Source: Mycolicibacterium aubagnense
GTDB lineage: Bacteria; Actinomycetota; Actinomycetes; Mycobacteriales; Mycobacteriaceae
Direction of reading: 5' to 3'
Length of the DNA stretch: 64,000 nucleotides
Assembly: GCF_010730955.1 (NCBI RefSeq)
Contig: NZ_AP022577.1
Coordinates: 2,232,001 to 2,296,000, forward strand
The notes beneath the pieces are model-generated. The model was given only the letters and a program-made list of their open reading frames with translations, was not told the origin of the DNA and did not search any database. The translations under genes were made by a program, and so were the position numbers. Below, in pieces: positions 1 to 64,000 of this stretch; position 1 is the first letter of the stretch, and each line of letters starts with the position of its first letter.

Positions 1-494
1 TCCGAGGTGAACTGTGCCGGCGCGATCCCTGCCACCAGTGTGCTTCGCTGCCAATCGATTTGGAACTCGTTGGTCGCCGGGTCCACCAGCACCGCCAGGT
101 ATCGCGCGGTGATCAGCGGCATGCGCGGGATCGATGCGATCACCCGATCGGTGGCATCGAACGGAGCCAGACCCGGCCCCTCGATATGCAGACCCAGCTT
201 CACCAGAGGGCGGTCGTTGATCTGGGTGCCGGTCTCGGTCAGACTCGTGACGCGAGCCAGTGCCAGCACCCCGTTGGCTTCCAGCGCCTGCTGCTTGGCC
301 TGCCGTTTGGCGCCGAAGCTGACCAGCCACAGCGCAACGAGCACGTCGGCCGCGGTGACGAACAGCCCGGTCCAGAACATCCAGCCCAGGTACTCGCCGA
401 ACCCGCTGGCGAAATACACGGCCAGGAAGATGGGGCCCACCAGCCCGCCGCACAGCAGCACCATGGCCTGAGCCTTGAGGTAACGCACCAACAT
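1..494 (-). CDS. two-TM membrane protein, 3' end outside window
   Basis: Partial gene: it reads from an ATG at 494 down to the window edge (164 residues) without a stop. Residues about 9-30 and 35-57 form two hydrophobic helices, followed by a Lys/Arg/Gln-rich cytoplasmic linker and a soluble part that looks beta-rich (VLALARVTSLTETG, then LVKLGLHIEGPG). The layout resembles actinobacterial two-helix membrane proteins with an OB-like or DUF3592-like domain, but I do not recognise a family with confidence. It lies 52 bases downstream of the PP2C phosphatase on the same strand and is probably cotranscribed with it. Function unknown. Confidence 0.6.
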   Translation of the reverse strand, partial: MLVRYLKAQAMVLLCGGLVGPIFLAVYFASGFGEYLGWMFWTGLFVTAADVLVALWLVSFGAKRQAKQQALEANGVLALARVTSLTETGTQINDRPLVKLGLHIEGPGLAPFDATDRVIASIPRMPLITARYLAVLVDPATNEFQIDWQRSTLVAGIAPAQFTS

Positions 495-546
495 GTCAGC
501 CACGCTCCTTGGATCAGCCGAACCGCTGCGAGACTCTAGTGTGGCG

Positions 547-1266
547 TCAGTCGCCCAGGACGTCCAACAGAACGAACGAGAAGTTGTCGGCGGCGCCGTT
601 GGCCCGGGCCGTCCCGATGATGATCGCCGCGCCGTCGGCCCGGTCGTTGCATGCCGTGGCCGCCTGCAGGTCGTGATGCTCCATCTGCCCGTGCACGCCG
701 TCCGAGCACATCAGGTAGCTACCCGGCTGCAGCGGCGTCGCGGTCAGGTGGGCAGCGATGGGCACCCCCTGGCCGAGCGACTGCGTGATGATGTTGGTGG
801 GCCGGCCCGCGGCGTCGAGCACGGCGTCGTCGACCGACACCTGGGTCAACGTGTCGCCGGTGATCGAATACACGCGACTGTCCCCGACATTGAAGACGAT
901 CACCTCGTCCGCCGTCAGACACACGCCCGCGATGGTGGTCCCCATGCCGGCCAGCTCGGTATCGCGGCCCATGTCGTAGAGCCAGTCACTGACGTACGAC
1001 AGCGACGACGTGATGTCGTCGCCACCGGTCCAGCCGGGCGACATGGTCGCGATCATGCTGAGCGCCGTCCGGCTGGCGACATCGCCGCCGACGTGCCCGC
1101 CCATGCCGTCGCATACCGCGCAGACGAACGGAAACCCGGGCTGCATCCGCATGTCCACCAGGACCCCGTTGTGCGTCTGGCTGACCCAGCCGCCGACCAT
1201 CACGGCATCTTCGTTGCGTTTGCGCCGTAGTCCGGTGTCGGTGAATGCCCGCACGTTCACTCGCAC
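547..1266 (-). CDS. PP2C-family serine/threonine protein phosphatase
   Basis: Stand-alone PPM/PP2C phosphatase, expected to dephosphorylate Ser/Thr-phosphoproteins in a metal-dependent way, opposing Pkn-type kinases. Diagnostic motifs are present in order: RKRNEDA, CDGMGGHVGGDVAS, GMGTTIAG, NVGDSRVY, CSDGVHG and a closing DNFSFVLLD, giving all the metal-binding aspartates. I chose the GTG at 1266 (240 residues): a GAGGGG lies 9 bases upstream, and the protein then begins right at the PP2C fold. An in-frame ATG at 1377 would start inside the tuf terminator hairpin and add 37 residues with no homology, so I reject it. No transmembrane segment, so cytosolic. Substrate not predictable. Confidence 0.9.
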   Translation of the reverse strand: MRVNVRAFTDTGLRRKRNEDAVMVGGWVSQTHNGVLVDMRMQPGFPFVCAVCDGMGGHVGGDVASRTALSMIATMSPGWTGGDDITSSLSYVSDWLYDMGRDTELAGMGTTIAGVCLTADEVIVFNVGDSRVYSITGDTLTQVSVDDAVLDAAGRPTNIITQSLGQGVPIAAHLTATPLQPGSYLMCSDGVHGQMEHHDLQAATACNDRADGAAIIIGTARANGAADNFSFVLLDVLGD

Positions 1267-1365
1267 GACAGGCCACCCCTCATCGCGTTCCCCTCCATCG
1301 CGAACGATCCTGCCATCTTGCCCGCAAGTACCACGTGTCGACACCTCTTTCTCGCCGCAAAACAA

Positions 1366-1395
1366 AGCGCCGCCCACCCGAAGGTGAGCGGCGCT
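1366..1395 (-). terminator. rho-independent terminator of tuf
   Basis: A 13-bp stem (1366-1378 with 1383-1395, one G-T pair) closes a TTCG tetraloop when read on the minus strand, followed by TTTGTTTT. It starts 18 bases after the tuf stop. C(UUCG)G loops are unusually stable. It should end the rpsL-rpsG-fusA-tuf transcript. Confidence 0.9.
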
Positions 1396-1413
1396 CCGCT
1401 TGGAAAAACTAGA

Positions 1414-2604
1414 TCACTTAATGATCTTGGTAACGCGACCCGCGCCGACGGTACGACCGCCCTCACGGATGGCGAAACGCAGACCCTCGTCCATGGCGAC
1501 CGGCTGGATCAGCACGACGGAGATGTCGGTGTTGTCACCGGGCATCACCATCTCGGTGCCCTCGGGCAGGGTCACAACGCCCGTCACGTCCGTGGTACGG
1601 AAGTAGAACTGCGGACGGTAGTTGTTGAAGAACGGCGTGTGGCGGCCGCCCTCGTCCTTGGACAGGATGTAGACGCTGCCCTCGAACTCGGTGTGCGGGG
1701 TGGTGGTGCCGGGCTTCACGACGACCTGGCCACGCTCGACCTCTTCGCGCTTGATACCACGAACCAGCAGACCGACGTTGTCGCCGGCCTGGCCCTGGTC
1801 GAGCAGCTTGCGGAACATCTCGACACCGGTGACGGTGGTCTTGGTCGTGGTCGGGCGGATGCCGACGATCTCGACCTCTTCGTTGACGTTGATCACGCCA
1901 CGCTCGACACGGCCGGTCACCACGGTGCCACGACCGGTGATGGTGAAGACGTCCTCAACGGGCATCAGGAACGGCTTGTCGGTCTCGCGAACCGGGTCCG
2001 GGATGGACTCGTCGACGGCCTCCATGAGCTCCTCGACCGACTTCACCCAGGTGGCGTCGCCCTCGAGCGCCTTGAGCGCCGAGACGCGGACCACGGGGGC
2101 GTCCTCGTCGAAGTCCTGAGCGGCCAGCAGTTCGCGGACCTCCATCTCGACGAGCTCCAGGAGCTCCTCGTCCTCAACCATGTCGGACTTGTTCAGCGCG
2201 ACGAGGATGTAGGGCACGCCGACCTGGCGGGCGAGCAGCACGTGCTCGCGGGTCTGCGGCATCGGGCCGTCGGTGGCGGCGACCACGAGGATTGCGCCGT
2301 CCATCTGGGCGGCACCGGTGATCATGTTCTTGATGTAGTCAGCGTGACCGGGGGCGTCCACGTGGGCGTAGTGACGCTTCTCGGTCTGGTACTCCACGTG
2401 GGAGATGTTGATGGTGATACCGCGCTGACGCTCCTCGGGCGCATTGTCGATCTGGTCGAATGCGCGCGACTCGTTCAAATCGGGGTACTTGTCGTGCAGA
2501 ACCTTGGTGATTGCTGCAGTCAGCGTGGTCTTGCCGTGGTCAACGTGACCGATGGTCCCGATGTTGACGTGCGGCTTCGTCCGCTCGAACTTCGCCTTCG
2601 CCAC
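1414..2604 (-). CDS. tuf: translation elongation factor EF-Tu
   Basis: EF-Tu GTPase that delivers aminoacyl-tRNA to the ribosomal A site. 396 residues, the usual mycobacterial length. The GTP-binding motifs are intact: GHVDHGKT (19-26), DAPGH, and NKSD, with domains II and III after residue about 205 ([13 protein letters not shown]). Last gene of the rpsL-rpsG-fusA-tuf string; 91 bases separate it from fusA and it carries a GGAGGA ribosome binding site (AGGAGGACACAG before ATG). It is followed immediately by a strong terminator. Established family; identity is not in doubt. Confidence 0.99.
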
Positions 2605-2695
2605 TTCTGTGTCCTCCTGGACTTGTTGGTGCTTTGGTTAAAGCAGTGTTGATGTGTTCAGTTATGTGGTCTGCCGCAGCAGAACGGGTCAGAGA

Positions 2696-4798
2696 CTACT
2701 GGCCCGTTGCCTTGGCGATGATCTCCTTCGACACGTTGGCCGGAACTTCGGCGTACGAGTCGAACACCATGGAGTAGTTCGCCCGGCCCTGGGTCTTCGA
2801 CCGGAGGTCGCCGACGTAGCCGAACATTTCGGACAGTGGAACCTGTGCCTTGACGACACGAGCACCACTGCGCTCCTCCATGGCCTGGATCTGGCCACGG
2901 CGGGAGTTCAGGTCGCCGATCACGTCGCCCATGTAGTCCTCGGGCGTGGTGACCTCGACGGCCATGATCGGTTCCAGGATGACCGGCTGCGCAGCGGACG
3001 CAGCCTTCTTCAGCGCCTGCGAACCCGCGACCTTGAAGGCCATTTCCGACGAGTCGACGTCGTGGTAGGCGCCGTCGAGCAGGGTCAGCTTCAGGTTGAC
3101 CAGCGGGTAGCCGGCCAAGATGCCGTACTGCATGGCGTCCTGCGCACCGGCATCCACCGACGGGATGTACTCACGCGGGATGCGGCCACCGGTGACCTTG
3201 TTCTCGAATTCGTAGGTCGCACCGTCTTCGCCGACGAACGGCTCGATGCTGATGATGACCTTCGCGAACTGACCCGAACCACCGGTCTGCTTCTTGTGGG
3301 TGAACTCCACGTTCTGCACGGCCTTGCGGATGGTCTCGCGGTAGGCGACCTGCGGCTTGCCGACGTTGGCCTCGACCTTGAACTCGCGACGCATGCGGTC
3401 CACCAGGATGTCCAGGTGAAGCTCGCCCATGCCGCCGATGACGGTCTGGCCGGTCTCCTGGTCCAGGTGCACCTTGAAGGTCGGGTCCTCTTCGGCGAGC
3501 TTCTGGATCGCCGTACCCAGCTTCTCCTGGTCGCTCTTGGTCTTGGGCTCGATGGCCACCTCGATAACCGGGTCCGGGAAGGTCATGGACTCCAGGACGA
3601 TCTGGTTGTTCGGATCGCACAGGGTGTCACCGGTGGTGGTGTCCTTGAGGCCGATGACCGCGTAGATGTGACCGGCGGCAGCCGACTCGACCGGGTTCTC
3701 CTTGTTGGAGTGCATCTGGAATAGCTTGCCCAGACGCTCTTTCTTGCCCTTTGTCGAGTTGATGACCTGGGCACCGGAGTCGACCTTGCCCGAGTAGACG
3801 CGGACGTAGGTCAGCTTGCCGAAGAACGGGTGCGTGGCGACCTTGAACGCCAGGCCGGAGAACGGCTCGTCGGCGGACGGCTTGCGCGAGATGATCTCGT
3901 CTTCCTTGCCCGGGACGTGGCCTTCGGCGGCCGCGACGTCCAGCGGGGTCGGCAGGTAGTCGATGACCGCGTCGAGCATGGGCTGCACACCCTTGTTCTT
4001 GAACGCGGAACCACACAGCACCGGGTAGGCCGCGCTGGTGACGGTCAGCTTGCGCAGGCCACCCTTGATCTCGTCGATCGTCAGCTCTTCGCCGCCCAGG
4101 TACTTCTCCATGAGCTCGTCGTCGGTCTCGGCGACTGCCTCGATCATGGCGGTGCGGTACTCCTCGGCCTTCTCCTGAAGGTCGGCCGGGATGTCGATGG
4201 TCTCGTACTTCTCACCAAGCTTGGTCTCGCCGCGCCAGACCTTGGCCTTCATCTCGACCAGGTCGACGATGCCCTCGAAGTCACCTTCGGAGCCGATCGG
4301 CAGCTGGATCGGGATGACGTTCGCGCCCAGGCGATCCTTCATGGTCTGGACCGAGAAGTAGAAGTCGGCGCCCAGCTTGTCCATCTTGTTGACGAAACAG
4401 ATGCGGGGGACGTCGTACTTGTCGGCCTGGCGCCACACCTGCTCGGACTGCGGCTCCACGCCTTCTTTGCCGTCGAACACGGCAACGGCGCCGTCGAGCA
4501 CACGCAGCGAACGCTCCACCTCGACGGTGAAGTCGACGTGGCCCGGGGTGTCGATGATGTTGATCTGGTTGTCGTTCCAGAAACAGGTGGTGGCAGCGGA
4601 GGTGATGGTGATACCACGCTCCTGCTCCTGCTCCATCCAGTCCATGGTGGCCGCGCCGTCATGGACCTCACCGATCTTGTACGAGATACCGGTGTAGAAG
4701 AGGATGCGCTCGGTCGTCGTCGTCTTGCCGGCGTCGATGTGCGCCATGATGCCGATGTTGCGGACCTTGTTCAGGTCGGTCAGCACGTCCTGTGCCAC
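2696..4798 (-). CDS. fusA: translation elongation factor EF-G
   Basis: Ribosome translocase EF-G, 700 residues. G-domain motifs [12 protein letters not shown] (19-30), DTPGHVDF and NKMD are intact, as are domain II, the domain III-IV switch region and the C-terminal domain IV tip ([12 protein letters not shown]). Placed between rpsG and tuf as in all mycobacteria. The spacer to rpsG (134 bases) contains a hairpin and a 17-base direct repeat that may set its level relative to rpsG. The second, divergent EF-G (fusA2) is a different gene; this is the ribosomal-cluster copy. Confidence 0.99.
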
Positions 4799-4849
4799 GG
4801 CTTGGTTCCCACTCTTTCAGTTGCTTCGGGTGATTCCGCATCGCCCGGT

Positions 4850-4890
4850 AGGGCGCTCAGTTGTGAGCCCGGGAGGGCGGTCAGTTGTGA
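4850..4890. repeat. 17-base direct repeat in the rpsG-fusA spacer
   Basis: AGGGCGCTCAGTTGTGA (4850-4866) and AGGGCGGTCAGTTGTGA (4874-4890) differ at one base and are spaced 24 bases apart. They lie between the intercistronic hairpin and the fusA start. Probably a small local duplication; a role in the mRNA is not shown. Confidence 0.7.
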
Positions 4891-4898
4891 ATCAGATG

Positions 4899-4926
4899 CG
4901 CCGGCCGCCGGCATTGGCGGCCGGCG
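4899..4926 (-). terminator. intercistronic hairpin after rpsG (attenuator or processing site)
   Basis: A perfect 11-bp GC stem (4899-4909 with 4916-4926) with a 6-base loop starts 7 bases past the rpsG stop. No T-run follows on the minus strand, so full termination is unlikely. It may slow polymerase, protect the rpsL-rpsG message, or be an RNase site. Confidence 0.5.
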
Positions 4927-4932
4927 ATTGAG

Positions 4933-5403
4933 TCACCAGCGGTAGTGCGCGAAGGCCCGGTTCGCCTCGGCCATCTTGTGGGTGTCCTCGCGTCGCTTGA
5001 CGGCGGCACCCAGGCCATTGCTGGCATCCAGGATTTCGTTGGCCAGACGCTCGACCATGGTCTTCTCGCGGCGAGCCTTCGAGAAGCTGACCAGCCAGCG
5101 CAGCGCCAGGGTGGTCGAGCGGTCCGGGCGGACCTCGACCGGCACCTGGTAGGTCGCGCCACCGACGCGGCGGCTGCGAACCTCGAGGGACGGCTTGACG
5201 TTGTCCATGGCGCGCTTCAGCGTCACGACGGGGTCGGTGCCGGTCTTCTCACGAGCCTGCTCAAGGGCGCCGTAGACGATGCGCTCGGCCAGCGACTTCT
5301 TGCCGTCCAGCAGCACCTTGTTGACGAGCTGGGTAACCAGCTGCGAACCGTAGACCGGGTCGTTGACCAGCGGCCGCTTCGGCGCGGGGCCCTTGCGTGG
5401 CAT
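4933..5403 (-). CDS. rpsG: 30S ribosomal protein S7
   Basis: S7 nucleates folding of the 16S rRNA 3' major domain. 156 residues, with the typical N-terminus [10 protein letters not shown] and the family core ([35 protein letters not shown]). The start codon overlaps the rpsL stop by one base (TAATG arrangement), so the two are translationally coupled. Length and ends match mycobacterial S7. Confidence 0.99.
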
Positions 5404-5777
5404 TAGCTCTTCTCCTTCTTGGCGCCGTAGCGGCTGCGTGCTTGCTTGCGGTTCTTGACACCCTGGGTGTCCAGCGAGCCGCGGATGATCTTGTAGCGCA
5501 CACCGGGGAGGTCCTTCACACGGCCGCCACGCACGAGCACCATCGAGTGCTCCTGCAGGTTGTGACCTTCACCCGGGATGTAGGCCGTGACCTCAACCTG
5601 GCTCGTCAGCTTCACGCGGGCGACCTTGCGCAGAGCCGAGTTCGGCTTCTTGGGGGTGGTGGTGTACACGCGGGTGCACACACCACGGCGCTGCGGGCTG
5701 CCCTTGAGTGCCGCGGTCTTGACCTTGGCGGTCTTATCGTGGCGACCCTTGCGGACCAGCTGGTTGATGGTTGGCAT
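5403..5777 (-). CDS. rpsL: 30S ribosomal protein S12
   Basis: S12 of the decoding centre, 124 residues. Lys43 (in TTTPKKPNS) and Lys88 (in GGRVKDLPG) are both lysine, the streptomycin-susceptible form. First gene of the rpsL-rpsG-fusA-tuf operon; a candidate promoter lies about 210 bases upstream. Start ATG at 5777 gives the standard N-terminus [12 protein letters not shown]. Confidence 0.99.
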
Positions 5778-6075
5778 CTATCGGCTTTCTCTATTGCGTG
5801 TCGTACTGCGGTTTAAGTCTCTGTACTGCGGTTTCCGCCCGATCGCGTACCCGCGTCCGGGCGTGTCGCACGCGGCCAGGCACAAACCTTGCGGTGCACC
5901 ACGGACATGCGAATTGGCCCGGCGTGCAGGCTTGCCCACAAACACAATGAATGCAAGCGCCCAGTCGGCCAGGCACGAACCACCACGATACCAGTACGGA
6001 CCGCCACGATCCAAACCCACACAGAGGACCCAAACCGCAGGTCAGAGCGGTGCAGCCCGGACCGTGACCAACACC
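5778..6075 (-). other. rpsL leader and promoter region
   Basis: 298 bases without a gene between rpsL and the SecD-like gene. Besides the candidate promoter at 5985-6014, the rpsL leader on the minus strand carries the direct repeat AAACCGCAGTAC twice (about 5802-5813 and 5822-5833). I see no terminator for the SecD-like gene here, so some readthrough from it into rpsL is possible. Confidence 0.5.
5985..6014 (-). promoter_or_regulatory. candidate SigA promoter of rpsL operon
   Basis: On the minus strand TTGGAT (6009-6014), an 18-base spacer, then TATCGT (5985-5990), which fits the mycobacterial SigA -10 form TANNNT. Predicted leader about 200 bases. Motif call only. Confidence 0.35.
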
Positions 6076-7263
6076 TTAGCGCTGGCGGTACGCCCGCCGG
6101 GTCATCAGAACCACTCCAAGGATGATCGCAAAGATCACCACCACCCCGCCACCGAGAACCGCGATTCGCGGTACCGACCAGAAGGTCGGAGCGATCTGTT
6201 TCGCCTGCACCGACTCCACCGATACCGGCAACGGCAGCGCCCCACCGGCCACCACCGCGGCGAACGACTTCGCCGAATCGGCGGTGAACTGCCCATGGAT
6301 CTGCGTGCGCCCGGTCGTGATGGGCTCAAGCAGCGCCGGCGCGCTGACCACCTGGCTGTCGACGGTGAAGGCGGTCCGGGCGCCGACGTTGGCGCCGGTG
6401 AACGTCGACCAGATGTCGGCGGCCTTGTCGTCGAAGGTCACGAAGACGACGTAGTCGCCGCGTTGTCCACCCTGCCGGGCCGAGGCGTCCTTGATCTGGT
6501 CGCCGCTGATGATGGACTTGTCCAGCAGATACACCTGCTTGTGGTCGTCAGAGCACGTGACCAACGGCAGATTCGGGTCGTCGTGGTCGGCCAGCAGGTC
6601 CGGCTGAGCGCAGCGGGTCGCCTGGAACTGAAGCGCCAGCAGCTGGATCTGCGGCTGCGCACTCTGCCGCAGCGCCTTTTCGTCGGCGATGCGCTGGCTG
6701 TCGGCCACCGGCGGGGTCCGCGGCGCGGACGCCCCCTCGGAGTTCGCCGGAATCGCGTGGATCACCGGCCTTATATAGAGGCGGCCGATGGCGGTGACAC
6801 CCCGCAGTTGAGCTTCGGTCACGTCGGTGGCCGTGACCTTGAGGGTGCTGCCGTCCAGCCCGACGGCGACGTCGTGTCCGCCGAGGTGGCCGATCCGCGA
6901 TTCGACCACTGTGCGCGTCTGCGCCAGCGCGTCGGGGGTCGGCGTCGTGCCGGGCGGCGGCTGAATCTCGAACGACGCCTGCACGACCGGCCGGGGTTCG
7001 CCCGGACGCCAGATGTCCCTGGTCACGAACACTGTTGCGCCATAGCTCAGGACCAGCACCGCCAGGACCAGGGCCACCAGCCACCGGGGCACTCCGGAGT
7101 GCGCAGCGGCGATCGGTGCCGGCGGCCAGGCGGGCGGCGGTCCCGGCGGGAACCCCGGTGGCATGAAGCCGGGTGGCATGAAGCCGGGTGGCGGCGGCAC
7201 GAAACCCGCAGGCATCTCCGGCAAGACTGGCGGCTGCGACCCACTCTGGTCGTCAGGCATCAC
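6076..7263 (-). CDS. SecD P1-head-like membrane protein
   Basis: 395 residues. A Pro/Gly/Met-rich cytoplasmic N-terminus (residues about 10-55, with GFMPPGFMPPGF) leads into one transmembrane helix (about 60-80), a large extracytoplasmic part, and a C-terminal helix (about 362-387) ending in basic residues. The central part reads like the SecD/SecF periplasmic P1 head: an N-terminal QPPPGTTPTPDALAQTRTVVESRIG segment split here as a ferredoxin-like repeat, then FTVDSQVVSAPALLEPITTG, TADSAKSFAAVVAGGALPLPV. These two last blocks are typical of SecD. The export channel helices of SecD are missing, so it is not a translocase itself. It may have adapted the P1 head to assist exported proteins; that is inference. 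ATG at 7260 is an equally good start. Confidence 0.75.
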   Translation of the reverse strand: MMPDDQSGSQPPVLPEMPAGFVPPPPGFMPPGFMPPGFPPGPPPAWPPAPIAAAHSGVPRWLVALVLAVLVLSYGATVFVTRDIWRPGEPRPVVQASFEIQPPPGTTPTPDALAQTRTVVESRIGHLGGHDVAVGLDGSTLKVTATDVTEAQLRGVTAIGRLYIRPVIHAIPANSEGASAPRTPPVADSQRIADEKALRQSAQPQIQLLALQFQATRCAQPDLLADHDDPNLPLVTCSDDHKQVYLLDKSIISGDQIKDASARQGGQRGDYVVFVTFDDKAADIWSTFTGANVGARTAFTVDSQVVSAPALLEPITTGRTQIHGQFTADSAKSFAAVVAGGALPLPVSVESVQAKQIAPTFWSVPRIAVLGGGVVVIFAIILGVVLMTRRAYRQR

Positions 7264-7275
7264 GCGCTTCCCCGA

Positions 7276-7917
7276 TCAAGCCGAGTCGCGCTCGTTCATC
7301 CCCCGCGCCAGTCGTACCACCATGTCGGTGAACACCGCGTCGGTGTCGACGCCGTCCATCACACCGGTCATCTCCAGCAACACGAAGCCGTGCAGGGCCG
7401 ACCAGAACTCCAGCGCCGCGTAGAAGGCGTTCTCGCCGTCGAGTCCGTAGGACGCCAGGACCGCGATCACCGGTCCGGCGGCCGCGTGCGTCGCCGCGGT
7501 GTACTCGGGGTCGTCGCCACCCAGAGGCATCCGGGTGAACGCCGAGTACCGGCCCGGATGGTGATGCGCGTAACTGCGATAGGCGCTGGCCATCGCCATC
7601 ACGGCATCGTCCCGGCTCCGACCCTCGCCCACTGTGTTGAGCATGCCGATGATGTCGTCGATGACGCGCATCCGGACCGTGCGCCGCAGGTCATCGAGGC
7701 TCTGCACGTGGTTGTACAGCGACGGGCCCTTGGTGCCCAGCTGATTGGCCAGCGCGTTGATGGTCAACGAATCCCAGCCCTCACGGTCCAAGAATGTCAG
7801 GGCGGCGCTGACGATAGAGTCCCGGCTGAGCTTGGTGGCGCGCGCAGTCGCCCGCGACCGCGCCGGCGCAGCCGGTCGGGCATCCCCAACGGCTTGCGAC
7901 TCTGGGCGAGGTGCCAT
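7276..7917 (-). CDS. TetR-family transcriptional regulator (WHG domain)
   Basis: 213-residue TetR repressor. The N-terminal helix-turn-helix is clear (LSRDSIVSAALTFLDREG, then LANQLGTKGPSLYNHV), and the C-terminal ligand domain has the SALHGFVLLEM segment of the TetR_C WHG type. ATG at 7917 is chosen because GGAGGA sits 8 bases upstream; an in-frame ATG at 7953 lacks a binding site. It lies 12 bases upstream of the SecD-like gene, so the two are probably cotranscribed, and it is divergent from the DUF3060 genes. Its target could be either. Ligand unknown. Confidence 0.85.
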   Translation of the reverse strand: MAPRPESQAVGDARPAAPARSRATARATKLSRDSIVSAALTFLDREGWDSLTINALANQLGTKGPSLYNHVQSLDDLRRTVRMRVIDDIIGMLNTVGEGRSRDDAVMAMASAYRSYAHHHPGRYSAFTRMPLGGDDPEYTAATHAAAGPVIAVLASYGLDGENAFYAALEFWSALHGFVLLEMTGVMDGVDTDAVFTDMVVRLARGMNERDSA

Positions 7918-8158
7918 CTGCGCGATCCTCCGGTGTTCTATCTTTGAGTTCAACCGGCCGCGGTACGGACAGTTAACTAATGACTCTAACCTCTAGACGC
8001 TGCAGATTCCTGGCCATTTGGGCGAAACTTGTAACCGCGTCTCACGGCAAGTCCCACAGAACGGACCAACCGCCTCCGCGGCACCTACCCGCAACGTAGG
8101 CTCCCAGATACCGCACCACGGTGCACATCATCGCCAGACCAGAACGAAGGGGACCATC

Positions 8159-8527
8159 GTGAGTCGCAAAGCGTGTGGAACCGCATTGGTCGCCGGACTG
8201 CTGACGGTCCCGTTCACGGTCGGCGCGCCGAACGCCGCTGCGGTCAACGACGACACCCACATCGTCGGCACGGGCCTGTCGCAGACCATCGACTGCCACG
8301 GCGGCACCCTGTTCGTCAACGGGAGCGGCAACACCGTCAACGCGTTCGGTACCTGCTGGGCAGTCACCGTCCAGGGCTCGTCCAACACCGTCATCGCCGA
8401 CACGATCATCAATGACGTCACCGCCTACGGCTTCAATCAGACGGTGATATTCCACAATGGGGATCCGGCACTCATCGACATCGGTCACCAACTGGGATTG
8501 GGCAACCGGCTGAACAAGATCCCCTGA
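8159..8527 (+). CDS. secreted DUF3060 protein
   Basis: 122 residues from the GTG at 8159, which has GAAGGGG 5 bases upstream; longer in-frame starts lack a binding site and precede the signal peptide. Signal peptide about residues 1-28 ending GAPNAAA. The mature part has the DUF3060 pattern of short beta strands with repeating Gly-Asn-Thr-Val turns (SGNTVNAFG, SSNTVIAD) and two cysteines in DCHGGT and GTCWAV. The family is common in mycobacterial secretomes and has no known activity. Paired with a lipoprotein of the same family 48 bases downstream. Confidence 0.8.
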   Translation: MSRKACGTALVAGLLTVPFTVGAPNAAAVNDDTHIVGTGLSQTIDCHGGTLFVNGSGNTVNAFGTCWAVTVQGSSNTVIADTIINDVTAYGFNQTVIFHNGDPALIDIGHQLGLGNRLNKIP

Positions 8528-8575
8528 CCGGGTCCCGCATCGGGTGCCAGTAACGCCGACAGGGAGGGACACCGT

Positions 8576-9004
8576 ATGAACCCCAACCGAATCGCGATTG
8601 CGGCGGCCGTCGCCGCTGCCGCTCTGGTGCTGACCAGCTGCGGATCGCAGGACAGCACCACCGCTGGAACCGGCCCGGGCACCACGGGCACCGCAGCCAC
8701 CTCGGCAGCTCCCACCACCGCGCAGGTCGAGGTCGGCAACACCATCAACTACAGCGCGGTGGGCACCACCCGGGACCTCGATTGCGGCACCGGCAAATCG
8801 CTGACCGTGGGCGGCGCCAACAACACGCTGACCGTCAAGGGCACCTGCGCGAACGCGAACATCGGTGGCACCGACAACAAGGTGACCTTCGAAAAGATCG
8901 ACCAGGAGCTCGCCGTCGTCGGCATGCACGCCACCGTCAGCTACAAGGACGGGTCACCGAAGGTCACCAACACCGGCATCGGCAACACCGTCACCAAGGG
9001 CTAG
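8576..9004 (+). CDS. DUF3060 lipoprotein
   Basis: 142 residues with a lipoprotein signal (hydrophobic AAAVAAAALVL, lipobox LTSC at about residues 18-21) and a Thr/Ala/Ser-rich linker, then one DUF3060 domain (DCGTGKSLTVGGANNTLTV, GTCANANIGGTDNKVTF). The turn motif N-N-T-L and the cysteine pair match the upstream gene, so the two are paralogues, one secreted and one membrane-anchored. GGGAGGGACACC precedes the ATG. Cell-surface location is expected; function unknown. Confidence 0.85.
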   Translation: MNPNRIAIAAAVAAAALVLTSCGSQDSTTAGTGPGTTGTAATSAAPTTAQVEVGNTINYSAVGTTRDLDCGTGKSLTVGGANNTLTVKGTCANANIGGTDNKVTFEKIDQELAVVGMHATVSYKDGSPKVTNTGIGNTVTKG

Positions 9005-9014
9005 CGGGCCGCCC

Positions 9015-9779
9015 TCACGCCTGCGCGCCGTGCCGGCCCGCTCCCCCGGCGAACCGCTGCGCGCCGGCGAGGGATTCCTCGGCCACCTGGGCCAGACTGG
9101 CGAACTCGAATTCCATTGCGGATTGCTCGGATTCGCCCCATTGCCGCAGCGCGGACATCCGGTCGGCGCGCAGACACAACTGCGGCAACGCGGCCAGCTG
9201 GTGGGCCAGCTCTTCGGCCCTCTCGCGCGCCTGCCCGCGTGGCACCACCCGGTTGGCCAGGCCGATCTGCAACGCCTCGGCGGCATCGACGGCACGGCCG
9301 GTGAGGATCAGATCCATGGCACGGCTGTGCCCGATGAGCCGCGGCAACCGGACCGTGCCGCCATCGATGAGCGGGACCCCCCAGCGCCGGCAGAACACGC
9401 CGAAGGTGGCGTCCTCCTCGACGACGCGCAGGTCGCACCACACCGCCAGTTCGAGTCCGCCGGCGACGGCGTAGCCGCTGACCGCGGCGATCACCGGCTT
9501 GGACAGCATCATCCGGCTCGGCCCCATCGGCCCCGGCCCGGTCCGGTGCGTCTGGTTCATCTCCGGAGTGCCGAACGCCTTGAGATCGGCTCCGGCACAG
9601 AAGGTTCCGTGATCTCCCCACAGCACCGCGACAGCAGCGGAGTCGTCGCGGTCGAATTCGTCGAACGCCTGATAGAGCGCCGCTGCCGTCGGCCCGTTGA
9701 CGGCGTTGCGGGCCTCCGGCCGGTCGATGATGACGGTTGTCACCGGTCCGTTCTTCTCGACGCGCACGGGCTCGGTCAT
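9015..9779 (-). CDS. echA5: enoyl-CoA hydratase/isomerase, EchA5-like
   Basis: Crotonase-fold protein, 254 residues, acting on CoA thioesters in beta-oxidation. Family blocks: RPEARNAVNG, GTFCAGADLKAFG (oxyanion hole), AVSGYAVAGGLELAVWCDLRV (oxyanion hole), and GVFCRRWGVPLIDGGTVRLPRLIG with the catalytic-region aspartate in LIDGG. ATG 9779 overlaps the stop of the PaaX-like gene by 4 bases (ATGA), so they are coupled. Order fadE8, echA4, PaaX-like, echA5 equals Rv0672-Rv0675, which is why I use the symbol. Exact substrate unknown. Confidence 0.9.
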   Translation of the reverse strand: MTEPVRVEKNGPVTTVIIDRPEARNAVNGPTAAALYQAFDEFDRDDSAAVAVLWGDHGTFCAGADLKAFGTPEMNQTHRTGPGPMGPSRMMLSKPVIAAVSGYAVAGGLELAVWCDLRVVEEDATFGVFCRRWGVPLIDGGTVRLPRLIGHSRAMDLILTGRAVDAAEALQIGLANRVVPRGQARERAEELAHQLAALPQLCLRADRMSALRQWGESEQSAMEFEFASLAQVAEESLAGAQRFAGGAGRHGAQA

Positions 9780-10501
9780 ATTGCCTCCATCGGTTCGTCC
9801 CGCCGCACTACCAGTTCCGCGGCGAAGTCTGCGTAGACCTGCCGCAATTGCTCGCCGGGCCAATCGGCCGGCAGCAGTTCGGCAGGCAGTACCGGGTCGG
9901 CCAACAGGTGGCGGACGATCGCGGCCGCAGCCACGAACCGGCCGGGAATGTCTGTTGCCGAGGCCATTTCGTCGAGCAGCTGACGCGCATGGGTGATCCA
10001 GGCCGGCAGGTCCCACAGGATGTCGGCCAGGCTTGCGGGGTCGTCGTCCCGGCTGGTCAGCACTCGGGCGCTGGCCGTGATCTCTTCCGGGATTTCGGTG
10101 GTCAGATTGGCCGGGCGCAGCCACAGGCCCTCGCGGAGCTCACCGAATCTGTTCTGCAACAGGTCGTTTCGCAAATCGGCGCGGGTCCGGGCATCGGCCC
10201 CGACCGTGGTGATCACCACGGTCGTCCAGTCGCCGTGCCATGGCTTGGTTTGCGGGTCGATCGCGGCATCCTGGCGTCGTTGCCGGGCCAGCAGCCGGTC
10301 GGCGAGCCGGTAGCCGTCGGCCGAGCGCACCAGATCGCCGGCGCTGACCATCCTGGTCAGCGCCACCCGCAGCGTCTGCTCCTTGATGTCGAAATCCGAA
10401 GTGAGCCGGACCAACTCGGCCGCGGACGCCCACGCGGGGTGGGCACCCAGCAGCACGCTGAGCACCACCGACCGCGCGGTCATCCGCTTGAGGTCAGCCA
10501 T
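9776..10501 (-). CDS. PaaX-family transcriptional regulator
   Basis: 241 residues. Start ATG 10501 (MADLKRMTARSVVLSVLLG) gives the classic PaaX N-terminal winged helix (SVVLSVLLGAHPAWASAAELVRL... LRVALTRMVSAGDLV) followed by the PaaX middle and C-terminal domains. PaaX proteins are GntR-like repressors that sense aryl- or acyl-CoA esters such as phenylacetyl-CoA. Lying between two crotonase genes and downstream of an acyl-CoA dehydrogenase, it most likely controls this operon in response to an acyl-CoA. Equivalent to Rv0674. A longer open frame upstream only overlaps echA4. Confidence 0.85.
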   Translation of the reverse strand: MADLKRMTARSVVLSVLLGAHPAWASAAELVRLTSDFDIKEQTLRVALTRMVSAGDLVRSADGYRLADRLLARQRRQDAAIDPQTKPWHGDWTTVVITTVGADARTRADLRNDLLQNRFGELREGLWLRPANLTTEIPEEITASARVLTSRDDDPASLADILWDLPAWITHARQLLDEMASATDIPGRFVAAAAIVRHLLADPVLPAELLPADWPGEQLRQVYADFAAELVVRRDEPMEAI

Positions 10502-10506
10502 GGACG

Positions 10507-11421
10507 TCAGACCCCGGAGGCAACCCGACCCGTGTCCCCGAACGGATCGTCGCGGTGGCGGACCGCCTGGCGGAAACCGTGCTCGACGGCGTCGGCGACG
10601 AAGGCATGCCCTTCGGGCGTGTGCCGGGCGATGCCGTCGAACACCGTGCTGACCATCCGGCTGGTCGCAACCCCCTGTTGTAACAACGACGTGTTGCAGG
10701 CCAACTTCGCCATGATCAGCTGGTTGACCGGCATCGCCGCAATGCGCGCGACGAGGCGCTCGGTCCGTTCGTCGAGGTCTTGCGGCTCCGGCGCCTCGAC
10801 GGCCAGGCCCCACTCGGCGGCCTGCGCCCCGGTGATGCAATCGCCGGTGAACAGCAGGCGTTTCGCCCGCTGGTCGCCCAGCCGGTGGGCCCACAATCCA
10901 CCCGCGGGCACGCCCCAGACCCGCATCGGCGGATAGCCGATCTTGGCGTCGGAGGCCGCGATCACCTGGTCGGCATGCAGCGCGATGTCGGTGCCGCCGG
11001 CCACGCAGTAACCGTGGATCTTCACGACGGTCGGCTTGTCGCAGTGCATGAGGCTGGAGAAGCCACGGACGAACCGGCTCATCATCTGGTAGTCGATCAT
11101 GGGATCCCAGGGCTGGTTCGGCAGGTGGTTGACGGCCTGGGTCTTGCCGTCCAGCACGGTGCCCTGGTGCTCCGATCCCCCGGCCGACGAGGTCCCGTCG
11201 GCGTAGGCGCTCAAATCGAAACCGGCACAAAAGCCTTCACCTCGGCCGGACACCAGGATCACGTGCACGTTCGGATCGAGGTCGGCCCGCTCCACGCACG
11301 CCGCCAATTCCAGCGGGGTGTCCGCGACGATCGAGTTGCCCTTCTCCGGACGGTTGAACGTGATCCGGGCGACGCGGTCGGCGACCTCGTACGTCATCGT
11401 CTTCAGACTGTCGAAATCCAC
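10507..11421 (-). CDS. echA4: enoyl-CoA hydratase/isomerase, EchA4-like
   Basis: Second crotonase of the operon, 304 residues. Motifs: FNRPEKGNSI, GRGEGFCAGFDLSAYADG, KIHGYCVAGGTDIALHADQVI and IGYPPMRVWGVPAGGLWAHRLG. Compared with echA5 it has a long insert around residues 85-125. GTG at 11421 is chosen because AAAGGTGAG lies just upstream; an ATG 51 bases further up has no binding site. Five bases separate its stop from the PaaX-like start. Orthologue by position of Rv0673. Confidence 0.9.
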   Translation of the reverse strand: MDFDSLKTMTYEVADRVARITFNRPEKGNSIVADTPLELAACVERADLDPNVHVILVSGRGEGFCAGFDLSAYADGTSSAGGSEHQGTVLDGKTQAVNHLPNQPWDPMIDYQMMSRFVRGFSSLMHCDKPTVVKIHGYCVAGGTDIALHADQVIAASDAKIGYPPMRVWGVPAGGLWAHRLGDQRAKRLLFTGDCITGAQAAEWGLAVEAPEPQDLDERTERLVARIAAMPVNQLIMAKLACNTSLLQQGVATSRMVSTVFDGIARHTPEGHAFVADAVEHGFRQAVRHRDDPFGDTGRVASGV

Positions 11422-11526
11422 AAACTCACCTTTCAAGAGCTGGGGACACCTCCCGCTTGCGGGGGACCGCAAAACTGCTCAAACCGGGCGTTTTGGGACA
11501 GTTTTGGGTCAGTTCGGCCGCAGAAA

Positions 11527-13149
11527 TCAGCCCTTGACGAGGGCGCGTTCGATGATCGGCGCCAGGTCGAGGCCCGTCGGCAGCGTGCCGAACGCACCGC
11601 CCCACTGGCGGTCGAGGCGGCTGACGAGGAACGCCTCGGCCACTGCGGGGTGTCCATGGCGCACCATCAGCGCGCCCTGCAGCGCCAGCGAGATGTCCTC
11701 GGCGACTTTGCGTCCGCGGTATTCGAGGGTCTGCGGATCGGTGAGCTGCGCCTTGAGCGCGCGGACATGCGCGTCCAGGCGCGGGTCCTGTGCCTGGGCC
11801 AACTCGTCGAACAGCACCTCGATGCACTCGGGCTTGGTGGCCATGGCGCGCAGGGTGTCCAGCGCGCTGACATTTCCCGAACCTTCCCAGATGCCCATCA
11901 GCGGGGCCTCCCGGTACAGCCGCGGCATGCCCGACTCCTCCGCGTAGCCGTTGCCGCCGAAGCACTCCATGGCCTCCGCGGCGTGCGGCGTCGCGCGCTT
12001 GCACACCCAGTACTTGGCCGCGGCCAAACCGATTCGGCGGAACAGGCTTTCGCGCTCGTCGCCGCGGACAGCGCGGTCGGTGGCCCCGGCCATGCGCATC
12101 GCCAGCATGGTGGCGGCCTCGGCCTCGACGGCCATGTCGGCCAGTACGTTGCGCATCAGCGGCTGGTCGATCAGGTACGCACCGAACGCCTTGCGGTGCT
12201 GCGCGTGGTGCACCGCCTGGGTCAGACCCGTACGCATGCTGGTGGCGCTACCGAGTGTGCAGTCCAGGCGGGTCAGGTTGACCATCTCGATGATGGTCGG
12301 CACGCCGCGGCCTTCCTCACCGACCAGCCACACCGTGGCGCCGTCGTACTCGATCTCGCTGGAGGCGTTGGCGTGGTTGCCGAGCTTGTCCTTGAGCCGC
12401 TGGATGAACATCCGGTTGCGGGTGCCGTCGGGCAGCACCCGGGGCAGGAAGAAGCACGACAGTCCGCCGGGGGCCTGGGCCAGCACCAGGAACATGTCCC
12501 CCATCGGTGCCGAGGTGAACCACTTGTGACCGCGCAGCGAGTAGGTGCCGTCGCCGTTGGGGGTGGCCTGGGTGGTCCCGGCTCGGACGTCCGAACCGCC
12601 CTGCTTCTCGGTCATCGACATGCCAGCGGTGATACCCGCTTTCGTGGCAGGCACTTTCAGCTCGGGGTCGTACACCCGGCTGGTCAGCAGCGGCTCGTAG
12701 ACCTTGGAGAGCTCGGGGTTGAACCGCAGCGCCGGGACGACGGCGTAGGTCATCGAGATCGGGCAGACGTGGCCGGGTTCGGGAGTCCAGGCCGACATCT
12801 TCGCCGCCCGGACGACGTGGGCGCCGGTACGGTCGTCGGCCCACGGTGCGCCGTGCAGACCGTGCGTCACCGCGGCGTTCATCAACTGGTGGTAGGCGGG
12901 GTCGTATTCGACCTCGTCGACGCGGTGGCCATAGCGGTCGTGCGTGTGCAGGATCGGGACGTTGCGGTCCGCGAGCTCACCCCAGCGCTGCGCGACCCGG
13001 CTGCCGCCGAGGGCGCCGACCTCGTGGACCTCGTCGACGCCCCACTCCCCGCCTTCGCGGATCAGGGCCTCGGCGAGCGCCGGGAAGGTGGCGGGGTTGT
13101 AGTTCTCGAGCGGCGGAACCTGGTTGGTGACGACATGCGTATCACTCAT
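11527..13149 (-). CDS. fadE8: acyl-CoA dehydrogenase, FadE8/AidB-like
   Basis: 540 residues, FAD-dependent acyl-CoA dehydrogenase of the AidB subfamily: an N-terminal extension (VPPLENYNPATFPALAEAL), the FAD-binding core (SMTEKQGGSDVRAGTTQA, KWFTSAPMGDMFLVLAQA), and the C-terminal helical part with RLYREAPLMGIWEGSGNV, where a Glu in the last motif is the usual AidB/IVD-type position. AidB itself protects DNA from alkylation in E. coli, but in mycobacteria FadE8 is viewed as a lipid-oxidation enzyme; the echA4/echA5 neighbours support oxidation. First gene of the operon; 105 bases to echA4, 47 bases from the permease above. Confidence 0.92.
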   Translation of the reverse strand: MSDTHVVTNQVPPLENYNPATFPALAEALIREGGEWGVDEVHEVGALGGSRVAQRWGELADRNVPILHTHDRYGHRVDEVEYDPAYHQLMNAAVTHGLHGAPWADDRTGAHVVRAAKMSAWTPEPGHVCPISMTYAVVPALRFNPELSKVYEPLLTSRVYDPELKVPATKAGITAGMSMTEKQGGSDVRAGTTQATPNGDGTYSLRGHKWFTSAPMGDMFLVLAQAPGGLSCFFLPRVLPDGTRNRMFIQRLKDKLGNHANASSEIEYDGATVWLVGEEGRGVPTIIEMVNLTRLDCTLGSATSMRTGLTQAVHHAQHRKAFGAYLIDQPLMRNVLADMAVEAEAATMLAMRMAGATDRAVRGDERESLFRRIGLAAAKYWVCKRATPHAAEAMECFGGNGYAEESGMPRLYREAPLMGIWEGSGNVSALDTLRAMATKPECIEVLFDELAQAQDPRLDAHVRALKAQLTDPQTLEYRGRKVAEDISLALQGALMVRHGHPAVAEAFLVSRLDRQWGGAFGTLPTGLDLAPIIERALVKG

Positions 13150-13196
13150 GCCCTCACTATTACACTTTTCCTACAGCCGCACAAGAACTGTATATA

Positions 13197-14627
13197 TCAG
13201 CGGTGGCGCACCACGACCTCGGTGGCGGGATCCCCGCGGTGCACGAAATACCCCAGCGTCACGATGACGAACCAGATGACGCCCACCAGGATCGCCGTCC
13301 GTCCGTCGTCGGTGAAGAACAACAGCACGACCACGAGCGCCAGGAACCCGAGCGCCAGGAAGGTGGTGTACGGCGCCCCGGGCAGGCGGTAGTCCGACGC
13401 CGGCAGCACGCCCGCGGCCACCTGCCGCCGATACAGCAGGTGCGATACCAGGATCGAGCCCCACACGAAGATGATGCCGATGGTCGACACCGAGGTGATG
13501 TAGGCGAACGCCTTATCCGGCGACAGGTAGTTCACCAGGACGCCGACGCCCATGGTCAAGGCCGAGAAGCAGATGGCCAGCATCGGCACGTGGCGGCTGC
13601 TCAGCGCCTGCAGGCCGCCCGGCGCGTCGCCGCGCTGGGCCAAGCTGCGCACCATGCGGCCCGTCGAGTAGATGCCCGAGTTGCACGACGACAGCGCAGC
13701 GGTCAGCAGGATGAAGTTCACGATGCCCGCGGCCGCCGGGATGTTCAGGTACTGGAACACGGCGACGAACGGGCTGTGTCCGGCGTGGTAGTGCCGCCAG
13801 CCCTGCACGGACAGGATCACGAACAGCGCGCCGACGTAGAACAGGCCGATGCGGAAAGGCAGCGTGTTGATCGCCTTGCGCAACGTCACCTTCGGGTTTT
13901 CCGCCTCTCCCGCGGTGACGCCCACCAGCTCGACGCCCACGTAGGCGAACACCACGATCTGCAGGCTCAGCAGTGCCGAGCCGAGGCCCGTCGGGAAGAA
14001 GCCGCCGTCGTTCCACAGGTTGGCGACCGTCGAACCCGGACCGGGCGCCAGCCCGGTGAACGGCAGGAGCACGCCGATACCGATGAGGATCATTCCGATG
14101 ATCGCGGTCACCTTGATCATCGAGAACCAGAATTCGGCCTCACCGAAGACCTTGACCGAGATCAGGTTGGCGATGAAGAGCACCACCAGGACGACCAACG
14201 CCGTCACCCACTGCGGGATGTCGTGTCCCCACGGCCAGTACTGCACATACTTGCCGGCCACGGTTATCTCGGCCATGCACGTCGTGGCCCACACCGCCCA
14301 GTACGTCCACCCGTTCGCGAAACCGGCGAACCGGCCCATGAATTCGTCGGCGTACTCCGAGATGCTGCCCGAAACCGGGCGGTACACCAGCAACTCACCG
14401 AGTGCCCGCATGATGACGAACACGGCCAGACCGGCAAGAAGGTATGCCAGGAGCAGCGCCGGGCCGGCTTTCTCGATGGCGCCGCCCGCGCCGTAGAACA
14501 GACCGGTACCGATGGCCCCGCCGATCGCGATCATCTGCACGGTTCTGGCCGAAAGACCGCGCTGATAACCGACGTCGGGAGTCTCTGTCACCTCAGCGTT
14601 GGAGTCTTGGGTGTTGGCGTCTTGCAT
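13197..14627 (-). CDS. amino-acid permease, APC superfamily
   Basis: 476 residues with about 12 hydrophobic helices. The first helix has the signature AIGGAIGTGLFYGAGGAI of the amino acid transporter (AAT) family, followed by PVSGSISEYADEFMG and VFAYVGVELVGVTAGEAENP. Proton-coupled uptake of an amino acid or GABA is expected; the closest known relatives are GabP/AnsP/CycA types and I cannot choose among them. It sits between end and fadE8 where M. tuberculosis has lpqP, so it is a local replacement. Independent of the catabolic operon in function as far as can be seen. Confidence 0.9.
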   Translation of the reverse strand: MQDANTQDSNAEVTETPDVGYQRGLSARTVQMIAIGGAIGTGLFYGAGGAIEKAGPALLLAYLLAGLAVFVIMRALGELLVYRPVSGSISEYADEFMGRFAGFANGWTYWAVWATTCMAEITVAGKYVQYWPWGHDIPQWVTALVVLVVLFIANLISVKVFGEAEFWFSMIKVTAIIGMILIGIGVLLPFTGLAPGPGSTVANLWNDGGFFPTGLGSALLSLQIVVFAYVGVELVGVTAGEAENPKVTLRKAINTLPFRIGLFYVGALFVILSVQGWRHYHAGHSPFVAVFQYLNIPAAAGIVNFILLTAALSSCNSGIYSTGRMVRSLAQRGDAPGGLQALSSRHVPMLAICFSALTMGVGVLVNYLSPDKAFAYITSVSTIGIIFVWGSILVSHLLYRRQVAAGVLPASDYRLPGAPYTTFLALGFLALVVVLLFFTDDGRTAILVGVIWFVIVTLGYFVHRGDPATEVVVRHR

Positions 14628-14658
14628 CCGAGGTGTTTATCACAATTGTCGGTGCTGA

Positions 14659-15408
14659 CTAAACGTTCTCGCGGAGGAACGCGATGTCGTCCTTACGGCC
14701 GTCTTCCGACGTCTCGCAGATGACCGGGGCAGCCGCGGCGCGCACCACGGCTGCCAACAACTGCGGATCGATCTGCCCCATGCCGAAGTTGGCGTGCCGG
14801 TCCGCTCCGGAGCCGGCGGCGTCGCGGGAGTCGTTGCAGTGCACCAGATCGATGCGGCCGGTGATGGTCTTGATGCGTTCCACCGCGTCGACCAGCGCCT
14901 CCCCCGCCGCCCACGCATGGCAGGTGTCGAGGCAGAAGCCGATGCCCTTGTCGCCGATCCGGTCCCACAGCCGGGCGATGGTGTCGAAGTGCCGGGCCAT
15001 CGCGTGATCGCCGCCGGCGGTGTTCTCCAGATACACCGGCACATCGGTCTTGAGGGCGTCGAGCGCCTTCACCCACCGTTCGAAACCGGCGTCCATGTCG
15101 TTGTCGTCGGCGTGCCCGCCATGCACGATGACGGCCGTCGCCCCGATCTCCGACGCGGCGTCGCACGTGTCCTGCAGGATCTTGCGCGACGGAATGCGCA
15201 CCTTGTTGTTGGCCGACGCGACGTTGATCAGGTACGGCGCGTGCACATAGAGAGGCACAGCGGACGCACGTAGCGCCTCGGCGTCCTCGCGGGGCGCGGG
15301 CTTCTTCCAGCTCTGCGGGTTGCCGAGGAAGAACTGCACCACATCGGCACCGTCGGCGGCGGCCGCGGCCAGAGGATCCGTGTTGTCGACATGCGAACCA
15401 ATCAGCAC
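14659..15408 (-). CDS. end: endonuclease IV (AP endonuclease)
   Basis: 249-residue AP endonuclease of base-excision repair (Nfo/End), a TIM barrel with three metal ions. Seen: [79 protein letters not shown] and ICETSEDGR, supplying the His, Glu and Asp metal ligands. About 30 residues shorter than E. coli Nfo, as usual for mycobacteria. Orthologue of Rv0670 in the rpoC-end-fadE8 neighbourhood. Confidence 0.95.
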
Positions 15409-15703
15409 GGGCCCAGTCTAGGACGGGTGCCCGACAACGGCTGACAGCTACCGAACCCGTTGTTTGCCCCACAGCAATATCCCCTGCAGCCGGCGTTGCT
15501 GCCGCATTGATCCGCAAAGCCTTGTGCCGGTTGGGAATACGTGACGCACTCACCAACACGCCCGTCGAAACCGGTTGGCGCAGAATGCCCACCGCACCAC
15601 ATCGTGACGCAATGGCGCACCAGCGCGGCTCGAGCCGGCGTGAGTTACGTCACGAAATGAACCGATCGGCGCCAGGCCTCGTGACCCCGGTAGAGGAGGA
15701 CAA
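15409..15703. other. divergent intergenic region, end / type III PKS
   Basis: 295 bases between end (minus) and the polyketide operon (plus). It contains CGTGACGCA twice on the plus strand (about 15540-15548 and 15603-15611) and the reverse form CGTCACG at 15648-15654, just before the PKS start, beside a GAGGAGGA ribosome binding site. No clear SigA promoter could be picked. Confidence 0.4.
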
Positions 15704-16762
15704 ATGAGCGTAATCGCAAGTGTCCGTGGAGAACTGCCCGCCAACCGATACACCCAGGATGAGGTGACCGACGCGCTCCTGGCGCTGCCCGGCTACGCCG
15801 AGCACGCAGATGCCATCCGCAAACTTCATCGCAGCGCCAAGGTCGCCAGTCGACATACGGTCCTGCCGCTGCAGGACTACGCCGGCATCACAGACTTCGG
15901 ACGCGCGAACGACGTGTTCATCGAACACGCCGTGGCGCTCGGGTGCGCCGCCGTTCTGGGTGCCCTGGAAGAAGCCGGGCTGAAGCCGGCCGACGTCGAC
16001 GTCATCTACACCACCACTGTCACCGGCGTGGCAGTGCCGACGCTGGACGCCCGGATCGCCGGACTGATCGGCTTGCGGCCCGATGTGCGGCGTGTACCGA
16101 TGTTCGGGCTGGGCTGCGTGGCCGGTGCCGCCGGCGTGGCGCGTGTCAACGACTACCTGCGCGGGGCACCAGAAAGTGTCGCCGTGCTGCTCGCGGTGGA
16201 ACTGTGCTCACTGATACCCAAGACCGATCCATCGATGGCGACCGTCGTCGGCTCGAGCCTGTTCGGCGACGGCGCCGCCGCGGTGGTCATGGTCGGCGAC
16301 CACCGCGCCGCCAACGTCGACACGTCGGGGCCGGAGGTGCTCGCCTCGCGCAGCCACCTCTATCCCGATTCGCAGCGCACCATGGGCTGGGACGTCGACT
16401 CCAGTGGCTTCCGGTTGGTGCTGTCTCCCGACGTGCCGAAGGTCGTCGAGAAGTACCTGGGTGACGACGTCACGGAATTCCTTGCCGCACATGGACTTCA
16501 AATCAGTGACATCGCGTCGTGGGTCAGCCACCCGGGCGGGCCGAAGGTGATCGAGGCCATCACCGCGACACTCGGACTGCCCGACGACGCACTCGAGCTG
16601 ACCTGGCGATCGCTGGCCGAGGTCGGCAATCTCTCGTCGGCTTCGGTGCTGCACGTCCTCCGCGACACGATGGCCAAGCAGCCACCGGCGGGCAGCGCCG
16701 GGCTGATGATGGCGATGGGTCCGGGGTTCTGCTCAGAACTCGTCCTGCTGCGCTGGCGCTGA
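15704..16762 (+). CDS. type III polyketide synthase
   Basis: 352-residue chalcone/stilbene-synthase-fold enzyme that condenses an acyl-CoA starter with malonyl-CoA units. The catalytic triad is intact: Cys138 ([11 protein letters not shown]), His276 (VSHPGGP) and Asn309 (VGNLSSASV). GAGGAGGA lies 6 bases before the ATG. It heads a tight three-gene operon with an ICMT-like methyltransferase and an FAD monooxygenase, the srsA-srsB-srsC arrangement of Streptomyces phenolic lipids and of mycobacterial polyketide-quinone loci. A long-chain fatty-acyl starter and an alkylresorcinol, alkylpyrone or alkylquinone product are therefore likely. It is not next to any type I pks gene. Confidence 0.93.
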
Positions 16763-16765
16763 CCC

Positions 16766-17275
16766 GTGGTCTGGTACCTCGCCCTGATCGCGGTGGTCGC
16801 CGTCGAGCGCCTCGCCGAGCTCGTCGTCTCCCGGCGCAATCTCGCCTGGTCGCTGGCTCGGGGCGGCCGCGAATACGGATTCAGCCACTACCCCGTCATG
16901 GTCCTCCTGCACGTCGGCCTGCTGGTGGGGTGCGTGCTCGAACCGGTGGTGCTGCACCGACCGTTCCTCCCCGCGCTGGGCTGGTCGATGCTGGCCGCCG
17001 TCCTGGCCGCGCAGGTGCTGAGGTGGTGGTGCATCACCACACTCGGCCCGCAGTGGAACACGCGCGTCATCGTCGTCCCGGGAGCACAGCGGATCGTCGG
17101 CGGGCCGTACCAGTGGATTCCACACCCCAACTATGTGGCCGTGGTCGTCGAGGGCATCGCGTTGCCACTGGTGCACACGGCCTGGCTGACGGCAGTGGTG
17201 TTCACGCTGCTCAACGCACTGCTGCTGCGCACCAGGCTGCGCGTCGAGAACTCGGCGCTGGCGAGCCTGTCGTGA
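16766..17275 (+). CDS. ICMT-like integral-membrane methyltransferase
   Basis: 169 residues, GTG start 3 bases after the PKS stop. Four or five transmembrane helices and the C-terminal isoprenylcysteine-carboxyl-methyltransferase block: LGPQWNTRVIVVPGAQRIVGGPYQWIPHPNYVAVVVEG, in which the R-x-P-H-P-N-Y part binds S-adenosylmethionine. In srsABC-type clusters the SrsB homologue O-methylates the phenolic lipid made by the PKS. Overlaps the following gene by 4 bases. The membrane location suits a long-chain lipid substrate. Confidence 0.88.
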   Translation: MVWYLALIAVVAVERLAELVVSRRNLAWSLARGGREYGFSHYPVMVLLHVGLLVGCVLEPVVLHRPFLPALGWSMLAAVLAAQVLRWWCITTLGPQWNTRVIVVPGAQRIVGGPYQWIPHPNYVAVVVEGIALPLVHTAWLTAVVFTLLNALLLRTRLRVENSALASLS

Positions 17276-18288
17276 TCGACCTGCTGGTGGTCGGCGGCGG
17301 TCCGGCGGGGCTGGCGACGTCGCTGTACGCGGCGCGCGCGGGGCTTGAGACCGTCATCGTCGAACGCCGCCCGGGCACGCTGGACAAGGCCTGCGGCGAA
17401 GGCCTGATGCCGCACTCCCTCGCGCATCTGGACCGGCTGGGCGTCGTGGCGGCCGGGCAACCGCTGCGCGGAATCAGTTATCACGCGGGTGCGTCGCGGG
17501 TCGAAGCCGCGTTCCGTGGTGGCGTCGGCCGTGGGGTCCGCCGGACGACGCTGCACGCGGCGATGTCCGACGCCGCCCGGGCCGCCGGGGTGAAGGTCGT
17601 CCAGGGTGTGGCCGGCGAGATCACGCAGGACGAGGACGGTATTCAGGCGGTGGGGCTCCGGGCGCGTTACCTGGTGGCGGCCGACGGACTGCACTCGCCG
17701 ATCCGGCGCGATCTCGGGCTGTCGCGCCCGGCGACCGGCCCGCGCCGTTGGGGTATCCGGCGACATGTCCAGATGGCGCCGTGGACCGACCACGTCGAGG
17801 TGCACTGGAGCACCGAGGCCGAGGCCTACGTGACACCGGTGGGCGACGACTGCGTCGGTATCGCGATCCTGTCCGCCGGCCGCGGCGGTTTCGATGCGAA
17901 GTTCGCCGCGTTCGACGAACTGCGCCAACGCGTCGACGGACATGATCACGGGCCCGACCTGGCGGCTGGGCCGTTGCGCCAGCACGTGCGGACGCGCGTT
18001 GCCGGCCGCGTGCTCCTGGTCGGCGACGCCGCCGGCTACGTCGACGCGCTGACCGGCGAGGGTTTGGGGTTGGCGTTCAGCGCGGCCGAGGCGCTGGTCG
18101 ACTGCGTGGTCCGGGAGCAGGTCAGCGACTACGACCGGCGCTGGTGCAGGTTGACCCGCCGCTACCGGCTGCTGACCGAGGCTCTGGTCCGGGCCGGAGC
18201 CGTGCCTGCGGTGCGGTCCCGCATCGTCCCGGCCGCAGCGGCACTACCGCAGGTGTTCGCCGCAGCGGTGAATCAGCTCGCCTACTGA
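17272..18288 (+). CDS. FAD-dependent monooxygenase, SrsC/geranylgeranyl-reductase type
   Basis: 338 residues from the GTG at 17272, which overlaps the methyltransferase stop (GTGA). FAD motifs: DLLVVGGGPAGLATSLYAAR (Rossmann, residues about 2-21), DKACGEGLMPHSL (characteristic of geranylgeranyl reductases and related hydroxylases), YLVAADGLHSPIRRDLG (DG motif), and VLLVGDAAGYVDALTGEGLG (GD motif). In srsABC the third gene is a flavin hydroxylase that converts alkylresorcinol to alkylquinone. That role is inferred here from context. ATG-less start fits the tight packing. Confidence 0.88.
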   Translation: MIDLLVVGGGPAGLATSLYAARAGLETVIVERRPGTLDKACGEGLMPHSLAHLDRLGVVAAGQPLRGISYHAGASRVEAAFRGGVGRGVRRTTLHAAMSDAARAAGVKVVQGVAGEITQDEDGIQAVGLRARYLVAADGLHSPIRRDLGLSRPATGPRRWGIRRHVQMAPWTDHVEVHWSTEAEAYVTPVGDDCVGIAILSAGRGGFDAKFAAFDELRQRVDGHDHGPDLAAGPLRQHVRTRVAGRVLLVGDAAGYVDALTGEGLGLAFSAAEALVDCVVREQVSDYDRRWCRLTRRYRLLTEALVRAGAVPAVRSRIVPAAAALPQVFAAAVNQLAY

Positions 18289-18296
18289 GTGCCGCA

Positions 18297-19016
18297 CTAC
18301 TGCGGGACCTTGTCCAGCATGGCGTTCTGGATGGCCGTCGCCGCGCCCGCCGAATCGGCCGAACACACCAAGTTGTCGACGACGACGCGATTTCTGGCCG
18401 CCATCGTCCGCGTGCATTGGATCCCCGGCCCCACCACGGCCTGCATCGACAACGCGTCGGGCTTGACCTGAAGCGCCTGGTTGTGTTGGGCGCCAGACTG
18501 ATCGGCGACCTTCAGTACCACGTCGCTATTGGCGCACTGCTGCCACACAGCCTGCTGCGCGCCGATCCAGGCACGCGCCGCGCCGGGATCAGGAAACCCG
18601 ACAGCACCCTCACTCACCTGCGCCCCCGGCGATGCCGTGCTGGTGTAGTTGACGTAATACATGCCGATCTGCCCGCTGCCGTCGAGTGCTGCGTGCAAGC
18701 CGTTGGTGGCGACGACACTGCACTGGGGTGGGGTGAACGTCATGCTCAAACCAACGCCCGCGTGCCGCCACGTCGCGGTCTTGACCAGACTCGGGTCGTT
18801 CGTGATACGCCGGAGCTCGTCGACACCCAAGGTGACGGCCTGCAGGTCCGGACCCGGAGCTGGCGCCGCGACCGCGCTGGTGGTCGACGGCGTGACGGTC
18901 TGTGGCGCGGCTGCGGGACTGCCGCCGACGGACGTCGTGCACGACGTCAGCAGAGCGACGGCGACACCGAGCGCCAAAGTCATTGGTACGCAAGGCTTTA
19001 CTGAGACGGTCGTCAT
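18297..19016 (-). CDS. PknH-sensor-like lipoprotein
   Basis: 239 residues, lipoprotein signal with lipobox LTSC (about residues 23-26), a Pro/Ala/Thr linker, then a PknH-like extracellular sensor domain: LRRITNDPSL, PPQCSVVATNGLHAAL, VSEGAVGFPDPGAARAWIGAQQAVWQQC, QALQVKPDALSMQAVV, RNRVVVDNLVC. Paired cysteines (QCS... QQC, IQC... LVC) match the two disulfides of that fold. It overlaps the upstream paralogue by 4 bases (ATGA). Surface binding or sensing is possible; there is no kinase part. Convergent with the polyketide operon, 8 bases apart. Confidence 0.82.
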   Translation of the reverse strand: MTTVSVKPCVPMTLALGVAVALLTSCTTSVGGSPAAAPQTVTPSTTSAVAAPAPGPDLQAVTLGVDELRRITNDPSLVKTATWRHAGVGLSMTFTPPQCSVVATNGLHAALDGSGQIGMYYVNYTSTASPGAQVSEGAVGFPDPGAARAWIGAQQAVWQQCANSDVVLKVADQSGAQHNQALQVKPDALSMQAVVGPGIQCTRTMAARNRVVVDNLVCSADSAGAATAIQNAMLDKVPQ

Positions 19017-19768
19017 GCCGGCACCTTCCCGGCGATGAGGTTGACCAGCGCCGCCGCAGTGGCGCCGACCACGGCGGGGTCACCGCCGCACACCGTCACG
19101 TCGATGACCAGATTGCTACGGGAACTGATACCGCGGCCGCAGTTGCCGCCGGGCTCGGGAGGCACGGTGCGGTTGTTGACCAGAGTCTGTACATCACCCG
19201 CGGCAGCCGGGGCGCCGATCACATACGTGGCCGGCGGCACCGTCTTGACCTGGACCGACTTACCCGAGCACCCCTGCCACCCCTTCGTGGTCGCGGTCAC
19301 CTGGTCCCGGGCGTCTTGAGCTGTCTCATAAAGAATCGCCGACGTGATGGCCGAGAAGCGGGCGGAACCGTCGGCCGGCGCATAGTCCTGGGTACGTACC
19401 AGCACGACGGGACTCTCCGAGTACGGCTGGATGGCTGCATCGGCGACCGCCCCCACACATGTCATGTCCGATACGTAATCGTCGGGCAGCAGCGACAGGG
19501 AATCATGGCTTTCGCTGATGCCGAGATTGGGCACATTGACCGTGGCACTCACCTGATTCGCTTCCGGCATCAGGCCTTTGAGCTGGTCCATCTGCACCAG
19601 CGGTCCGGGTGGCGGCGGTGGCGACGGCGGTGCCGCCACGCTCGCGCTCACCGGAGTGCTCGACGCTGACGTGGACGTCGTCGTCTGTGAGTTGCTGGTG
19701 CTGTCGGAGCCGCAGCCCGCCGTCGATCCCACCAGAACGACAGCGGCCATGACGATATGCAGTCGCAA
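19013..19768 (-). CDS. PknH-sensor-like lipoprotein
   Basis: 251 residues from a TTG at 19768, which has GGGGGAGGGGA 5 bases upstream; ATG at 19750 is the alternative. Lipobox STAGC (about residues 15-19), a Ser/Thr-rich then Pro-rich linker, then a sensor domain related to its downstream neighbour: MPEANQVSATVNVP, MTCVGAVADAAIQPYSESP, ILYETAQDARDQVTATTKGWQGC, NLVIDVTVCGGD. Four cysteines as in PknH-like domains. The two lipoproteins form a coupled pair after the rpoC terminator, so they need their own promoter or leak-through transcription. Confidence 0.8.
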   Translation of the reverse strand: MRLHIVMAAVVLVGSTAGCGSDSTSNSQTTTSTSASSTPVSASVAAPPSPPPPPGPLVQMDQLKGLMPEANQVSATVNVPNLGISESHDSLSLLPDDYVSDMTCVGAVADAAIQPYSESPVVLVRTQDYAPADGSARFSAITSAILYETAQDARDQVTATTKGWQGCSGKSVQVKTVPPATYVIGAPAAAGDVQTLVNNRTVPPEPGGNCGRGISSRSNLVIDVTVCGGDPAVVGATAAALVNLIAGKVPA

Positions 19769-19812
19769 AATAGTCCCCTCCCCCAAGGGACAGTCTCGCA
19801 CGAGAACGCAAA

Positions 19813-19841
19813 CGTCCCCGACACCAGAAGTGTCGGGGACG
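19813..19841 (-). terminator. terminator of the rpoBC operon
   Basis: Perfect 12-bp stem (19813-19824 with 19830-19841) around a 5-base loop, 38 bases after the rpoC stop on the minus strand, followed by a short T-containing tract (TTTGCGTT). Confidence 0.85.
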
Positions 19842-19878
19842 TTCACGAGCCGGCGGGGAAAGCTCCCCGCGTCACGAC

Positions 19879-23835
<3,957 letters not shown>

Positions 23836-23890
23836 GTAACTCCCTTTCCCCTTTCGGGATTAGATAACTATCAATCAAACGGCGAGAGGA

Positions 23891-27409
<3,519 letters not shown>

Positions 27410-27599
27410 CTGATGCGACCATTTCGGGGCCGGTCGAAACCGGTCCGAATTGCCGCTGTATCTGCTTCGGTCCGGCTGGCGTTCTCACAGTCCGGGCCTT
27501 ACAAGACACAAAGCACGCGTCTAGATCACTGAGCAACGCTCAGGCTAGAAGGTGTCAGGTGCGGGTGAGGTGGGCAGGATGCAGCCAGCGCAACGTCCA

Positions 27600-27628
27600 A
27601 CATTAGCGTAGGACGGCGCATTCCTCAA
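27600..27628 (-). promoter_or_regulatory. SigA-type promoter of rpoBC
   Basis: Minus strand TTGAGG (27623-27628), 17-base spacer, TAATGT (27600-27605). The spacing is ideal and the -10 matches TANNNT. Predicted start near 27592. Confidence 0.55.
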
Positions 27629-27894
27629 CCACGGCATGTTTGAAGAGAGTTCTAACGGATAACGCTGGCTGGCGTCTGAACCCATTAACAAAACCCTCGA
27701 ATACATGCTGCCCAACAGATTGGCCCGTTTGCGGGCGTCAGTCAAGACTTGCCACGGTGTTTGGTGTGGAGTTTTGCCGGCAAATGGCGAACCGGGGCGC
27801 TCACATCGTGACGCAGCAGGTCCCGCGGCGCCAGTCGCACGCCCTCTCAGGCGGGCGTACGGTGACCAAGATCACCGACTCCCCCGCCGACGAA

Positions 27895-27927
27895 ATCGCG
27901 CCCGGGCTGATTCAGCCCGGGCGCGAT
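27895..27927 (-). terminator. terminator of mkl
   Basis: 15-bp perfect stem (27895-27909 with 27913-27927) with a 3-base loop, 18 bases after the mkl stop, followed by TTTCG on the minus strand. Confidence 0.8.
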
Positions 27928-27944
27928 CGTCGACGTGCTGCGGA

Positions 27945-28970
27945 TCAGGCCCGCGGAATCTGGGCGGTCACCGGGTCGTCGGCACCGCGGCCGCTCTTGT
28001 TGAGGTCCTCCAGGATGGCGGCCTGCGCGGCGGGCGGCAGGGTGTGCAGGATCGAACGCACGCGAGCCTGGCGACGCGCCACCGCCTGGCGCACCGGCAT
28101 CCCCGGGGTCACCTCGATCTGCGGCGGCACGCCCTCGACCTCCTCGACACCACCATCGGCGTGACCGGCATCGATCGCCGCCGCCTCCGCGGCGGCGGTC
28201 GCGGCGTCCTTCTCCTCGGACATACCAATGGGGCCGATACGACGACCGTTGAGGAACTGCTTGACCGCCGGCTCCTCACTGGTCAGCAGCACCTCGCGGG
28301 GGCCGAACATGACCAGGTGCTTGCGGTAGAGCATGCCGATGTTGTCCGGCACCGTACGCACCACGTTGATGTTGTGCGTCACGATCAAGATGGTCGCGTC
28401 GATCTGGGCGTTGATGTCGATCAACAACTGCGACAGATAGGCGGTACGCACCGGGTCCAGACCCGAGTCCGGCTCGTCGACCAGGATGATCTTGGGGTCG
28501 AGCACCAGTGCGCGGGCCAGGCCGGCACGCTTGCGCATACCACCGGAGATTTCGCCCGGGAACTTGTGACCGTCGTTGGGCATACCCACGATGTCCAGCT
28601 TTTCCATGACGATCTTGCGGATCTCGGACTCGGACTTCTTGGTGTGCTCGCGCAGCGGGAAAGCCGTGTTGTCGTAGATGTTCATCGAGCCGAACAGCGC
28701 GCCGTCCTGGAACAGCACACCGAACAGGGTGCGGATCTCGTAGAGCTCCTTGGCCGAGCACTCGATGATGTTGGTGCCGTCGATGACAATGGAGCCGCGC
28801 TCGGGGCGCAGCAAACCGATCAGGGACTTCAGGAACACCGACTTACCGGTACCGGACGGACCCAGCATGACGCTGACCTCACCGGCGGGGATGGTCAAAG
28901 TGACGTCTTCCCAGATCTTCGACGACCCGAAGGACTTGCTCAGTCCCGTCACGTCGATTTGGACGCCCAT
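27945..28970 (-). CDS. mkl: Mce transport ATPase Mkl (MceG)
   Basis: ABC ATPase that energises Mce lipid/cholesterol importers. 341 residues from ATG 28970 (GAAGGG 7 bases upstream; MGVQIDVTGLSKSFG aligns with the Mkl domain start), rather than the ATG at 29003 without a binding site. Walker A GPSGTGKSVFLK, signature EISGGMRKRAGLARALVLDP, Walker B IILVDEPDSGLDP, H-loop VTHN. The C-terminal tail (GRRIGPIGMSEEKD... VEGVPPQI... PVRQAVARRQARVRSILHTLP) is the Mkl-specific extension. In M. tuberculosis the gene (Rv0655) is separated from rplL by two genes that are missing here. Confidence 0.95.
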   Translation of the reverse strand: MGVQIDVTGLSKSFGSSKIWEDVTLTIPAGEVSVMLGPSGTGKSVFLKSLIGLLRPERGSIVIDGTNIIECSAKELYEIRTLFGVLFQDGALFGSMNIYDNTAFPLREHTKKSESEIRKIVMEKLDIVGMPNDGHKFPGEISGGMRKRAGLARALVLDPKIILVDEPDSGLDPVRTAYLSQLLIDINAQIDATILIVTHNINVVRTVPDNIGMLYRKHLVMFGPREVLLTSEEPAVKQFLNGRRIGPIGMSEEKDAATAAAEAAAIDAGHADGGVEEVEGVPPQIEVTPGMPVRQAVARRQARVRSILHTLPPAAQAAILEDLNKSGRGADDPVTAQIPRA

Positions 28971-29029
28971 ATGAGATCCCTTCCGCCAGCGCTCGCGCGC
29001 CATCTGCTGCCCTGCCTGTGGCTTGAGTC

Positions 29030-29035
29030 ACTGTA
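29030..29035 (-). promoter_or_regulatory. possible -10 element upstream of mkl
   Basis: TACAGT on the minus strand, a good TANNNT match, about 60 bases before the mkl start; no convincing -35. Tentative. Confidence 0.3.
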
Positions 29036-29178
29036 GCGCATCGATCGCGAGCCGATACACCTTGTTCCAACTATCGGACGGCCCGGCCAGAAGTCACTCT
29101 GATGGACACTGAGGCAACTACGCCATGGTCCCCGAAGGGGTCAGAAATGCCCCGATTTATAACCTCTGAAAAGCGAAA

Positions 29179-29209
29179 TCCCCCGGAGTCCGCAGTGGAC
29201 TCCGGGGGA
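29179..29209 (-). terminator. terminator of rplJ-rplL
   Basis: Perfect 13-bp stem (29179-29191 with 29197-29209), 5-base loop, then TTTCGCTTTTC on the minus strand, 21 bases after the rplL stop. Confidence 0.9.
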
Positions 29210-29229
29210 AAACGTCAGTTCTGGCGAAC

Positions 29230-29616
29230 TTACTTGACGGACACCGAAGCGCCGGCAGCCTCGAGCTTGGCCTTGGCGTCCTCGGCGGCCTCCTTCGAGA
29301 CCTTCTCCAGCAGCGGCTTGGGGGCGCCGTCGACCAGGTCCTTGGCTTCCTTCAGGCCCAGGCCGGAAACGATCTCGCGGACGACCTTGATGACGCCGAT
29401 CTTCTTGTCGCCGGCACCCTCGAGGATGACGTCGAACTCGGACTGCTCTTCAGCAGCCTCGGCGGGAGCAGCAGCGCCACCAACGGCGGCAACGGCGACC
29501 GGAGCAGCAGCGGTGACGTCGAAGGTCTCCTCGAACTGCTTCACGAACTCCGAGAGCTCCAGCAGGGTCATTTCCTTGAACGCGTCGAGCAGTTCTTCGG
29601 TGGACAGCTTGGCCAT
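29230..29616 (-). CDS. rplL: 50S ribosomal protein L7/L12
   Basis: 128 residues, stalk protein that recruits translation factors. N-terminal dimerisation helix ([24 protein letters not shown]), Ala/Val-rich hinge (about residues 34-58), C-terminal factor-binding domain ([33 protein letters not shown]). 45 bases after rplJ. Standard length. Confidence 0.99.
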
Positions 29617-29661
29617 GTGAATGGTCCTTCCTTAGTTCTTTATTAGTGGTTGTGGGGTGGG

Positions 29662-30192
29662 TCAGGCGGCCGAGTCTTCGGCGGCCTTCTTGTCCTGCAG
29701 AGCGGCCGCCAGGCGGGCAACCTGGGACGCGGGCGCAACGAACAGCGCCGCGGCCTGGGACTGCTTCGCCTTGAGGGCGCCGGCCAGCTTGGACAGCAGC
29801 ACTTCGCGCGACTCGAGGTCGGCGATCTTCTCGACCTGGGCCACGGACAGCGCAGCGCCGTCCATGTAGCCGCCCTTGATGACGAGCTGCTTGTGATCCT
29901 TCGCGAACTTCTTGAGTGCCTTCGCGGCATCGACCGGCTCGCCGGTGATGAACGCGATGGCGGTCGGACCTGCGAACAGGTCGTCGAGGCCTTCGATCCC
30001 GGCCTCCGAGGCGGCGCGCTTGACCAGGGTGTTCTTGGCGACCGTGTAGGTCGTCGAGGCACCAAGGGAGCGACGCAGCTCGGCGAGATTGGCAACCGTC
30101 AGACCGCGGTACTCGGTCACGACAGTGGCCGTCGAGGCCTTGAACTGTTCGGCGATGTCAGCGACCGCAGTGGCTTTATCAGCCGTGGCCAT
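29662..30192 (-). CDS. rplJ: 50S ribosomal protein L10
   Basis: 176 residues; binds 23S rRNA and carries L7/L12 dimers on its C-terminal helix ([22 protein letters not shown]). N-terminal [19 protein letters not shown] is typical. It ends with [11 protein letters not shown]. The start has AAGGAGG 6 bases upstream. The long leader upstream holds a terminator-like hairpin and probably binds L10(L12)4 for autogenous control. Confidence 0.98.
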
Positions 30193-30431
30193 ACATGCCT
30201 CCTTGTGGTGTATTCATCGGCCCACTGGAGACTGCCGGGGATTCGGCTTCGATCAAGGTCAGAAATGCAAAGCGCCCCGACACAGAAAGGTCGGGGCGCG
30301 CAGAATAAAAACTCTGAAAACCTCGTCCTCCTGCGTGGGCCGCCCGGAAAATCCGGAACCTTCAACCGATTTCCGAGCTACTTGCTCTTCGCGCAAGCGG
30401 CTCATCGGTGACCGACGGTCTTCGGTGGAAC
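30193..30431 (-). promoter_or_regulatory. rplJ leader, probable L10 autoregulatory RNA with attenuator hairpin
   Basis: The predicted transcript start (near 30431) gives a leader of about 240 bases. It has a GC-rich central part containing CCCACGCAGGAGGACGAGG (the GCAGGAG motif is often seen in L10 leaders), then a 10-bp perfect hairpin (30272-30281 with 30290-30299) followed by TTTGCATTT. A terminator-like hairpin between promoter and rplJ is the layout of an attenuated ribosomal leader. It could alternatively be a late terminator for the ATP-grasp gene. Confidence 0.55.
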
Positions 30432-30437
30432 TGGATC

Positions 30438-30467
30438 AGAGTAGCCGATGGCCTGCCGATCAGCCAA
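30438..30467 (-). promoter_or_regulatory. candidate SigA promoter of rplJ-rplL
   Basis: Minus strand TTGGCT (30462-30467), 18-base spacer, TACTCT (30438-30443). It lies just after the stop of the ATP-grasp gene, upstream of the leader hairpin. Confidence 0.45.
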
Positions 30468-30484
30468 AACGGCGACTCTGCGCA

Positions 30485-31381
30485 TCACGGCCGGCCGGGC
30501 CGAACCTCATCCGGCGCCGGCAGCTGCCACTGCCGGCCTTGCTCGAGGTCGAAGCTCATCGGTTGGTATCGCAGCATGCCGGTGCCCGGGTACGGGGTGT
30601 ACTCGCCGAACCAGACGTCGCCGTCGACGGCGTAGAGGTCGACGCGGACGAAGTCCCAGTCGGTGCCCAGCACGCTCGCGATCTCCAGCATCTTGTCCAG
30701 TTCGAGCGGCCGCTCCTCGACGGCGATCGGGTGGATGCGCCAGCGCACGGGCAACGGGCGCCAGTCGACGTCCAGGAAGGTGGTGGTCTGCTTCTTGTCG
30801 AAGCGGCCGCGGTTCACCTGGATCAGTTCGACCCGGCCACCAAAGACGAAGAACTTGTAGTCGACGGGCGGCCGGCCGTCCGGGGTGGGGATGCGTTCCT
30901 CGAGAAGGAGCAGTGGGCGGGCTTGGCTGTATCCCCACTCGCCGAGTTCCAGCGGCGTGCGCTCGAACCAGCGCTCGGTCCGGTTCCGCAGACTCTGCAG
31001 GTCGGTGTGCGCATCGGGGCCGAACAGCGCGTGCCCGCTGCTGTGGTTCGGTTTGAGGACCCACGGTGGCAGCGTCGTCAGCTCCGGGGCCTCCCGCAGG
31101 TCGGTACCGGACCAGTACGTGGCGGGGATGCGCAGATTGGCGCCCGGATAGGCCGCGCGGGCCATCTCCTTCATCCACATCTTGTCGCAGGCCTTGACGA
31201 TCCGGTCCCGCCGATCGTTGAAGATGCGCCAGTTCACCTTCTCGTTGAAGGTCGCCGGCTCGCTGAAGTTGCCCCATCGCCGGATCATGAAGAGATAGAG
31301 CATCTTCCGCATCACCAGCAGTGGGATCAGCGCGACGAGGCGGCGGCGTACGGCGGCCGACCACTTGTCCAGCCGCATCAC
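30485..31381 (-). CDS. TupA-like ATP-grasp amidoligase
   Basis: 298 residues, ATP-grasp ligase of the TupA/teichuronopeptide type. Basic, hydrophobic N-terminus (RRRLVALIPLLVMRKMLYLF) could touch the membrane. ATP-grasp motifs: WVLKPNHSSGHALF (phosphate loop), VDYKFFVFGGRVELIQVNRGR (lysine and base-binding strand), VRVDLYAVDGDVWFGEYTPYPGTG (metal-binding D and E). Such enzymes form amide bonds, often between an amino acid or peptide and a sugar polymer. Its ATG overlaps the stop of the formyltransferase (ATGA), so the two are cotranscribed behind an iron box. The substrate is unknown; a link to siderophore or cell-wall polysaccharide modification is inference. Confidence 0.8.
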   Translation of the reverse strand: MMRLDKWSAAVRRRLVALIPLLVMRKMLYLFMIRRWGNFSEPATFNEKVNWRIFNDRRDRIVKACDKMWMKEMARAAYPGANLRIPATYWSGTDLREAPELTTLPPWVLKPNHSSGHALFGPDAHTDLQSLRNRTERWFERTPLELGEWGYSQARPLLLLEERIPTPDGRPPVDYKFFVFGGRVELIQVNRGRFDKKQTTTFLDVDWRPLPVRWRIHPIAVEERPLELDKMLEIASVLGTDWDFVRVDLYAVDGDVWFGEYTPYPGTGMLRYQPMSFDLEQGRQWQLPAPDEVRPGRP

Positions 31382-32334
31382 ATCGCCCCGTCGAGTTCGG
31401 CCACACTGGTCAGGTAGCCGCCACGGCGGAAGAATGCGTCTCCGGCGTGTTCGGCACCGTCGGCCGTGCGTACGCGGGTGATCACCAGCGCCCGGTTCTG
31501 GCCGCGGTGCGCGCCCGGTCCGGACACCACGGCACCGCCGCCTTCCTGCACGATCACTCGGCCGGGCGATCCGCCGTACCGGATTTCGGAGACCTTGGAT
31601 TCGAGCACCTCGATCCGTTCACCGCGGTAGAAGGTGAACGCGCGCGGGTAGGGGTCCGAGAGCGCGCGGACGAGCCGTTCCAGGTCCTCCGCAGGCCAGC
31701 TCCAGTCGATCAGGCTGTCGCGCACGGAACGCTTGTGGAAGTAGGTCCGCTCCGACTTTTCTTGCGGCCGCCATTGCGCGGTACCCGTTTCCAGCGCGGT
31801 GAGCGCTTCGTCCAGTGCGCCCGGGATGAGGTCGATGCCGCGCATCACCAGCTCGGTGCCCGTGTCGGCGGGACCGATGGGCAGCGAGTGCTGGACCAGG
31901 ATGTCGCCGGCGTCGAGTTCGGAGTTCATGCGGTGGATGGTCAGCCCGATCTCGGATTCACCGCTGATCAGCGACCACAACACCGGCGAGAAACCGGTGC
32001 TCTTCGGCAGTAGGGAGTCGTGCATGTTCAGCGTCCCGTACGGCGGCAGGTCGTACAGCTCCTCCGTCATGCGCGTGTACCAGCTGTTGACGACGATGAC
32101 GTCGGGCTCTGATCGCTTGACCACGTCGATGGTCTCGTGGTCGGCCCGCATGGTCAGGTGGACCGGGATGCCGTGCGCCCGGGCGAGTTCCTCGACCGAA
32201 TCCGAGAAGATCGCCTTGTACGACTCCGTGCTGGTCGGATGCGTGACCACCATCGGCACGTCGTGTCCCAGATCGAGCAGCGCCTGCAGCGTCTTGACCC
32301 CCCACGTCTGGAAACCGAAGAAGACGACGCGCAT
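31378..32334 (-). CDS. FxbA-type N10-formyltetrahydrofolate-dependent formyltransferase
   Basis: 318 residues. Formyltransferase Rossmann domain with catalytic triad Asn103 and His105 (TLNMHDSLLP) and Asp141 (SELDAGDIL), then a C-terminal OB-like domain. The N-terminus MRVVFFGFQTWGVKTLQALL and the segment STGFSPVLWSLISGE differ from methionyl-tRNA formyltransferase and resemble FxbA, the hydroxyornithine formyltransferase of exochelin synthesis in M. smegmatis, as I remember it. An iron box lies 72 bases upstream. It is coupled to the ATP-grasp ligase and there is no peptide synthetase in the window, so the role may be siderophore-related elsewhere on the chromosome or sugar N-formylation. 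Confidence 0.8.
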   Translation of the reverse strand: MRVVFFGFQTWGVKTLQALLDLGHDVPMVVTHPTSTESYKAIFSDSVEELARAHGIPVHLTMRADHETIDVVKRSEPDVIVVNSWYTRMTEELYDLPPYGTLNMHDSLLPKSTGFSPVLWSLISGESEIGLTIHRMNSELDAGDILVQHSLPIGPADTGTELVMRGIDLIPGALDEALTALETGTAQWRPQEKSERTYFHKRSVRDSLIDWSWPAEDLERLVRALSDPYPRAFTFYRGERIEVLESKVSEIRYGGSPGRVIVQEGGGAVVSGPGAHRGQNRALVITRVRTADGAEHAGDAFFRRGGYLTSVAELDGAM

Positions 32335-32405
32335 GCCAAAACCTCACTAAGTCTGATTCTGCTGTCGATCGGAGCGATGTTCGCCGACCGGTTATCACAA
32401 TCAAC

Positions 32406-32424
32406 TTAGCTAAGTCTTACCTAA
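32406..32424. promoter_or_regulatory. IdeR iron box upstream of the formyltransferase operon
   Basis: TTAGCTAAGTCTTACCTAA matches 15 of 19 positions of the mycobacterial IdeR consensus TTAGGTTAGGCTAACCTAA. It is 72 bases upstream of the formyltransferase start and just downstream of the DUF1772 stop, so it should repress the formyltransferase/ATP-grasp operon when iron is plentiful. Confidence 0.7.
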
Positions 32425-32461
32425 ATTTGTGATCTACCTGTGAACGCGGGCCCGGGCCACG

Positions 32462-32899
32462 TCATCCGGCTAGCGCCACCACGACAAACACCGCGACCAG
32501 TACCGCAACCCGCAGCCAGTGCAGGTGGTCCCAGCGGCGGGCCAGTTCCCGACTGGTCGGCGCCTCGTCGGGACCGGCGCCCGCCCACGCCGCGACCCGG
32601 TTGTTGATCGGAACCAGCGCAGTCAGCGACAGGACCATCACCACGGCCATCAACACCACCGCGGCGATGGCGAGTGGCGCCGGCGCGAGTACCGCATCGA
32701 CGACCAGCAGCGCCGCCGCGGTGGCGTACCAGAACGGCATCACCGCGCCGAGGATCCGACTGCCGGCGGCACGCGCCTGGCGGTAGGCGTCGTCGGGCAG
32801 CTGTTCCAGAACCGGATTGGTGAATGCGGCGACGCCGAACTCGACGCCGACGAGCGTGCCGACGACGATCACCGTGAGAATCTGCGCAAGACGTTCCAT
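32462..32899 (-). CDS. DUF1772 membrane protein
   Basis: 145 residues from ATG 32899 (a longer frame to 32935 would run into the operator). Four hydrophobic helices and the family pattern: NPVLEQLPDDAYRQA, VPINNRVAAWAG, RWDHLHWLRV. DUF1772 proteins include anthrone-oxygenase-like members and are often small redox-linked membrane proteins; function here unknown. Divergent from an HxlR regulator that probably controls it through the palindrome at 32937-32958. Confidence 0.8.
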   Translation of the reverse strand: MERLAQILTVIVVGTLVGVEFGVAAFTNPVLEQLPDDAYRQARAAGSRILGAVMPFWYATAAALLVVDAVLAPAPLAIAAVVLMAVVMVLSLTALVPINNRVAAWAGAGPDEAPTSRELARRWDHLHWLRVAVLVAVFVVVALAG

Positions 32900-32936
32900 G
32901 GCATCGAGCCTGGTCACTATGCTGCCAAATAACAAG

Positions 32937-32958
32937 GTACTGACAAATTAGTCAGTAC
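32937..32958. promoter_or_regulatory. HxlR operator between DUF1772 and HxlR genes
   Basis: Perfect inverted repeat GTACTGAC-N6-GTCAGTAC in the 81-base divergent spacer. HxlR/DUF24 regulators typically bind such AC-GT palindromes with a 6-7 base centre. It would control both genes. Confidence 0.75.
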
Positions 32959-32980
32959 GTGAGCCAGTAGGAGCCCGGTC

Positions 32981-33409
32981 ATGGCGGTATCGAAGAAGGA
33001 GATCGGCGAGTGCCCCATCGACGCGGCGCTGTCCGTGGTCGACGGCCGCTGGAAAGGCACCATCCTGTGGCGACTCGCGGACGGGCCGATGCGCACCGCG
33101 GAGCTTCGCCGGAGCATTCCCGAGATCACGGAGCGCATGCTCATCCGCCATCTGCATGAACTGGTGGCCGACGGCATCATCGAACGCCACGACGCGGGCA
33201 CGGTGCCGCCGCGCGTGCACTATTCGATCTCCGAGTACGGCAAGACGCTGGGACCGGTGCTCGGCGCGCTGTGCGACTGGGGCCGAAAGGACATGGCGCG
33301 CCGCGCCGCTCAGGACCGCCACAACGCGGCGGCACCCACCAGTCCGGCGTCACCGCCGAGTTCGGCCGGCACCACCCGCAGGCCGCGCAGGAAACTCAAT
33401 CCGGCGTAG
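32981..33409 (+). CDS. HxlR/DUF24-family regulator
   Basis: 142-residue winged-helix regulator: CPIDAALSVVDGRWKGTILWRL, RTAELRRSIPEITERMLIRHLHELVADGIIERH, VHYSISEYGKTLGPVL. The conserved Cys11 near the N-terminus is the redox-sensing residue in several family members. The HxlR fold ends near residue 115; the last 30 residues are Pro/Thr/Arg-rich and antisense to the 3' end of the ROK kinase gene (100-base overlap). The tail is probably an unstructured read-on, not a second domain. Confidence 0.88.
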   Translation: MAVSKKEIGECPIDAALSVVDGRWKGTILWRLADGPMRTAELRRSIPEITERMLIRHLHELVADGIIERHDAGTVPPRVHYSISEYGKTLGPVLGALCDWGRKDMARRAAQDRHNAAAPTSPASPPSSAGTTRRPRRKLNPA

Positions 33410-34218
33410 CGGGGCAGCGCCGCCCGCAGCGGGCCGAACAACACCTCCCCCGCATTCGCCACGCCGCCGCCGACGATCACCAGGTCCAGATCGCAGACCG
33501 CTGCCGCTGATGCGATGGCGACCGCGATCGCCTCAGCACCACGCGTGAAGGCCTGCACCGCAACCGGATCCCCACGGCGGGCAGCCTCGGCCAGCGCCTT
33601 CGCATCGGCGTCCGGCGGCGCGTCCCACCCGTGCTCGTGCGCCCACCGCGCGAGGTGCGGACCCGAGGCCACCGCCTCCACGCAGCCCTGCGCGCCACAC
33701 GCACAGCGGGGACCGTCGGGTTCCACCACAACATGCCCGACGTGTCCGGCATTGCCGGTCCGACCGAGGTAGGGCACGCCGCCCTGCACCAGTCCGCCGC
33801 CGATGCCGGTCGACACCACCATGCCGAGCAGGAACTGCGACCCGCGACCGGCTCCGCGCCAGTGCTCGCCCATGGCCAGACATACGACGTCGCCGGCCAG
33901 CCGAACCGGCAGGCCGGTGCGGCCGGCCAGTCGGTCAACCAGCGGAAACTGTTGCCAAGCAGCGATATTGAGCGGACTGACGGTTCCCGCGACCGTATCG
34001 ATGGGGCCGGCGCAGCCGGCACCCACGCCCCGCAGCGGGCGGCCGCCGGCAACGACGAGGGCGCTTTCGATCAAAGCATCGACCGTTCCCCACACCTGCT
34101 CGCGGTCCGCGTGCGGTGTCGGCAGCTGCTCGCGGTGCACGAGCACGCCGTCCGGGTCGACGAGGGCCGCGGCGATCTTGGTGCCGCCGATGTCAAGGGC
34201 GAGGGTCAGTTCGGGCAT
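33310..34218 (-). CDS. ROK-family sugar kinase
   Basis: 302 residues from ATG 34218, where the ROK N-terminus LTLALDIGGTKIAAALVDPDG starts. ATP motif, sugar-binding GAGCAGPIDTVAGTVSPLNI, and the ROK zinc signature GHVVVEPDGPRCACGAQGCVEA (His and three Cys) are complete. Cytosolic phosphorylation of glucose, N-acetylmannosamine or a related sugar is expected. It corresponds to Rv0650 next to the alpha-mannosidase (Rv0648), so it may phosphorylate mannose-derived sugar. Only 8 bases separate it from the small upstream gene. Confidence 0.9.
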   Translation of the reverse strand: MPELTLALDIGGTKIAAALVDPDGVLVHREQLPTPHADREQVWGTVDALIESALVVAGGRPLRGVGAGCAGPIDTVAGTVSPLNIAAWQQFPLVDRLAGRTGLPVRLAGDVVCLAMGEHWRGAGRGSQFLLGMVVSTGIGGGLVQGGVPYLGRTGNAGHVGHVVVEPDGPRCACGAQGCVEAVASGPHLARWAHEHGWDAPPDADAKALAEAARRGDPVAVQAFTRGAEAIAVAIASAAAVCDLDLVIVGGGVANAGEVLFGPLRAALPRYAGLSFLRGLRVVPAELGGDAGLVGAAALWRS

Positions 34219-34226
34219 CGTCACTT

Positions 34227-34838
34227 TCAGTGCCGGTGGACGTGGTCGGGCTGGCGCGGGTCGCCGGGATGTTCGTATCCGGGCGCCAGCTGCACCGCCT
34301 CGGCTCGTCGCGCATCGAGCCAATGCCGGAAGGCACGCCTGCGCGCCGAACCCAGCAGGTGTGCGGTGATCTGCGGCCGCACCTGGTCCAGCACGGGGGC
34401 GACGGTCGGCACGGCGGACCAGCCGTCCGGACCGGGCACGGGCGGCGCGAACCGCAAAGGGTTGCGTGCGTGGTAACCCTCGATCTCGTCGTCGGAGAGC
34501 TGAACTGTCGACGTCACGTAGCCGAACAGTGCCCTGGCCAACGGCCGCTCCAAGGCGGCCGCGGCAATGCTGCCGAGCTCCATGCGAGCAACAGCGTCGG
34601 GCAGCAGGTCGGCTTCGGTCGGGGTGTCGCGGTCGTCGACGCCGAGTTCCGCGGCCGCCACGCGCACCACCTCGTCGGTGACGAGCAACTGGGTCAGCCA
34701 GCGCCGTAGCTGCCGCCCCTCACTGGTTCCGGGCACAGGTAGCGACGACGCCAATGCGCTTGCGCGCAAACATGATTCGCGCTCGTCGAGCACAGCGACG
34801 GGAATCGTCCGCCCGGCGACGATGGCAATATGATTCAT
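34227..34838 (-). CDS. uncharacterised protein coupled to alpha-mannosidase
   Basis: 203 residues from ATG 34838, which overlaps the alpha-mannosidase stop (ATGA). Helical, soluble: TIPVAVLDERESCLRASALASSLPVPG, RQLRRWLTQLLVTDEVVRVAAAELG, LARALFGYVTSTVQLSDDEIEGYHARNPLRF, RPQITAHLLGSARRRAFRHWLDARRAE. The middle resembles the chaperone helices of SurA/PpiD-type proteins (S/T-D-x-E-I-x-x-Y-x-x-N-P), without a PPIase domain or signal peptide. I do not recognise a named function. Its place between GH38 and ROK kinase suggests it works with them; in M. tuberculosis a fabD2 gene stands in this interval. Confidence 0.65.
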   Translation of the reverse strand: MNHIAIVAGRTIPVAVLDERESCLRASALASSLPVPGTSEGRQLRRWLTQLLVTDEVVRVAAAELGVDDRDTPTEADLLPDAVARMELGSIAAAALERPLARALFGYVTSTVQLSDDEIEGYHARNPLRFAPPVPGPDGWSAVPTVAPVLDQVRPQITAHLLGSARRRAFRHWLDARRAEAVQLAPGYEHPGDPRQPDHVHRH

Positions 34839-37800
34839 CGGACGCGCACCGATACCGCCGGCATGTACAGCACCCGGCCGGCCGCGGCGATCCGCACCAG
34901 CGCCCACCATCGCCCCGGGCCGACCCATGGCGGCGGCGCCACGTCGAAGTCGAACGCGACGGTGCCACCGGCGGGCACGTCGGCCCCGAGCACGCTGGGC
35001 CCCAACCAATCCCAGGTGCCCCACGGGCTGATCAGATGCGCTTCCAGGCTCAGCGGCGCCCCCGCGGCAGAGCCGACGATCACGCTCAGGTCCGCGTGTT
35101 CACCGGCGACGACCTCGACGGCTGCGGGCTCGGCAACCAACCTGAGCAGCGGGGTGTCGCCGGGGTCGCCGACCGTGACGACGCAGACGTCTTCGACCAG
35201 CTGGCGCCAGGCCGCCGGAATCTGCGTGTCCTTGGCGCCGCCGGTGACGGCCAGCTCGATCCGCACCGGGTACCGGCCGGCGGGGATGTCGGCCGGAAGT
35301 GCCACCTGCACATCGGTTTCCAGATAGCCGCCGGGCGGCAGCACGAACGCCAGCCCGTCCGGGGTGGCCGCCCAGCCGTCGGGGCACAGCACTCGCACCC
35401 GGCCGTGGAGCGCCGCGTCGGTGCAGTCGCTGGCGGCGGTGACGCGCAGCGACAGCGACGTACCCGGTTCGCCGGAAACTTCGGTGGGGTGTACGTGCGC
35501 CACGGCCGGCAGTCCACCCAACGGGGCCGGGCCGCGATTGTGCAACCAATACCGGGCGTAAATCGGTTGGGCGACTTCGGCATCCGGCGCGAGGGTGACA
35601 TGGTCACCGTTGAGAACGTGGGGCAGATCGAGCCGGGCCCGCACGGTCGCGATCTCGAAGCCGTGTAGGCGCAGGTCCTTTTCGCCGGCCACCGGTTGTT
35701 CGAGGAGATCCAGCCGCTCCACGCTGTCGAGGTGCCGCATCCCCGAGGTGACGCTGACCTCGGTCGGGCGTCCCGAGGTCTGCACCAGGCGCAGAGTGAT
35801 GCCCGACCGCGGGTCGACGGGCGCGCAACTGCCGGTGGCAATGGGATTTCCGGTGGCCTTCAGCGCAACCAGCGTCACGTCGGATGCGGGTTCGACGCCC
35901 AACAGTGAACCGGTACCGGGCAATCCGCCCGCCACCGCCGGATGGTCCGTGTGCACCGCGAGCAGCGGCTGCGAGTACTCGGCGCTGCGGCCGGCAATGC
36001 CCGCCGTCCGCCAATCTCCGTCGCCTGCCGCAACGGCGTAGTCGAAGGTGTGGGTCCAGTGCTGGAGCTGGAAATTCGAGCCGTCGGGTGCCGTTCGTCG
36101 CGGCGGGTCGATCCAGGTGCCCGACGGCCAGCCGGTGCACGACCGCATCAACGAGGTGTGCAGGACACCGTCCGGCTCGACGGCGAAACCCGGTACACCC
36201 CGGTTCATCACGGCGACGCTGCGCGCCTCGAAGGGACCGATACCGGCCGCAGCGTCCTGCTCGACGGTGATCTCGACGTCGGCGAGGGCGGCGATCAGTT
36301 CTTCGGTGGCGCCGGGTCCGGCGACGATCAGCACCGGCAGCGCCCGCACACCTGTCAGGTCGGCGCCCGGAATCCAGCGCTGCACCAGATCGGCGTCGGC
36401 GGGCACCCAGAGCCGGGCGCTGCCCATCGCCAGGCGCCGCTGCAGTTCCGCGCCGTAGCACGGGTCCACGGCTGCCAATACCGCTCTGGTGAAAGCGTTT
36501 TCGTCGGGACCACCGAGCGCGATGCGCGCGTCGGGCAGATTGGAGTCGACGGCGAGATCACCGTAGCGAGGTTTGCCGGCGCTGCTGCAGGTCGCCGTCA
36601 CCCCGGCCCGGACGAGCGCCACCATCAGCTCACGGGTCGGAACCGCCGCATCGTCGGCGTTCGGGGCCACAACCTCGGCCACCGACACCGCCCGCACGTT
36701 GTCGCCCTGCGCGTCTCGCACCCGGACCCGCACTGCCGAGGACAGTCCGAACCAGCCGTAGGCGGGGTTGTCCAGCGTGTAGGGGTGGTCCGCGGTGTCG
36801 ACGGCGTCGTGCGAATCCCGTTGGTGCAACAGGCCGAAGCCCCGGCCGATCACCGCATCACCGACCTCGCTGACCGGCATCGCGCCCGGCACCGGGCAGG
36901 GCCAGCGCAGCCGCAGCAGCTTGTCCGCACCGGCGAACTCGTCGACCACGGTGCGGCAGTCCAGGCGATCCACGCCGTGCCACAGCGTGATGGTCTGGGT
37001 GTAGCCCAGCAGGTCACCGATCCGACCGGTGACCACCAGCCGCTCCCCCACCGGGCAGCGGTAGGCCTGTACCGACTGGGCCGGATATTCCGCGGAGCCC
37101 ACCACGGGCCCCTTCGGCAGCAGATGCCAGGGTCCTTCGTGTTCGGTGGGATGCGCGGAATGTTCGTCATAGACGGCGATCTCGTTGCCGAACCGTCCCA
37201 TGCCGATCAACTGGATGCCGTCGCGCAGCAGTGACGACACCGCGCCGCCGCGGTCGGGGTCGACGGTGCAGCGGTAGCGGTCGTTGCCGATGGTGGTGCC
37301 GGCCACCGGTTCCCACCCCGACGGCACGGTGTTCCCGCCGAGCGTGTACCCCCGCCATCCGAGCGACGGCACCTCGCGGGCCAGCCAGGTGACGGTGCGG
37401 CCACCGTCTTCGGCCAGTACCGGCACCGGCGTACCGTCCGCACCCTGGACCGACCCTGCCATCGGTTCGTCGAGGTGGACGGTGACGATGTCGGTTCGGC
37501 TGTGCGCCAATGGGTTCCACACCACGATGTCACCGTCGACGGCGCGGGACAGCAGCGCCACCGCGTTGTCCCGGGCAGTCCGGCCGAGTTCCCAGGCGTC
37601 GCGCCAGCCGGTGAGCAGGTCGAGGTACACCTGGTCGGATTCCGATCCCGTGATGGCGTCGTGGTGTGCCCCGTAAGCCAGTTGCACCCAGGCTTTGGCC
37701 AGGGCCGCTTGCGGATAGGTGGCGCCGGTGAGCAATCCGGCGAACACCGCGAACCGTTCGGCTTCCAGCACGACGTTCTCGGCGGCCCGGTTGGCCTGCT

Positions 37801-39031
37801 TGGTGTCGATGTACGACACATCCTTGCCCGTGTAGATCGGGTTCATGTCCCGGGTCTGGGGCGACGGCTGGGCACCGCCGGCCGCGAGTTCCGTGCGCAC
37901 CGCGGCGAAGAACTCCCGCGGCAGCGCACACACGAAACGGGGCCAGGTGTAGCGGGCCGCCCAATCCCGGTGAATCTCGGTCACCCACTTGTTCGGCGGG
38001 GTGTAGTCGGTGCCCACGGGCAGCAGCACATTGCGGGTCAGCGCCACCTTTTTCAGCTTGGCGAACGTCTCGTAGGTGGCAGCCTCAGCCTCCTGCAAGG
38101 ACGCCGACGAATCCATCCACCATCCCGCGGCGTAGTGCGCAGGCATGTAATGGGTGAGCAGCCCGCGACCGGAGGGCGCGATCCAGTCGAATTCACTGGC
38201 GAACTGCATGCGCTCGGGATCGCCGCCGCGGTGCATCGGTCCCCACTGGTGATGCGGGCCGCGGGCCCACGAACTGGAGGTCAGCCCCGCGTCGGCGGCC
38301 ATGCCGGGGAACTGCGGATCGTGACCGAACACATCCAGCTGCCACGCCGTCGCCGGGTCGGCGCCCATGACGTCACGCTGAAACCCGATGCCGTGCACGA
38401 AGTTCCGGATCGCCGTCTCGGGACTGGTCAGGTTGGTGTTCGGCTCGTTGTAGGTGCCGCCCATGATCTCGATGCGGCCCTCGGCGAGCAGCGCGCGCAG
38501 CTGGGCGCGTTGCTCCGGATGGGTATCCCAGTAGGGTTTGAGGTAGTCGACCTCGGCCAGTACGAATTTGTATTCGGGCTCCCGCCTTGCCATTTCGAGG
38601 TGCGCGGTGACCAGGTCGAAGCCGTTGGTCTGCCGGCACCGTCCGGGCGGATCCTCGGTCCAGGCGCTGGTGTACGCGGCCTGGGTGTTCCACCACACCG
38701 GGTCGTAGTGGAAGTGGCTGATCATGTGCATGGTCCAGCCGGGCTCGGCGACGACGAACTCGAACGGGGTCTGCCCGCCGCCGATCTCGAGATGCGCGGC
38801 CCGGCTCTGTCCCGGCTCCGGAGCCGCGACGGCCACCGGAATCTCCACCATGCCGTCGCCCGGCAGAGCCACAGCCTGGCCGCTCAACCCGTCCCCGGCC
38901 ACCCGGACCTCGGTGGCATCCGCGCATCCGGTGTAGTCCACACGCACGATCTGCAGCGGTTCATCGGCCGGCCCGACGAACAACTCGGTGGAAACTACCG
39001 CCGTCACCCGCAGGAGTGGTCCCGTCGACAC
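34835..39031 (-). CDS. GH38 alpha-mannosidase (large)
   Basis: 1398 residues. GH38 catalytic region: HFHYDPVWW (zinc-binding His-x-His/Asp), nucleophile Asp233 in QLDVFGHDPQFPG, then AYGAHHDAITGSESDQVYLD (zinc His). The middle and C-terminal beta-sandwich domains are long; the last about 250 residues look like an added carbohydrate-binding or NEW3-like (alpha-galactosidase-associated) module (GTSLSLRVTAASDCTDA, PPGGYLETDVQVALPADIPAGRYPVRIEL). No signal peptide, so a cytosolic role in mannoside turnover is likely. Orthologue of Rv0648 by position. Followed by two coupled genes: the small unknown and the ROK kinase. Confidence 0.93.
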   Translation of the reverse strand: MSTGPLLRVTAVVSTELFVGPADEPLQIVRVDYTGCADATEVRVAGDGLSGQAVALPGDGMVEIPVAVAAPEPGQSRAAHLEIGGGQTPFEFVVAEPGWTMHMISHFHYDPVWWNTQAAYTSAWTEDPPGRCRQTNGFDLVTAHLEMARREPEYKFVLAEVDYLKPYWDTHPEQRAQLRALLAEGRIEIMGGTYNEPNTNLTSPETAIRNFVHGIGFQRDVMGADPATAWQLDVFGHDPQFPGMAADAGLTSSSWARGPHHQWGPMHRGGDPERMQFASEFDWIAPSGRGLLTHYMPAHYAAGWWMDSSASLQEAEAATYETFAKLKKVALTRNVLLPVGTDYTPPNKWVTEIHRDWAARYTWPRFVCALPREFFAAVRTELAAGGAQPSPQTRDMNPIYTGKDVSYIDTKQANRAAENVVLEAERFAVFAGLLTGATYPQAALAKAWVQLAYGAHHDAITGSESDQVYLDLLTGWRDAWELGRTARDNAVALLSRAVDGDIVVWNPLAHSRTDIVTVHLDEPMAGSVQGADGTPVPVLAEDGGRTVTWLAREVPSLGWRGYTLGGNTVPSGWEPVAGTTIGNDRYRCTVDPDRGGAVSSLLRDGIQLIGMGRFGNEIAVYDEHSAHPTEHEGPWHLLPKGPVVGSAEYPAQSVQAYRCPVGERLVVTGRIGDLLGYTQTITLWHGVDRLDCRTVVDEFAGADKLLRLRWPCPVPGAMPVSEVGDAVIGRGFGLLHQRDSHDAVDTADHPYTLDNPAYGWFGLSSAVRVRVRDAQGDNVRAVSVAEVVAPNADDAAVPTRELMVALVRAGVTATCSSAGKPRYGDLAVDSNLPDARIALGGPDENAFTRAVLAAVDPCYGAELQRRLAMGSARLWVPADADLVQRWIPGADLTGVRALPVLIVAGPGATEELIAALADVEITVEQDAAAGIGPFEARSVAVMNRGVPGFAVEPDGVLHTSLMRSCTGWPSGTWIDPPRRTAPDGSNFQLQHWTHTFDYAVAAGDGDWRTAGIAGRSAEYSQPLLAVHTDHPAVAGGLPGTGSLLGVEPASDVTLVALKATGNPIATGSCAPVDPRSGITLRLVQTSGRPTEVSVTSGMRHLDSVERLDLLEQPVAGEKDLRLHGFEIATVRARLDLPHVLNGDHVTLAPDAEVAQPIYARYWLHNRGPAPLGGLPAVAHVHPTEVSGEPGTSLSLRVTAASDCTDAALHGRVRVLCPDGWAATPDGLAFVLPPGGYLETDVQVALPADIPAGRYPVRIELAVTGGAKDTQIPAAWRQLVEDVCVVTVGDPGDTPLLRLVAEPAAVEVVAGEHADLSVIVGSAAGAPLSLEAHLISPWGTWDWLGPSVLGADVPAGGTVAFDFDVAPPPWVGPGRWWALVRIAAAGRVLYMPAVSVRVR

Positions 39032-39054
39032 CCCTGCACCATACGGCGCGCTCC

Positions 39055-40017
39055 CTACCGGCCGGGCGGCATTGCCGCACGCAACCGGTCGGCCACCACG
39101 CCGGCCGCGGCCACCACCTCGGGCGGCTCGAGCACCACGAACCGATACCCCGGCATCGCCAGGTAAAGCACGATCCGTTCCGGGTCGTCGCCCGCGGCGG
39201 TCACGATGCAGTGGTCCGGCCCATCCGGCTCGATCTGCGCGGAGGCTGAGGAAAACACCTGTGCCAGTTGGCTTTCGGATGCCCGGAACCGCACCCGCGC
39301 GACGTACCGGTACGGCGACGTCGTGATGGCCCGGCGGACGTACTCGGCCGGGTCGGGCGCCGGGCGCGCGACGAACGTGGTCCCCGCCGCGCTGACGTCA
39401 ACCATCCGGTCCAGCCGCAGCGTCCGCCAGTCGTCGCGGTCGCGGTCGTACGCCAGCAGGTACCAGCGGCGTCCGGTCGTGACGAGTCGGTAGGGCTCCA
39501 GGCGCCGCTGCGTGCTGTTGCCGCGGATGTCGGTGTAGCCGAGCCGGATGTGTTCGTGGTCGCGGCAGGCGCGCGCCAGCGTCATCAGGTCGTCGGGCGA
39601 CACCGCTTCCACGGCGCCGCCGCCGGTCAACGTCACTGTCGCGTCGTGCACCGCGGCCACCTGCGACCGGAGCCGCGCCGGCATCACCTGGTCGAGTTTG
39701 GACAGTGCCCGCAGCGCCGACTCACCGACGCCCGCCACGCTGCCACCGGCCGCCAGTCGCAGACACACCGCCATCGCGACGGCCTCCTCCGGGTCGAGCA
39801 GCAGCGGAGGCAACGCGGCGCCGGCACCCAGCTGATAGCCGCCGTCGCGGCCCTTGCTGGCATGCACGGGATAACCGAGGTCGCGTAGCCGCTCGATGTC
39901 GCGACGGACGCTGCGTCCGGTGACGCCGAGCCGGTCGGCAAGCTCCTGCCCCGTCCACACCCGGCGCGCTTGCAACAGCCCCAGCAGCTGGAGCACGCGG
40001 CTCGTCGTTTCGGACAT
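39055..40017 (-). CDS. WYL-domain transcriptional regulator (YafY type)
   Basis: 320 residues from ATG 40017 (MSETTSRVLQLLGLLQARR); an ATG 18 bases upstream is possible. DeoR-like helix-turn-helix (ELADRLGVTGRSVRRDIERLRDLG), linker, WYL domain (TQRRLEPYRLVTTGRRWYLLAYDRDR) and the C-terminal WCX extension. WYL regulators bind nucleotides or nucleic acids and often control stress or phage-defence genes. Divergent from two DinB genes with a strong palindrome in the 61-base spacer, so it most likely controls those genes and itself. Confidence 0.9.
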   Translation of the reverse strand: MSETTSRVLQLLGLLQARRVWTGQELADRLGVTGRSVRRDIERLRDLGYPVHASKGRDGGYQLGAGAALPPLLLDPEEAVAMAVCLRLAAGGSVAGVGESALRALSKLDQVMPARLRSQVAAVHDATVTLTGGGAVEAVSPDDLMTLARACRDHEHIRLGYTDIRGNSTQRRLEPYRLVTTGRRWYLLAYDRDRDDWRTLRLDRMVDVSAAGTTFVARPAPDPAEYVRRAITTSPYRYVARVRFRASESQLAQVFSSASAQIEPDGPDHCIVTAAGDDPERIVLYLAMPGYRFVVLEPPEVVAAAGVVADRLRAAMPPGR

Positions 40018-40031
40018 GACAACACTCTGCC

Positions 40032-40066
40032 GCACTCATAGGACAGAAACAGTCCTAATTGAGTGC
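40032..40066. promoter_or_regulatory. palindromic operator between WYL regulator and dinB genes
   Basis: Nested inverted repeat: GCACTCA (40032-40038), TAGGAC (40039-40044), 7-base centre, GTCCTA (40052-40057), AT-base step, TGAGTGC (40060-40066). Inner arms perfect, outer arms perfect but shifted by 2 bases. Likely binding site of the WYL regulator. Confidence 0.7.
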
Positions 40067-40078
40067 GAGGCTTTGCAC

Positions 40079-40594
40079 GTGACCGAAGAACTGGCCGAAC
40101 AACTCGACTGGCACTGGCAGCACCAGCTGCGCCCACGCCTCGACGGACTGACCGACGACGAATATTTCTGGCAGCCGGTGCCCGGCTGCTGGACCGTCCA
40201 CCCCGACGGGTCCATCGACTTCAGCTATCCCCCGCCGCAACCCGAACCGTTCACCACCGTCGCCTGGCGGTTGGCGCACGTCATCGTCGGCGTCCTGGCG
40301 ATGCGCAACCACTCGCATTTCGGTGGCCCACCGGCCGATTACCAGTCGTGGTCCTACGCCCGCGACGCGCGCACCGCGCTGGATCAGCTCGACGCCGCCT
40401 ATGCGCACTGGATTGCCGGGGTCCGCGGGCTCGACGACGCCGCCCTGGCGCGTCCATGCGGTCCGGCCGAAGGTCCCTACGCCGACCTCAGCATGGCCAC
40501 CCTGGTGCTGCACATCAATCGCGAAGTCATTCACCACGGAGCGGAAATCGCCTGCGTCCGTGATCTTTACACCCACACCAAGAAGGAGAACTAA
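40079..40594 (+). CDS. DinB-superfamily protein
   Basis: 171 residues from GTG 40079 (GCGAGG 8 bases upstream). Four-helix DinB fold: LAEQLDWHWQHQLRPRLDGLTDDEYFWQPVPGCWT, a metal-site histidine in TVAWRLAHVIVG and a His/His pair in VLHINREVIHHGAEIACVRDL. Related proteins are mycothiol-, bacillithiol- or glutathione-dependent transferases or hydrolases; the thiol and substrate are unknown. Two bases before the next DinB gene: a paralogous tandem pair under WYL control. Confidence 0.85.
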   Translation: MTEELAEQLDWHWQHQLRPRLDGLTDDEYFWQPVPGCWTVHPDGSIDFSYPPPQPEPFTTVAWRLAHVIVGVLAMRNHSHFGGPPADYQSWSYARDARTALDQLDAAYAHWIAGVRGLDDAALARPCGPAEGPYADLSMATLVLHINREVIHHGAEIACVRDLYTHTKKEN

Positions 40595-40596
40595 CC

Positions 40597-41196
40597 ATGG
40601 CTGGACTGCCCACACCCGCCGGCGACGAGCGGCAGACCCTGATCAATTTTCTGGCGTTCCAGCAGGACGCCTTCGCCGCCGTCGCCCACGGCCTCACCGA
40701 TGAGCAGGCCCGCTCGACGCCCTCGGTCAGCGCGCTGTCGGTCGGCGGCCTGATCAAACACGTCACCGCCGTCCAAGCGGGCTGGGTGTCGCGCGCGGTC
40801 GCGGCTCCCGGCTTCCCGCCGCGCGACACCCGGCCGATGGCCGAGCAGATGGCCGAGCACGAAGACCAGCTCACGATGCGCGACGACGAGAAGCTCGGCG
40901 ATCTACTGGACGCCTTGCGCGCGCAGAACACCGAGACGCTGCGGGTCTTCGCCGAACTCGACCTGGACGCGCTGGTGCCGGTGCCGCACGAGGTGCCGTG
41001 GTTCCCGTCGGACATCGACCACTGGTCGGTGCGCTGGGTGGGCATGCACATCATCGAGGAACTGTCCCGCCACGCGGGCCACGCCGACATCATCCGCGAA
41101 TCCATCGACCGCGCCACCATGTACGAATTGCTGGCCGCCGAAGAAGAATGGCCGGAGACGGACTTCATCAAGCGGTGGCGGCCCGCCGTCCGGTAG
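40597..41196 (+). CDS. DinB-superfamily protein (DUF664)
   Basis: 199 residues, GGAG ribosome site 6 bases before ATG. DUF664 pattern: LINFLAFQQDAFAAVAHGLTDEQARSTPSVSALSVGGLIKHVTAVQAGWVSR (metal His in GLIKHV), WSVRWVGMHIIEELSRHAGHADIIRESID (two His). The trio of histidines supports a metal-dependent DinB enzyme, probably thiol-dependent in mycobacteria (mycothiol). Forms a tandem with the preceding gene, from which it differs strongly in sequence. Confidence 0.87.
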   Translation: MAGLPTPAGDERQTLINFLAFQQDAFAAVAHGLTDEQARSTPSVSALSVGGLIKHVTAVQAGWVSRAVAAPGFPPRDTRPMAEQMAEHEDQLTMRDDEKLGDLLDALRAQNTETLRVFAELDLDALVPVPHEVPWFPSDIDHWSVRWVGMHIIEELSRHAGHADIIRESIDRATMYELLAAEEEWPETDFIKRWRPAVR

Positions 41197-41217
41197 CACT
41201 GTCGAGCCCGACGACAC

Positions 41218-41245
41218 GGCTGCCCAGGCCCACGCCTGGGCAGCC
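41218..41245. terminator. bidirectional terminator, dinB / tetR
   Basis: Perfect 12-bp stem (41218-41229 with 41234-41245), 4-base loop, between convergent genes. No long T-tract on either side. Confidence 0.7.
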
Positions 41246-41251
41246 ATGTCG

Positions 41252-41854
41252 TCACTCTGGGCGCAGTACCAACGCCAGCGCCGCGTCGACCACCACGTTC
41301 AGCTCGGCGCCAAGCGCACCCGACAGCCACTGCTGGGCCAGCTCGGCCATCGCGCCGGTGTACATCGCGGCGCCGACGCGCGCGGCGACCGGGTCCGAGT
41401 CGGGGTGCAGCCGGCCACCCTCGGCCAGCACCGCGTCGAGCAGCAGGTCCTGGGTGACGGCCCGGCGCGCGGCCAGCACGGGGTTGGCGCGCGCTTCGGT
41501 GAACAGCACCCGCCCCCGCCGCGGATCGTGGGAACCGAAGCCCAGTACCGCAGCGATGCCGGCGCCGGTCCGTTCCCGCACCGAATCCCCCGCGCCGGCG
41601 ATCGCGGTGTCCACCACGGCGGCCAATTCGACACTCACCTTGTCGTAGACGGCGCCCAGCAGCTCGTCGATGCCGTCGAAGCTCTCGTAGAAGTACCGGG
41701 TGTTGAGTCCGCACGCGCGGCATACCGACCGGACCGACAATGCCGTCTCGCCGCCGGAACCGAACAGTTCGAATGCCGCGTCGACCAGCAGCCCGCGGCG
41801 CTCCGCGCGGCGGTCGTCGAGCGGAATCCCCGCCCACCTGGTCGGTGTCGACAT
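41252..41854 (-). CDS. TetR-family regulator
   Basis: 200 residues. N-terminal helix-turn-helix: RRGLLVDAAFELFGSGGETALSVRSVCRACGLNTRYFYESFDGIDELLGAVYD; the C-terminal ligand domain is not assigned. Divergent from the MpaB-type oxygenase, with a perfect 10-bp palindrome in the 74-base spacer, so it likely represses the oxygenase and itself. Confidence 0.88.
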   Translation of the reverse strand: MSTPTRWAGIPLDDRRAERRGLLVDAAFELFGSGGETALSVRSVCRACGLNTRYFYESFDGIDELLGAVYDKVSVELAAVVDTAIAGAGDSVRERTGAGIAAVLGFGSHDPRRGRVLFTEARANPVLAARRAVTQDLLLDAVLAEGGRLHPDSDPVAARVGAAMYTGAMAELAQQWLSGALGAELNVVVDAALALVLRPE

Positions 41855-41895
41855 CCCTACAGCCTAGGTCTGGTCACACCCGTCACCAAATACTA

Positions 41896-41919
41896 TTCTG
41901 GTCACAACCGTGACCAGAA
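41896..41919. promoter_or_regulatory. TetR operator upstream of MpaB-type oxygenase
   Basis: Perfect inverted repeat TTCTGGTCAC-N4-GTGACCAGAA, ending at the oxygenase ribosome binding site. A second GGTCAC half-site lies at about 41874. Binding would block both initiation and access to the start. Confidence 0.75.
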
Positions 41920-41928
41920 GGAGTGGAC

Positions 41929-42927
41929 GTGTATCTGCCGCACCAGTTCATCGAGCACCAGCTTCAGCACCGGTTCGACCAGACCATCCGGCGGAACTAC
42001 TTCCGCGGCATGGACTTCGCCGGCCCCGCGGGAGATCCGGGCTGGTTCGGGCCCGGCAGCGCCGTCTGGCACGTGCACTCCCACACCGAGGCACTGGTCT
42101 TCGGCCTGCAGTGCGCCGCGTTCATCGAGCGGCTCGACCCGTCCATCTATTGGATGGGTATGCACCACTCCCGCCTGGTCCAACGCGACGAGAACGGGGT
42201 CGCCAGCCCGGTGATCGACCCCAAGGGCGCGGTCGTCCGGCTGGGCCATTCCATCGCGTTCTTCATCGGCACTGCGTACGGCAATACAGAGACCGCCGAA
42301 AACTTGGCCCGGACGGTCCGCGCCATGCACCACACCATCAAGGGCGTCCGCCCGGACGGTGCACCCTACGACGCCGACGACCCGGACTGGCTGCGCTGGA
42401 ACTACGCGACGGTCGTGTGGGGCCTGGCCACCGCGCACGAGCTCTATCACCCGAACCCGTTGCGCGGCAAGAAACTTGACCGGTACTACGGCGAGTTCAT
42501 CCGCGTCGGGCACGCCCTGGGCGGCACCGACCTGCCCACCACCAAGGCCGAGACCCTGGACTGCCTGAAGTCCTATCTCCCCAAGCTGGCCCTGACCCAC
42601 GGCGCCGCCATGGCCACCGGCCCGAACCTGCCGATGCCACAGAGCGCCATCGATTGGGCGGTGCGCGACACCATGCCGAAGTGGGCCAAGCAGCTGCTCG
42701 GGCACACCGACCCCAACCCGATCGAGCGCACCGCGCGTCGCGCCGTCGTGTGGTCGATCATCAACGGCCTGCACGCCGCCGCGGGCCCGTTCCCGGAATT
42801 CCAGCAGGCGAAGGCCCGGGTCAAAGGTGGCCTCGATCCGGAGCTGGCTCCACACACCGTGCCGGCGTACGTACCGGGCAGCGACCCGGTCCGCAGCCGC
42901 GCCGACATCGAGAGCGTCTTCGTCTGA
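41929..42927 (+). CDS. MpaB/rubber-oxygenase-type haem oxygenase (DUF2236)
   Basis: 332 residues from GTG 41929 (AGAAGGA 6 bases upstream; the GTG at 41923 abuts the binding site). DUF2236 features: RRNYFRGMDF, WHVHSHTEALVFGLQCAAFIERL, RTVRAMHHTIKGVRPDG, YDADDPDWLRWNYATVVWGLATAHELY, YYGEFIRVGHALGG. The R-x-x-x-x-H-x-x-x-x-G motif and W-x-x-x-T segment are family marks; members include latex-clearing Lcp oxygenase and fungal MpaB oxygenase, which use haem b to cleave isoprenoid double bonds. Substrate unknown; tight TetR control hints at a xenobiotic or lipid inducer. Confidence 0.85.
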   Translation: MYLPHQFIEHQLQHRFDQTIRRNYFRGMDFAGPAGDPGWFGPGSAVWHVHSHTEALVFGLQCAAFIERLDPSIYWMGMHHSRLVQRDENGVASPVIDPKGAVVRLGHSIAFFIGTAYGNTETAENLARTVRAMHHTIKGVRPDGAPYDADDPDWLRWNYATVVWGLATAHELYHPNPLRGKKLDRYYGEFIRVGHALGGTDLPTTKAETLDCLKSYLPKLALTHGAAMATGPNLPMPQSAIDWAVRDTMPKWAKQLLGHTDPNPIERTARRAVVWSIINGLHAAAGPFPEFQQAKARVKGGLDPELAPHTVPAYVPGSDPVRSRADIESVFV

Positions 42928-42998
42928 CGCCCGGCCGCCAAGGGGTGATGCAGGGCACACATGTTTGGCGGTACTCGCGGTTTTGAGACACTTCCTCA

Positions 42999-44351
42999 AT
43001 GAGTTCTCCGCGGAAGACACCGCACCGCGAAGGCGCCAGGCTGGACCGGGTGCCGCTGCCCGTCGAAGCCGCCCGCATCGGGGCCACCGGCTGGCAGCTC
43101 GCCCGGACCGGCATACGCGTCGTCGGCAGCGCCTTCTCCAAGGGCAGCCTGCAACAGAAGGTGATCAAGCAGGTCCCGAAGACCTTCTCCGATCTCGGGC
43201 CGACGTACGTGAAGCTCGGCCAGATCATCGCGTCCAGCCCCGGCGCCTTCGGCGAGCCCCTGAGCCGCGAGTTCCGCAGCCTGCTGGACCGGGTCCCGCC
43301 CGCGAACAAGGACGAGGTCCACAAACTGCTGCGCGAGGAGCTCGGCGGCGAGCCGTCCGACCTTTTCGAGAGCTTCGACGACGAGCCCTTCGCCTCCGCA
43401 TCCATCGCGCAGGTGCACTACGCGACGCTGCACTCGGGCGAAGAGGTCGTCGTCAAGATCCAGCGCCCCGGTATCCGCCGGCGAGTGGCTGCCGACCTGC
43501 AGATTCTCAAGCGCGGGGCACAGATCGCCGAGCTGGCCAAGCTGGGCCAGCGGCTGTCCGCGCAGGACGTGGTCGCCGACTTCGCCGACAACCTCGCCGA
43601 GGAGCTCGACTTCCGGCTGGAGGCGCAGTCCATGGACGCCTGGGTGGCGCACATGCATGCCTCGCCGCTGGGCCAGAACATCCGGGTGGCCGAGGTGTAC
43701 TGGGACCTGACCAGCGAGCGCGTGCTGACCATGGAGCGCGTCGAGGGCATCCGCATCGACGATGCCGCCGCCATTCGCAAGGCCGGATTCGACGGCGAGG
43801 AACTGGTCAAGGCCCTGCTGTTCAGCGTGTTCGAGGGTGGCCTCAAGCACGGCCTGTTCCACGGCGACCTGCACGCCGGCAACCTGCACGTCGATAAGGA
43901 CGGCAAGATCGTCTTCTTCGACTTCGGGATCATGGGCCGCATCGACCCGCGGACCCGGTGGCTGTTGCGCGAACTGGTGTACGCCCTGCTGGTCTCGAAG
44001 GACCACGCCGCGGCCGGCCGGATCGTCGTGATGATGGGCGCCGTCGGCACGGTCAAGCCGGAAGGCCAGGCAGCCGAGGACCTCGCGGCCTTCGCGACGC
44101 CGCTCACCATGAAGTCGCTGGGCGACCTCTCCTACGCCGAGATCGGCAAGCAGCTGTCCGCGCTCGCGGACGCGTACGACGTCAAGCTGCCCCGTGAGCT
44201 GGTCCTGATCGGCAAGCAGTTCCTCTACGTCGAGCGGTACATGAAGCTGCTGGCGCCGCGGTGGCAGATGATGAGCGACCCCCAGCTGAAGGGCTACTTC
44301 GCCAACTTCATGGTGGATATCAGCCGCGACCACAAGAACACCGAGGAGTAG
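42999..44351 (+). CDS. ABC1/UbiB-family atypical kinase
   Basis: 450 residues. Family signature: FSDLGPTYVKLGQIIASSPGAFG (KxGQ motif), ASIAQVHYATLHSGEEVVVKIQRPGI (Ala-rich nucleotide loop and lysine), EELDFRLEAQSMD, LFHGDLHAGNLHVDKDGKIVFFDFGIMGRID (catalytic and metal motifs). UbiB/ABC1 proteins support quinone or lipid metabolism; in mycobacteria the target may be menaquinone or a cell-wall lipid. Corresponds to Rv0647c next to lipG and the mycolate methyltransferase; 44 bases to lipG. Confidence 0.93.
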   Translation: MSSPRKTPHREGARLDRVPLPVEAARIGATGWQLARTGIRVVGSAFSKGSLQQKVIKQVPKTFSDLGPTYVKLGQIIASSPGAFGEPLSREFRSLLDRVPPANKDEVHKLLREELGGEPSDLFESFDDEPFASASIAQVHYATLHSGEEVVVKIQRPGIRRRVAADLQILKRGAQIAELAKLGQRLSAQDVVADFADNLAEELDFRLEAQSMDAWVAHMHASPLGQNIRVAEVYWDLTSERVLTMERVEGIRIDDAAAIRKAGFDGEELVKALLFSVFEGGLKHGLFHGDLHAGNLHVDKDGKIVFFDFGIMGRIDPRTRWLLRELVYALLVSKDHAAAGRIVVMMGAVGTVKPEGQAAEDLAAFATPLTMKSLGDLSYAEIGKQLSALADAYDVKLPRELVLIGKQFLYVERYMKLLAPRWQMMSDPQLKGYFANFMVDISRDHKNTEE

Positions 44352-44395
44352 GCCGGAGGCCGCATCCGACCATGAACCACGAGGAGTAGTCAGTA

Positions 44396-45322
44396 GTGCA
44401 CCCCGAACGCGACACCACCCCCGAAGTCCGGACCGGCTTCGCCCGCTCGGGCGACCTGGACATCGCCTACGAGGACATGGGCAACCCAGACCATCCGGCG
44501 GTCCTGCTCATCATGGGCCTCGGCGCACAGCTGCTGCTGTGGCGAAAAGGCTTCTGCGACAAGCTCGTCGAGAAGGGCTACCGGGTCATCCGGTTCGACA
44601 ACCGGGATGTGGGCCTGTCCTCCAAGATCGAGGGCAAGCACTCCGGCTCCTCGCTGCTGCCGCGGATGCTCCGGTCGTATGCCGGTCTGCGCAGCGATGC
44701 CGTCTACACCTTGGAGGACATGGCCGACGACGCGGCGGCACTGCTGGATCATCTGGAGGTCGATCAGGCGCACATCGTCGGCGGCTCGATGGGCGGCATG
44801 ATCGCGCAGGTCTTCGCGGCGCGTTACCAGCACCGGACCAAGACGCTCGGCGTCATCTTCTCGAGCAACAACCAGCCGCTGCTGCCGCCTCCCGGCCCCA
44901 AGCAGCTCAAGGCCATCACCACGCGGCCGCCGGACACCTCCCGTGCGGGCGTCATCGCCAACGCGGTCAACGTCGGCCGGATCATCGGTAGCCCCGGTTA
45001 CCCGACACCGCTCGACCAGGCCGAGGCCGATGCTGCCGAAAGCTACGACCGCTCCTACTATCCCGTCGGCGTCGCCCGGCACTTCGGGGCCATCCTGGGC
45101 AGCGGCAGCCTGCGGCACTACGACGCGCTGATCACCGCACCGACGGTTGTCATCCATGGTCGGGCCGATAAACTGATGCGACCGAGCGGTGGTCGAGCAG
45201 TGGCCAAAGCAATCAGGCGCGCTCGGTTGGTGTTGTTCGACGGCATGGGTCATGACCTGCCCGAGCCTCTCTGGGACAGCATCGCAGGCGAACTGGCCAC
45301 GACATTTGCCGAAATTCGATAG
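44396..45322 (+). CDS. lipG: alpha/beta-hydrolase, LipG-like
   Basis: 308 residues, GTG start with GAGGAG 9 bases upstream. Alpha/beta-hydrolase fold: FDNRDVGLSSK, nucleophile Ser in GGSMGGMIAQ, acid Asp in VIHGRADKLMRPSGG, and His in FDGMGHDLPEPLWD, so the triad is complete. Lipase/esterase action on an acyl ester is expected; orthologue by position of Rv0646c. Cytosolic by lack of a signal peptide. Confidence 0.9.
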   Translation: MHPERDTTPEVRTGFARSGDLDIAYEDMGNPDHPAVLLIMGLGAQLLLWRKGFCDKLVEKGYRVIRFDNRDVGLSSKIEGKHSGSSLLPRMLRSYAGLRSDAVYTLEDMADDAAALLDHLEVDQAHIVGGSMGGMIAQVFAARYQHRTKTLGVIFSSNNQPLLPPPGPKQLKAITTRPPDTSRAGVIANAVNVGRIIGSPGYPTPLDQAEADAAESYDRSYYPVGVARHFGAILGSGSLRHYDALITAPTVVIHGRADKLMRPSGGRAVAKAIRRARLVLFDGMGHDLPEPLWDSIAGELATTFAEIR

Positions 45323-45525
45323 ACGTATCAGTCCGGTCACGGACCCCGCCACGCGGGGGAATGAACGCGGCGACCTAGTGCGTCGGCGCTACGTTTGCTG
45401 CATGAGCTGAGCGTGACGACGCGTCACACCAACGCCAAGGCACCGGTTGGCGGCCAGGTATTGTGCGGTCACAGTTGCGAGATTTAGTGACCGACATCAC
45501 CAAAGAGTGAGGAAGGTCAAGTTAG

Positions 45526-46431
45526 GTGTTACAGATGATTCAGGATTCGACTGGGGCCAAGGACATGCGGCCGCATTTCGAGGACATCCAGGCCCATTAC
45601 GACCTGTCTGACGATTTCTTCGGGTTGTTCCAAGACGACACCCGTAAGTACAGCTGCGCCTACTTCACCGGACCGTTCGTCACGATGGAAGAGGCGCAGC
45701 TCGCCAACGTTGATCAGCACCTCGAACAACTGGACCTCAAGCCCGGTATGACGCTGCTGGAGATCGGCTGCGGTTGGGGCCTGACCATGCAGCGCGCCAT
45801 GGAGAAATACGACGTCAACGTCATCGGCCTGACGCTGAGCAAGAACCAGCAGGCGTTCTGCACGGAACTGCTGAGCAGTACCGAGTCGGACCGCACGCAC
45901 CGGGTCCTGCTGAAGGGCTGGGAAGAGTTCCACGAGCCGGTGGACCGCATCGTGTCCATCGAGGCGTTCGAGCACTTCGGCTTCGAGCGCTACGACGACT
46001 TCTTCAAGAACTGCTACGAGATCATGCCCGCCGACGGCCGGATGACCATTCAGAGCAGCGTGAGCTACCACCCGTTCGACATGTCTGCCCGCGGTAAAAA
46101 GGTGACGTTCGAGATGGCCCGGTTCATCAAGTTCATGGCGACCGACATCTTCCCCGGCGGCCGGCTGCCCAGCACCCAGATGATGATTGATCACGGCGAG
46201 AAGGCCGGCTTCAACGTCCCGGATCCGGTGTCGCTGCGCAACCACTACATCAAGACGCTCGGCGTCTGGGCTGCCAACTTGGAGCACCACAAGGAAGAGG
46301 CCATCGCGATTTCCGGCCAGGTGAACTACGACCGGTACATGAAGTATCTGACCGGTTGCCAGTACTACTTCCTCGACGAGGTCCTCGACGTCAGCCTGGT
46401 CACCTACGCCAAGAAGAAGGTCGCCGCCTAG
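45526..46431 (+). CDS. mmaA4: hydroxymycolate synthase / mycolate methyltransferase
   Basis: 301 residues of the cyclopropane-mycolic-acid-synthase family, which methylate meromycolate double bonds using S-adenosylmethionine. [27 protein letters not shown]-binding [62 protein letters not shown]. The best recalled match is MmaA4 (Hma), the enzyme that makes hydroxymycolates, precursors of keto- and methoxy-mycolates. Only one such gene is here where M. tuberculosis has four (mmaA1-4). GAGGAAGG precedes the GTG start; ATG 45535 is the alternative. Confidence 0.9.
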
Positions 46432-46442
46432 CCGTTCTCCAC

Positions 46443-46484
46443 AGCAGCAGCGCCCCCGGCCTCGAGGTCGGGGGCGCTGCTGCT
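46443..46484. terminator. bidirectional terminator, mmaA4 / glycosidase
   Basis: Perfect 16-bp stem (46443-46458 with 46469-46484); the loop itself contains a 4-bp palindrome. On the plus strand it is followed by TTGTGG. Between convergent genes. Confidence 0.85.
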
Positions 46485-46495
46485 TTGTGGCGGGG

Positions 46496-48295
46496 CTATC
46501 CGGTGTGTGATGCGTTTTTGGTGCCTGTCGTTCCGGTGTTCGACGTAGACCCGCCGGACTGGTTCGTATTGCCCGTCGAAGCCGCGGTCACCGGAGCAGC
46601 CGCTGTTGCGGTCGATGTCGATGACGTCTTCGCCACCACCGGCGTCGCCGCGGTAGCCACCACCGCCGCGGTCACCGGAGCAGCCGCTGTTGCGGTCGAT
46701 GTAGATGACGTCTTCGCCACCACCGGCGTCGCCGCGGTAGCCACCACCGCCGCGGCCACCGGAGCAGCCGCCGTTGTGGTCGACGTCGATGACGTCTTCG
46801 CCACCACCGGCGTCGCCGCGGTAGCCACCACCGCCGCGGCCACCGGAGCAGCCGCCGTTGTGGTCGACGTCGATGACGTCTTCGCCGTCACCGGCGTCGT
46901 CGCGGTGGTCACCACCGCCGCAGTCGTCGCGGTCGTCGCGGTGGTCGCCTTGGGGGTGACCGCCGCGGTCTGGAGCGGCGCGGCCGTGGTCGCCGCCAAC
47001 GGTGTGGAGCTCGGCAGGGTGTGGCTCAGCTGAGCGGAGATCGCGGCGAACCACGCATTGATTGCCTGGCCCAATTGTTGGAACTCGCCCTGGATCGCCA
47101 GGCTGATCGATTGCAGGAGACTCGCCAGCGACTGGGCAACTGCGCCTATGCCGGAGGTGACAGTGCCGACCGTAGAGCCGACGGTGCCCAGCACACCACT
47201 GGAGTACTGCTTGATGGCCTGCTGGATCACGGCGACCGCGAGCTTCGGGGTCCAGTCGGCGTTGTAGATGCCGTAGCCGTCGGCACCCGGAACGCCGTCC
47301 TGCGCGGTGTAGATGAACGCCGGGCCGGCATAGCTGAGCGTCTGCCAGGTGGCGAGCAGGTTCTTGATCAGGTCGGCCTGGGTCTGCTGGCTCACGTCGT
47401 TGGTGGATGCGCCGAACTCACTGATCCAGATCTTCTTCAGCCCGTCGCCGTATTGCGTCATCAGCTGATAGATCGCATTCAGTTGGGACAGCGGCGTATT
47501 CGCGATGCCGGCGCCTTGGGAGAACGGCAGCGACTCCTGATACGGATGGAACGACAAAGCGTCGAAGTACTTCGCCGCACCGGCGGCCAACATCTGGCTC
47601 ACGAAGGTCGTCGGGTCCATGGTGATGTTGCCGAAGGTGACCACGCTGCCCAGCGCTCCGGCCACCACAGTCGCCGACGGGTTGACCGCCTTGATCGCCG
47701 GGTAAGCGGCCTTCAGCAGTGCCGCGTAGGCGACCGGGTCGATCGGGTCGGACGACAGCACGTAGTTGGGCTCGTTCCAGACCTCGTACGCGGAGATGGC
47801 CGTGCCGTACCGCTTGGCAACCGAGGTCACGAACGAGGCGTAGTCGGTGGGGTTCGGCGTACCGGCACCGGCGATGGCGTTGGACGAGCCCTCCCACAGC
47901 GGGGTACTGGCAACCTCGGCCATGACGCCCATATTCCGTGCCTTAGCCGCCTGGATCACCATGTCCAAACTGCTCCAGTTGTAGGTGCCGTTGGCGGGTT
48001 CGACGTAGATCCACGGTACGAAGACGCGGACGTCCTGGACCCCGATTGATTGCAGGGTGTCGAGCGTCTGATTGATCTGCGCCTGTGTTTCGCCGTATAG
48101 GCCGGAGTCGGCAATTCCGATGGTCGATGGGGCCGACACGATCTCGGCGACGTTCTGGACCTGAGCCGCTACCAGCCTCGGCGGGGTCGGCACGACTGAT
48201 GGCGGGCTGTACGCGCAGACCATCGCGATCGGCAGTGCCGCGATGATCCCACGGAATGCGCAGGCACGAAGCGACCCGCGTAACGACGAGTACAT
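46496..48295 (-). CDS. secreted clan-A glycoside hydrolase with repeat tail
   Basis: 599 residues; AAGGAG 7 bases before ATG. An N-terminal hydrophobic signal (CAFRGIIAALPIAMVCAY), then a TIM-barrel glycosidase: acid/base Glu175 in YEVWNEPNY and nucleophile Glu293 in IWISEFGAS, spacing typical of GH5/GH39/GH-A clan. Next a helical segment (residues about 385-440) and a Thr/Ala/Ser/Val-rich tail built from four 28-residue units, probably a disordered, possibly glycosylated cell-wall stalk. Substrate unknown; mycobacterial arabinan, galactan, mannan or plant polysaccharides are all possible. Set between mmaA4 and an EEP hydrolase, outside the M. tuberculosis gene order. Confidence 0.85.
   Translation of the reverse strand: MYSSLRGSLRACAFRGIIAALPIAMVCAYSPPSVVPTPPRLVAAQVQNVAEIVSAPSTIGIADSGLYGETQAQINQTLDTLQSIGVQDVRVFVPWIYVEPANGTYNWSSLDMVIQAAKARNMGVMAEVASTPLWEGSSNAIAGAGTPNPTDYASFVTSVAKRYGTAISAYEVWNEPNYVLSSDPIDPVAYAALLKAAYPAIKAVNPSATVVAGALGSVVTFGNITMDPTTFVSQMLAAGAAKYFDALSFHPYQESLPFSQGAGIANTPLSQLNAIYQLMTQYGDGLKKIWISEFGASTNDVSQQTQADLIKNLLATWQTLSYAGPAFIYTAQDGVPGADGYGIYNADWTPKLAVAVIQQAIKQYSSGVLGTVGSTVGTVTSGIGAVAQSLASLLQSISLAIQGEFQQLGQAINAWFAAISAQLSHTLPSSTPLAATTAAPLQTAAVTPKATTATTATTAAVVTTATTPVTAKTSSTSTTTAAAPVAAAVVATAATPVVAKTSSTSTTTAAAPVAAAVVATAATPVVAKTSSTSTATAAAPVTAAVVATAATPVVAKTSSTSTATAAAPVTAASTGNTNQSGGSTSNTGTTGTKNASHTG
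46587..46922. repeat. four tandem 84-base units in the glycosidase gene
   Basis: Units start at 46587, 46671, 46755 and 46839 and encode AAVVATAATPVVAKTSSTST... type 28-residue repeats, in frame. The last unit is the most diverged. Confidence 0.9.
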
Positions 48296-48692
48296 GTGTT
48301 TCTCCTTGCTCGAAAACTAGCCTGGCGAACTATTAGGAGGCCTCCTGCGAATGGCGGAGACGCTACTCGTTAGTGCCAGAAAATATCTACGGATTAGTAA
48401 AATAAAAAGCCCAGAGCACAGCTAACAACCAGGTCATGGGCCATATCTGGATCACAGCATCTTCATAGGTTATTGTCAGTAGACTCCCACTTACCGCCCA
48501 GACAGGTTTTCGATAGCACACTTAACAACTCTATTCAGCAAATGATATTTTCGTTGCCAAATTTGCTCGGTGAAAACCTGGAAATTTCCGGGACGTTTCC
48601 GGGACGTTTCCGGGACCCGACTCGGCACTCGGCGGCGCGGCTCCGACCCATAAGCTTCTGCAGCACCGATCGATGGAGGGCGGATCCACCCC
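48296..48692. other. divergent intergenic region, glycosidase / EEP hydrolase
   Basis: 397 bases, the most A+T-rich stretch of the window. It has the 12-base palindrome AGGAGGCCTCCT near 48335-48346 and three near-tandem copies of TTTCCGGGACG around 48590-48617. These may mark promoter sites for both genes, but I cannot assign a clear -35/-10 pair. Confidence 0.4.
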
Positions 48693-49637
48693 ATGGGGCA
48701 TTCAGTAGTGACGTACGCGGGCGCCGTCGCGCTGGGCGCAACCGTGGCAGGACTCGCGGTGCGGTCGATCCCCATCGCCAACCGGCTTTTGCTGGCACTG
48801 GCCGCCGGCGTGCCGTACCTGTCCCTCGGTGCTCCGGTCGCCGCGGTGATGTTCGGCGTCGCAAGGAACTGGCCCCTGGCCGCGGTCGCGGTCGCGGTCA
48901 CCGTCGCCGCCGTGGCCGTCCAGCTACCCTTGCTCCGACGTGCAACGGCGCCTTCCGGAACGCCGTTGCGATTCCTGTCGGCGAATCTCCGCTACGGGCG
49001 GGCCGAGGCCGAACCGATCGTCCGCTACGCCGAGGACAGCGCGGACATCGTCGCACTGCAGGAACTGACGCCGGCAGCGTTGTCACGACTCGAGGCTGCC
49101 GGGCTGGACCGAATGTTCCCGTATCGCGCGCTTCGCGAGATGGACGAACCCGGCGGCGTGGGCCTCTGGAGTCGCTATCCGATCAGTGATATACACATCG
49201 ACGACGGGTTCTGGCTGGGCATGTTGGCCGTCGATGTCCAGGTCCCCGGCGCGCCGGTGGCAACGCGTGTGTTGACCGTGCACCTGTCGGCGCCGTGGCC
49301 CGATCCTCTGCAAGGCTGGCGTGATGACCTGGCCCGGCTGGCCGGCACGTTGCTCAAAACAGCCCGGGCAAGTGCAGGCCCGGTGCTCCTCGCCGGTGAC
49401 CTGAACGCCACCCCGGACATGCGCGAGTTCCGGCGGCTACTGCGGCAGGGCTATCAGGATGCCGGCGCGCAGGCCGGCGCCGGGGTGGTGCGCACCCATC
49501 CGGCCGATATCTTCGCGCCCCCCGTGTTCGCCGTCGACCACATCCTCACCCGCGGCTACGTGGCGACGTCACTGCGGACGCTGCGGGTGGCCGGTTCCGA
49601 TCACCGGGCGCTGCTGGCCCAGTTGGTCGCCGGCTGA
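48693..49637 (+). CDS. membrane-anchored endonuclease/exonuclease/phosphatase-family protein
   Basis: 314 residues. Three N-terminal hydrophobic helices (residues about 5-85) followed by an EEP domain: FLSANLRYGRAEAEPIVRY, DIVALQELTPAALSRL, GGVGLWSRYPI, VLTVHLSAPWPDP, LLAGDLNATPDMREFRRLL, VDHILTRGYVATSLRTLRVAGSDHRALLAQ. All key residues (Asn, Glu, His, Asp-Asn, Asp-His) are in place. Substrates of this subfamily in actinobacteria are unknown; a phosphodiester of lipid or nucleotide is likely. Its stop directly abuts the VanX-like gene's stop, convergent with no spacer. Confidence 0.85.
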   Translation: MGHSVVTYAGAVALGATVAGLAVRSIPIANRLLLALAAGVPYLSLGAPVAAVMFGVARNWPLAAVAVAVTVAAVAVQLPLLRRATAPSGTPLRFLSANLRYGRAEAEPIVRYAEDSADIVALQELTPAALSRLEAAGLDRMFPYRALREMDEPGGVGLWSRYPISDIHIDDGFWLGMLAVDVQVPGAPVATRVLTVHLSAPWPDPLQGWRDDLARLAGTLLKTARASAGPVLLAGDLNATPDMREFRRLLRQGYQDAGAQAGAGVVRTHPADIFAPPVFAVDHILTRGYVATSLRTLRVAGSDHRALLAQLVAG

Positions 49638-50288
49638 TCAGTTCAGCGGCACATCGAGGATCGGGCGCGGCTCGGCCGCTCCCGGCCCGTTGAAGTGCCA
49701 CCACTCCCCCGGATACACGCTCAGCCCACCGGCGACCATGGCATCCCGCAGCCGGGCGCGGTTGGCCTGCTGCGCAGGGGTGACGCCTGCGGTCGCGTAT
49801 GCCGTCGCGCGCGGCGTGAAGTCGTCGAAATCAGTCCCCATGTCGACGCCGGTGATGGTGACATCCACCGACAGGCCGGACTCGTGACTGCGCGCGAACT
49901 GGCTGGGTTTGGCGACCCAGTTCGGATCCGGTACCGCCTGAAACATCCGGACCTGCACCGCATGCGGTCGGTAGCAGTCCCAGAACGTCAGCACCTCGCC
50001 ATGCGCGCGCAGAATCCGGGCGGCGGTGGCCAGCCCGGGCGCCATGGATTCGTGGATCAGGCACCGCGCGTCGGCCGGATACAGCGGAACGCCGACGAAG
50101 TTGTTCGGGGTGGCGTACCGCAGGTCGATCACCGCATCGGGGACGACGGTTCGGACGTCGATCAGTCCGGCCGCCGCGGCCTGCGGCGATACCGGCGGCG
50201 GGGCGGCCGAGGCCGTGCCGAGGTCCGGCCCGAAATTGCCGACCGACAGCAGGGTTCCCAGAGTGACGGCGAGTGTTCGCACGAACAT
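49638..50288 (-). CDS. secreted D-Ala-D-Ala dipeptidase, VanX/DdpX-like (M15D)
   Basis: 216 residues, signal peptide about 1-27. Zinc peptidase M15 motifs: DLRYATPNNFVGVPLYP, FWDCYRPHAVQVRMF, SHESGLSVDVTITG (His and Asp zinc ligands) and GEWWHFNG (catalytic Glu and zinc His). Such enzymes split D-Ala-D-Ala dipeptide; secreted mycobacterial copies are thought to recycle peptidoglycan or degrade D,D-dipeptides and are not by themselves vancomycin-resistance genes. No vanH/vanA nearby. Convergent with the EEP gene with no spacer. Confidence 0.9.
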   Translation of the reverse strand: MFVRTLAVTLGTLLSVGNFGPDLGTASAAPPPVSPQAAAAGLIDVRTVVPDAVIDLRYATPNNFVGVPLYPADARCLIHESMAPGLATAARILRAHGEVLTFWDCYRPHAVQVRMFQAVPDPNWVAKPSQFARSHESGLSVDVTITGVDMGTDFDDFTPRATAYATAGVTPAQQANRARLRDAMVAGGLSVYPGEWWHFNGPGAAEPRPILDVPLN

Positions 50289-50321
50289 GTGTCGAGGTTG
50301 CCAGATCCTGGCGCCGGACCA

Positions 50322-50501
50322 CTACCGGATCGGGTCGGCACGCCAGGGTGCACGGGCGCGGAACCAGCTCTGCCACTGGCTCGCGGAGACGTCGGGACGA
50401 AGGCGTCCGCAACCACCCGGTTCGCAGAGCGCGCATTCCGAACCCGCACGGTGGTGCTGGTGAGCGGCCCGATCGTGGCCGCACTGACAGGCATTGCTCA
50501 T
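50322..50501 (-). CDS. small Cys-rich CxCGH protein
   Basis: 59 residues starting MSNACQCGHDRAAHQHHRAG; a longer frame exists but lacks this natural start. Four cysteines (CQCGH, ECALCEPGGCG) with nearby histidines suggest a zinc-binding knuckle. Similar small C-x-C-G-H...H proteins occur in many actinobacteria. Function unknown. It reads in the same direction as the VanX-like gene, 33 bases upstream of it. Confidence 0.6.
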   Translation of the reverse strand: MSNACQCGHDRAAHQHHRAGSECALCEPGGCGRLRPDVSASQWQSWFRARAPWRADPIR

Positions 50502-50600
50502 GCCTTCGATGGTTGGCGACGCACCTGTGACGGCTGCTAAACGAGACTGAACCGCACCTGAGAACTCCAGATGCGCCATCCGAAACGTCGGCCGGAAACG

Positions 50601-50638
50601 ACGGAACCCCGCACGACCTGGGTCGTGCGGGGTTCCGT
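50601..50638 (-). terminator. terminator of rplK-rplA
   Basis: Perfect 17-bp stem (50601-50617 with 50622-50638) with a 4-base loop, 19 bases after the rplA stop on the minus strand. Confidence 0.85.
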
Positions 50639-50656
50639 TACGAAAGCGGATTCGGA

Positions 50657-51367
50657 CTACGCCTCTTCGGTGAAGTTCCGGGTGACCGACGGGTCGACCG
50701 GGATACCCGGGCCGGTGGTCGTCGAGACGACGACCTTCTTCAGGTAACGGCCCTTCGACGACGACGGCTTGGCACGCAGCACCTCGTCCAGCGCGGCACC
50801 GTAGTTCTCGGCCAGCTTGACCTCGTCGAACGACGCCTTGCCGATGATCAGGTGCAGGTTGGCCTGCTTGTCGACACGGAAGTTGATCTTGCCGCCCTTG
50901 ATGTCGGACACGGCCTTGGCCACGTCCGGGGTGACGGTGCCGGTCTTCGGGTTCGGCATCAGGCCACGAGGGCCGAGGACGCGGGCGATCTTACCAACCT
51001 TGGCCATCTGGTCCGGCGTCGCGATCGCGGCGTCGAAGTCGGTCCACCCACCCTGGATACGCTCGATCAGGTCATCGCTACCGACGGCATCGGCGCCGGC
51101 GGCCACAGCGGCCTCGGCCTTCTCACCGACCGCGAACACCACTACGCGGGCGGTCTTACCGGTGCCGTGCGGCAGGTTGACGGTGCCACGCACCATCTGG
51201 TCTGCCTTACGAGGATCGACACCCAGCCGGATCGCAACCTCGACGGTCGCGTCCTGCTTCTTCGAGGACGTCTCCTTGGCCAGCTTGACGGCCTGGAGCG
51301 GGGTGTACAGGTTGTCGCGGTCCACCTTCTCGGCAGCTTCGCGGTATGCCTTGCTGTTCTTGCTCAT
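50657..51367 (-). CDS. rplA: 50S ribosomal protein L1
   Basis: L1 stalk protein, 236 residues; binds 23S rRNA and, in other bacteria, represses its own operon. Features: [95 protein letters not shown] before the ATG. 117 bases downstream of rplK; a strong terminator follows. Confidence 0.99.
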
Positions 51368-51484
51368 TTGAATCTCCTGATTAGAGGTGTGGTCTGGATT
51401 GAACGCTCTTCGCGCGAGCGCTCATCGCCGAGCCGAAGCGGGCTCTTCCACAGGTGGATTCACGCAGCTGCGCGAATCCGGGGA

Positions 51485-51916
51485 TTATTCGACCGTGATA
51501 CCCATCGACCGGGCAGTGCCGGCGATGATCTTGGCAGCGGCGTCGATGTCGTTCGCGTTGAGATCTTCCTTCTTGGTCTCGGCGATTTCGCGGACCTGGT
51601 CCCAGCTGATCTTGGCGACCTTGGTCTTGTGCGGCTCGGCCGAACCCTTCGGGATACCCGCAGCCTTGAGCAGCAGCCGGGCAGCCGGCGGGGTCTTCAG
51701 GACGAACGTGAACGTGCGGTCCTCGTAGACGCTGATCTCGACGGGGATGACGTTTCCGCGCTGGCTTTCTGTCGCGGCGTTGTACGCCTTGCAGAACTCC
51801 ATGATGTTGACGCCGTGCTGGCCGAGCGCCGGACCCACGGGCGGAGCGGGGTTGGCCGCGCCGGCCTGGATCTGCAGCTTGATCAGCCCGACGACCTTTT
51901 TCTTCTTCGGGGCCAT
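51485..51916 (-). CDS. rplK: 50S ribosomal protein L11
   Basis: 143 residues. N-terminal [42 protein letters not shown] binds the GTPase centre of 23S rRNA; C-terminal helix [37 protein letters not shown]. Standard length for the family. Follows nusG and precedes rplA, the conserved secE-nusG-rplK-rplA order. Confidence 0.99.
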
Positions 51917-51987
51917 TGGTGTGGTGTTCCTTTCTAGGTAGTCGCGGTGCGACTACATCCTGCTAATCGCGAGTTGGCAGTCCGCGA

Positions 51988-52908
<921 letters not shown>

Positions 52909-52928
52909 TCACCGGCGGGCGCTCGGCG

Positions 52929-53393
52929 TCAGCCGAACACCCACATGACGAGCTTGGCGAGACCGAAATCGACCCCACCGATCAGCGCCACCATGAAGAC
53001 CAGGAACACCAGCACGACGGTCGTGTAGCCGACCATCTGCTTACGGTTCGGCCAGATGACCTTCCGCAGCTCGGCGACGACCTGCTTGAGGTAGTTCCAG
53101 ACGAACACGAAGGGGTTCCGAGTGGGGCCCGTCTTCTTGGACTTTGCAGCCTTCTTCGGCTTGGCCTTCTTGTCAGCGTCGGCCGCACTGTCTTCGGCGT
53201 CGGAGTCCACGTCGCCGGATTCGATATCCGACTCGGCTTCGTCGACCTCGACGGCCCGCCGCGCCCGCTTTCCGGTCGGACGCGCGGGGCGCGTCACAAC
53301 TGCGGTCTGGCCCGGCGACTCGCTTTCGCCCGCGTCGGTGCCCGCATCAGTACCGGCGCCTGCGGAGCCGGCACTATCGCGCTCGTCGCTCAC
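52929..53393 (-). CDS. secE: preprotein translocase subunit SecE
   Basis: 154 residues. A long Asp/Glu/Ala-rich N-terminal tail, Lys-rich segment (KKAKPKKAAKSKKTG), then the SecE core: NPFVFVWNYLKQVVAELRKVIWPNRKQMVGYTTVVLVFLVFMVALIGGVDFGLAKLVMWVFG, one transmembrane helix. Essential partner of SecY. Follows tRNA-Trp as in M. tuberculosis (trpT-secE1-nusG). Confidence 0.97.
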   Translation of the reverse strand: MSDERDSAGSAGAGTDAGTDAGESESPGQTAVVTRPARPTGKRARRAVEVDEAESDIESGDVDSDAEDSAADADKKAKPKKAAKSKKTGPTRNPFVFVWNYLKQVVAELRKVIWPNRKQMVGYTTVVLVFLVFMVALIGGVDFGLAKLVMWVFG

Positions 53394-53456
53394 CGCATGC
53401 CTTTCGTCTGTTCCAGGTGGTCACAGTTCCAGTGTCCACATCGGTATTCAGTTGAG

Positions 53457-53529
<73 letters not shown>

Positions 53530-53674
53530 TCAGCACCGACCAGGGTCGGCACTTCAGGTTGGGTCCTCACACAATTCGCGCGCTCCCCGATCGGTCGATC
53601 TGTAACCGACGGACAGCGCGCTGAAATGGGTGGATCCCCGAGGACCGAGTGTACATCGGCCCATGTCTGAGTTA

Positions 53675-54187
53675 CTAATCCGCTCCGGCGGCCGAGCGCA
53701 GCACCTGCCCGGTCTCGCGGTCATAGCGCACCGACACCGAATTGTCGCCCTCGTGGCCCATCAACGTGGTGAAGGCCTCCATGATGACCCCGCCGTCGTC
53801 ATCGGTGAGCGTGTTGCGGGTCTGCACGATGTCGGCGCCGAACCGGTGCTCGACGGAGATGATCTCGACGGTCGCATGCAGCCGGTCACCGACCTTGATC
53901 GGGCGGTGGTACACGAACTTCTGATCTACCTGGATGATCTGCATGGTCTCCATGCCGACATCGACGACGCGGAAGAAGTCCTGCTGGACCAGCAGCGCGA
54001 CGATCGACACGAACGTCGGACCGGCGACGAGGGTGTCGTGGCCGAGTTCGGCCGCAGCCGCTTCGTCCATCGACGCCGGATGATCCGACTTGACCGCCTT
54101 GGCGTACTGCCGGACCTGCTCGCGCCCCACCGTGAACACCTGGGGGTACTTGTGGACGATGCCCAGGATGTCGGGATTCACCGGCAT
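53675..54187 (-). CDS. hadC: (3R)-hydroxyacyl-ACP dehydratase subunit HadC
   Basis: 170 residues, hot-dog fold without the catalytic hydratase-2 signature. Acts with HadB in the late cycles of mycolic-acid elongation (FAS-II). Similar to HadA in its layout (GREQVRQYAKAVKSDHPASMDEAAAAELGHDTLVAGPTFVSIVALLVQQDFF, VDQKFVYHRPIKVGDRLHATVEI). Three bases after hadB; last gene of the tRNA-rpmG-hadABC string. Confidence 0.95.
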   Translation of the reverse strand: MPVNPDILGIVHKYPQVFTVGREQVRQYAKAVKSDHPASMDEAAAAELGHDTLVAGPTFVSIVALLVQQDFFRVVDVGMETMQIIQVDQKFVYHRPIKVGDRLHATVEIISVEHRFGADIVQTRNTLTDDDGGVIMEAFTTLMGHEGDNSVSVRYDRETGQVLRSAAGAD

Positions 54188-54190
54188 GGG

Positions 54191-54619
54191 CTAGGCCAAC
54201 TTCGCGGTCGCGACAGCGCGGCCGAAGATCTTCTTGCCGCCGGTGGTGGCGGAAAGCGCAATGGTGACCGACTTGGATTCCTCGTCGACCGACTTGACGC
54301 GGCCGGTGAAGATCAGCTCGGCGCCGATGCCGTCGTTGGGGACCGGCACCACCGAAGTGAAACGGACGTTGTACTCGGTGACGGCAGCGGGGTCACCGAC
54401 CCAGTTGGTGATGAAGCCACCGCCGAGGCCCATGGTCAGCATGCCGTGGGCGATCGCGGTGTCCAGACCGACTTGCTTGGCGATCTCGTCGTCCCAGTGG
54501 ATGGGGTTCAGGTCGCCGGAAACACCGGCGTAGTTGACCAGGTCCTGCCGGGTCAGCTTGATGGTCTTCTCGGGCAACTCGTCACCGACCTTGACCGAGC
54601 TGAATTCACGAAGCGCCAT
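54191..54619 (-). CDS. hadB: (3R)-hydroxyacyl-ACP dehydratase subunit HadB
   Basis: 142 residues, the catalytic subunit shared by HadAB and HadBC. Hydratase-2 motif YAGVSGDLNPIHWDDEIA has the catalytic Asp and His. ATG 54619 is the standard start (MALREFSSVKVGDELPE) and overlaps hadA by 14 bases. Dehydrates hydroxyacyl-ACP during meromycolate elongation. Confidence 0.97.
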   Translation of the reverse strand: MALREFSSVKVGDELPEKTIKLTRQDLVNYAGVSGDLNPIHWDDEIAKQVGLDTAIAHGMLTMGLGGGFITNWVGDPAAVTEYNVRFTSVVPVPNDGIGAELIFTGRVKSVDEESKSVTIALSATTGGKKIFGRAVATAKLA

Positions 54620-55085
54620 CTGAGAATCCCTTCTGTCCGTCCTCACCCGAACGACCCGCCAGGGTCGTATAGGCCTCTTGAACGACATCACCACGATCGT
54701 TCGTGATGATGTTCTTGGTCACGATGATGTCGGTGCCGTGCGCCTGCCGGAACGAGTCGACGTAGACGTCGTAGTAGAGCTTGTCGCCGGCCTTGATCGG
54801 CGCGAAGAACTTCAGCTCCTGGTCGACGTGAATGATCTGGGCGTCCGAGATGACGACGCCGGCGTCCTCGAACATCGCCAGCTGCGCCTGGTACCCGAAG
54901 ATGCTGATGAACGTCAGCGGCGCCAGCAGCGCGTCGTGACCGAGTTCAGCCGCGGCCGACTCCCGGTGAAAGCATGCGTCGTCGTTCTGGACGGCTATCG
55001 CGTGCTCTCGGATCTTCTCGCGACCGACCTCGTAGCACTCCGGATGCCGGTAGTGATACCCGACAATTTCCGCCGACAGACCCAC
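54606..55085 (-). CDS. hadA: (3R)-hydroxyacyl-ACP dehydratase subunit HadA
   Basis: 159 residues, GTG start. Substrate-chain subunit of HadAB in FAS-II (earlier cycles). GREKIREHAIAVQNDD, AELGHDALLAPLTFISIFGYQAQ, VDQELKFFAPIKAGDKLYYDVYV. Residue 61 is serine (ISIFG), where M. tuberculosis HadA has the cysteine (ICVFG) reacted on by thiacetazone and isoxyl. Nine bases after rpmG. Confidence 0.97.
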   Translation of the reverse strand: MGLSAEIVGYHYRHPECYEVGREKIREHAIAVQNDDACFHRESAAAELGHDALLAPLTFISIFGYQAQLAMFEDAGVVISDAQIIHVDQELKFFAPIKAGDKLYYDVYVDSFRQAHGTDIIVTKNIITNDRGDVVQEAYTTLAGRSGEDGQKGFSDGAS

Positions 55086-55094
55086 GACGAGTGG

Positions 55095-55262
55095 CTAACG
55101 CGACTCTTTGTGCGGCTGGTGGGTGCCGCAGTTCGGGCAGAACTTCTTGATCTCAAGACGATCCGGGTCGTTACGACGGTTCTTCTTGGTGATGTAATTA
55201 CGGTGCTTGCACACCTCGCAGGCCAAGGTGATCTTCGGCCGTACGTCGGTACTCGACGCCAC
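55095..55262 (-). CDS. rpmG: 50S ribosomal protein L33 (zinc form)
   Basis: 55 residues, GTG start with AAAGAGG 7 bases upstream. Both CxxC pairs are present (ACEVCK and FCPNCGTH), so it is the zinc-binding C+ form used when zinc is not limiting; mycobacteria often keep a zinc-free paralogue elsewhere. Between tRNA-Met and hadA, the conserved rpmG2 position. Confidence 0.95.
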
Positions 55263-55299
55263 GTCTCTGCCTCTTTCGCTTCGTAAATCTCTGTTGTGC

Positions 55300-55376
55300 T
55301 GGTAGCGGTGGGGAGGCTCGATCTCCCGACCTCACGATTATGAGTCGTGCGCTCTAACCAGCTGAGCTACACCGCC
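55300..55376 (-). tRNA. tRNA-Met (anticodon CAT)
   Basis: Minus-strand cloverleaf: acceptor GGCGGTG/CACCGCT, D-arm GCTCAGCTGGTTAGAGC, anticodon arm CACGACTCATAATCGTG, T-arm, encoded CCA end. 77 bases. A paired first base (G-T) and position downstream of tRNA-Thr match the elongator metT of M. tuberculosis. Confidence 0.93.
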
Positions 55377-55443
55377 CCGACAGACACAGGCGGCGCAGCG
55401 GCGGATGTTTACTTCCGTCGCTCCGCTCGCCAAATGTCCACCG

Positions 55444-55516
55444 AGCCCCCTAACGGAATCGAACCGTTGACCTTTTCCTTACCATGGAAACGCTCTGCCG
55501 ACTGAGCTAAGGGGGC
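55444..55516 (-). tRNA. tRNA-Thr (anticodon GGT)
   Basis: Minus-strand cloverleaf with acceptor GCCCCCT/GGGGGC, D-arm GCTCAGTCGGCAGAGC, anticodon arm TTTCCATGGTAAGGAAA (GGT), T-arm GGTTCGATTCC. 73 bases, no CCA. First RNA of the tRNA-rpmG-had transcript. Confidence 0.95.
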
Positions 55517-55825
55517 CTGACCCTCGGGTTTCGTACTGTCGGTTACGACCGTCTACCCCGTGGGCCTTAAAGAGGTTACAGTCTCGCCGAATCACCTGCC
55601 AAAACGGCAGCGTAACCGCCCTATTTTGACTCGTCCGTGGCTTCCCGTGGCCCGATTGCCCCGATCTCGCCACTCGTTGGTCCCAGACAATCAAGGATTG
55701 CGCGCTACGACACGTGTCGATCGCGGTCAGCCCGGGATCGGCTCACGGCTGCTCGATGGGCACCACGCGCCGGGAGATTGACGCCATGTGCTTCGTCGCC
55801 CGGAGCACCCTCCTAGTCTGTCGGC
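55517..55825 (-). other. intergenic region upstream of tRNA-Thr
   Basis: 309 bases between divergent transcripts. It holds the tRNA-Thr/hadABC promoter candidate at 55573-55602. The rest has no recognisable gene; the plus-strand glyoxalase start at 55826 is preceded by no strong ribosome site. Confidence 0.5.
55573..55602 (-). promoter_or_regulatory. candidate SigA promoter of tRNA-Thr / had operon
   Basis: Minus strand TTGGCA (55597-55602), 18-base spacer, TAACCT (55573-55578). Predicted start about 50 bases before the mature tRNA-Thr 5' end. Confidence 0.5.
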
Positions 55826-56539
55826 ATGCCTGATGACCGCCTCTACTTCCGTCAGTTGCTCGCCGGCCGCGACTTCGCGGCGACCGATCCGATCGCCCAA
55901 CAGATGCGCAACTTCGCCTACCTGATCGGCGACCGGGACACCGGCGACTGCGTGGTGGTCGATCCGGCCTACGCCGCGGGTGATCTGGTCGACGTCCTGG
56001 AGTCCGACGGCATGCACCTGTCCGGCGTGCTCGTCACCCACCACCACCCCGACCACGTCGGCGGCTCGATGATGGGTTACACGCTGGCGGGCCTGGCCGA
56101 ACTACTGGAGCGGGTCAGCGTGCCGGTGCACGTCAACGCCCACGAAGCCGACTGGGTGTCCCGCGTCACCGGCATCGCGCCGTCGGAGCTGACCTCCCAC
56201 GAGCACGGCGACGTGGTGCAGGTCGGGGCGGTGCCGATCGAACTGTTACACACCCCCGGCCACACCCCCGGCAGCCAGTGCTTCCTGCTCGACGGCCGAT
56301 TGGTGGCCGGCGACACCCTGTTCCTGGACGGCTGCGGCCGCACCGATTTTCCGGGCGGGAACGTCGACGACATGTTCCGCAGCCTGCAGGCACTGGCCGC
56401 GTTGCCCGGCGATCCGACGGTCTTCCCGGGGCACTGGTACTCAGCCGAGCCCAGCGCGCCGCTCGACGACGTTCGTCGCACCAACTACGTCTACCGGGCC
56501 AGCAACCTGGACCAGTGGCGCATGCTCATGGGCGGCTAG
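55826..56539 (+). CDS. glyoxalase II-like metallo-beta-lactamase-fold hydrolase
   Basis: 237 residues. Zinc-binding HHHPDH, then LLHTPGHTPGS and VAGDTLFLDGCGRTDF and FPGHWYS, the complete metallo-hydrolase set of glyoxalase II type. Likely substrate a thioester; in mycobacteria that would be an S-acyl-mycothiol rather than glutathione. Corresponds to Rv0634c. Divergent from the tRNA-Thr transcript. Confidence 0.9.
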   Translation: MPDDRLYFRQLLAGRDFAATDPIAQQMRNFAYLIGDRDTGDCVVVDPAYAAGDLVDVLESDGMHLSGVLVTHHHPDHVGGSMMGYTLAGLAELLERVSVPVHVNAHEADWVSRVTGIAPSELTSHEHGDVVQVGAVPIELLHTPGHTPGSQCFLLDGRLVAGDTLFLDGCGRTDFPGGNVDDMFRSLQALAALPGDPTVFPGHWYSAEPSAPLDDVRRTNYVYRASNLDQWRMLMGG

Positions 56540-56612
56540 CGACGCAGTCGCCTGAACCTCAGCGCACAGCTACTACCCATCTTCCGTTGTACAAGTTCGC
56601 CAGCGAATATTA

Positions 56613-57497
56613 TTGTCGGATTCCAAACCGATCGTTGACGTGAACGGACTGGATGGCGCGGTGGACTGGATATCTCAACGCTGGGACGATCTGACAGGTC
56701 TGGGATCGGGCGGCTGGCTGGCCATCGCGGCGTGGGCCGCCCTGGTGTTCGGCGTCGTCGTACTGATCGTCGTGAACCGCCAGCTGTCCAAGAATCGCCA
56801 GCTCAAGCAGGATCAGGTCCGCCCGCAGGTGACCATGTTCATGGAGCCGCACGCGTCGGACTGGCACCTCATCGAACTGGTGGTCCGCAACTTCGGGCAG
56901 ACCGCGGCGCACAACATCTCGTTCGAGTTCACGCATCACCCGACCGTCGCCATCTACGAGGATTCCGACCACGACGGCGAGCTCGACGTCACCGAGCTCC
57001 GGCTGCCCAGCGAACTGTCGGTTCTGGCTCCGGGACAGGAGTGGCGAACCGTATGGGACTCGGCGATCAGTCGTGAGGAGCTGGGCGGGTCCATCCGGTC
57101 GCGGTTCGAGGGCACGGTCACCTACTACGACAGGCCGGCTCCCGCGCCCGGCAAGAAGTCCCGGTTCGGACCGAAGCCCCGCGAGTTCGAGGCCAAGGCG
57201 GTGCTCGACTGGGCCGCGCTGCAGCCGGTGCAACGGCTCGAGCTGATGACGACCCACGACCTCGCCAAGCGGGAGAAGCAGAAGCTCGAGCTGCTCCGCA
57301 GCGTGCTGACGTACTTCCATTACGCGTCCAAGGAGACGCAGCCCGAGGTCTTCCGGGCCGAGATCGATCGCATGAACCGGGCGGTGCGGGAAACCCAGGA
57401 CCGCTGGCGCAGCAGGGAGTCCGACGAGACCACCGAGCTGGAGATCCAGTGGATCGACGACGGCCCGAAGGGCCGCCACCGCAACGGCGTCCACTGA
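56613..57497 (+). CDS. conserved membrane-anchored protein (Rv0633c-like)
   Basis: 294 residues from TTG 56613; GTG 56640 is an alternative and neither has a strong ribosome site. One transmembrane helix (about residues 35-54: GGWLAIAAWAALVFGVVVLIVV), then a basic linker and a soluble immunoglobulin-like part (IELVVRNFGQTAAHNISFEF, VLAPGQEWRTVWDS) followed by a long helical charged stretch. The N-F-G-x-T-A-A-x-N segment is common in bacterial Ig-like protein domains. Function unknown; orthologue by position of Rv0633c. Confidence 0.75.
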   Translation: MSDSKPIVDVNGLDGAVDWISQRWDDLTGLGSGGWLAIAAWAALVFGVVVLIVVNRQLSKNRQLKQDQVRPQVTMFMEPHASDWHLIELVVRNFGQTAAHNISFEFTHHPTVAIYEDSDHDGELDVTELRLPSELSVLAPGQEWRTVWDSAISREELGGSIRSRFEGTVTYYDRPAPAPGKKSRFGPKPREFEAKAVLDWAALQPVQRLELMTTHDLAKREKQKLELLRSVLTYFHYASKETQPEVFRAEIDRMNRAVRETQDRWRSRESDETTELEIQWIDDGPKGRHRNGVH

Positions 57498-57572
57498 GCG
57501 GACGGCGCCGAAGGCCCGTCTAGCATCGGCTCACACCTGTTTCCGGCCCGGGAACCTACCGAGGGAGAACCG

Positions 57573-58280
57573 ATGAGCACCGTCACCTACGCCGTGACCG
57601 ATGCAGTCGCCACCATCACGCTGGACGACGGCAAGGTCAACGTCCTGAGCCCGACGATGCAGGAGAACATCCACGCCGCGCTGGACCAGGCCGAGCAGGC
57701 CGCGGCGACCGGAGCGGTCAAGTCGATCGTCCTGGCCGGCAACAACCGGGTCCTCAGTGCGGGTTTCGACCTTGCGATCTTCGGCTCGGGGGACGCGGCG
57801 GCCGGATTCGCCATGCTGCGCGACGGTATCGAACTGATGGTCCGGCTCCTGCGTTTCCCCGTTCCCGTGGTGGTCGCGGCCACCGGGCCGGCCGTCGCCG
57901 GCGGATCGTTCCTGCTGTGCTCGGGTGATCACCGGGTCGGTTCGGAGAAGACCCGCTGTCAGGCCAACGAGGTGGCCATCGGTATGACGGTGCCGCAGTC
58001 CTGCATCGAAATCCTCCGCATGCGATTGACCAATTCGGCCTTCCAGCGCGCGGTCGGTCTGGCCGCGACGTTCACCGGCGAGGACGCGCGCGCCGGCGGC
58101 TGGTTGGACGAGATCGTGGCGCCGGAGAACGTGCTGAGCCGCGCTCAGGAGGTGGCCGCCGGATTCGCCGCGACCTTGCACACCCAGCATCACCTGGCCA
58201 GCAAGCTCAAGGCCCGAGCTGACGCGCTGGCCGCGATCCAGGGCGGCCTCGACGGCCTGGCCGCCGAGTTCGGCGGGTAA
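57573..58280 (+). CDS. echA3: enoyl-CoA hydratase/isomerase, EchA3-like
   Basis: 235-residue crotonase-fold protein. ITLDDGKVNVLSPTM, NRVLSAGFDLAIFGSG, VVVAATGPAVAGGSFLLCSGDHRVG, AIGMTVPQSCIEILRM. Shorter than most (usual about 255) and its second Glu region is altered, as in EchA3/PaaG-like members, so it may be an isomerase or non-classical hydratase. Corresponds to Rv0632c between Rv0633c and recC. GAGGGAGAACCG before the ATG. Confidence 0.88.
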   Translation: MSTVTYAVTDAVATITLDDGKVNVLSPTMQENIHAALDQAEQAAATGAVKSIVLAGNNRVLSAGFDLAIFGSGDAAAGFAMLRDGIELMVRLLRFPVPVVVAATGPAVAGGSFLLCSGDHRVGSEKTRCQANEVAIGMTVPQSCIEILRMRLTNSAFQRAVGLAATFTGEDARAGGWLDEIVAPENVLSRAQEVAAGFAATLHTQHHLASKLKARADALAAIQGGLDGLAAEFGG

Positions 58281-58327
58281 CGCCCCGCTTCGACAACGCT
58301 GTCGGTACCTCGACCTAGGGTGGTCCG

Positions 58328-61300
58328 ATGGCGCTACATCTGCACCGAGCCGAGGACACCGGCGCGCTGGCCACCGGGCTCGGTGCGCTCCTCGCCGAAC
58401 CGTTGGCGGATCCGTTCGCCTCCGAGCTGGTACTGGTGTCCGCCCGCGGCATGGAGCGCTGGCTCAGCCAGCAGCTGTCTCATGTGCTCGGCCACGGCGC
58501 AGCCGCCGACGGCGTCTGTGCGGGCATCGAATTCCGCTCCCCCGCATCACTTCTCGCCGAGATCACCGGGACCGTCGACAGCAACCCATGGGACCCAGAC
58601 GCCATGGTGTGGCCACTGCTCGAAGTGCTCGACGACCTCGGTACGGACCACCGCTGGGCAGACACCCTCGCCGCGCACCTGGGCTACACCGAACTGGGCA
58701 GCCCCGAGGAGACCCAGCTGCGGCAGGGCCGTCGTTACGCGGTGGCCCGGCGGCTGGCGGGTCTGTTCGACACCTATGCCAAGGCCCGGCCGGCGATGCT
58801 CGCGGACTGGCTGGACGGCGGCAGTGCCGATGGCGCGGGCGGCCATCTGGACGACGACCTGCGCTGGCAACCGCACCTGTGGCGCGCGACGGCCGACCGA
58901 ATCGCCGCCGACCCACCTCCCATGCGACAGGCGAAAACGGTTGCTCGCCTTCGTCATTCACCGTCCGAACTGCCGGCCCGCTTGTCCTTGTTCGGCCACA
59001 CCCGGTTGCCTGCGGCCGACCTCGAACTACTCGGAGCACTGGCCACCCACCACGAGCTGCACCTGTGGCTGCCGCACCCCAGCGACCCGTTGTGGCAGGA
59101 GCTGTCCGACCTGCACGGGCAGGAGGCCCGACGCGACGACACCAGCCGGCTGCGGGTCGGGCATCCGCTGCTGCAGACGCTGGGCCGCGATCTGCGGGAG
59201 CTGCAACGCGGCCTGCCCGCCGCGCAGACCGATCGGTTCCATGCCCGCGCCGGATTTCCGGACACGCTGTTGGGCTGGCTGCAGTCCGACATCTCGGCCG
59301 ACGACGTGCGGCCCGCGCAGCGGCACCTCACGAAGGACGACCGCTCCATCCAGATCCATCGCTGTCACGGTGCGGCACGGCAGATCGACGTCTTGCGCGA
59401 CGTCCTGCTCGGTCTGCTCGACGACGACGAGACCCTGCAGCCGCGCGACATCCTGGTGATGTGCCCGGACATCGACACCTACGCACCGCTGATCACCGCC
59501 GCGTTCGGGGCGGGTGAGCATGCCGACCTCAGCCATCCGGCCCAGGGTCTGCGAGTCCGGTTGGCCGACCGCGCGCTCACCCAGACCAATCCACTGCTGG
59601 GCGTGCTCGCCGAACTACTCGACATCGCCGACGGCCGGGCCACCGCCAGTTCGGTGCTGAGCCTGGCGCATGGCGACCCGGTCCGCCGCCGTTTCGGGTT
59701 TGGCGACGACGACCTGGTGACGATCACCGAATGGGTTGGCGCAGCGGGTATTCGGTGGGGTTTCGACGCGCCGCACCGCAGTACCTACGACCTGCAGCGG
59801 TACCCGCAGAACACCTGGCAGTTCGGTGTCGACCGGCTGCTCGTCGGCGCTGCCATGTCCGACGATTCGCAGGGCTGGCTGGGCACCGCCTTGCCGCTCG
59901 ACGACGTCGATTCGAACCGGGTCGAACTGGCGGGCCGGCTGGCGGAGTACGTGCAGCGGTTGCGCGGCGTCGTCGACCGCCTGGCCGGCGCGCAGCCGCT
60001 GGACGGCTGGGTCGAGGTGCTGCGGGACGGCATCGCGCAGCTCACCCGGGTCGGCCTCGACGAGCAATGGCAGCAGGCGCAGCTGGACCGTGAACTGACA
60101 AGAGTGTTGACGCATGCGGGGTCTCGGTCCGGCACGACGTTGCGGCTGCCCGATGTCCGCTCGCTGCTGCGCCGGCAACTGGCGGGCCGCCCGACCCGCG
60201 CCAACTTCCGCACCGGCACGCTGACGGTGTGCACCATGGTCCCGATGCGCTCGGTGCCACACCGCGTGGTGTGCCTGGTCGGGCTCGACGACGGCGTCTT
60301 CCCGCGCACCAACATCGCCGACGGGGACGACGTCCTGGCCCGTCACCCGCTGACCGGGGAACGCGACATCCGTTCCGAGGACCGGCAATTGCTGCTCGAC
60401 GCCATCTGCTCGGCCACCGACACCCTGGTCATCACGTACACCGGTACCGACGAGCACTCCGGTGAGCACCGTCCACCCGCGGTCCCCGTGCAGGAGTTGC
60501 TCGATGCGGTGGAGAACACCTCAGCCCGGACCGTCGACCAGACTGAATCCGTCCGCGACCACATCGTGGCCGATCACCCGTTGCAGCCCTTCGATATTCG
60601 CACCGTCAGTGCCGCGCCTGATGGGCTGGTGCCGGACCGGCCGTTCACCTACGACCCGGCCGCGCTGCGCGGGGCCAGGGCGGTCCTCGGGGAACGCCGG
60701 CCGAAGCCGCGGCTGATCGACGGTCCGCTGGACCAGTCACCGTGCGGCGACGTCGAGCTGGCCGAGCTGCTGCGGTTCTTCGCGAACCCCGTCCGGGGCT
60801 TTTTCCGGGCGCTGGACTACACACTGCCGTGGGACGCCGACGAAGTGTCCGACGAAATGCCGGTCGCCATCGACGGCCTCGGCAAGTGGGCGGTCGGGGA
60901 ACGGATGCTCGACGACCTGAAGATCGGCCGGGAACCCGACTTCGTCATCGGCGCGGAATGGCGGCGCGGCACGCTGCCGCCGGGACACCTCGGCTGGCGT
61001 CAGGCCAGGGAAATCCGTGGCGAGGCAATCGAACTGGCGACTGCCGCGCGGACGCTGCAGCGGGGCGAGCCGAGCGCGTTGGACATCGATGTGGACCTGG
61101 GCGAGGGCCGCAGACTCACCGGCACCGTCGCCCCGCTGTGGCAGGACCGCACCGTGACGGTCACGTATTCGAAGCTGGGAGCCAAGCACCGACTGCAGGC
61201 CTGGGTCACCCTCGTTGCGCTGGCCGCGGGCGCGCCGGAGCGGGAGTGGGAGGCGTACTGCATCGGCCGCGGTCCACGGAACACCATGGCGGCCATGGCG

Positions 61301-61642
61301 TATCAGCCACCGGAGCAACCACTGCCGGTGCTGCGCGACCTGGTGGCGATCTACGACGCCGGCCGGTGCGAACCGCTGCCGCTGCCGCTCAAGACATCGC
61401 TGGAATGGGCGCGCGCGCGGCAATTCGACGATCCGGTACCGGAGCGGGGCGCCGAGTCGGAATGGCGCTGGGAGAAGGACGGCGCCGAGTACGTCGAGGT
61501 ATGGGGACCGGGCGCGCCGATGCACGTTCTGCTCGATCCGCCGCGGTCCGACGAGGTCGCCGTACCCGGGGAGAACACGCGCCTCGGGGCCTACGCGTCC
61601 CGGCTGTGGCGGCCGCTGCTCGATGCGGAACGGCGGATCTGA
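58328..61642 (+). CDS. recC: exodeoxyribonuclease V gamma subunit RecC
   Basis: 1104 residues. RecC is the helicase-like subunit without ATPase motifs that splits the duplex and, in E. coli, reads Chi. Seen: ELVLVSARGMERWLSQQL near the start, RCHGAARQIDVLRDVLLGLLDDD, DILVMCPDIDTYAPLI, FPRTNIADGDDVLARHP, and a C-terminal domain with FFANPVRGFFRALD. Overlaps recB by one base. In mycobacteria RecBCD serves single-strand annealing, while AdnAB does end resection for recombination. Confidence 0.95.
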   Translation: MALHLHRAEDTGALATGLGALLAEPLADPFASELVLVSARGMERWLSQQLSHVLGHGAAADGVCAGIEFRSPASLLAEITGTVDSNPWDPDAMVWPLLEVLDDLGTDHRWADTLAAHLGYTELGSPEETQLRQGRRYAVARRLAGLFDTYAKARPAMLADWLDGGSADGAGGHLDDDLRWQPHLWRATADRIAADPPPMRQAKTVARLRHSPSELPARLSLFGHTRLPAADLELLGALATHHELHLWLPHPSDPLWQELSDLHGQEARRDDTSRLRVGHPLLQTLGRDLRELQRGLPAAQTDRFHARAGFPDTLLGWLQSDISADDVRPAQRHLTKDDRSIQIHRCHGAARQIDVLRDVLLGLLDDDETLQPRDILVMCPDIDTYAPLITAAFGAGEHADLSHPAQGLRVRLADRALTQTNPLLGVLAELLDIADGRATASSVLSLAHGDPVRRRFGFGDDDLVTITEWVGAAGIRWGFDAPHRSTYDLQRYPQNTWQFGVDRLLVGAAMSDDSQGWLGTALPLDDVDSNRVELAGRLAEYVQRLRGVVDRLAGAQPLDGWVEVLRDGIAQLTRVGLDEQWQQAQLDRELTRVLTHAGSRSGTTLRLPDVRSLLRRQLAGRPTRANFRTGTLTVCTMVPMRSVPHRVVCLVGLDDGVFPRTNIADGDDVLARHPLTGERDIRSEDRQLLLDAICSATDTLVITYTGTDEHSGEHRPPAVPVQELLDAVENTSARTVDQTESVRDHIVADHPLQPFDIRTVSAAPDGLVPDRPFTYDPAALRGARAVLGERRPKPRLIDGPLDQSPCGDVELAELLRFFANPVRGFFRALDYTLPWDADEVSDEMPVAIDGLGKWAVGERMLDDLKIGREPDFVIGAEWRRGTLPPGHLGWRQAREIRGEAIELATAARTLQRGEPSALDIDVDLGEGRRLTGTVAPLWQDRTVTVTYSKLGAKHRLQAWVTLVALAAGAPEREWEAYCIGRGPRNTMAAMAYQPPEQPLPVLRDLVAIYDAGRCEPLPLPLKTSLEWARARQFDDPVPERGAESEWRWEKDGAEYVEVWGPGAPMHVLLDPPRSDEVAVPGENTRLGAYASRLWRPLLDAERRI

Positions 61643-64000
61643 TGGACGCTTTCGATCTGCTCGGCTCGCTGCCCGAACGAGCGACGACGACGGTGCTGGA
61701 AGCCAGCGCCGGGACCGGCAAGACCTATGCCCTGGCCGGTCTGGTGACGCGGTACATCGCCGAGGGGGCCGCCACTCTGGATCAGATGCTGCTGATCACG
61801 TTCAGTCGGGCGGCCACCCGGGAACTGCGGGAACGGGTGCGCGCTCAACTGGTCAAGACCGTGGCCGCGCTGGATGATCCGCCCGCGGACGCCGACGACC
61901 TGATCCGCCATCTGGCCAATGCGGTACCCGACGAACTGGACCGGCGCCGCGGCCGCCTGCGGGACGCACTGTCGGATTTCGACGCCGCGACCATCGCCAC
62001 CACCCACGAGTTCTGCGGGCTGGTGCTGCGCTCCCTCGGCATCGCCGGTGACACCGATTCGGGTGCCCAGCTGGTGGAGAGCCTCGACGATCTGGTGGGC
62101 GAGATCGTCTCCGACCTGTACCTGACCACCTACGCAGACCAGCGCGACGAACCCGGGCTGAGCTTCACCGAGGCGCTGGAGCTGGCCAAACGGGTCGCCG
62201 GCGATCCCAGTGCACAGCTTCGTCCCGCGGCCGCTGATCCCGACAGTGTTGCGGCAGAACGCTTGTCGTTCGCCGCCGGGGTGCTCGAAGAACTCGAACG
62301 TCGCAAGCGCCGGCTGGGCGTGCTGAGCTTCGACGACCTGCTGAGCCGGCTCGCCACCGCGCTGGAGGAATCCGACGCACCGGCGCGCGACCGGATGCGC
62401 CGGCGCTGGCCGATCGTCATGGTCGACGAGTTCCAGGACACCGACCCGGTGCAATGGCAGGTGATCTCCCGGGCCTTCGTCGGGCACAGCGCCGTCGTCT
62501 TGATCGGTGACCCGAAGCAGGCCATCTACGCGTTCCGCGGCGGCGACATCGTCACCTACCTGGATGCCGCGCGCAGCGCCGACCAGCGACTGACGCTGGC
62601 CGAGAACTGGCGCAGCGACAAGGTTTTGGTGGACCGGCTGCAGACCCTGCTCAAGGGCGCGGCGCTCGGCGACGAAGACATCGTGGTGCACCCCATCGAG
62701 GCCCGTACCGACCGGCACCGACTCACGGGTGCGCCGCACAGCGATCCCTTCCGGCTGCGGGTGGTGGCGCGCACGGAGTTCGGGACGCCGCAGCGCAAGA
62801 TGGTCCCGATCGGCCAGTTGCGTCCGTACATCGCCAAGGATCTGGCCGCCGACATCTCGGTGCTGCTCGCCAGTGGCGCGCAGTTCGACGGCGAGCCGCT
62901 GACCGCCGGCGACATCGCGGTGATCGTCGACAGCGGCCTCGATGCCATACCGTGCCGGGATGCGTTGCTGGACTTGGGTATTCCGGTGGTGTATTCGGGT
63001 GACACCGATGTGTTCGCCTCGGCCGCGGCGGCGGAGTGGCTGCGGCTGCTCGATGCCTTCGACGCCCCCAATCGCAGTGGCGTGGTGCGGGCCGCCGCGA
63101 CCACCATGTTCTTCGGCTACCGCGCCGCCGAACTGGCGGCGGGCGGCGACGAGTTGACCGACCAGGTCACCACCACGGTCCGGCAGTGGGCCGGGCTGGC
63201 CAGGGATCGGGGTATCGCGGCGGTGTTCGAGTCGGCGGTCTCCCTGGGCCTGCCCGAACGAGTGCTCGGGCACCGCGGCGGTGAGCGGCACATGACCGAC
63301 CTGGCGCACGTGAGCCAACTGCTGCACGAAACCGCCCACCGCGAGCGGTATCACCTTCCTGCCCTGCGTGATTGGCTGCGCCGCCAGATCAAGGACCGCG
63401 GTGGCCCGGCCGAGCGCAACCGCCGGTTGGACAGCGACGCCGCGGCCGTGCAGATCATGACGGTGTGGCGCAGCAAGGGGCTGCAATTCCCGGTGGTGTA
63501 CCTGCCGTTCGGGTTCAACCGGTTCGTCAAGGCCGACACGGTGCTGTGCTTCCATGACGCCGACGGCACGCGTTGTCTGCATGTCGGCGGCGCCGGGGCT
63601 CCCGACCGGACCGCGGCCGAGCAGGCCGGCCTGGCCGAGACCGCCGGGGACAACGTCCGGCTCACGTACGTCGCGCTGACCCGGGCCCAGTCGCAGGTGG
63701 TGGCGTGGTGGGCGCCGTCCCGCGACGAGCGCAGCGGTGGCCTGTCCCGGCTGCTGCGGGGGCGCCGTCCCGGCGCCACCCTGGTACCGGACTCCATTGT
63801 CCCGCAGACGCTTTCCGACGACGACGCGATGGCCTGTTTCACCGCGTGGGAGCACGCCGGCGGCCCGGTGGTCGAGGCGGCCGAGCCCGTCACGCCGATG
63901 GCACCACCGCTCCGGGAGGCGCCCCCGGACCTGGACGTGCGGCACTTCCACCGGAGCATCGACACCCATTGGCGCCGGACGTCGTACTCGGCGCTGGTGC
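61642..64000 (+). CDS. recB: exodeoxyribonuclease V beta subunit RecB, 5' part
   Basis: Truncated by the window end; 786 residues are visible of an expected about 1090. Superfamily-1 helicase: Walker A ASAGTGKTYAL, Walker B MVDEFQDTDPVQW, GDPKQAIYAFRGGD (motif III), TLAENWRSD, MTVWRSKGLQFPVVYLPFGF (motif V), RLTYVALTRAQSQ (motif VI). The nuclease domain lies beyond the window. Coupled to recC; recD is expected next. Confidence 0.96.
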   Translation, partial: MDAFDLLGSLPERATTTVLEASAGTGKTYALAGLVTRYIAEGAATLDQMLLITFSRAATRELRERVRAQLVKTVAALDDPPADADDLIRHLANAVPDELDRRRGRLRDALSDFDAATIATTHEFCGLVLRSLGIAGDTDSGAQLVESLDDLVGEIVSDLYLTTYADQRDEPGLSFTEALELAKRVAGDPSAQLRPAAADPDSVAAERLSFAAGVLEELERRKRRLGVLSFDDLLSRLATALEESDAPARDRMRRRWPIVMVDEFQDTDPVQWQVISRAFVGHSAVVLIGDPKQAIYAFRGGDIVTYLDAARSADQRLTLAENWRSDKVLVDRLQTLLKGAALGDEDIVVHPIEARTDRHRLTGAPHSDPFRLRVVARTEFGTPQRKMVPIGQLRPYIAKDLAADISVLLASGAQFDGEPLTAGDIAVIVDSGLDAIPCRDALLDLGIPVVYSGDTDVFASAAAAEWLRLLDAFDAPNRSGVVRAAATTMFFGYRAAELAAGGDELTDQVTTTVRQWAGLARDRGIAAVFESAVSLGLPERVLGHRGGERHMTDLAHVSQLLHETAHRERYHLPALRDWLRRQIKDRGGPAERNRRLDSDAAAVQIMTVWRSKGLQFPVVYLPFGFNRFVKADTVLCFHDADGTRCLHVGGAGAPDRTAAEQAGLAETAGDNVRLTYVALTRAQSQVVAWWAPSRDERSGGLSRLLRGRRPGATLVPDSIVPQTLSDDDAMACFTAWEHAGGPVVEAAEPVTPMAPPLREAPPDLDVRHFHRSIDTHWRRTSYSALV

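Follow-up and report, generated by a model that had tools for sequence, protein, structure and literature searches.

A formyltransferase (FT) and a TupA-like ATP-grasp amide ligase (TUP), encoded side by side in the DNA analyzed here, form a recurrent mycobacterial module that is a unit across the genus. Gene content indicates that the ATP-grasp ligase takes the place of a nonribosomal peptide synthetase (NRPS) next to a hydroxamate-type formyltransferase within this module. In many mycobacteria, FT appears to have been kept, the peptide-making machine lost and a small ligase gained, hinting at an undescribed, iron-controlled use of the building block. The mycobacterial siderophores known to us (mycobactin, carboxymycobactin, and exochelin) all come from polyketide synthase (PKS)/NRPS lines; if our reading is correct, a lineage-wide swap of such a line for one ATP-grasp ligase, with FT kept, would constitute a new use of a hydroxamate building block.

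We tentatively favor, at somewhat less than an even chance, a reading in which TUP, with no synthetase, ligates a hydroxamate amino acid that FT has made. The two enzymes would make up a module that usually has an iron box. FT, with 10-formyl-tetrahydrofolate as the donor, would formylate a diamino acid on its side-chain nitrogen. This acid is most likely N6-hydroxylysine, for which MbtG is a possible source, and the product would be an N-formyl-N-hydroxy amino acid, a hydroxamate. With ATP, TUP would convert a carboxylate to an acyl phosphate and then form an amide bond between this residue and a partner, thereby standing in for the peptide synthetase to which this building block goes in sister lineages. 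In this scheme we infer the substrate, the order of the steps, the acceptor (an amino acid or a surface glycolipid), and the product and its binding of iron.

The FT-TUP locus and its predicted iron box

The stretch of DNA analyzed (the window, 64 kb) is part of a 6.3-Mb genome (G000). FT (positions 31378–32334, minus strand) is 318 amino acids in length, has an ATG start, and is assigned as a TerH-type N-formyltransferase from profile matches, tree, and alignment. TUP (30485–31381, minus strand) is 298 amino acids in length with a GTG start, or begins at an ATG at 31378. The preliminary description had called the two genes coupled through an ATGA junction. The coupling is borne out, but the junction is not: the overlap is GTGA with the GTG start or a one-base TGATG with the ATG start. 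The pair is flanked by a PF08592 gene and by the gene for ribosomal protein L10 (PF00466), in agreement with its reported position beside ribosomal genes. A terminator-like hairpin of 10 pairs, which is a consensus match only, is located in the interval between TUP and the L10 gene (30272–30299, minus strand); the hairpin scan gave 2 such sites in 2.5 kb versus a mean of 1.0 in shuffles. No Rfam match occurs in 29000–33000. The window has no match to NRPS, NbtB/C-type, or MbtG proteins closer than 9 kb to FT, so the gene is not in a nocobactin-type cluster. The combination of a formyltransferase with an ATP-grasp enzyme is indeed unusual, and we recognized no description of an FT-TUP-like pair, or of formylated mycobactins in mycobacteria, in the CC-licensed PMC literature.

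The analysis confirmed both this gene arrangement and the iron box before it. The predicted IdeR-type box, TTAGGTAAGACTTAGCTAA (32406–32424, minus strand), is located 71 bp before the FT start and matches 15 of the 19 positions of the IdeR consensus. It is the only site in the window with at least 14/19 matches, and no site there has three or fewer mismatches to the consensus. As a control, 77 upstream regions (Streptomyces-type included) were each shuffled 40 times; 5 of the 3080 Markov-shuffled regions reached at least 14/19, one of these with 15. Thirty-six loci were compared, the window and those 35 of L025–L061 in which the FT match starts at residue 1, and 35 of the 36, all but L040, have a site of at least 14/19 ahead of FT. 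The distance between box and FT is 64–102 bp in 33 loci and 16 and 27 bp in two Nocardia loci. A conserved predicted IdeR box thus lies upstream of FT, as would be expected of a member of the IdeR regulon. For comparison, a putative IdeR site in the exochelin region of M. smegmatis, similar to the known site before fxbA, fits 13/19 (PMC2170428).

Genome-wide, a box of at least 14/19 precedes FT in 24 of the 31 genomes with TUP and precedes 46 of the 48 measurable FT copies in genomes without TUP, where two more copies lie at contig ends. The sites upstream of FT in the other seven TUP genomes have 9–11/19 matches. These seven are all five genomes with the pair between bioB and nadA, G014, and G158 (FT match without the first residues). 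Because the box is missing in 7/31 TUP genomes, iron control is not universal, which counts against our preferred reading. Stand-alone TUP copies have 13/19 at best.

FT, TUP, and synthetases across the genus

The preliminary description had proposed a search of genomes for the two-gene neighborhood. Among 396 genomes of the genus, TUP (called at ≥65% identity) occurs in 31, and FT1, the formyltransferase type to which FT belongs, is present in 31/31 of these. FT1 occurs in 80 genomes, 49 of them without TUP (a 91-residue FT1 fragment in G031 was under threshold and is left out of the counts). The Fisher value for the co-occurrence of FT1 and TUP is 1e-24, with genomes taken as independent of descent. 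FT1 is found in 0/23 genomes that have only distant (40–48%) TupA relatives, and FT2, a second formyltransferase type, in 10/23. FT and TUP are adjacent in 22 of the 31 TUP genomes (18 on the same strand, 4 divergent) and unlinked in 9, and the adjacent pairs occupy about nine chromosomal sites, as judged from flanking genes read by eye. The two are fused in G267 (L192, 9298–10938), where FT residues 1–225 and TUP form one 546-amino acid frame without the FT C-terminal domain. The TUP and FT trees are concordant in their main splits, with the exception of G348.

Several of these loci have features of their own. The FT of G348 (L196) is very near that of G295, yet its TUP branches deep, and replacement of the ligase in this genome is possible. 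The bioB-nadA site (L193–L196 and L204) holds the pair in five genomes, without an iron box. An FT2 copy is present as well in G348, G435, and G439, and FT2 is near NRPS genes in L209 and L210. In L031 (8517–13244), the FT-TUP pair is flanked by two MFS-type transporter genes.

TUP and a neighboring synthetase are close to mutually exclusive. Among FT1 genomes without TUP, 48/49 have an NRPS match that is no more than 1.7 kb from FT and on its strand, whereas the same holds for only 1/31 TUP genomes (Fisher 1e-19, common descent ignored). The one without an NRPS match is G281; in G154, the second FT copy likewise has none. Six other TUP genomes have weaker NRPS hits (27–32%) at 3.75–5.5 kb from FT. 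The single TUP genome with a close synthetase is G263, M. deserti, in which FT and a nocobactin-type cluster lie beside the suf operon and TUP lies elsewhere, in a glycolipid-type locus. That M. deserti has TUP and a synthetase together argues against our preferred reading. In a sister lineage (G313, G317, and G366), FT and TUP lie beside the suf operon (SufS and SufB confirmed in L202) with no synthetase match, and this exchange of a synthetase cluster for TUP looks like a swap in place. The AU test does not reject the grouping of every FT from a TUP genome in one clade (p 0.446), and the tree has two changes; one or two ancestral events could underlie the TUP set.

Affiliation of the formyltransferase

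FT matches both formyltransferase domains, PF00551 (Formyl_trans_N, 95.3 bits) and PF02911 (Formyl_trans_C, 59.1 bits). The catalytic residues N103, H105, and D141, noted earlier for FT, are kept in every row counted in the alignment, that is, 31/31 rows from TUP genomes, 50 NRPS-linked rows, and 8 FT2 or Streptomyces-type rows (2 further FT1 rows left out). A plain methionyl-tRNA formyltransferase (Fmt), the identity that the preliminary description had set against its own proposal, was rejected: FT scores 161 bits against TIGR00460, below the 201.5 cut-off, and the genome has its own Fmt. Besides FT, the genome has three PF00551 genes, which encode PurN, PurU, and Fmt, and the separate Fmt in L003 scores 194 bits to TIGR00460, though the gene caller cut its start. 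Database entries named 'methionyl-tRNA formyltransferase' thus include a group of enzymes that is here marked as non-Fmt. The closest named relatives of FT are in Mycolicibacterium strains, M. llatzerense among them, and public records call its relatives methionyl-tRNA formyltransferase, ArnA, or putative formyltransferase.

In a 91-protein tree (83 FT1, of which 81 are from the genus and 2 from Nocardia; 3 FT2; 5 Streptomyces-type; no housekeeping Fmt row), the 83 FT1 rows are on one side at 100/100 and the FT2 and Streptomyces-type rows on the other. FT2 copies occur in 33 genomes at 54–61% identity, and the three placed on the tree fall outside FT1 at 100/100. The one FT2 locus annotated, L210, fits exochelin synthesis: it encodes a siderophore-interacting protein, FecCD importers, ABC exporters, and an NRPS. 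The earlier FxbA-type label for FT does not hold, as FT is outside the FT2 clade, whose annotated member adjoins exochelin-like genes; the FxbA side is known here through FT2 context. FxbA identity was rejected on the tree and this context (three FT2 rows, one annotated locus). The FxbA/CchA-type hydroxyornithine formyltransferases (the FT2 and Streptomyces-type rows) share family and active site with FT, and their loci also have box-like sites, but FT is on a separate side of the tree and differs at eight positions, where the FT1 residue is missing from all 8 FT2 and Streptomyces-type rows (e.g., K40/E, S84/N, and Y86/R).

The same placement makes it very improbable that FT belongs to exochelin synthesis as an FxbA-type enzyme and works with an NRPS encoded at another place in the genome. 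Such an NRPS could be sought in a 10,432-residue frame with condensation domains at ~2.93–2.96 Mb of the genome, and the PvdA-type monooxygenase at 4.246 Mb would also suit this explanation. A strong match to PF13434 is, however, absent from the FT-TUP genomes of L031, L040, L057, and L059.

FT is better called TerH-type than FxbA-type, as it groups on the tree with formyltransferases of nocobactin-type clusters, and this clade is the basis of the label. TerH is a candidate N-formyltransferase for the N-formyl-N-hydroxylysine of nocobactins and is exclusive with the acetyltransferase NbtH, according to PMC7413640. Like the TerH-type enzymes of nocobactin-like clusters (formobactin, brasilibactin, amamistatins, and terpenibactins), FT has the catalytic residues and shares a clade with cluster formyltransferases of Nocardia and mycobacteria. 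Unlike those clusters, 30/31 TUP genomes have no synthetase match within 1.7 kb of FT; an ATP-grasp ligase is encoded instead, and in 22 of the 31 it is adjacent to FT. In genomes without TUP, 18 FT1 copies are near NbtB/NbtC-type PKS genes and the remaining NRPS-linked copies adjoin another NRPS type. Of the PKSs that neighbor FT1 copies, the one in L041 was tested; it is an NbtC equivalog (1419 bits, cut-off 1150), with an MbtD score of 711 that is under the cut-off of that model. No position is fixed differently between the FTs of TUP genomes and the NRPS-linked FTs in the alignment, and the acceptor amino acid is therefore probably the same for both.

The ligase, its possible acceptors, and the hydroxylase background

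The preliminary description had paired FT with an ATP-grasp enzyme, and this is supported by both profile and fold. TUP matches PF14305 (TupA-like ATP-grasp) with 89.3 bits (cut-off 25), and its AlphaFold2 model (pLDDT 92.3) has an ATP-grasp fold. The nearest matches of the model are D-Ala-D-Ala ligases, and LysX, RimK, and the L-amino acid ligases BacD/YwfE and RizA match as well. TUP shares a fold with these enzymes but only ~10–20% identity, and a sequence search of the PDB gave no match up to E = 1. K110, E161, D248, and E260 are invariant in 30 sequences and, by analogy with ATP-grasp enzymes, are candidate ATP/Mg residues.

These fold neighbors, along with the either/or relation of TUP to NRPSs and the predicted iron box, are consistent with an NRPS-free soluble siderophore. 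TUP would act like an L-amino acid ligase and build a small, secreted hydroxamate from at least two N-formyl-N-hydroxylysine (or -ornithine) residues or from one of these and a different amine. We consider this product unlikely: no transporter is common to the sites of the pair (by eye; L031 has the two flanking MFS genes), and a dedicated hydroxylase occurs only in the group of the window, with its gene far off. An ATP-grasp enzyme, KasC, is encoded in the kasichelin siderophore cluster, and the authors of PMC12305651 only speculate on its role. Compared by description only, KasC is like TUP in being an ATP-grasp enzyme beside hydroxamate siderophore genes and unlike it in belonging to an NRPS cluster.

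TupA (teichuronopeptide) and TupA-like surface-polymer ligases have PF14305 and the ATP-grasp fold in common with TUP. The distant TupA relatives in the genus align with TUP at 40–48% over part of its length and are not found with FT1. G074 has three such relatives (43–45%), one among sugar-transferase, Wzz, and glycosyltransferase genes and two beside glycogen/trehalose-type genes.

TUP itself occurs in glycolipid-type loci in two genomes. PapA-like, IleS, and lipooligosaccharide-type labels were given by eye. In G293 the pair is surrounded by genes for MmpL, a fatty-acid-AMP ligase, UDP-glucose dehydrogenase, an ABC-2 exporter, glycosyltransferases, and an FkbM methyltransferase, and we read this locus as lipooligosaccharide or acyltrehalose type. 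In G263 a lone TUP is in a locus with MmpL, AMP ligase, methyltransferase, and PapA-like genes. The core of such a locus (PapA-like, UGT, and MmpL) is also present in the genome of the window, 1.87 Mb away from the pair. Pfam scans of PapA-like proteins covered three in one scan (two with no match, one with a condensation domain) and a fourth with no match. A glycosyltransferase adjoins the pair in G014, G293, and G397; it occurs in 9/31 TUP genomes and 29/365 others, and not in the genome of the window. The MmpL query has 54–100% identity in 30/31 TUP genomes (none in the incomplete G364) and ≤52% in the other 49. The glycolipid locus (MmpL) was rejected as a marker of TUP, as this identity falls gradually and may just follow species relatedness. 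The distance between TUP and MmpL (30 genomes) is less than 50 kb in 17, many of these at one inherited site; it is far in 6, and 7 were not placed.

The context of TUP in G293 and G263 suggests a glycolipid acceptor and gives some support to the earlier idea of a surface molecule. In a surface-anchored form of our preferred reading, TUP would amidate the uronic acid of a glycolipid with FT-made N-formyl-N-hydroxylysine, such that low iron would bring hydroxamate ligands to the cell surface. This form is put forward because the distant relatives of TUP include polysaccharide-cluster members and because two separate FT/TUP lineages, those of G293 and G263, have TUP within a glycolipid-type locus; we regard it as distinctly unlikely.

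Still less probable is sugar chemistry, in which FT would formylate an amino sugar, TUP would amidate the uronic acid of a surface glycan or glycolipid, and the siderophore ancestry of FT would be only history. The best solved relative of FT by sequence is the ArnA sugar formyltransferase, which fits this explanation, as do the G293 locus with its UDP-glucose dehydrogenase, glycosyltransferases, and ABC-2 exporter and the G074 relative of TUP among sugar-transferase, Wzz, and glycosyltransferase genes. The match to NCBIfam ArnA is, however, family-level only (181.5 bits, cut-off 777), and both the lack of fixed residue differences from NRPS-linked FTs and the box in 24/31 TUP genomes weigh against it.

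As the substrate of FT in our preferred reading, N6-hydroxylysine is plausible, because PMC7347517 gives the M. smegmatis protein MbsG as a lysine hydroxylase. MbtG has exactly one match in 30/31 TUP genomes (G364 is 58% complete); a second MbtG as the hydroxylase of the pair was rejected, as none exists in the 31. The genomes of L031, L040, L057, and L059 have no strong PF13434 match. The group of the window also has a PvdA-type monooxygenase elsewhere in the genome; the gene at 4.246 Mb was rejected as the hydroxylase of the pair, as it overlaps an OlsB-like acyltransferase gene beside an MFS gene (by eye) and the surrounding 60 kb has no box of at least 14/19. That no dedicated hydroxylase is seen counts against our preferred reading. 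So does the MbtK-type PF13523 gene, which is kept in 20/20 TUP genomes searched; loss of MbtK as a sign of replacement was rejected on this result.

The single MbtG and the lysine hydroxylase listing of MbsG would also suit a formylated mycobactin, as would the TerH-type affiliation of FT (tree; PMC7413640). FT would feed formyl-hydroxylysine in trans to the ordinary mycobactin line, and TUP would have a separate, loosely related job. This arrangement is improbable, to the same degree as the surface-anchored form: it leaves unexplained the presence of FT in 31/31 TUP genomes, the linkage at many sites, and the G267 fusion, and it is at odds with the retained MbtK-type gene.

Among eight genomes with FT in a nocobactin-type cluster, the MbtK-type PF13523 gene is absent in G023 and G126, weak in G029, and present in five. 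Because no clear MbtK-type acyltransferase is found in G023, G029, and G126, FT is likely the acyl-group enzyme there, and these genomes are candidates for formylated nocobactin-like siderophores.

Two further observations concern the genome of the window. The PvdA-type N-monooxygenase gene and the OlsB-like ornithine acyltransferase gene overlap at G000:C1:4245515–4247591 (L125), which may point to a hydroxylated ornithine lipid; in NCBIfam, the top match for this monooxygenase is the histamine N-monooxygenase model, under cut-off. The 10,432-residue frame (G000:C1, ~2930672–2959516) is a single open frame with many condensation domains, and like frames of 10,317–10,337 residues occur in the relatives G100, G102, G103, and G111.
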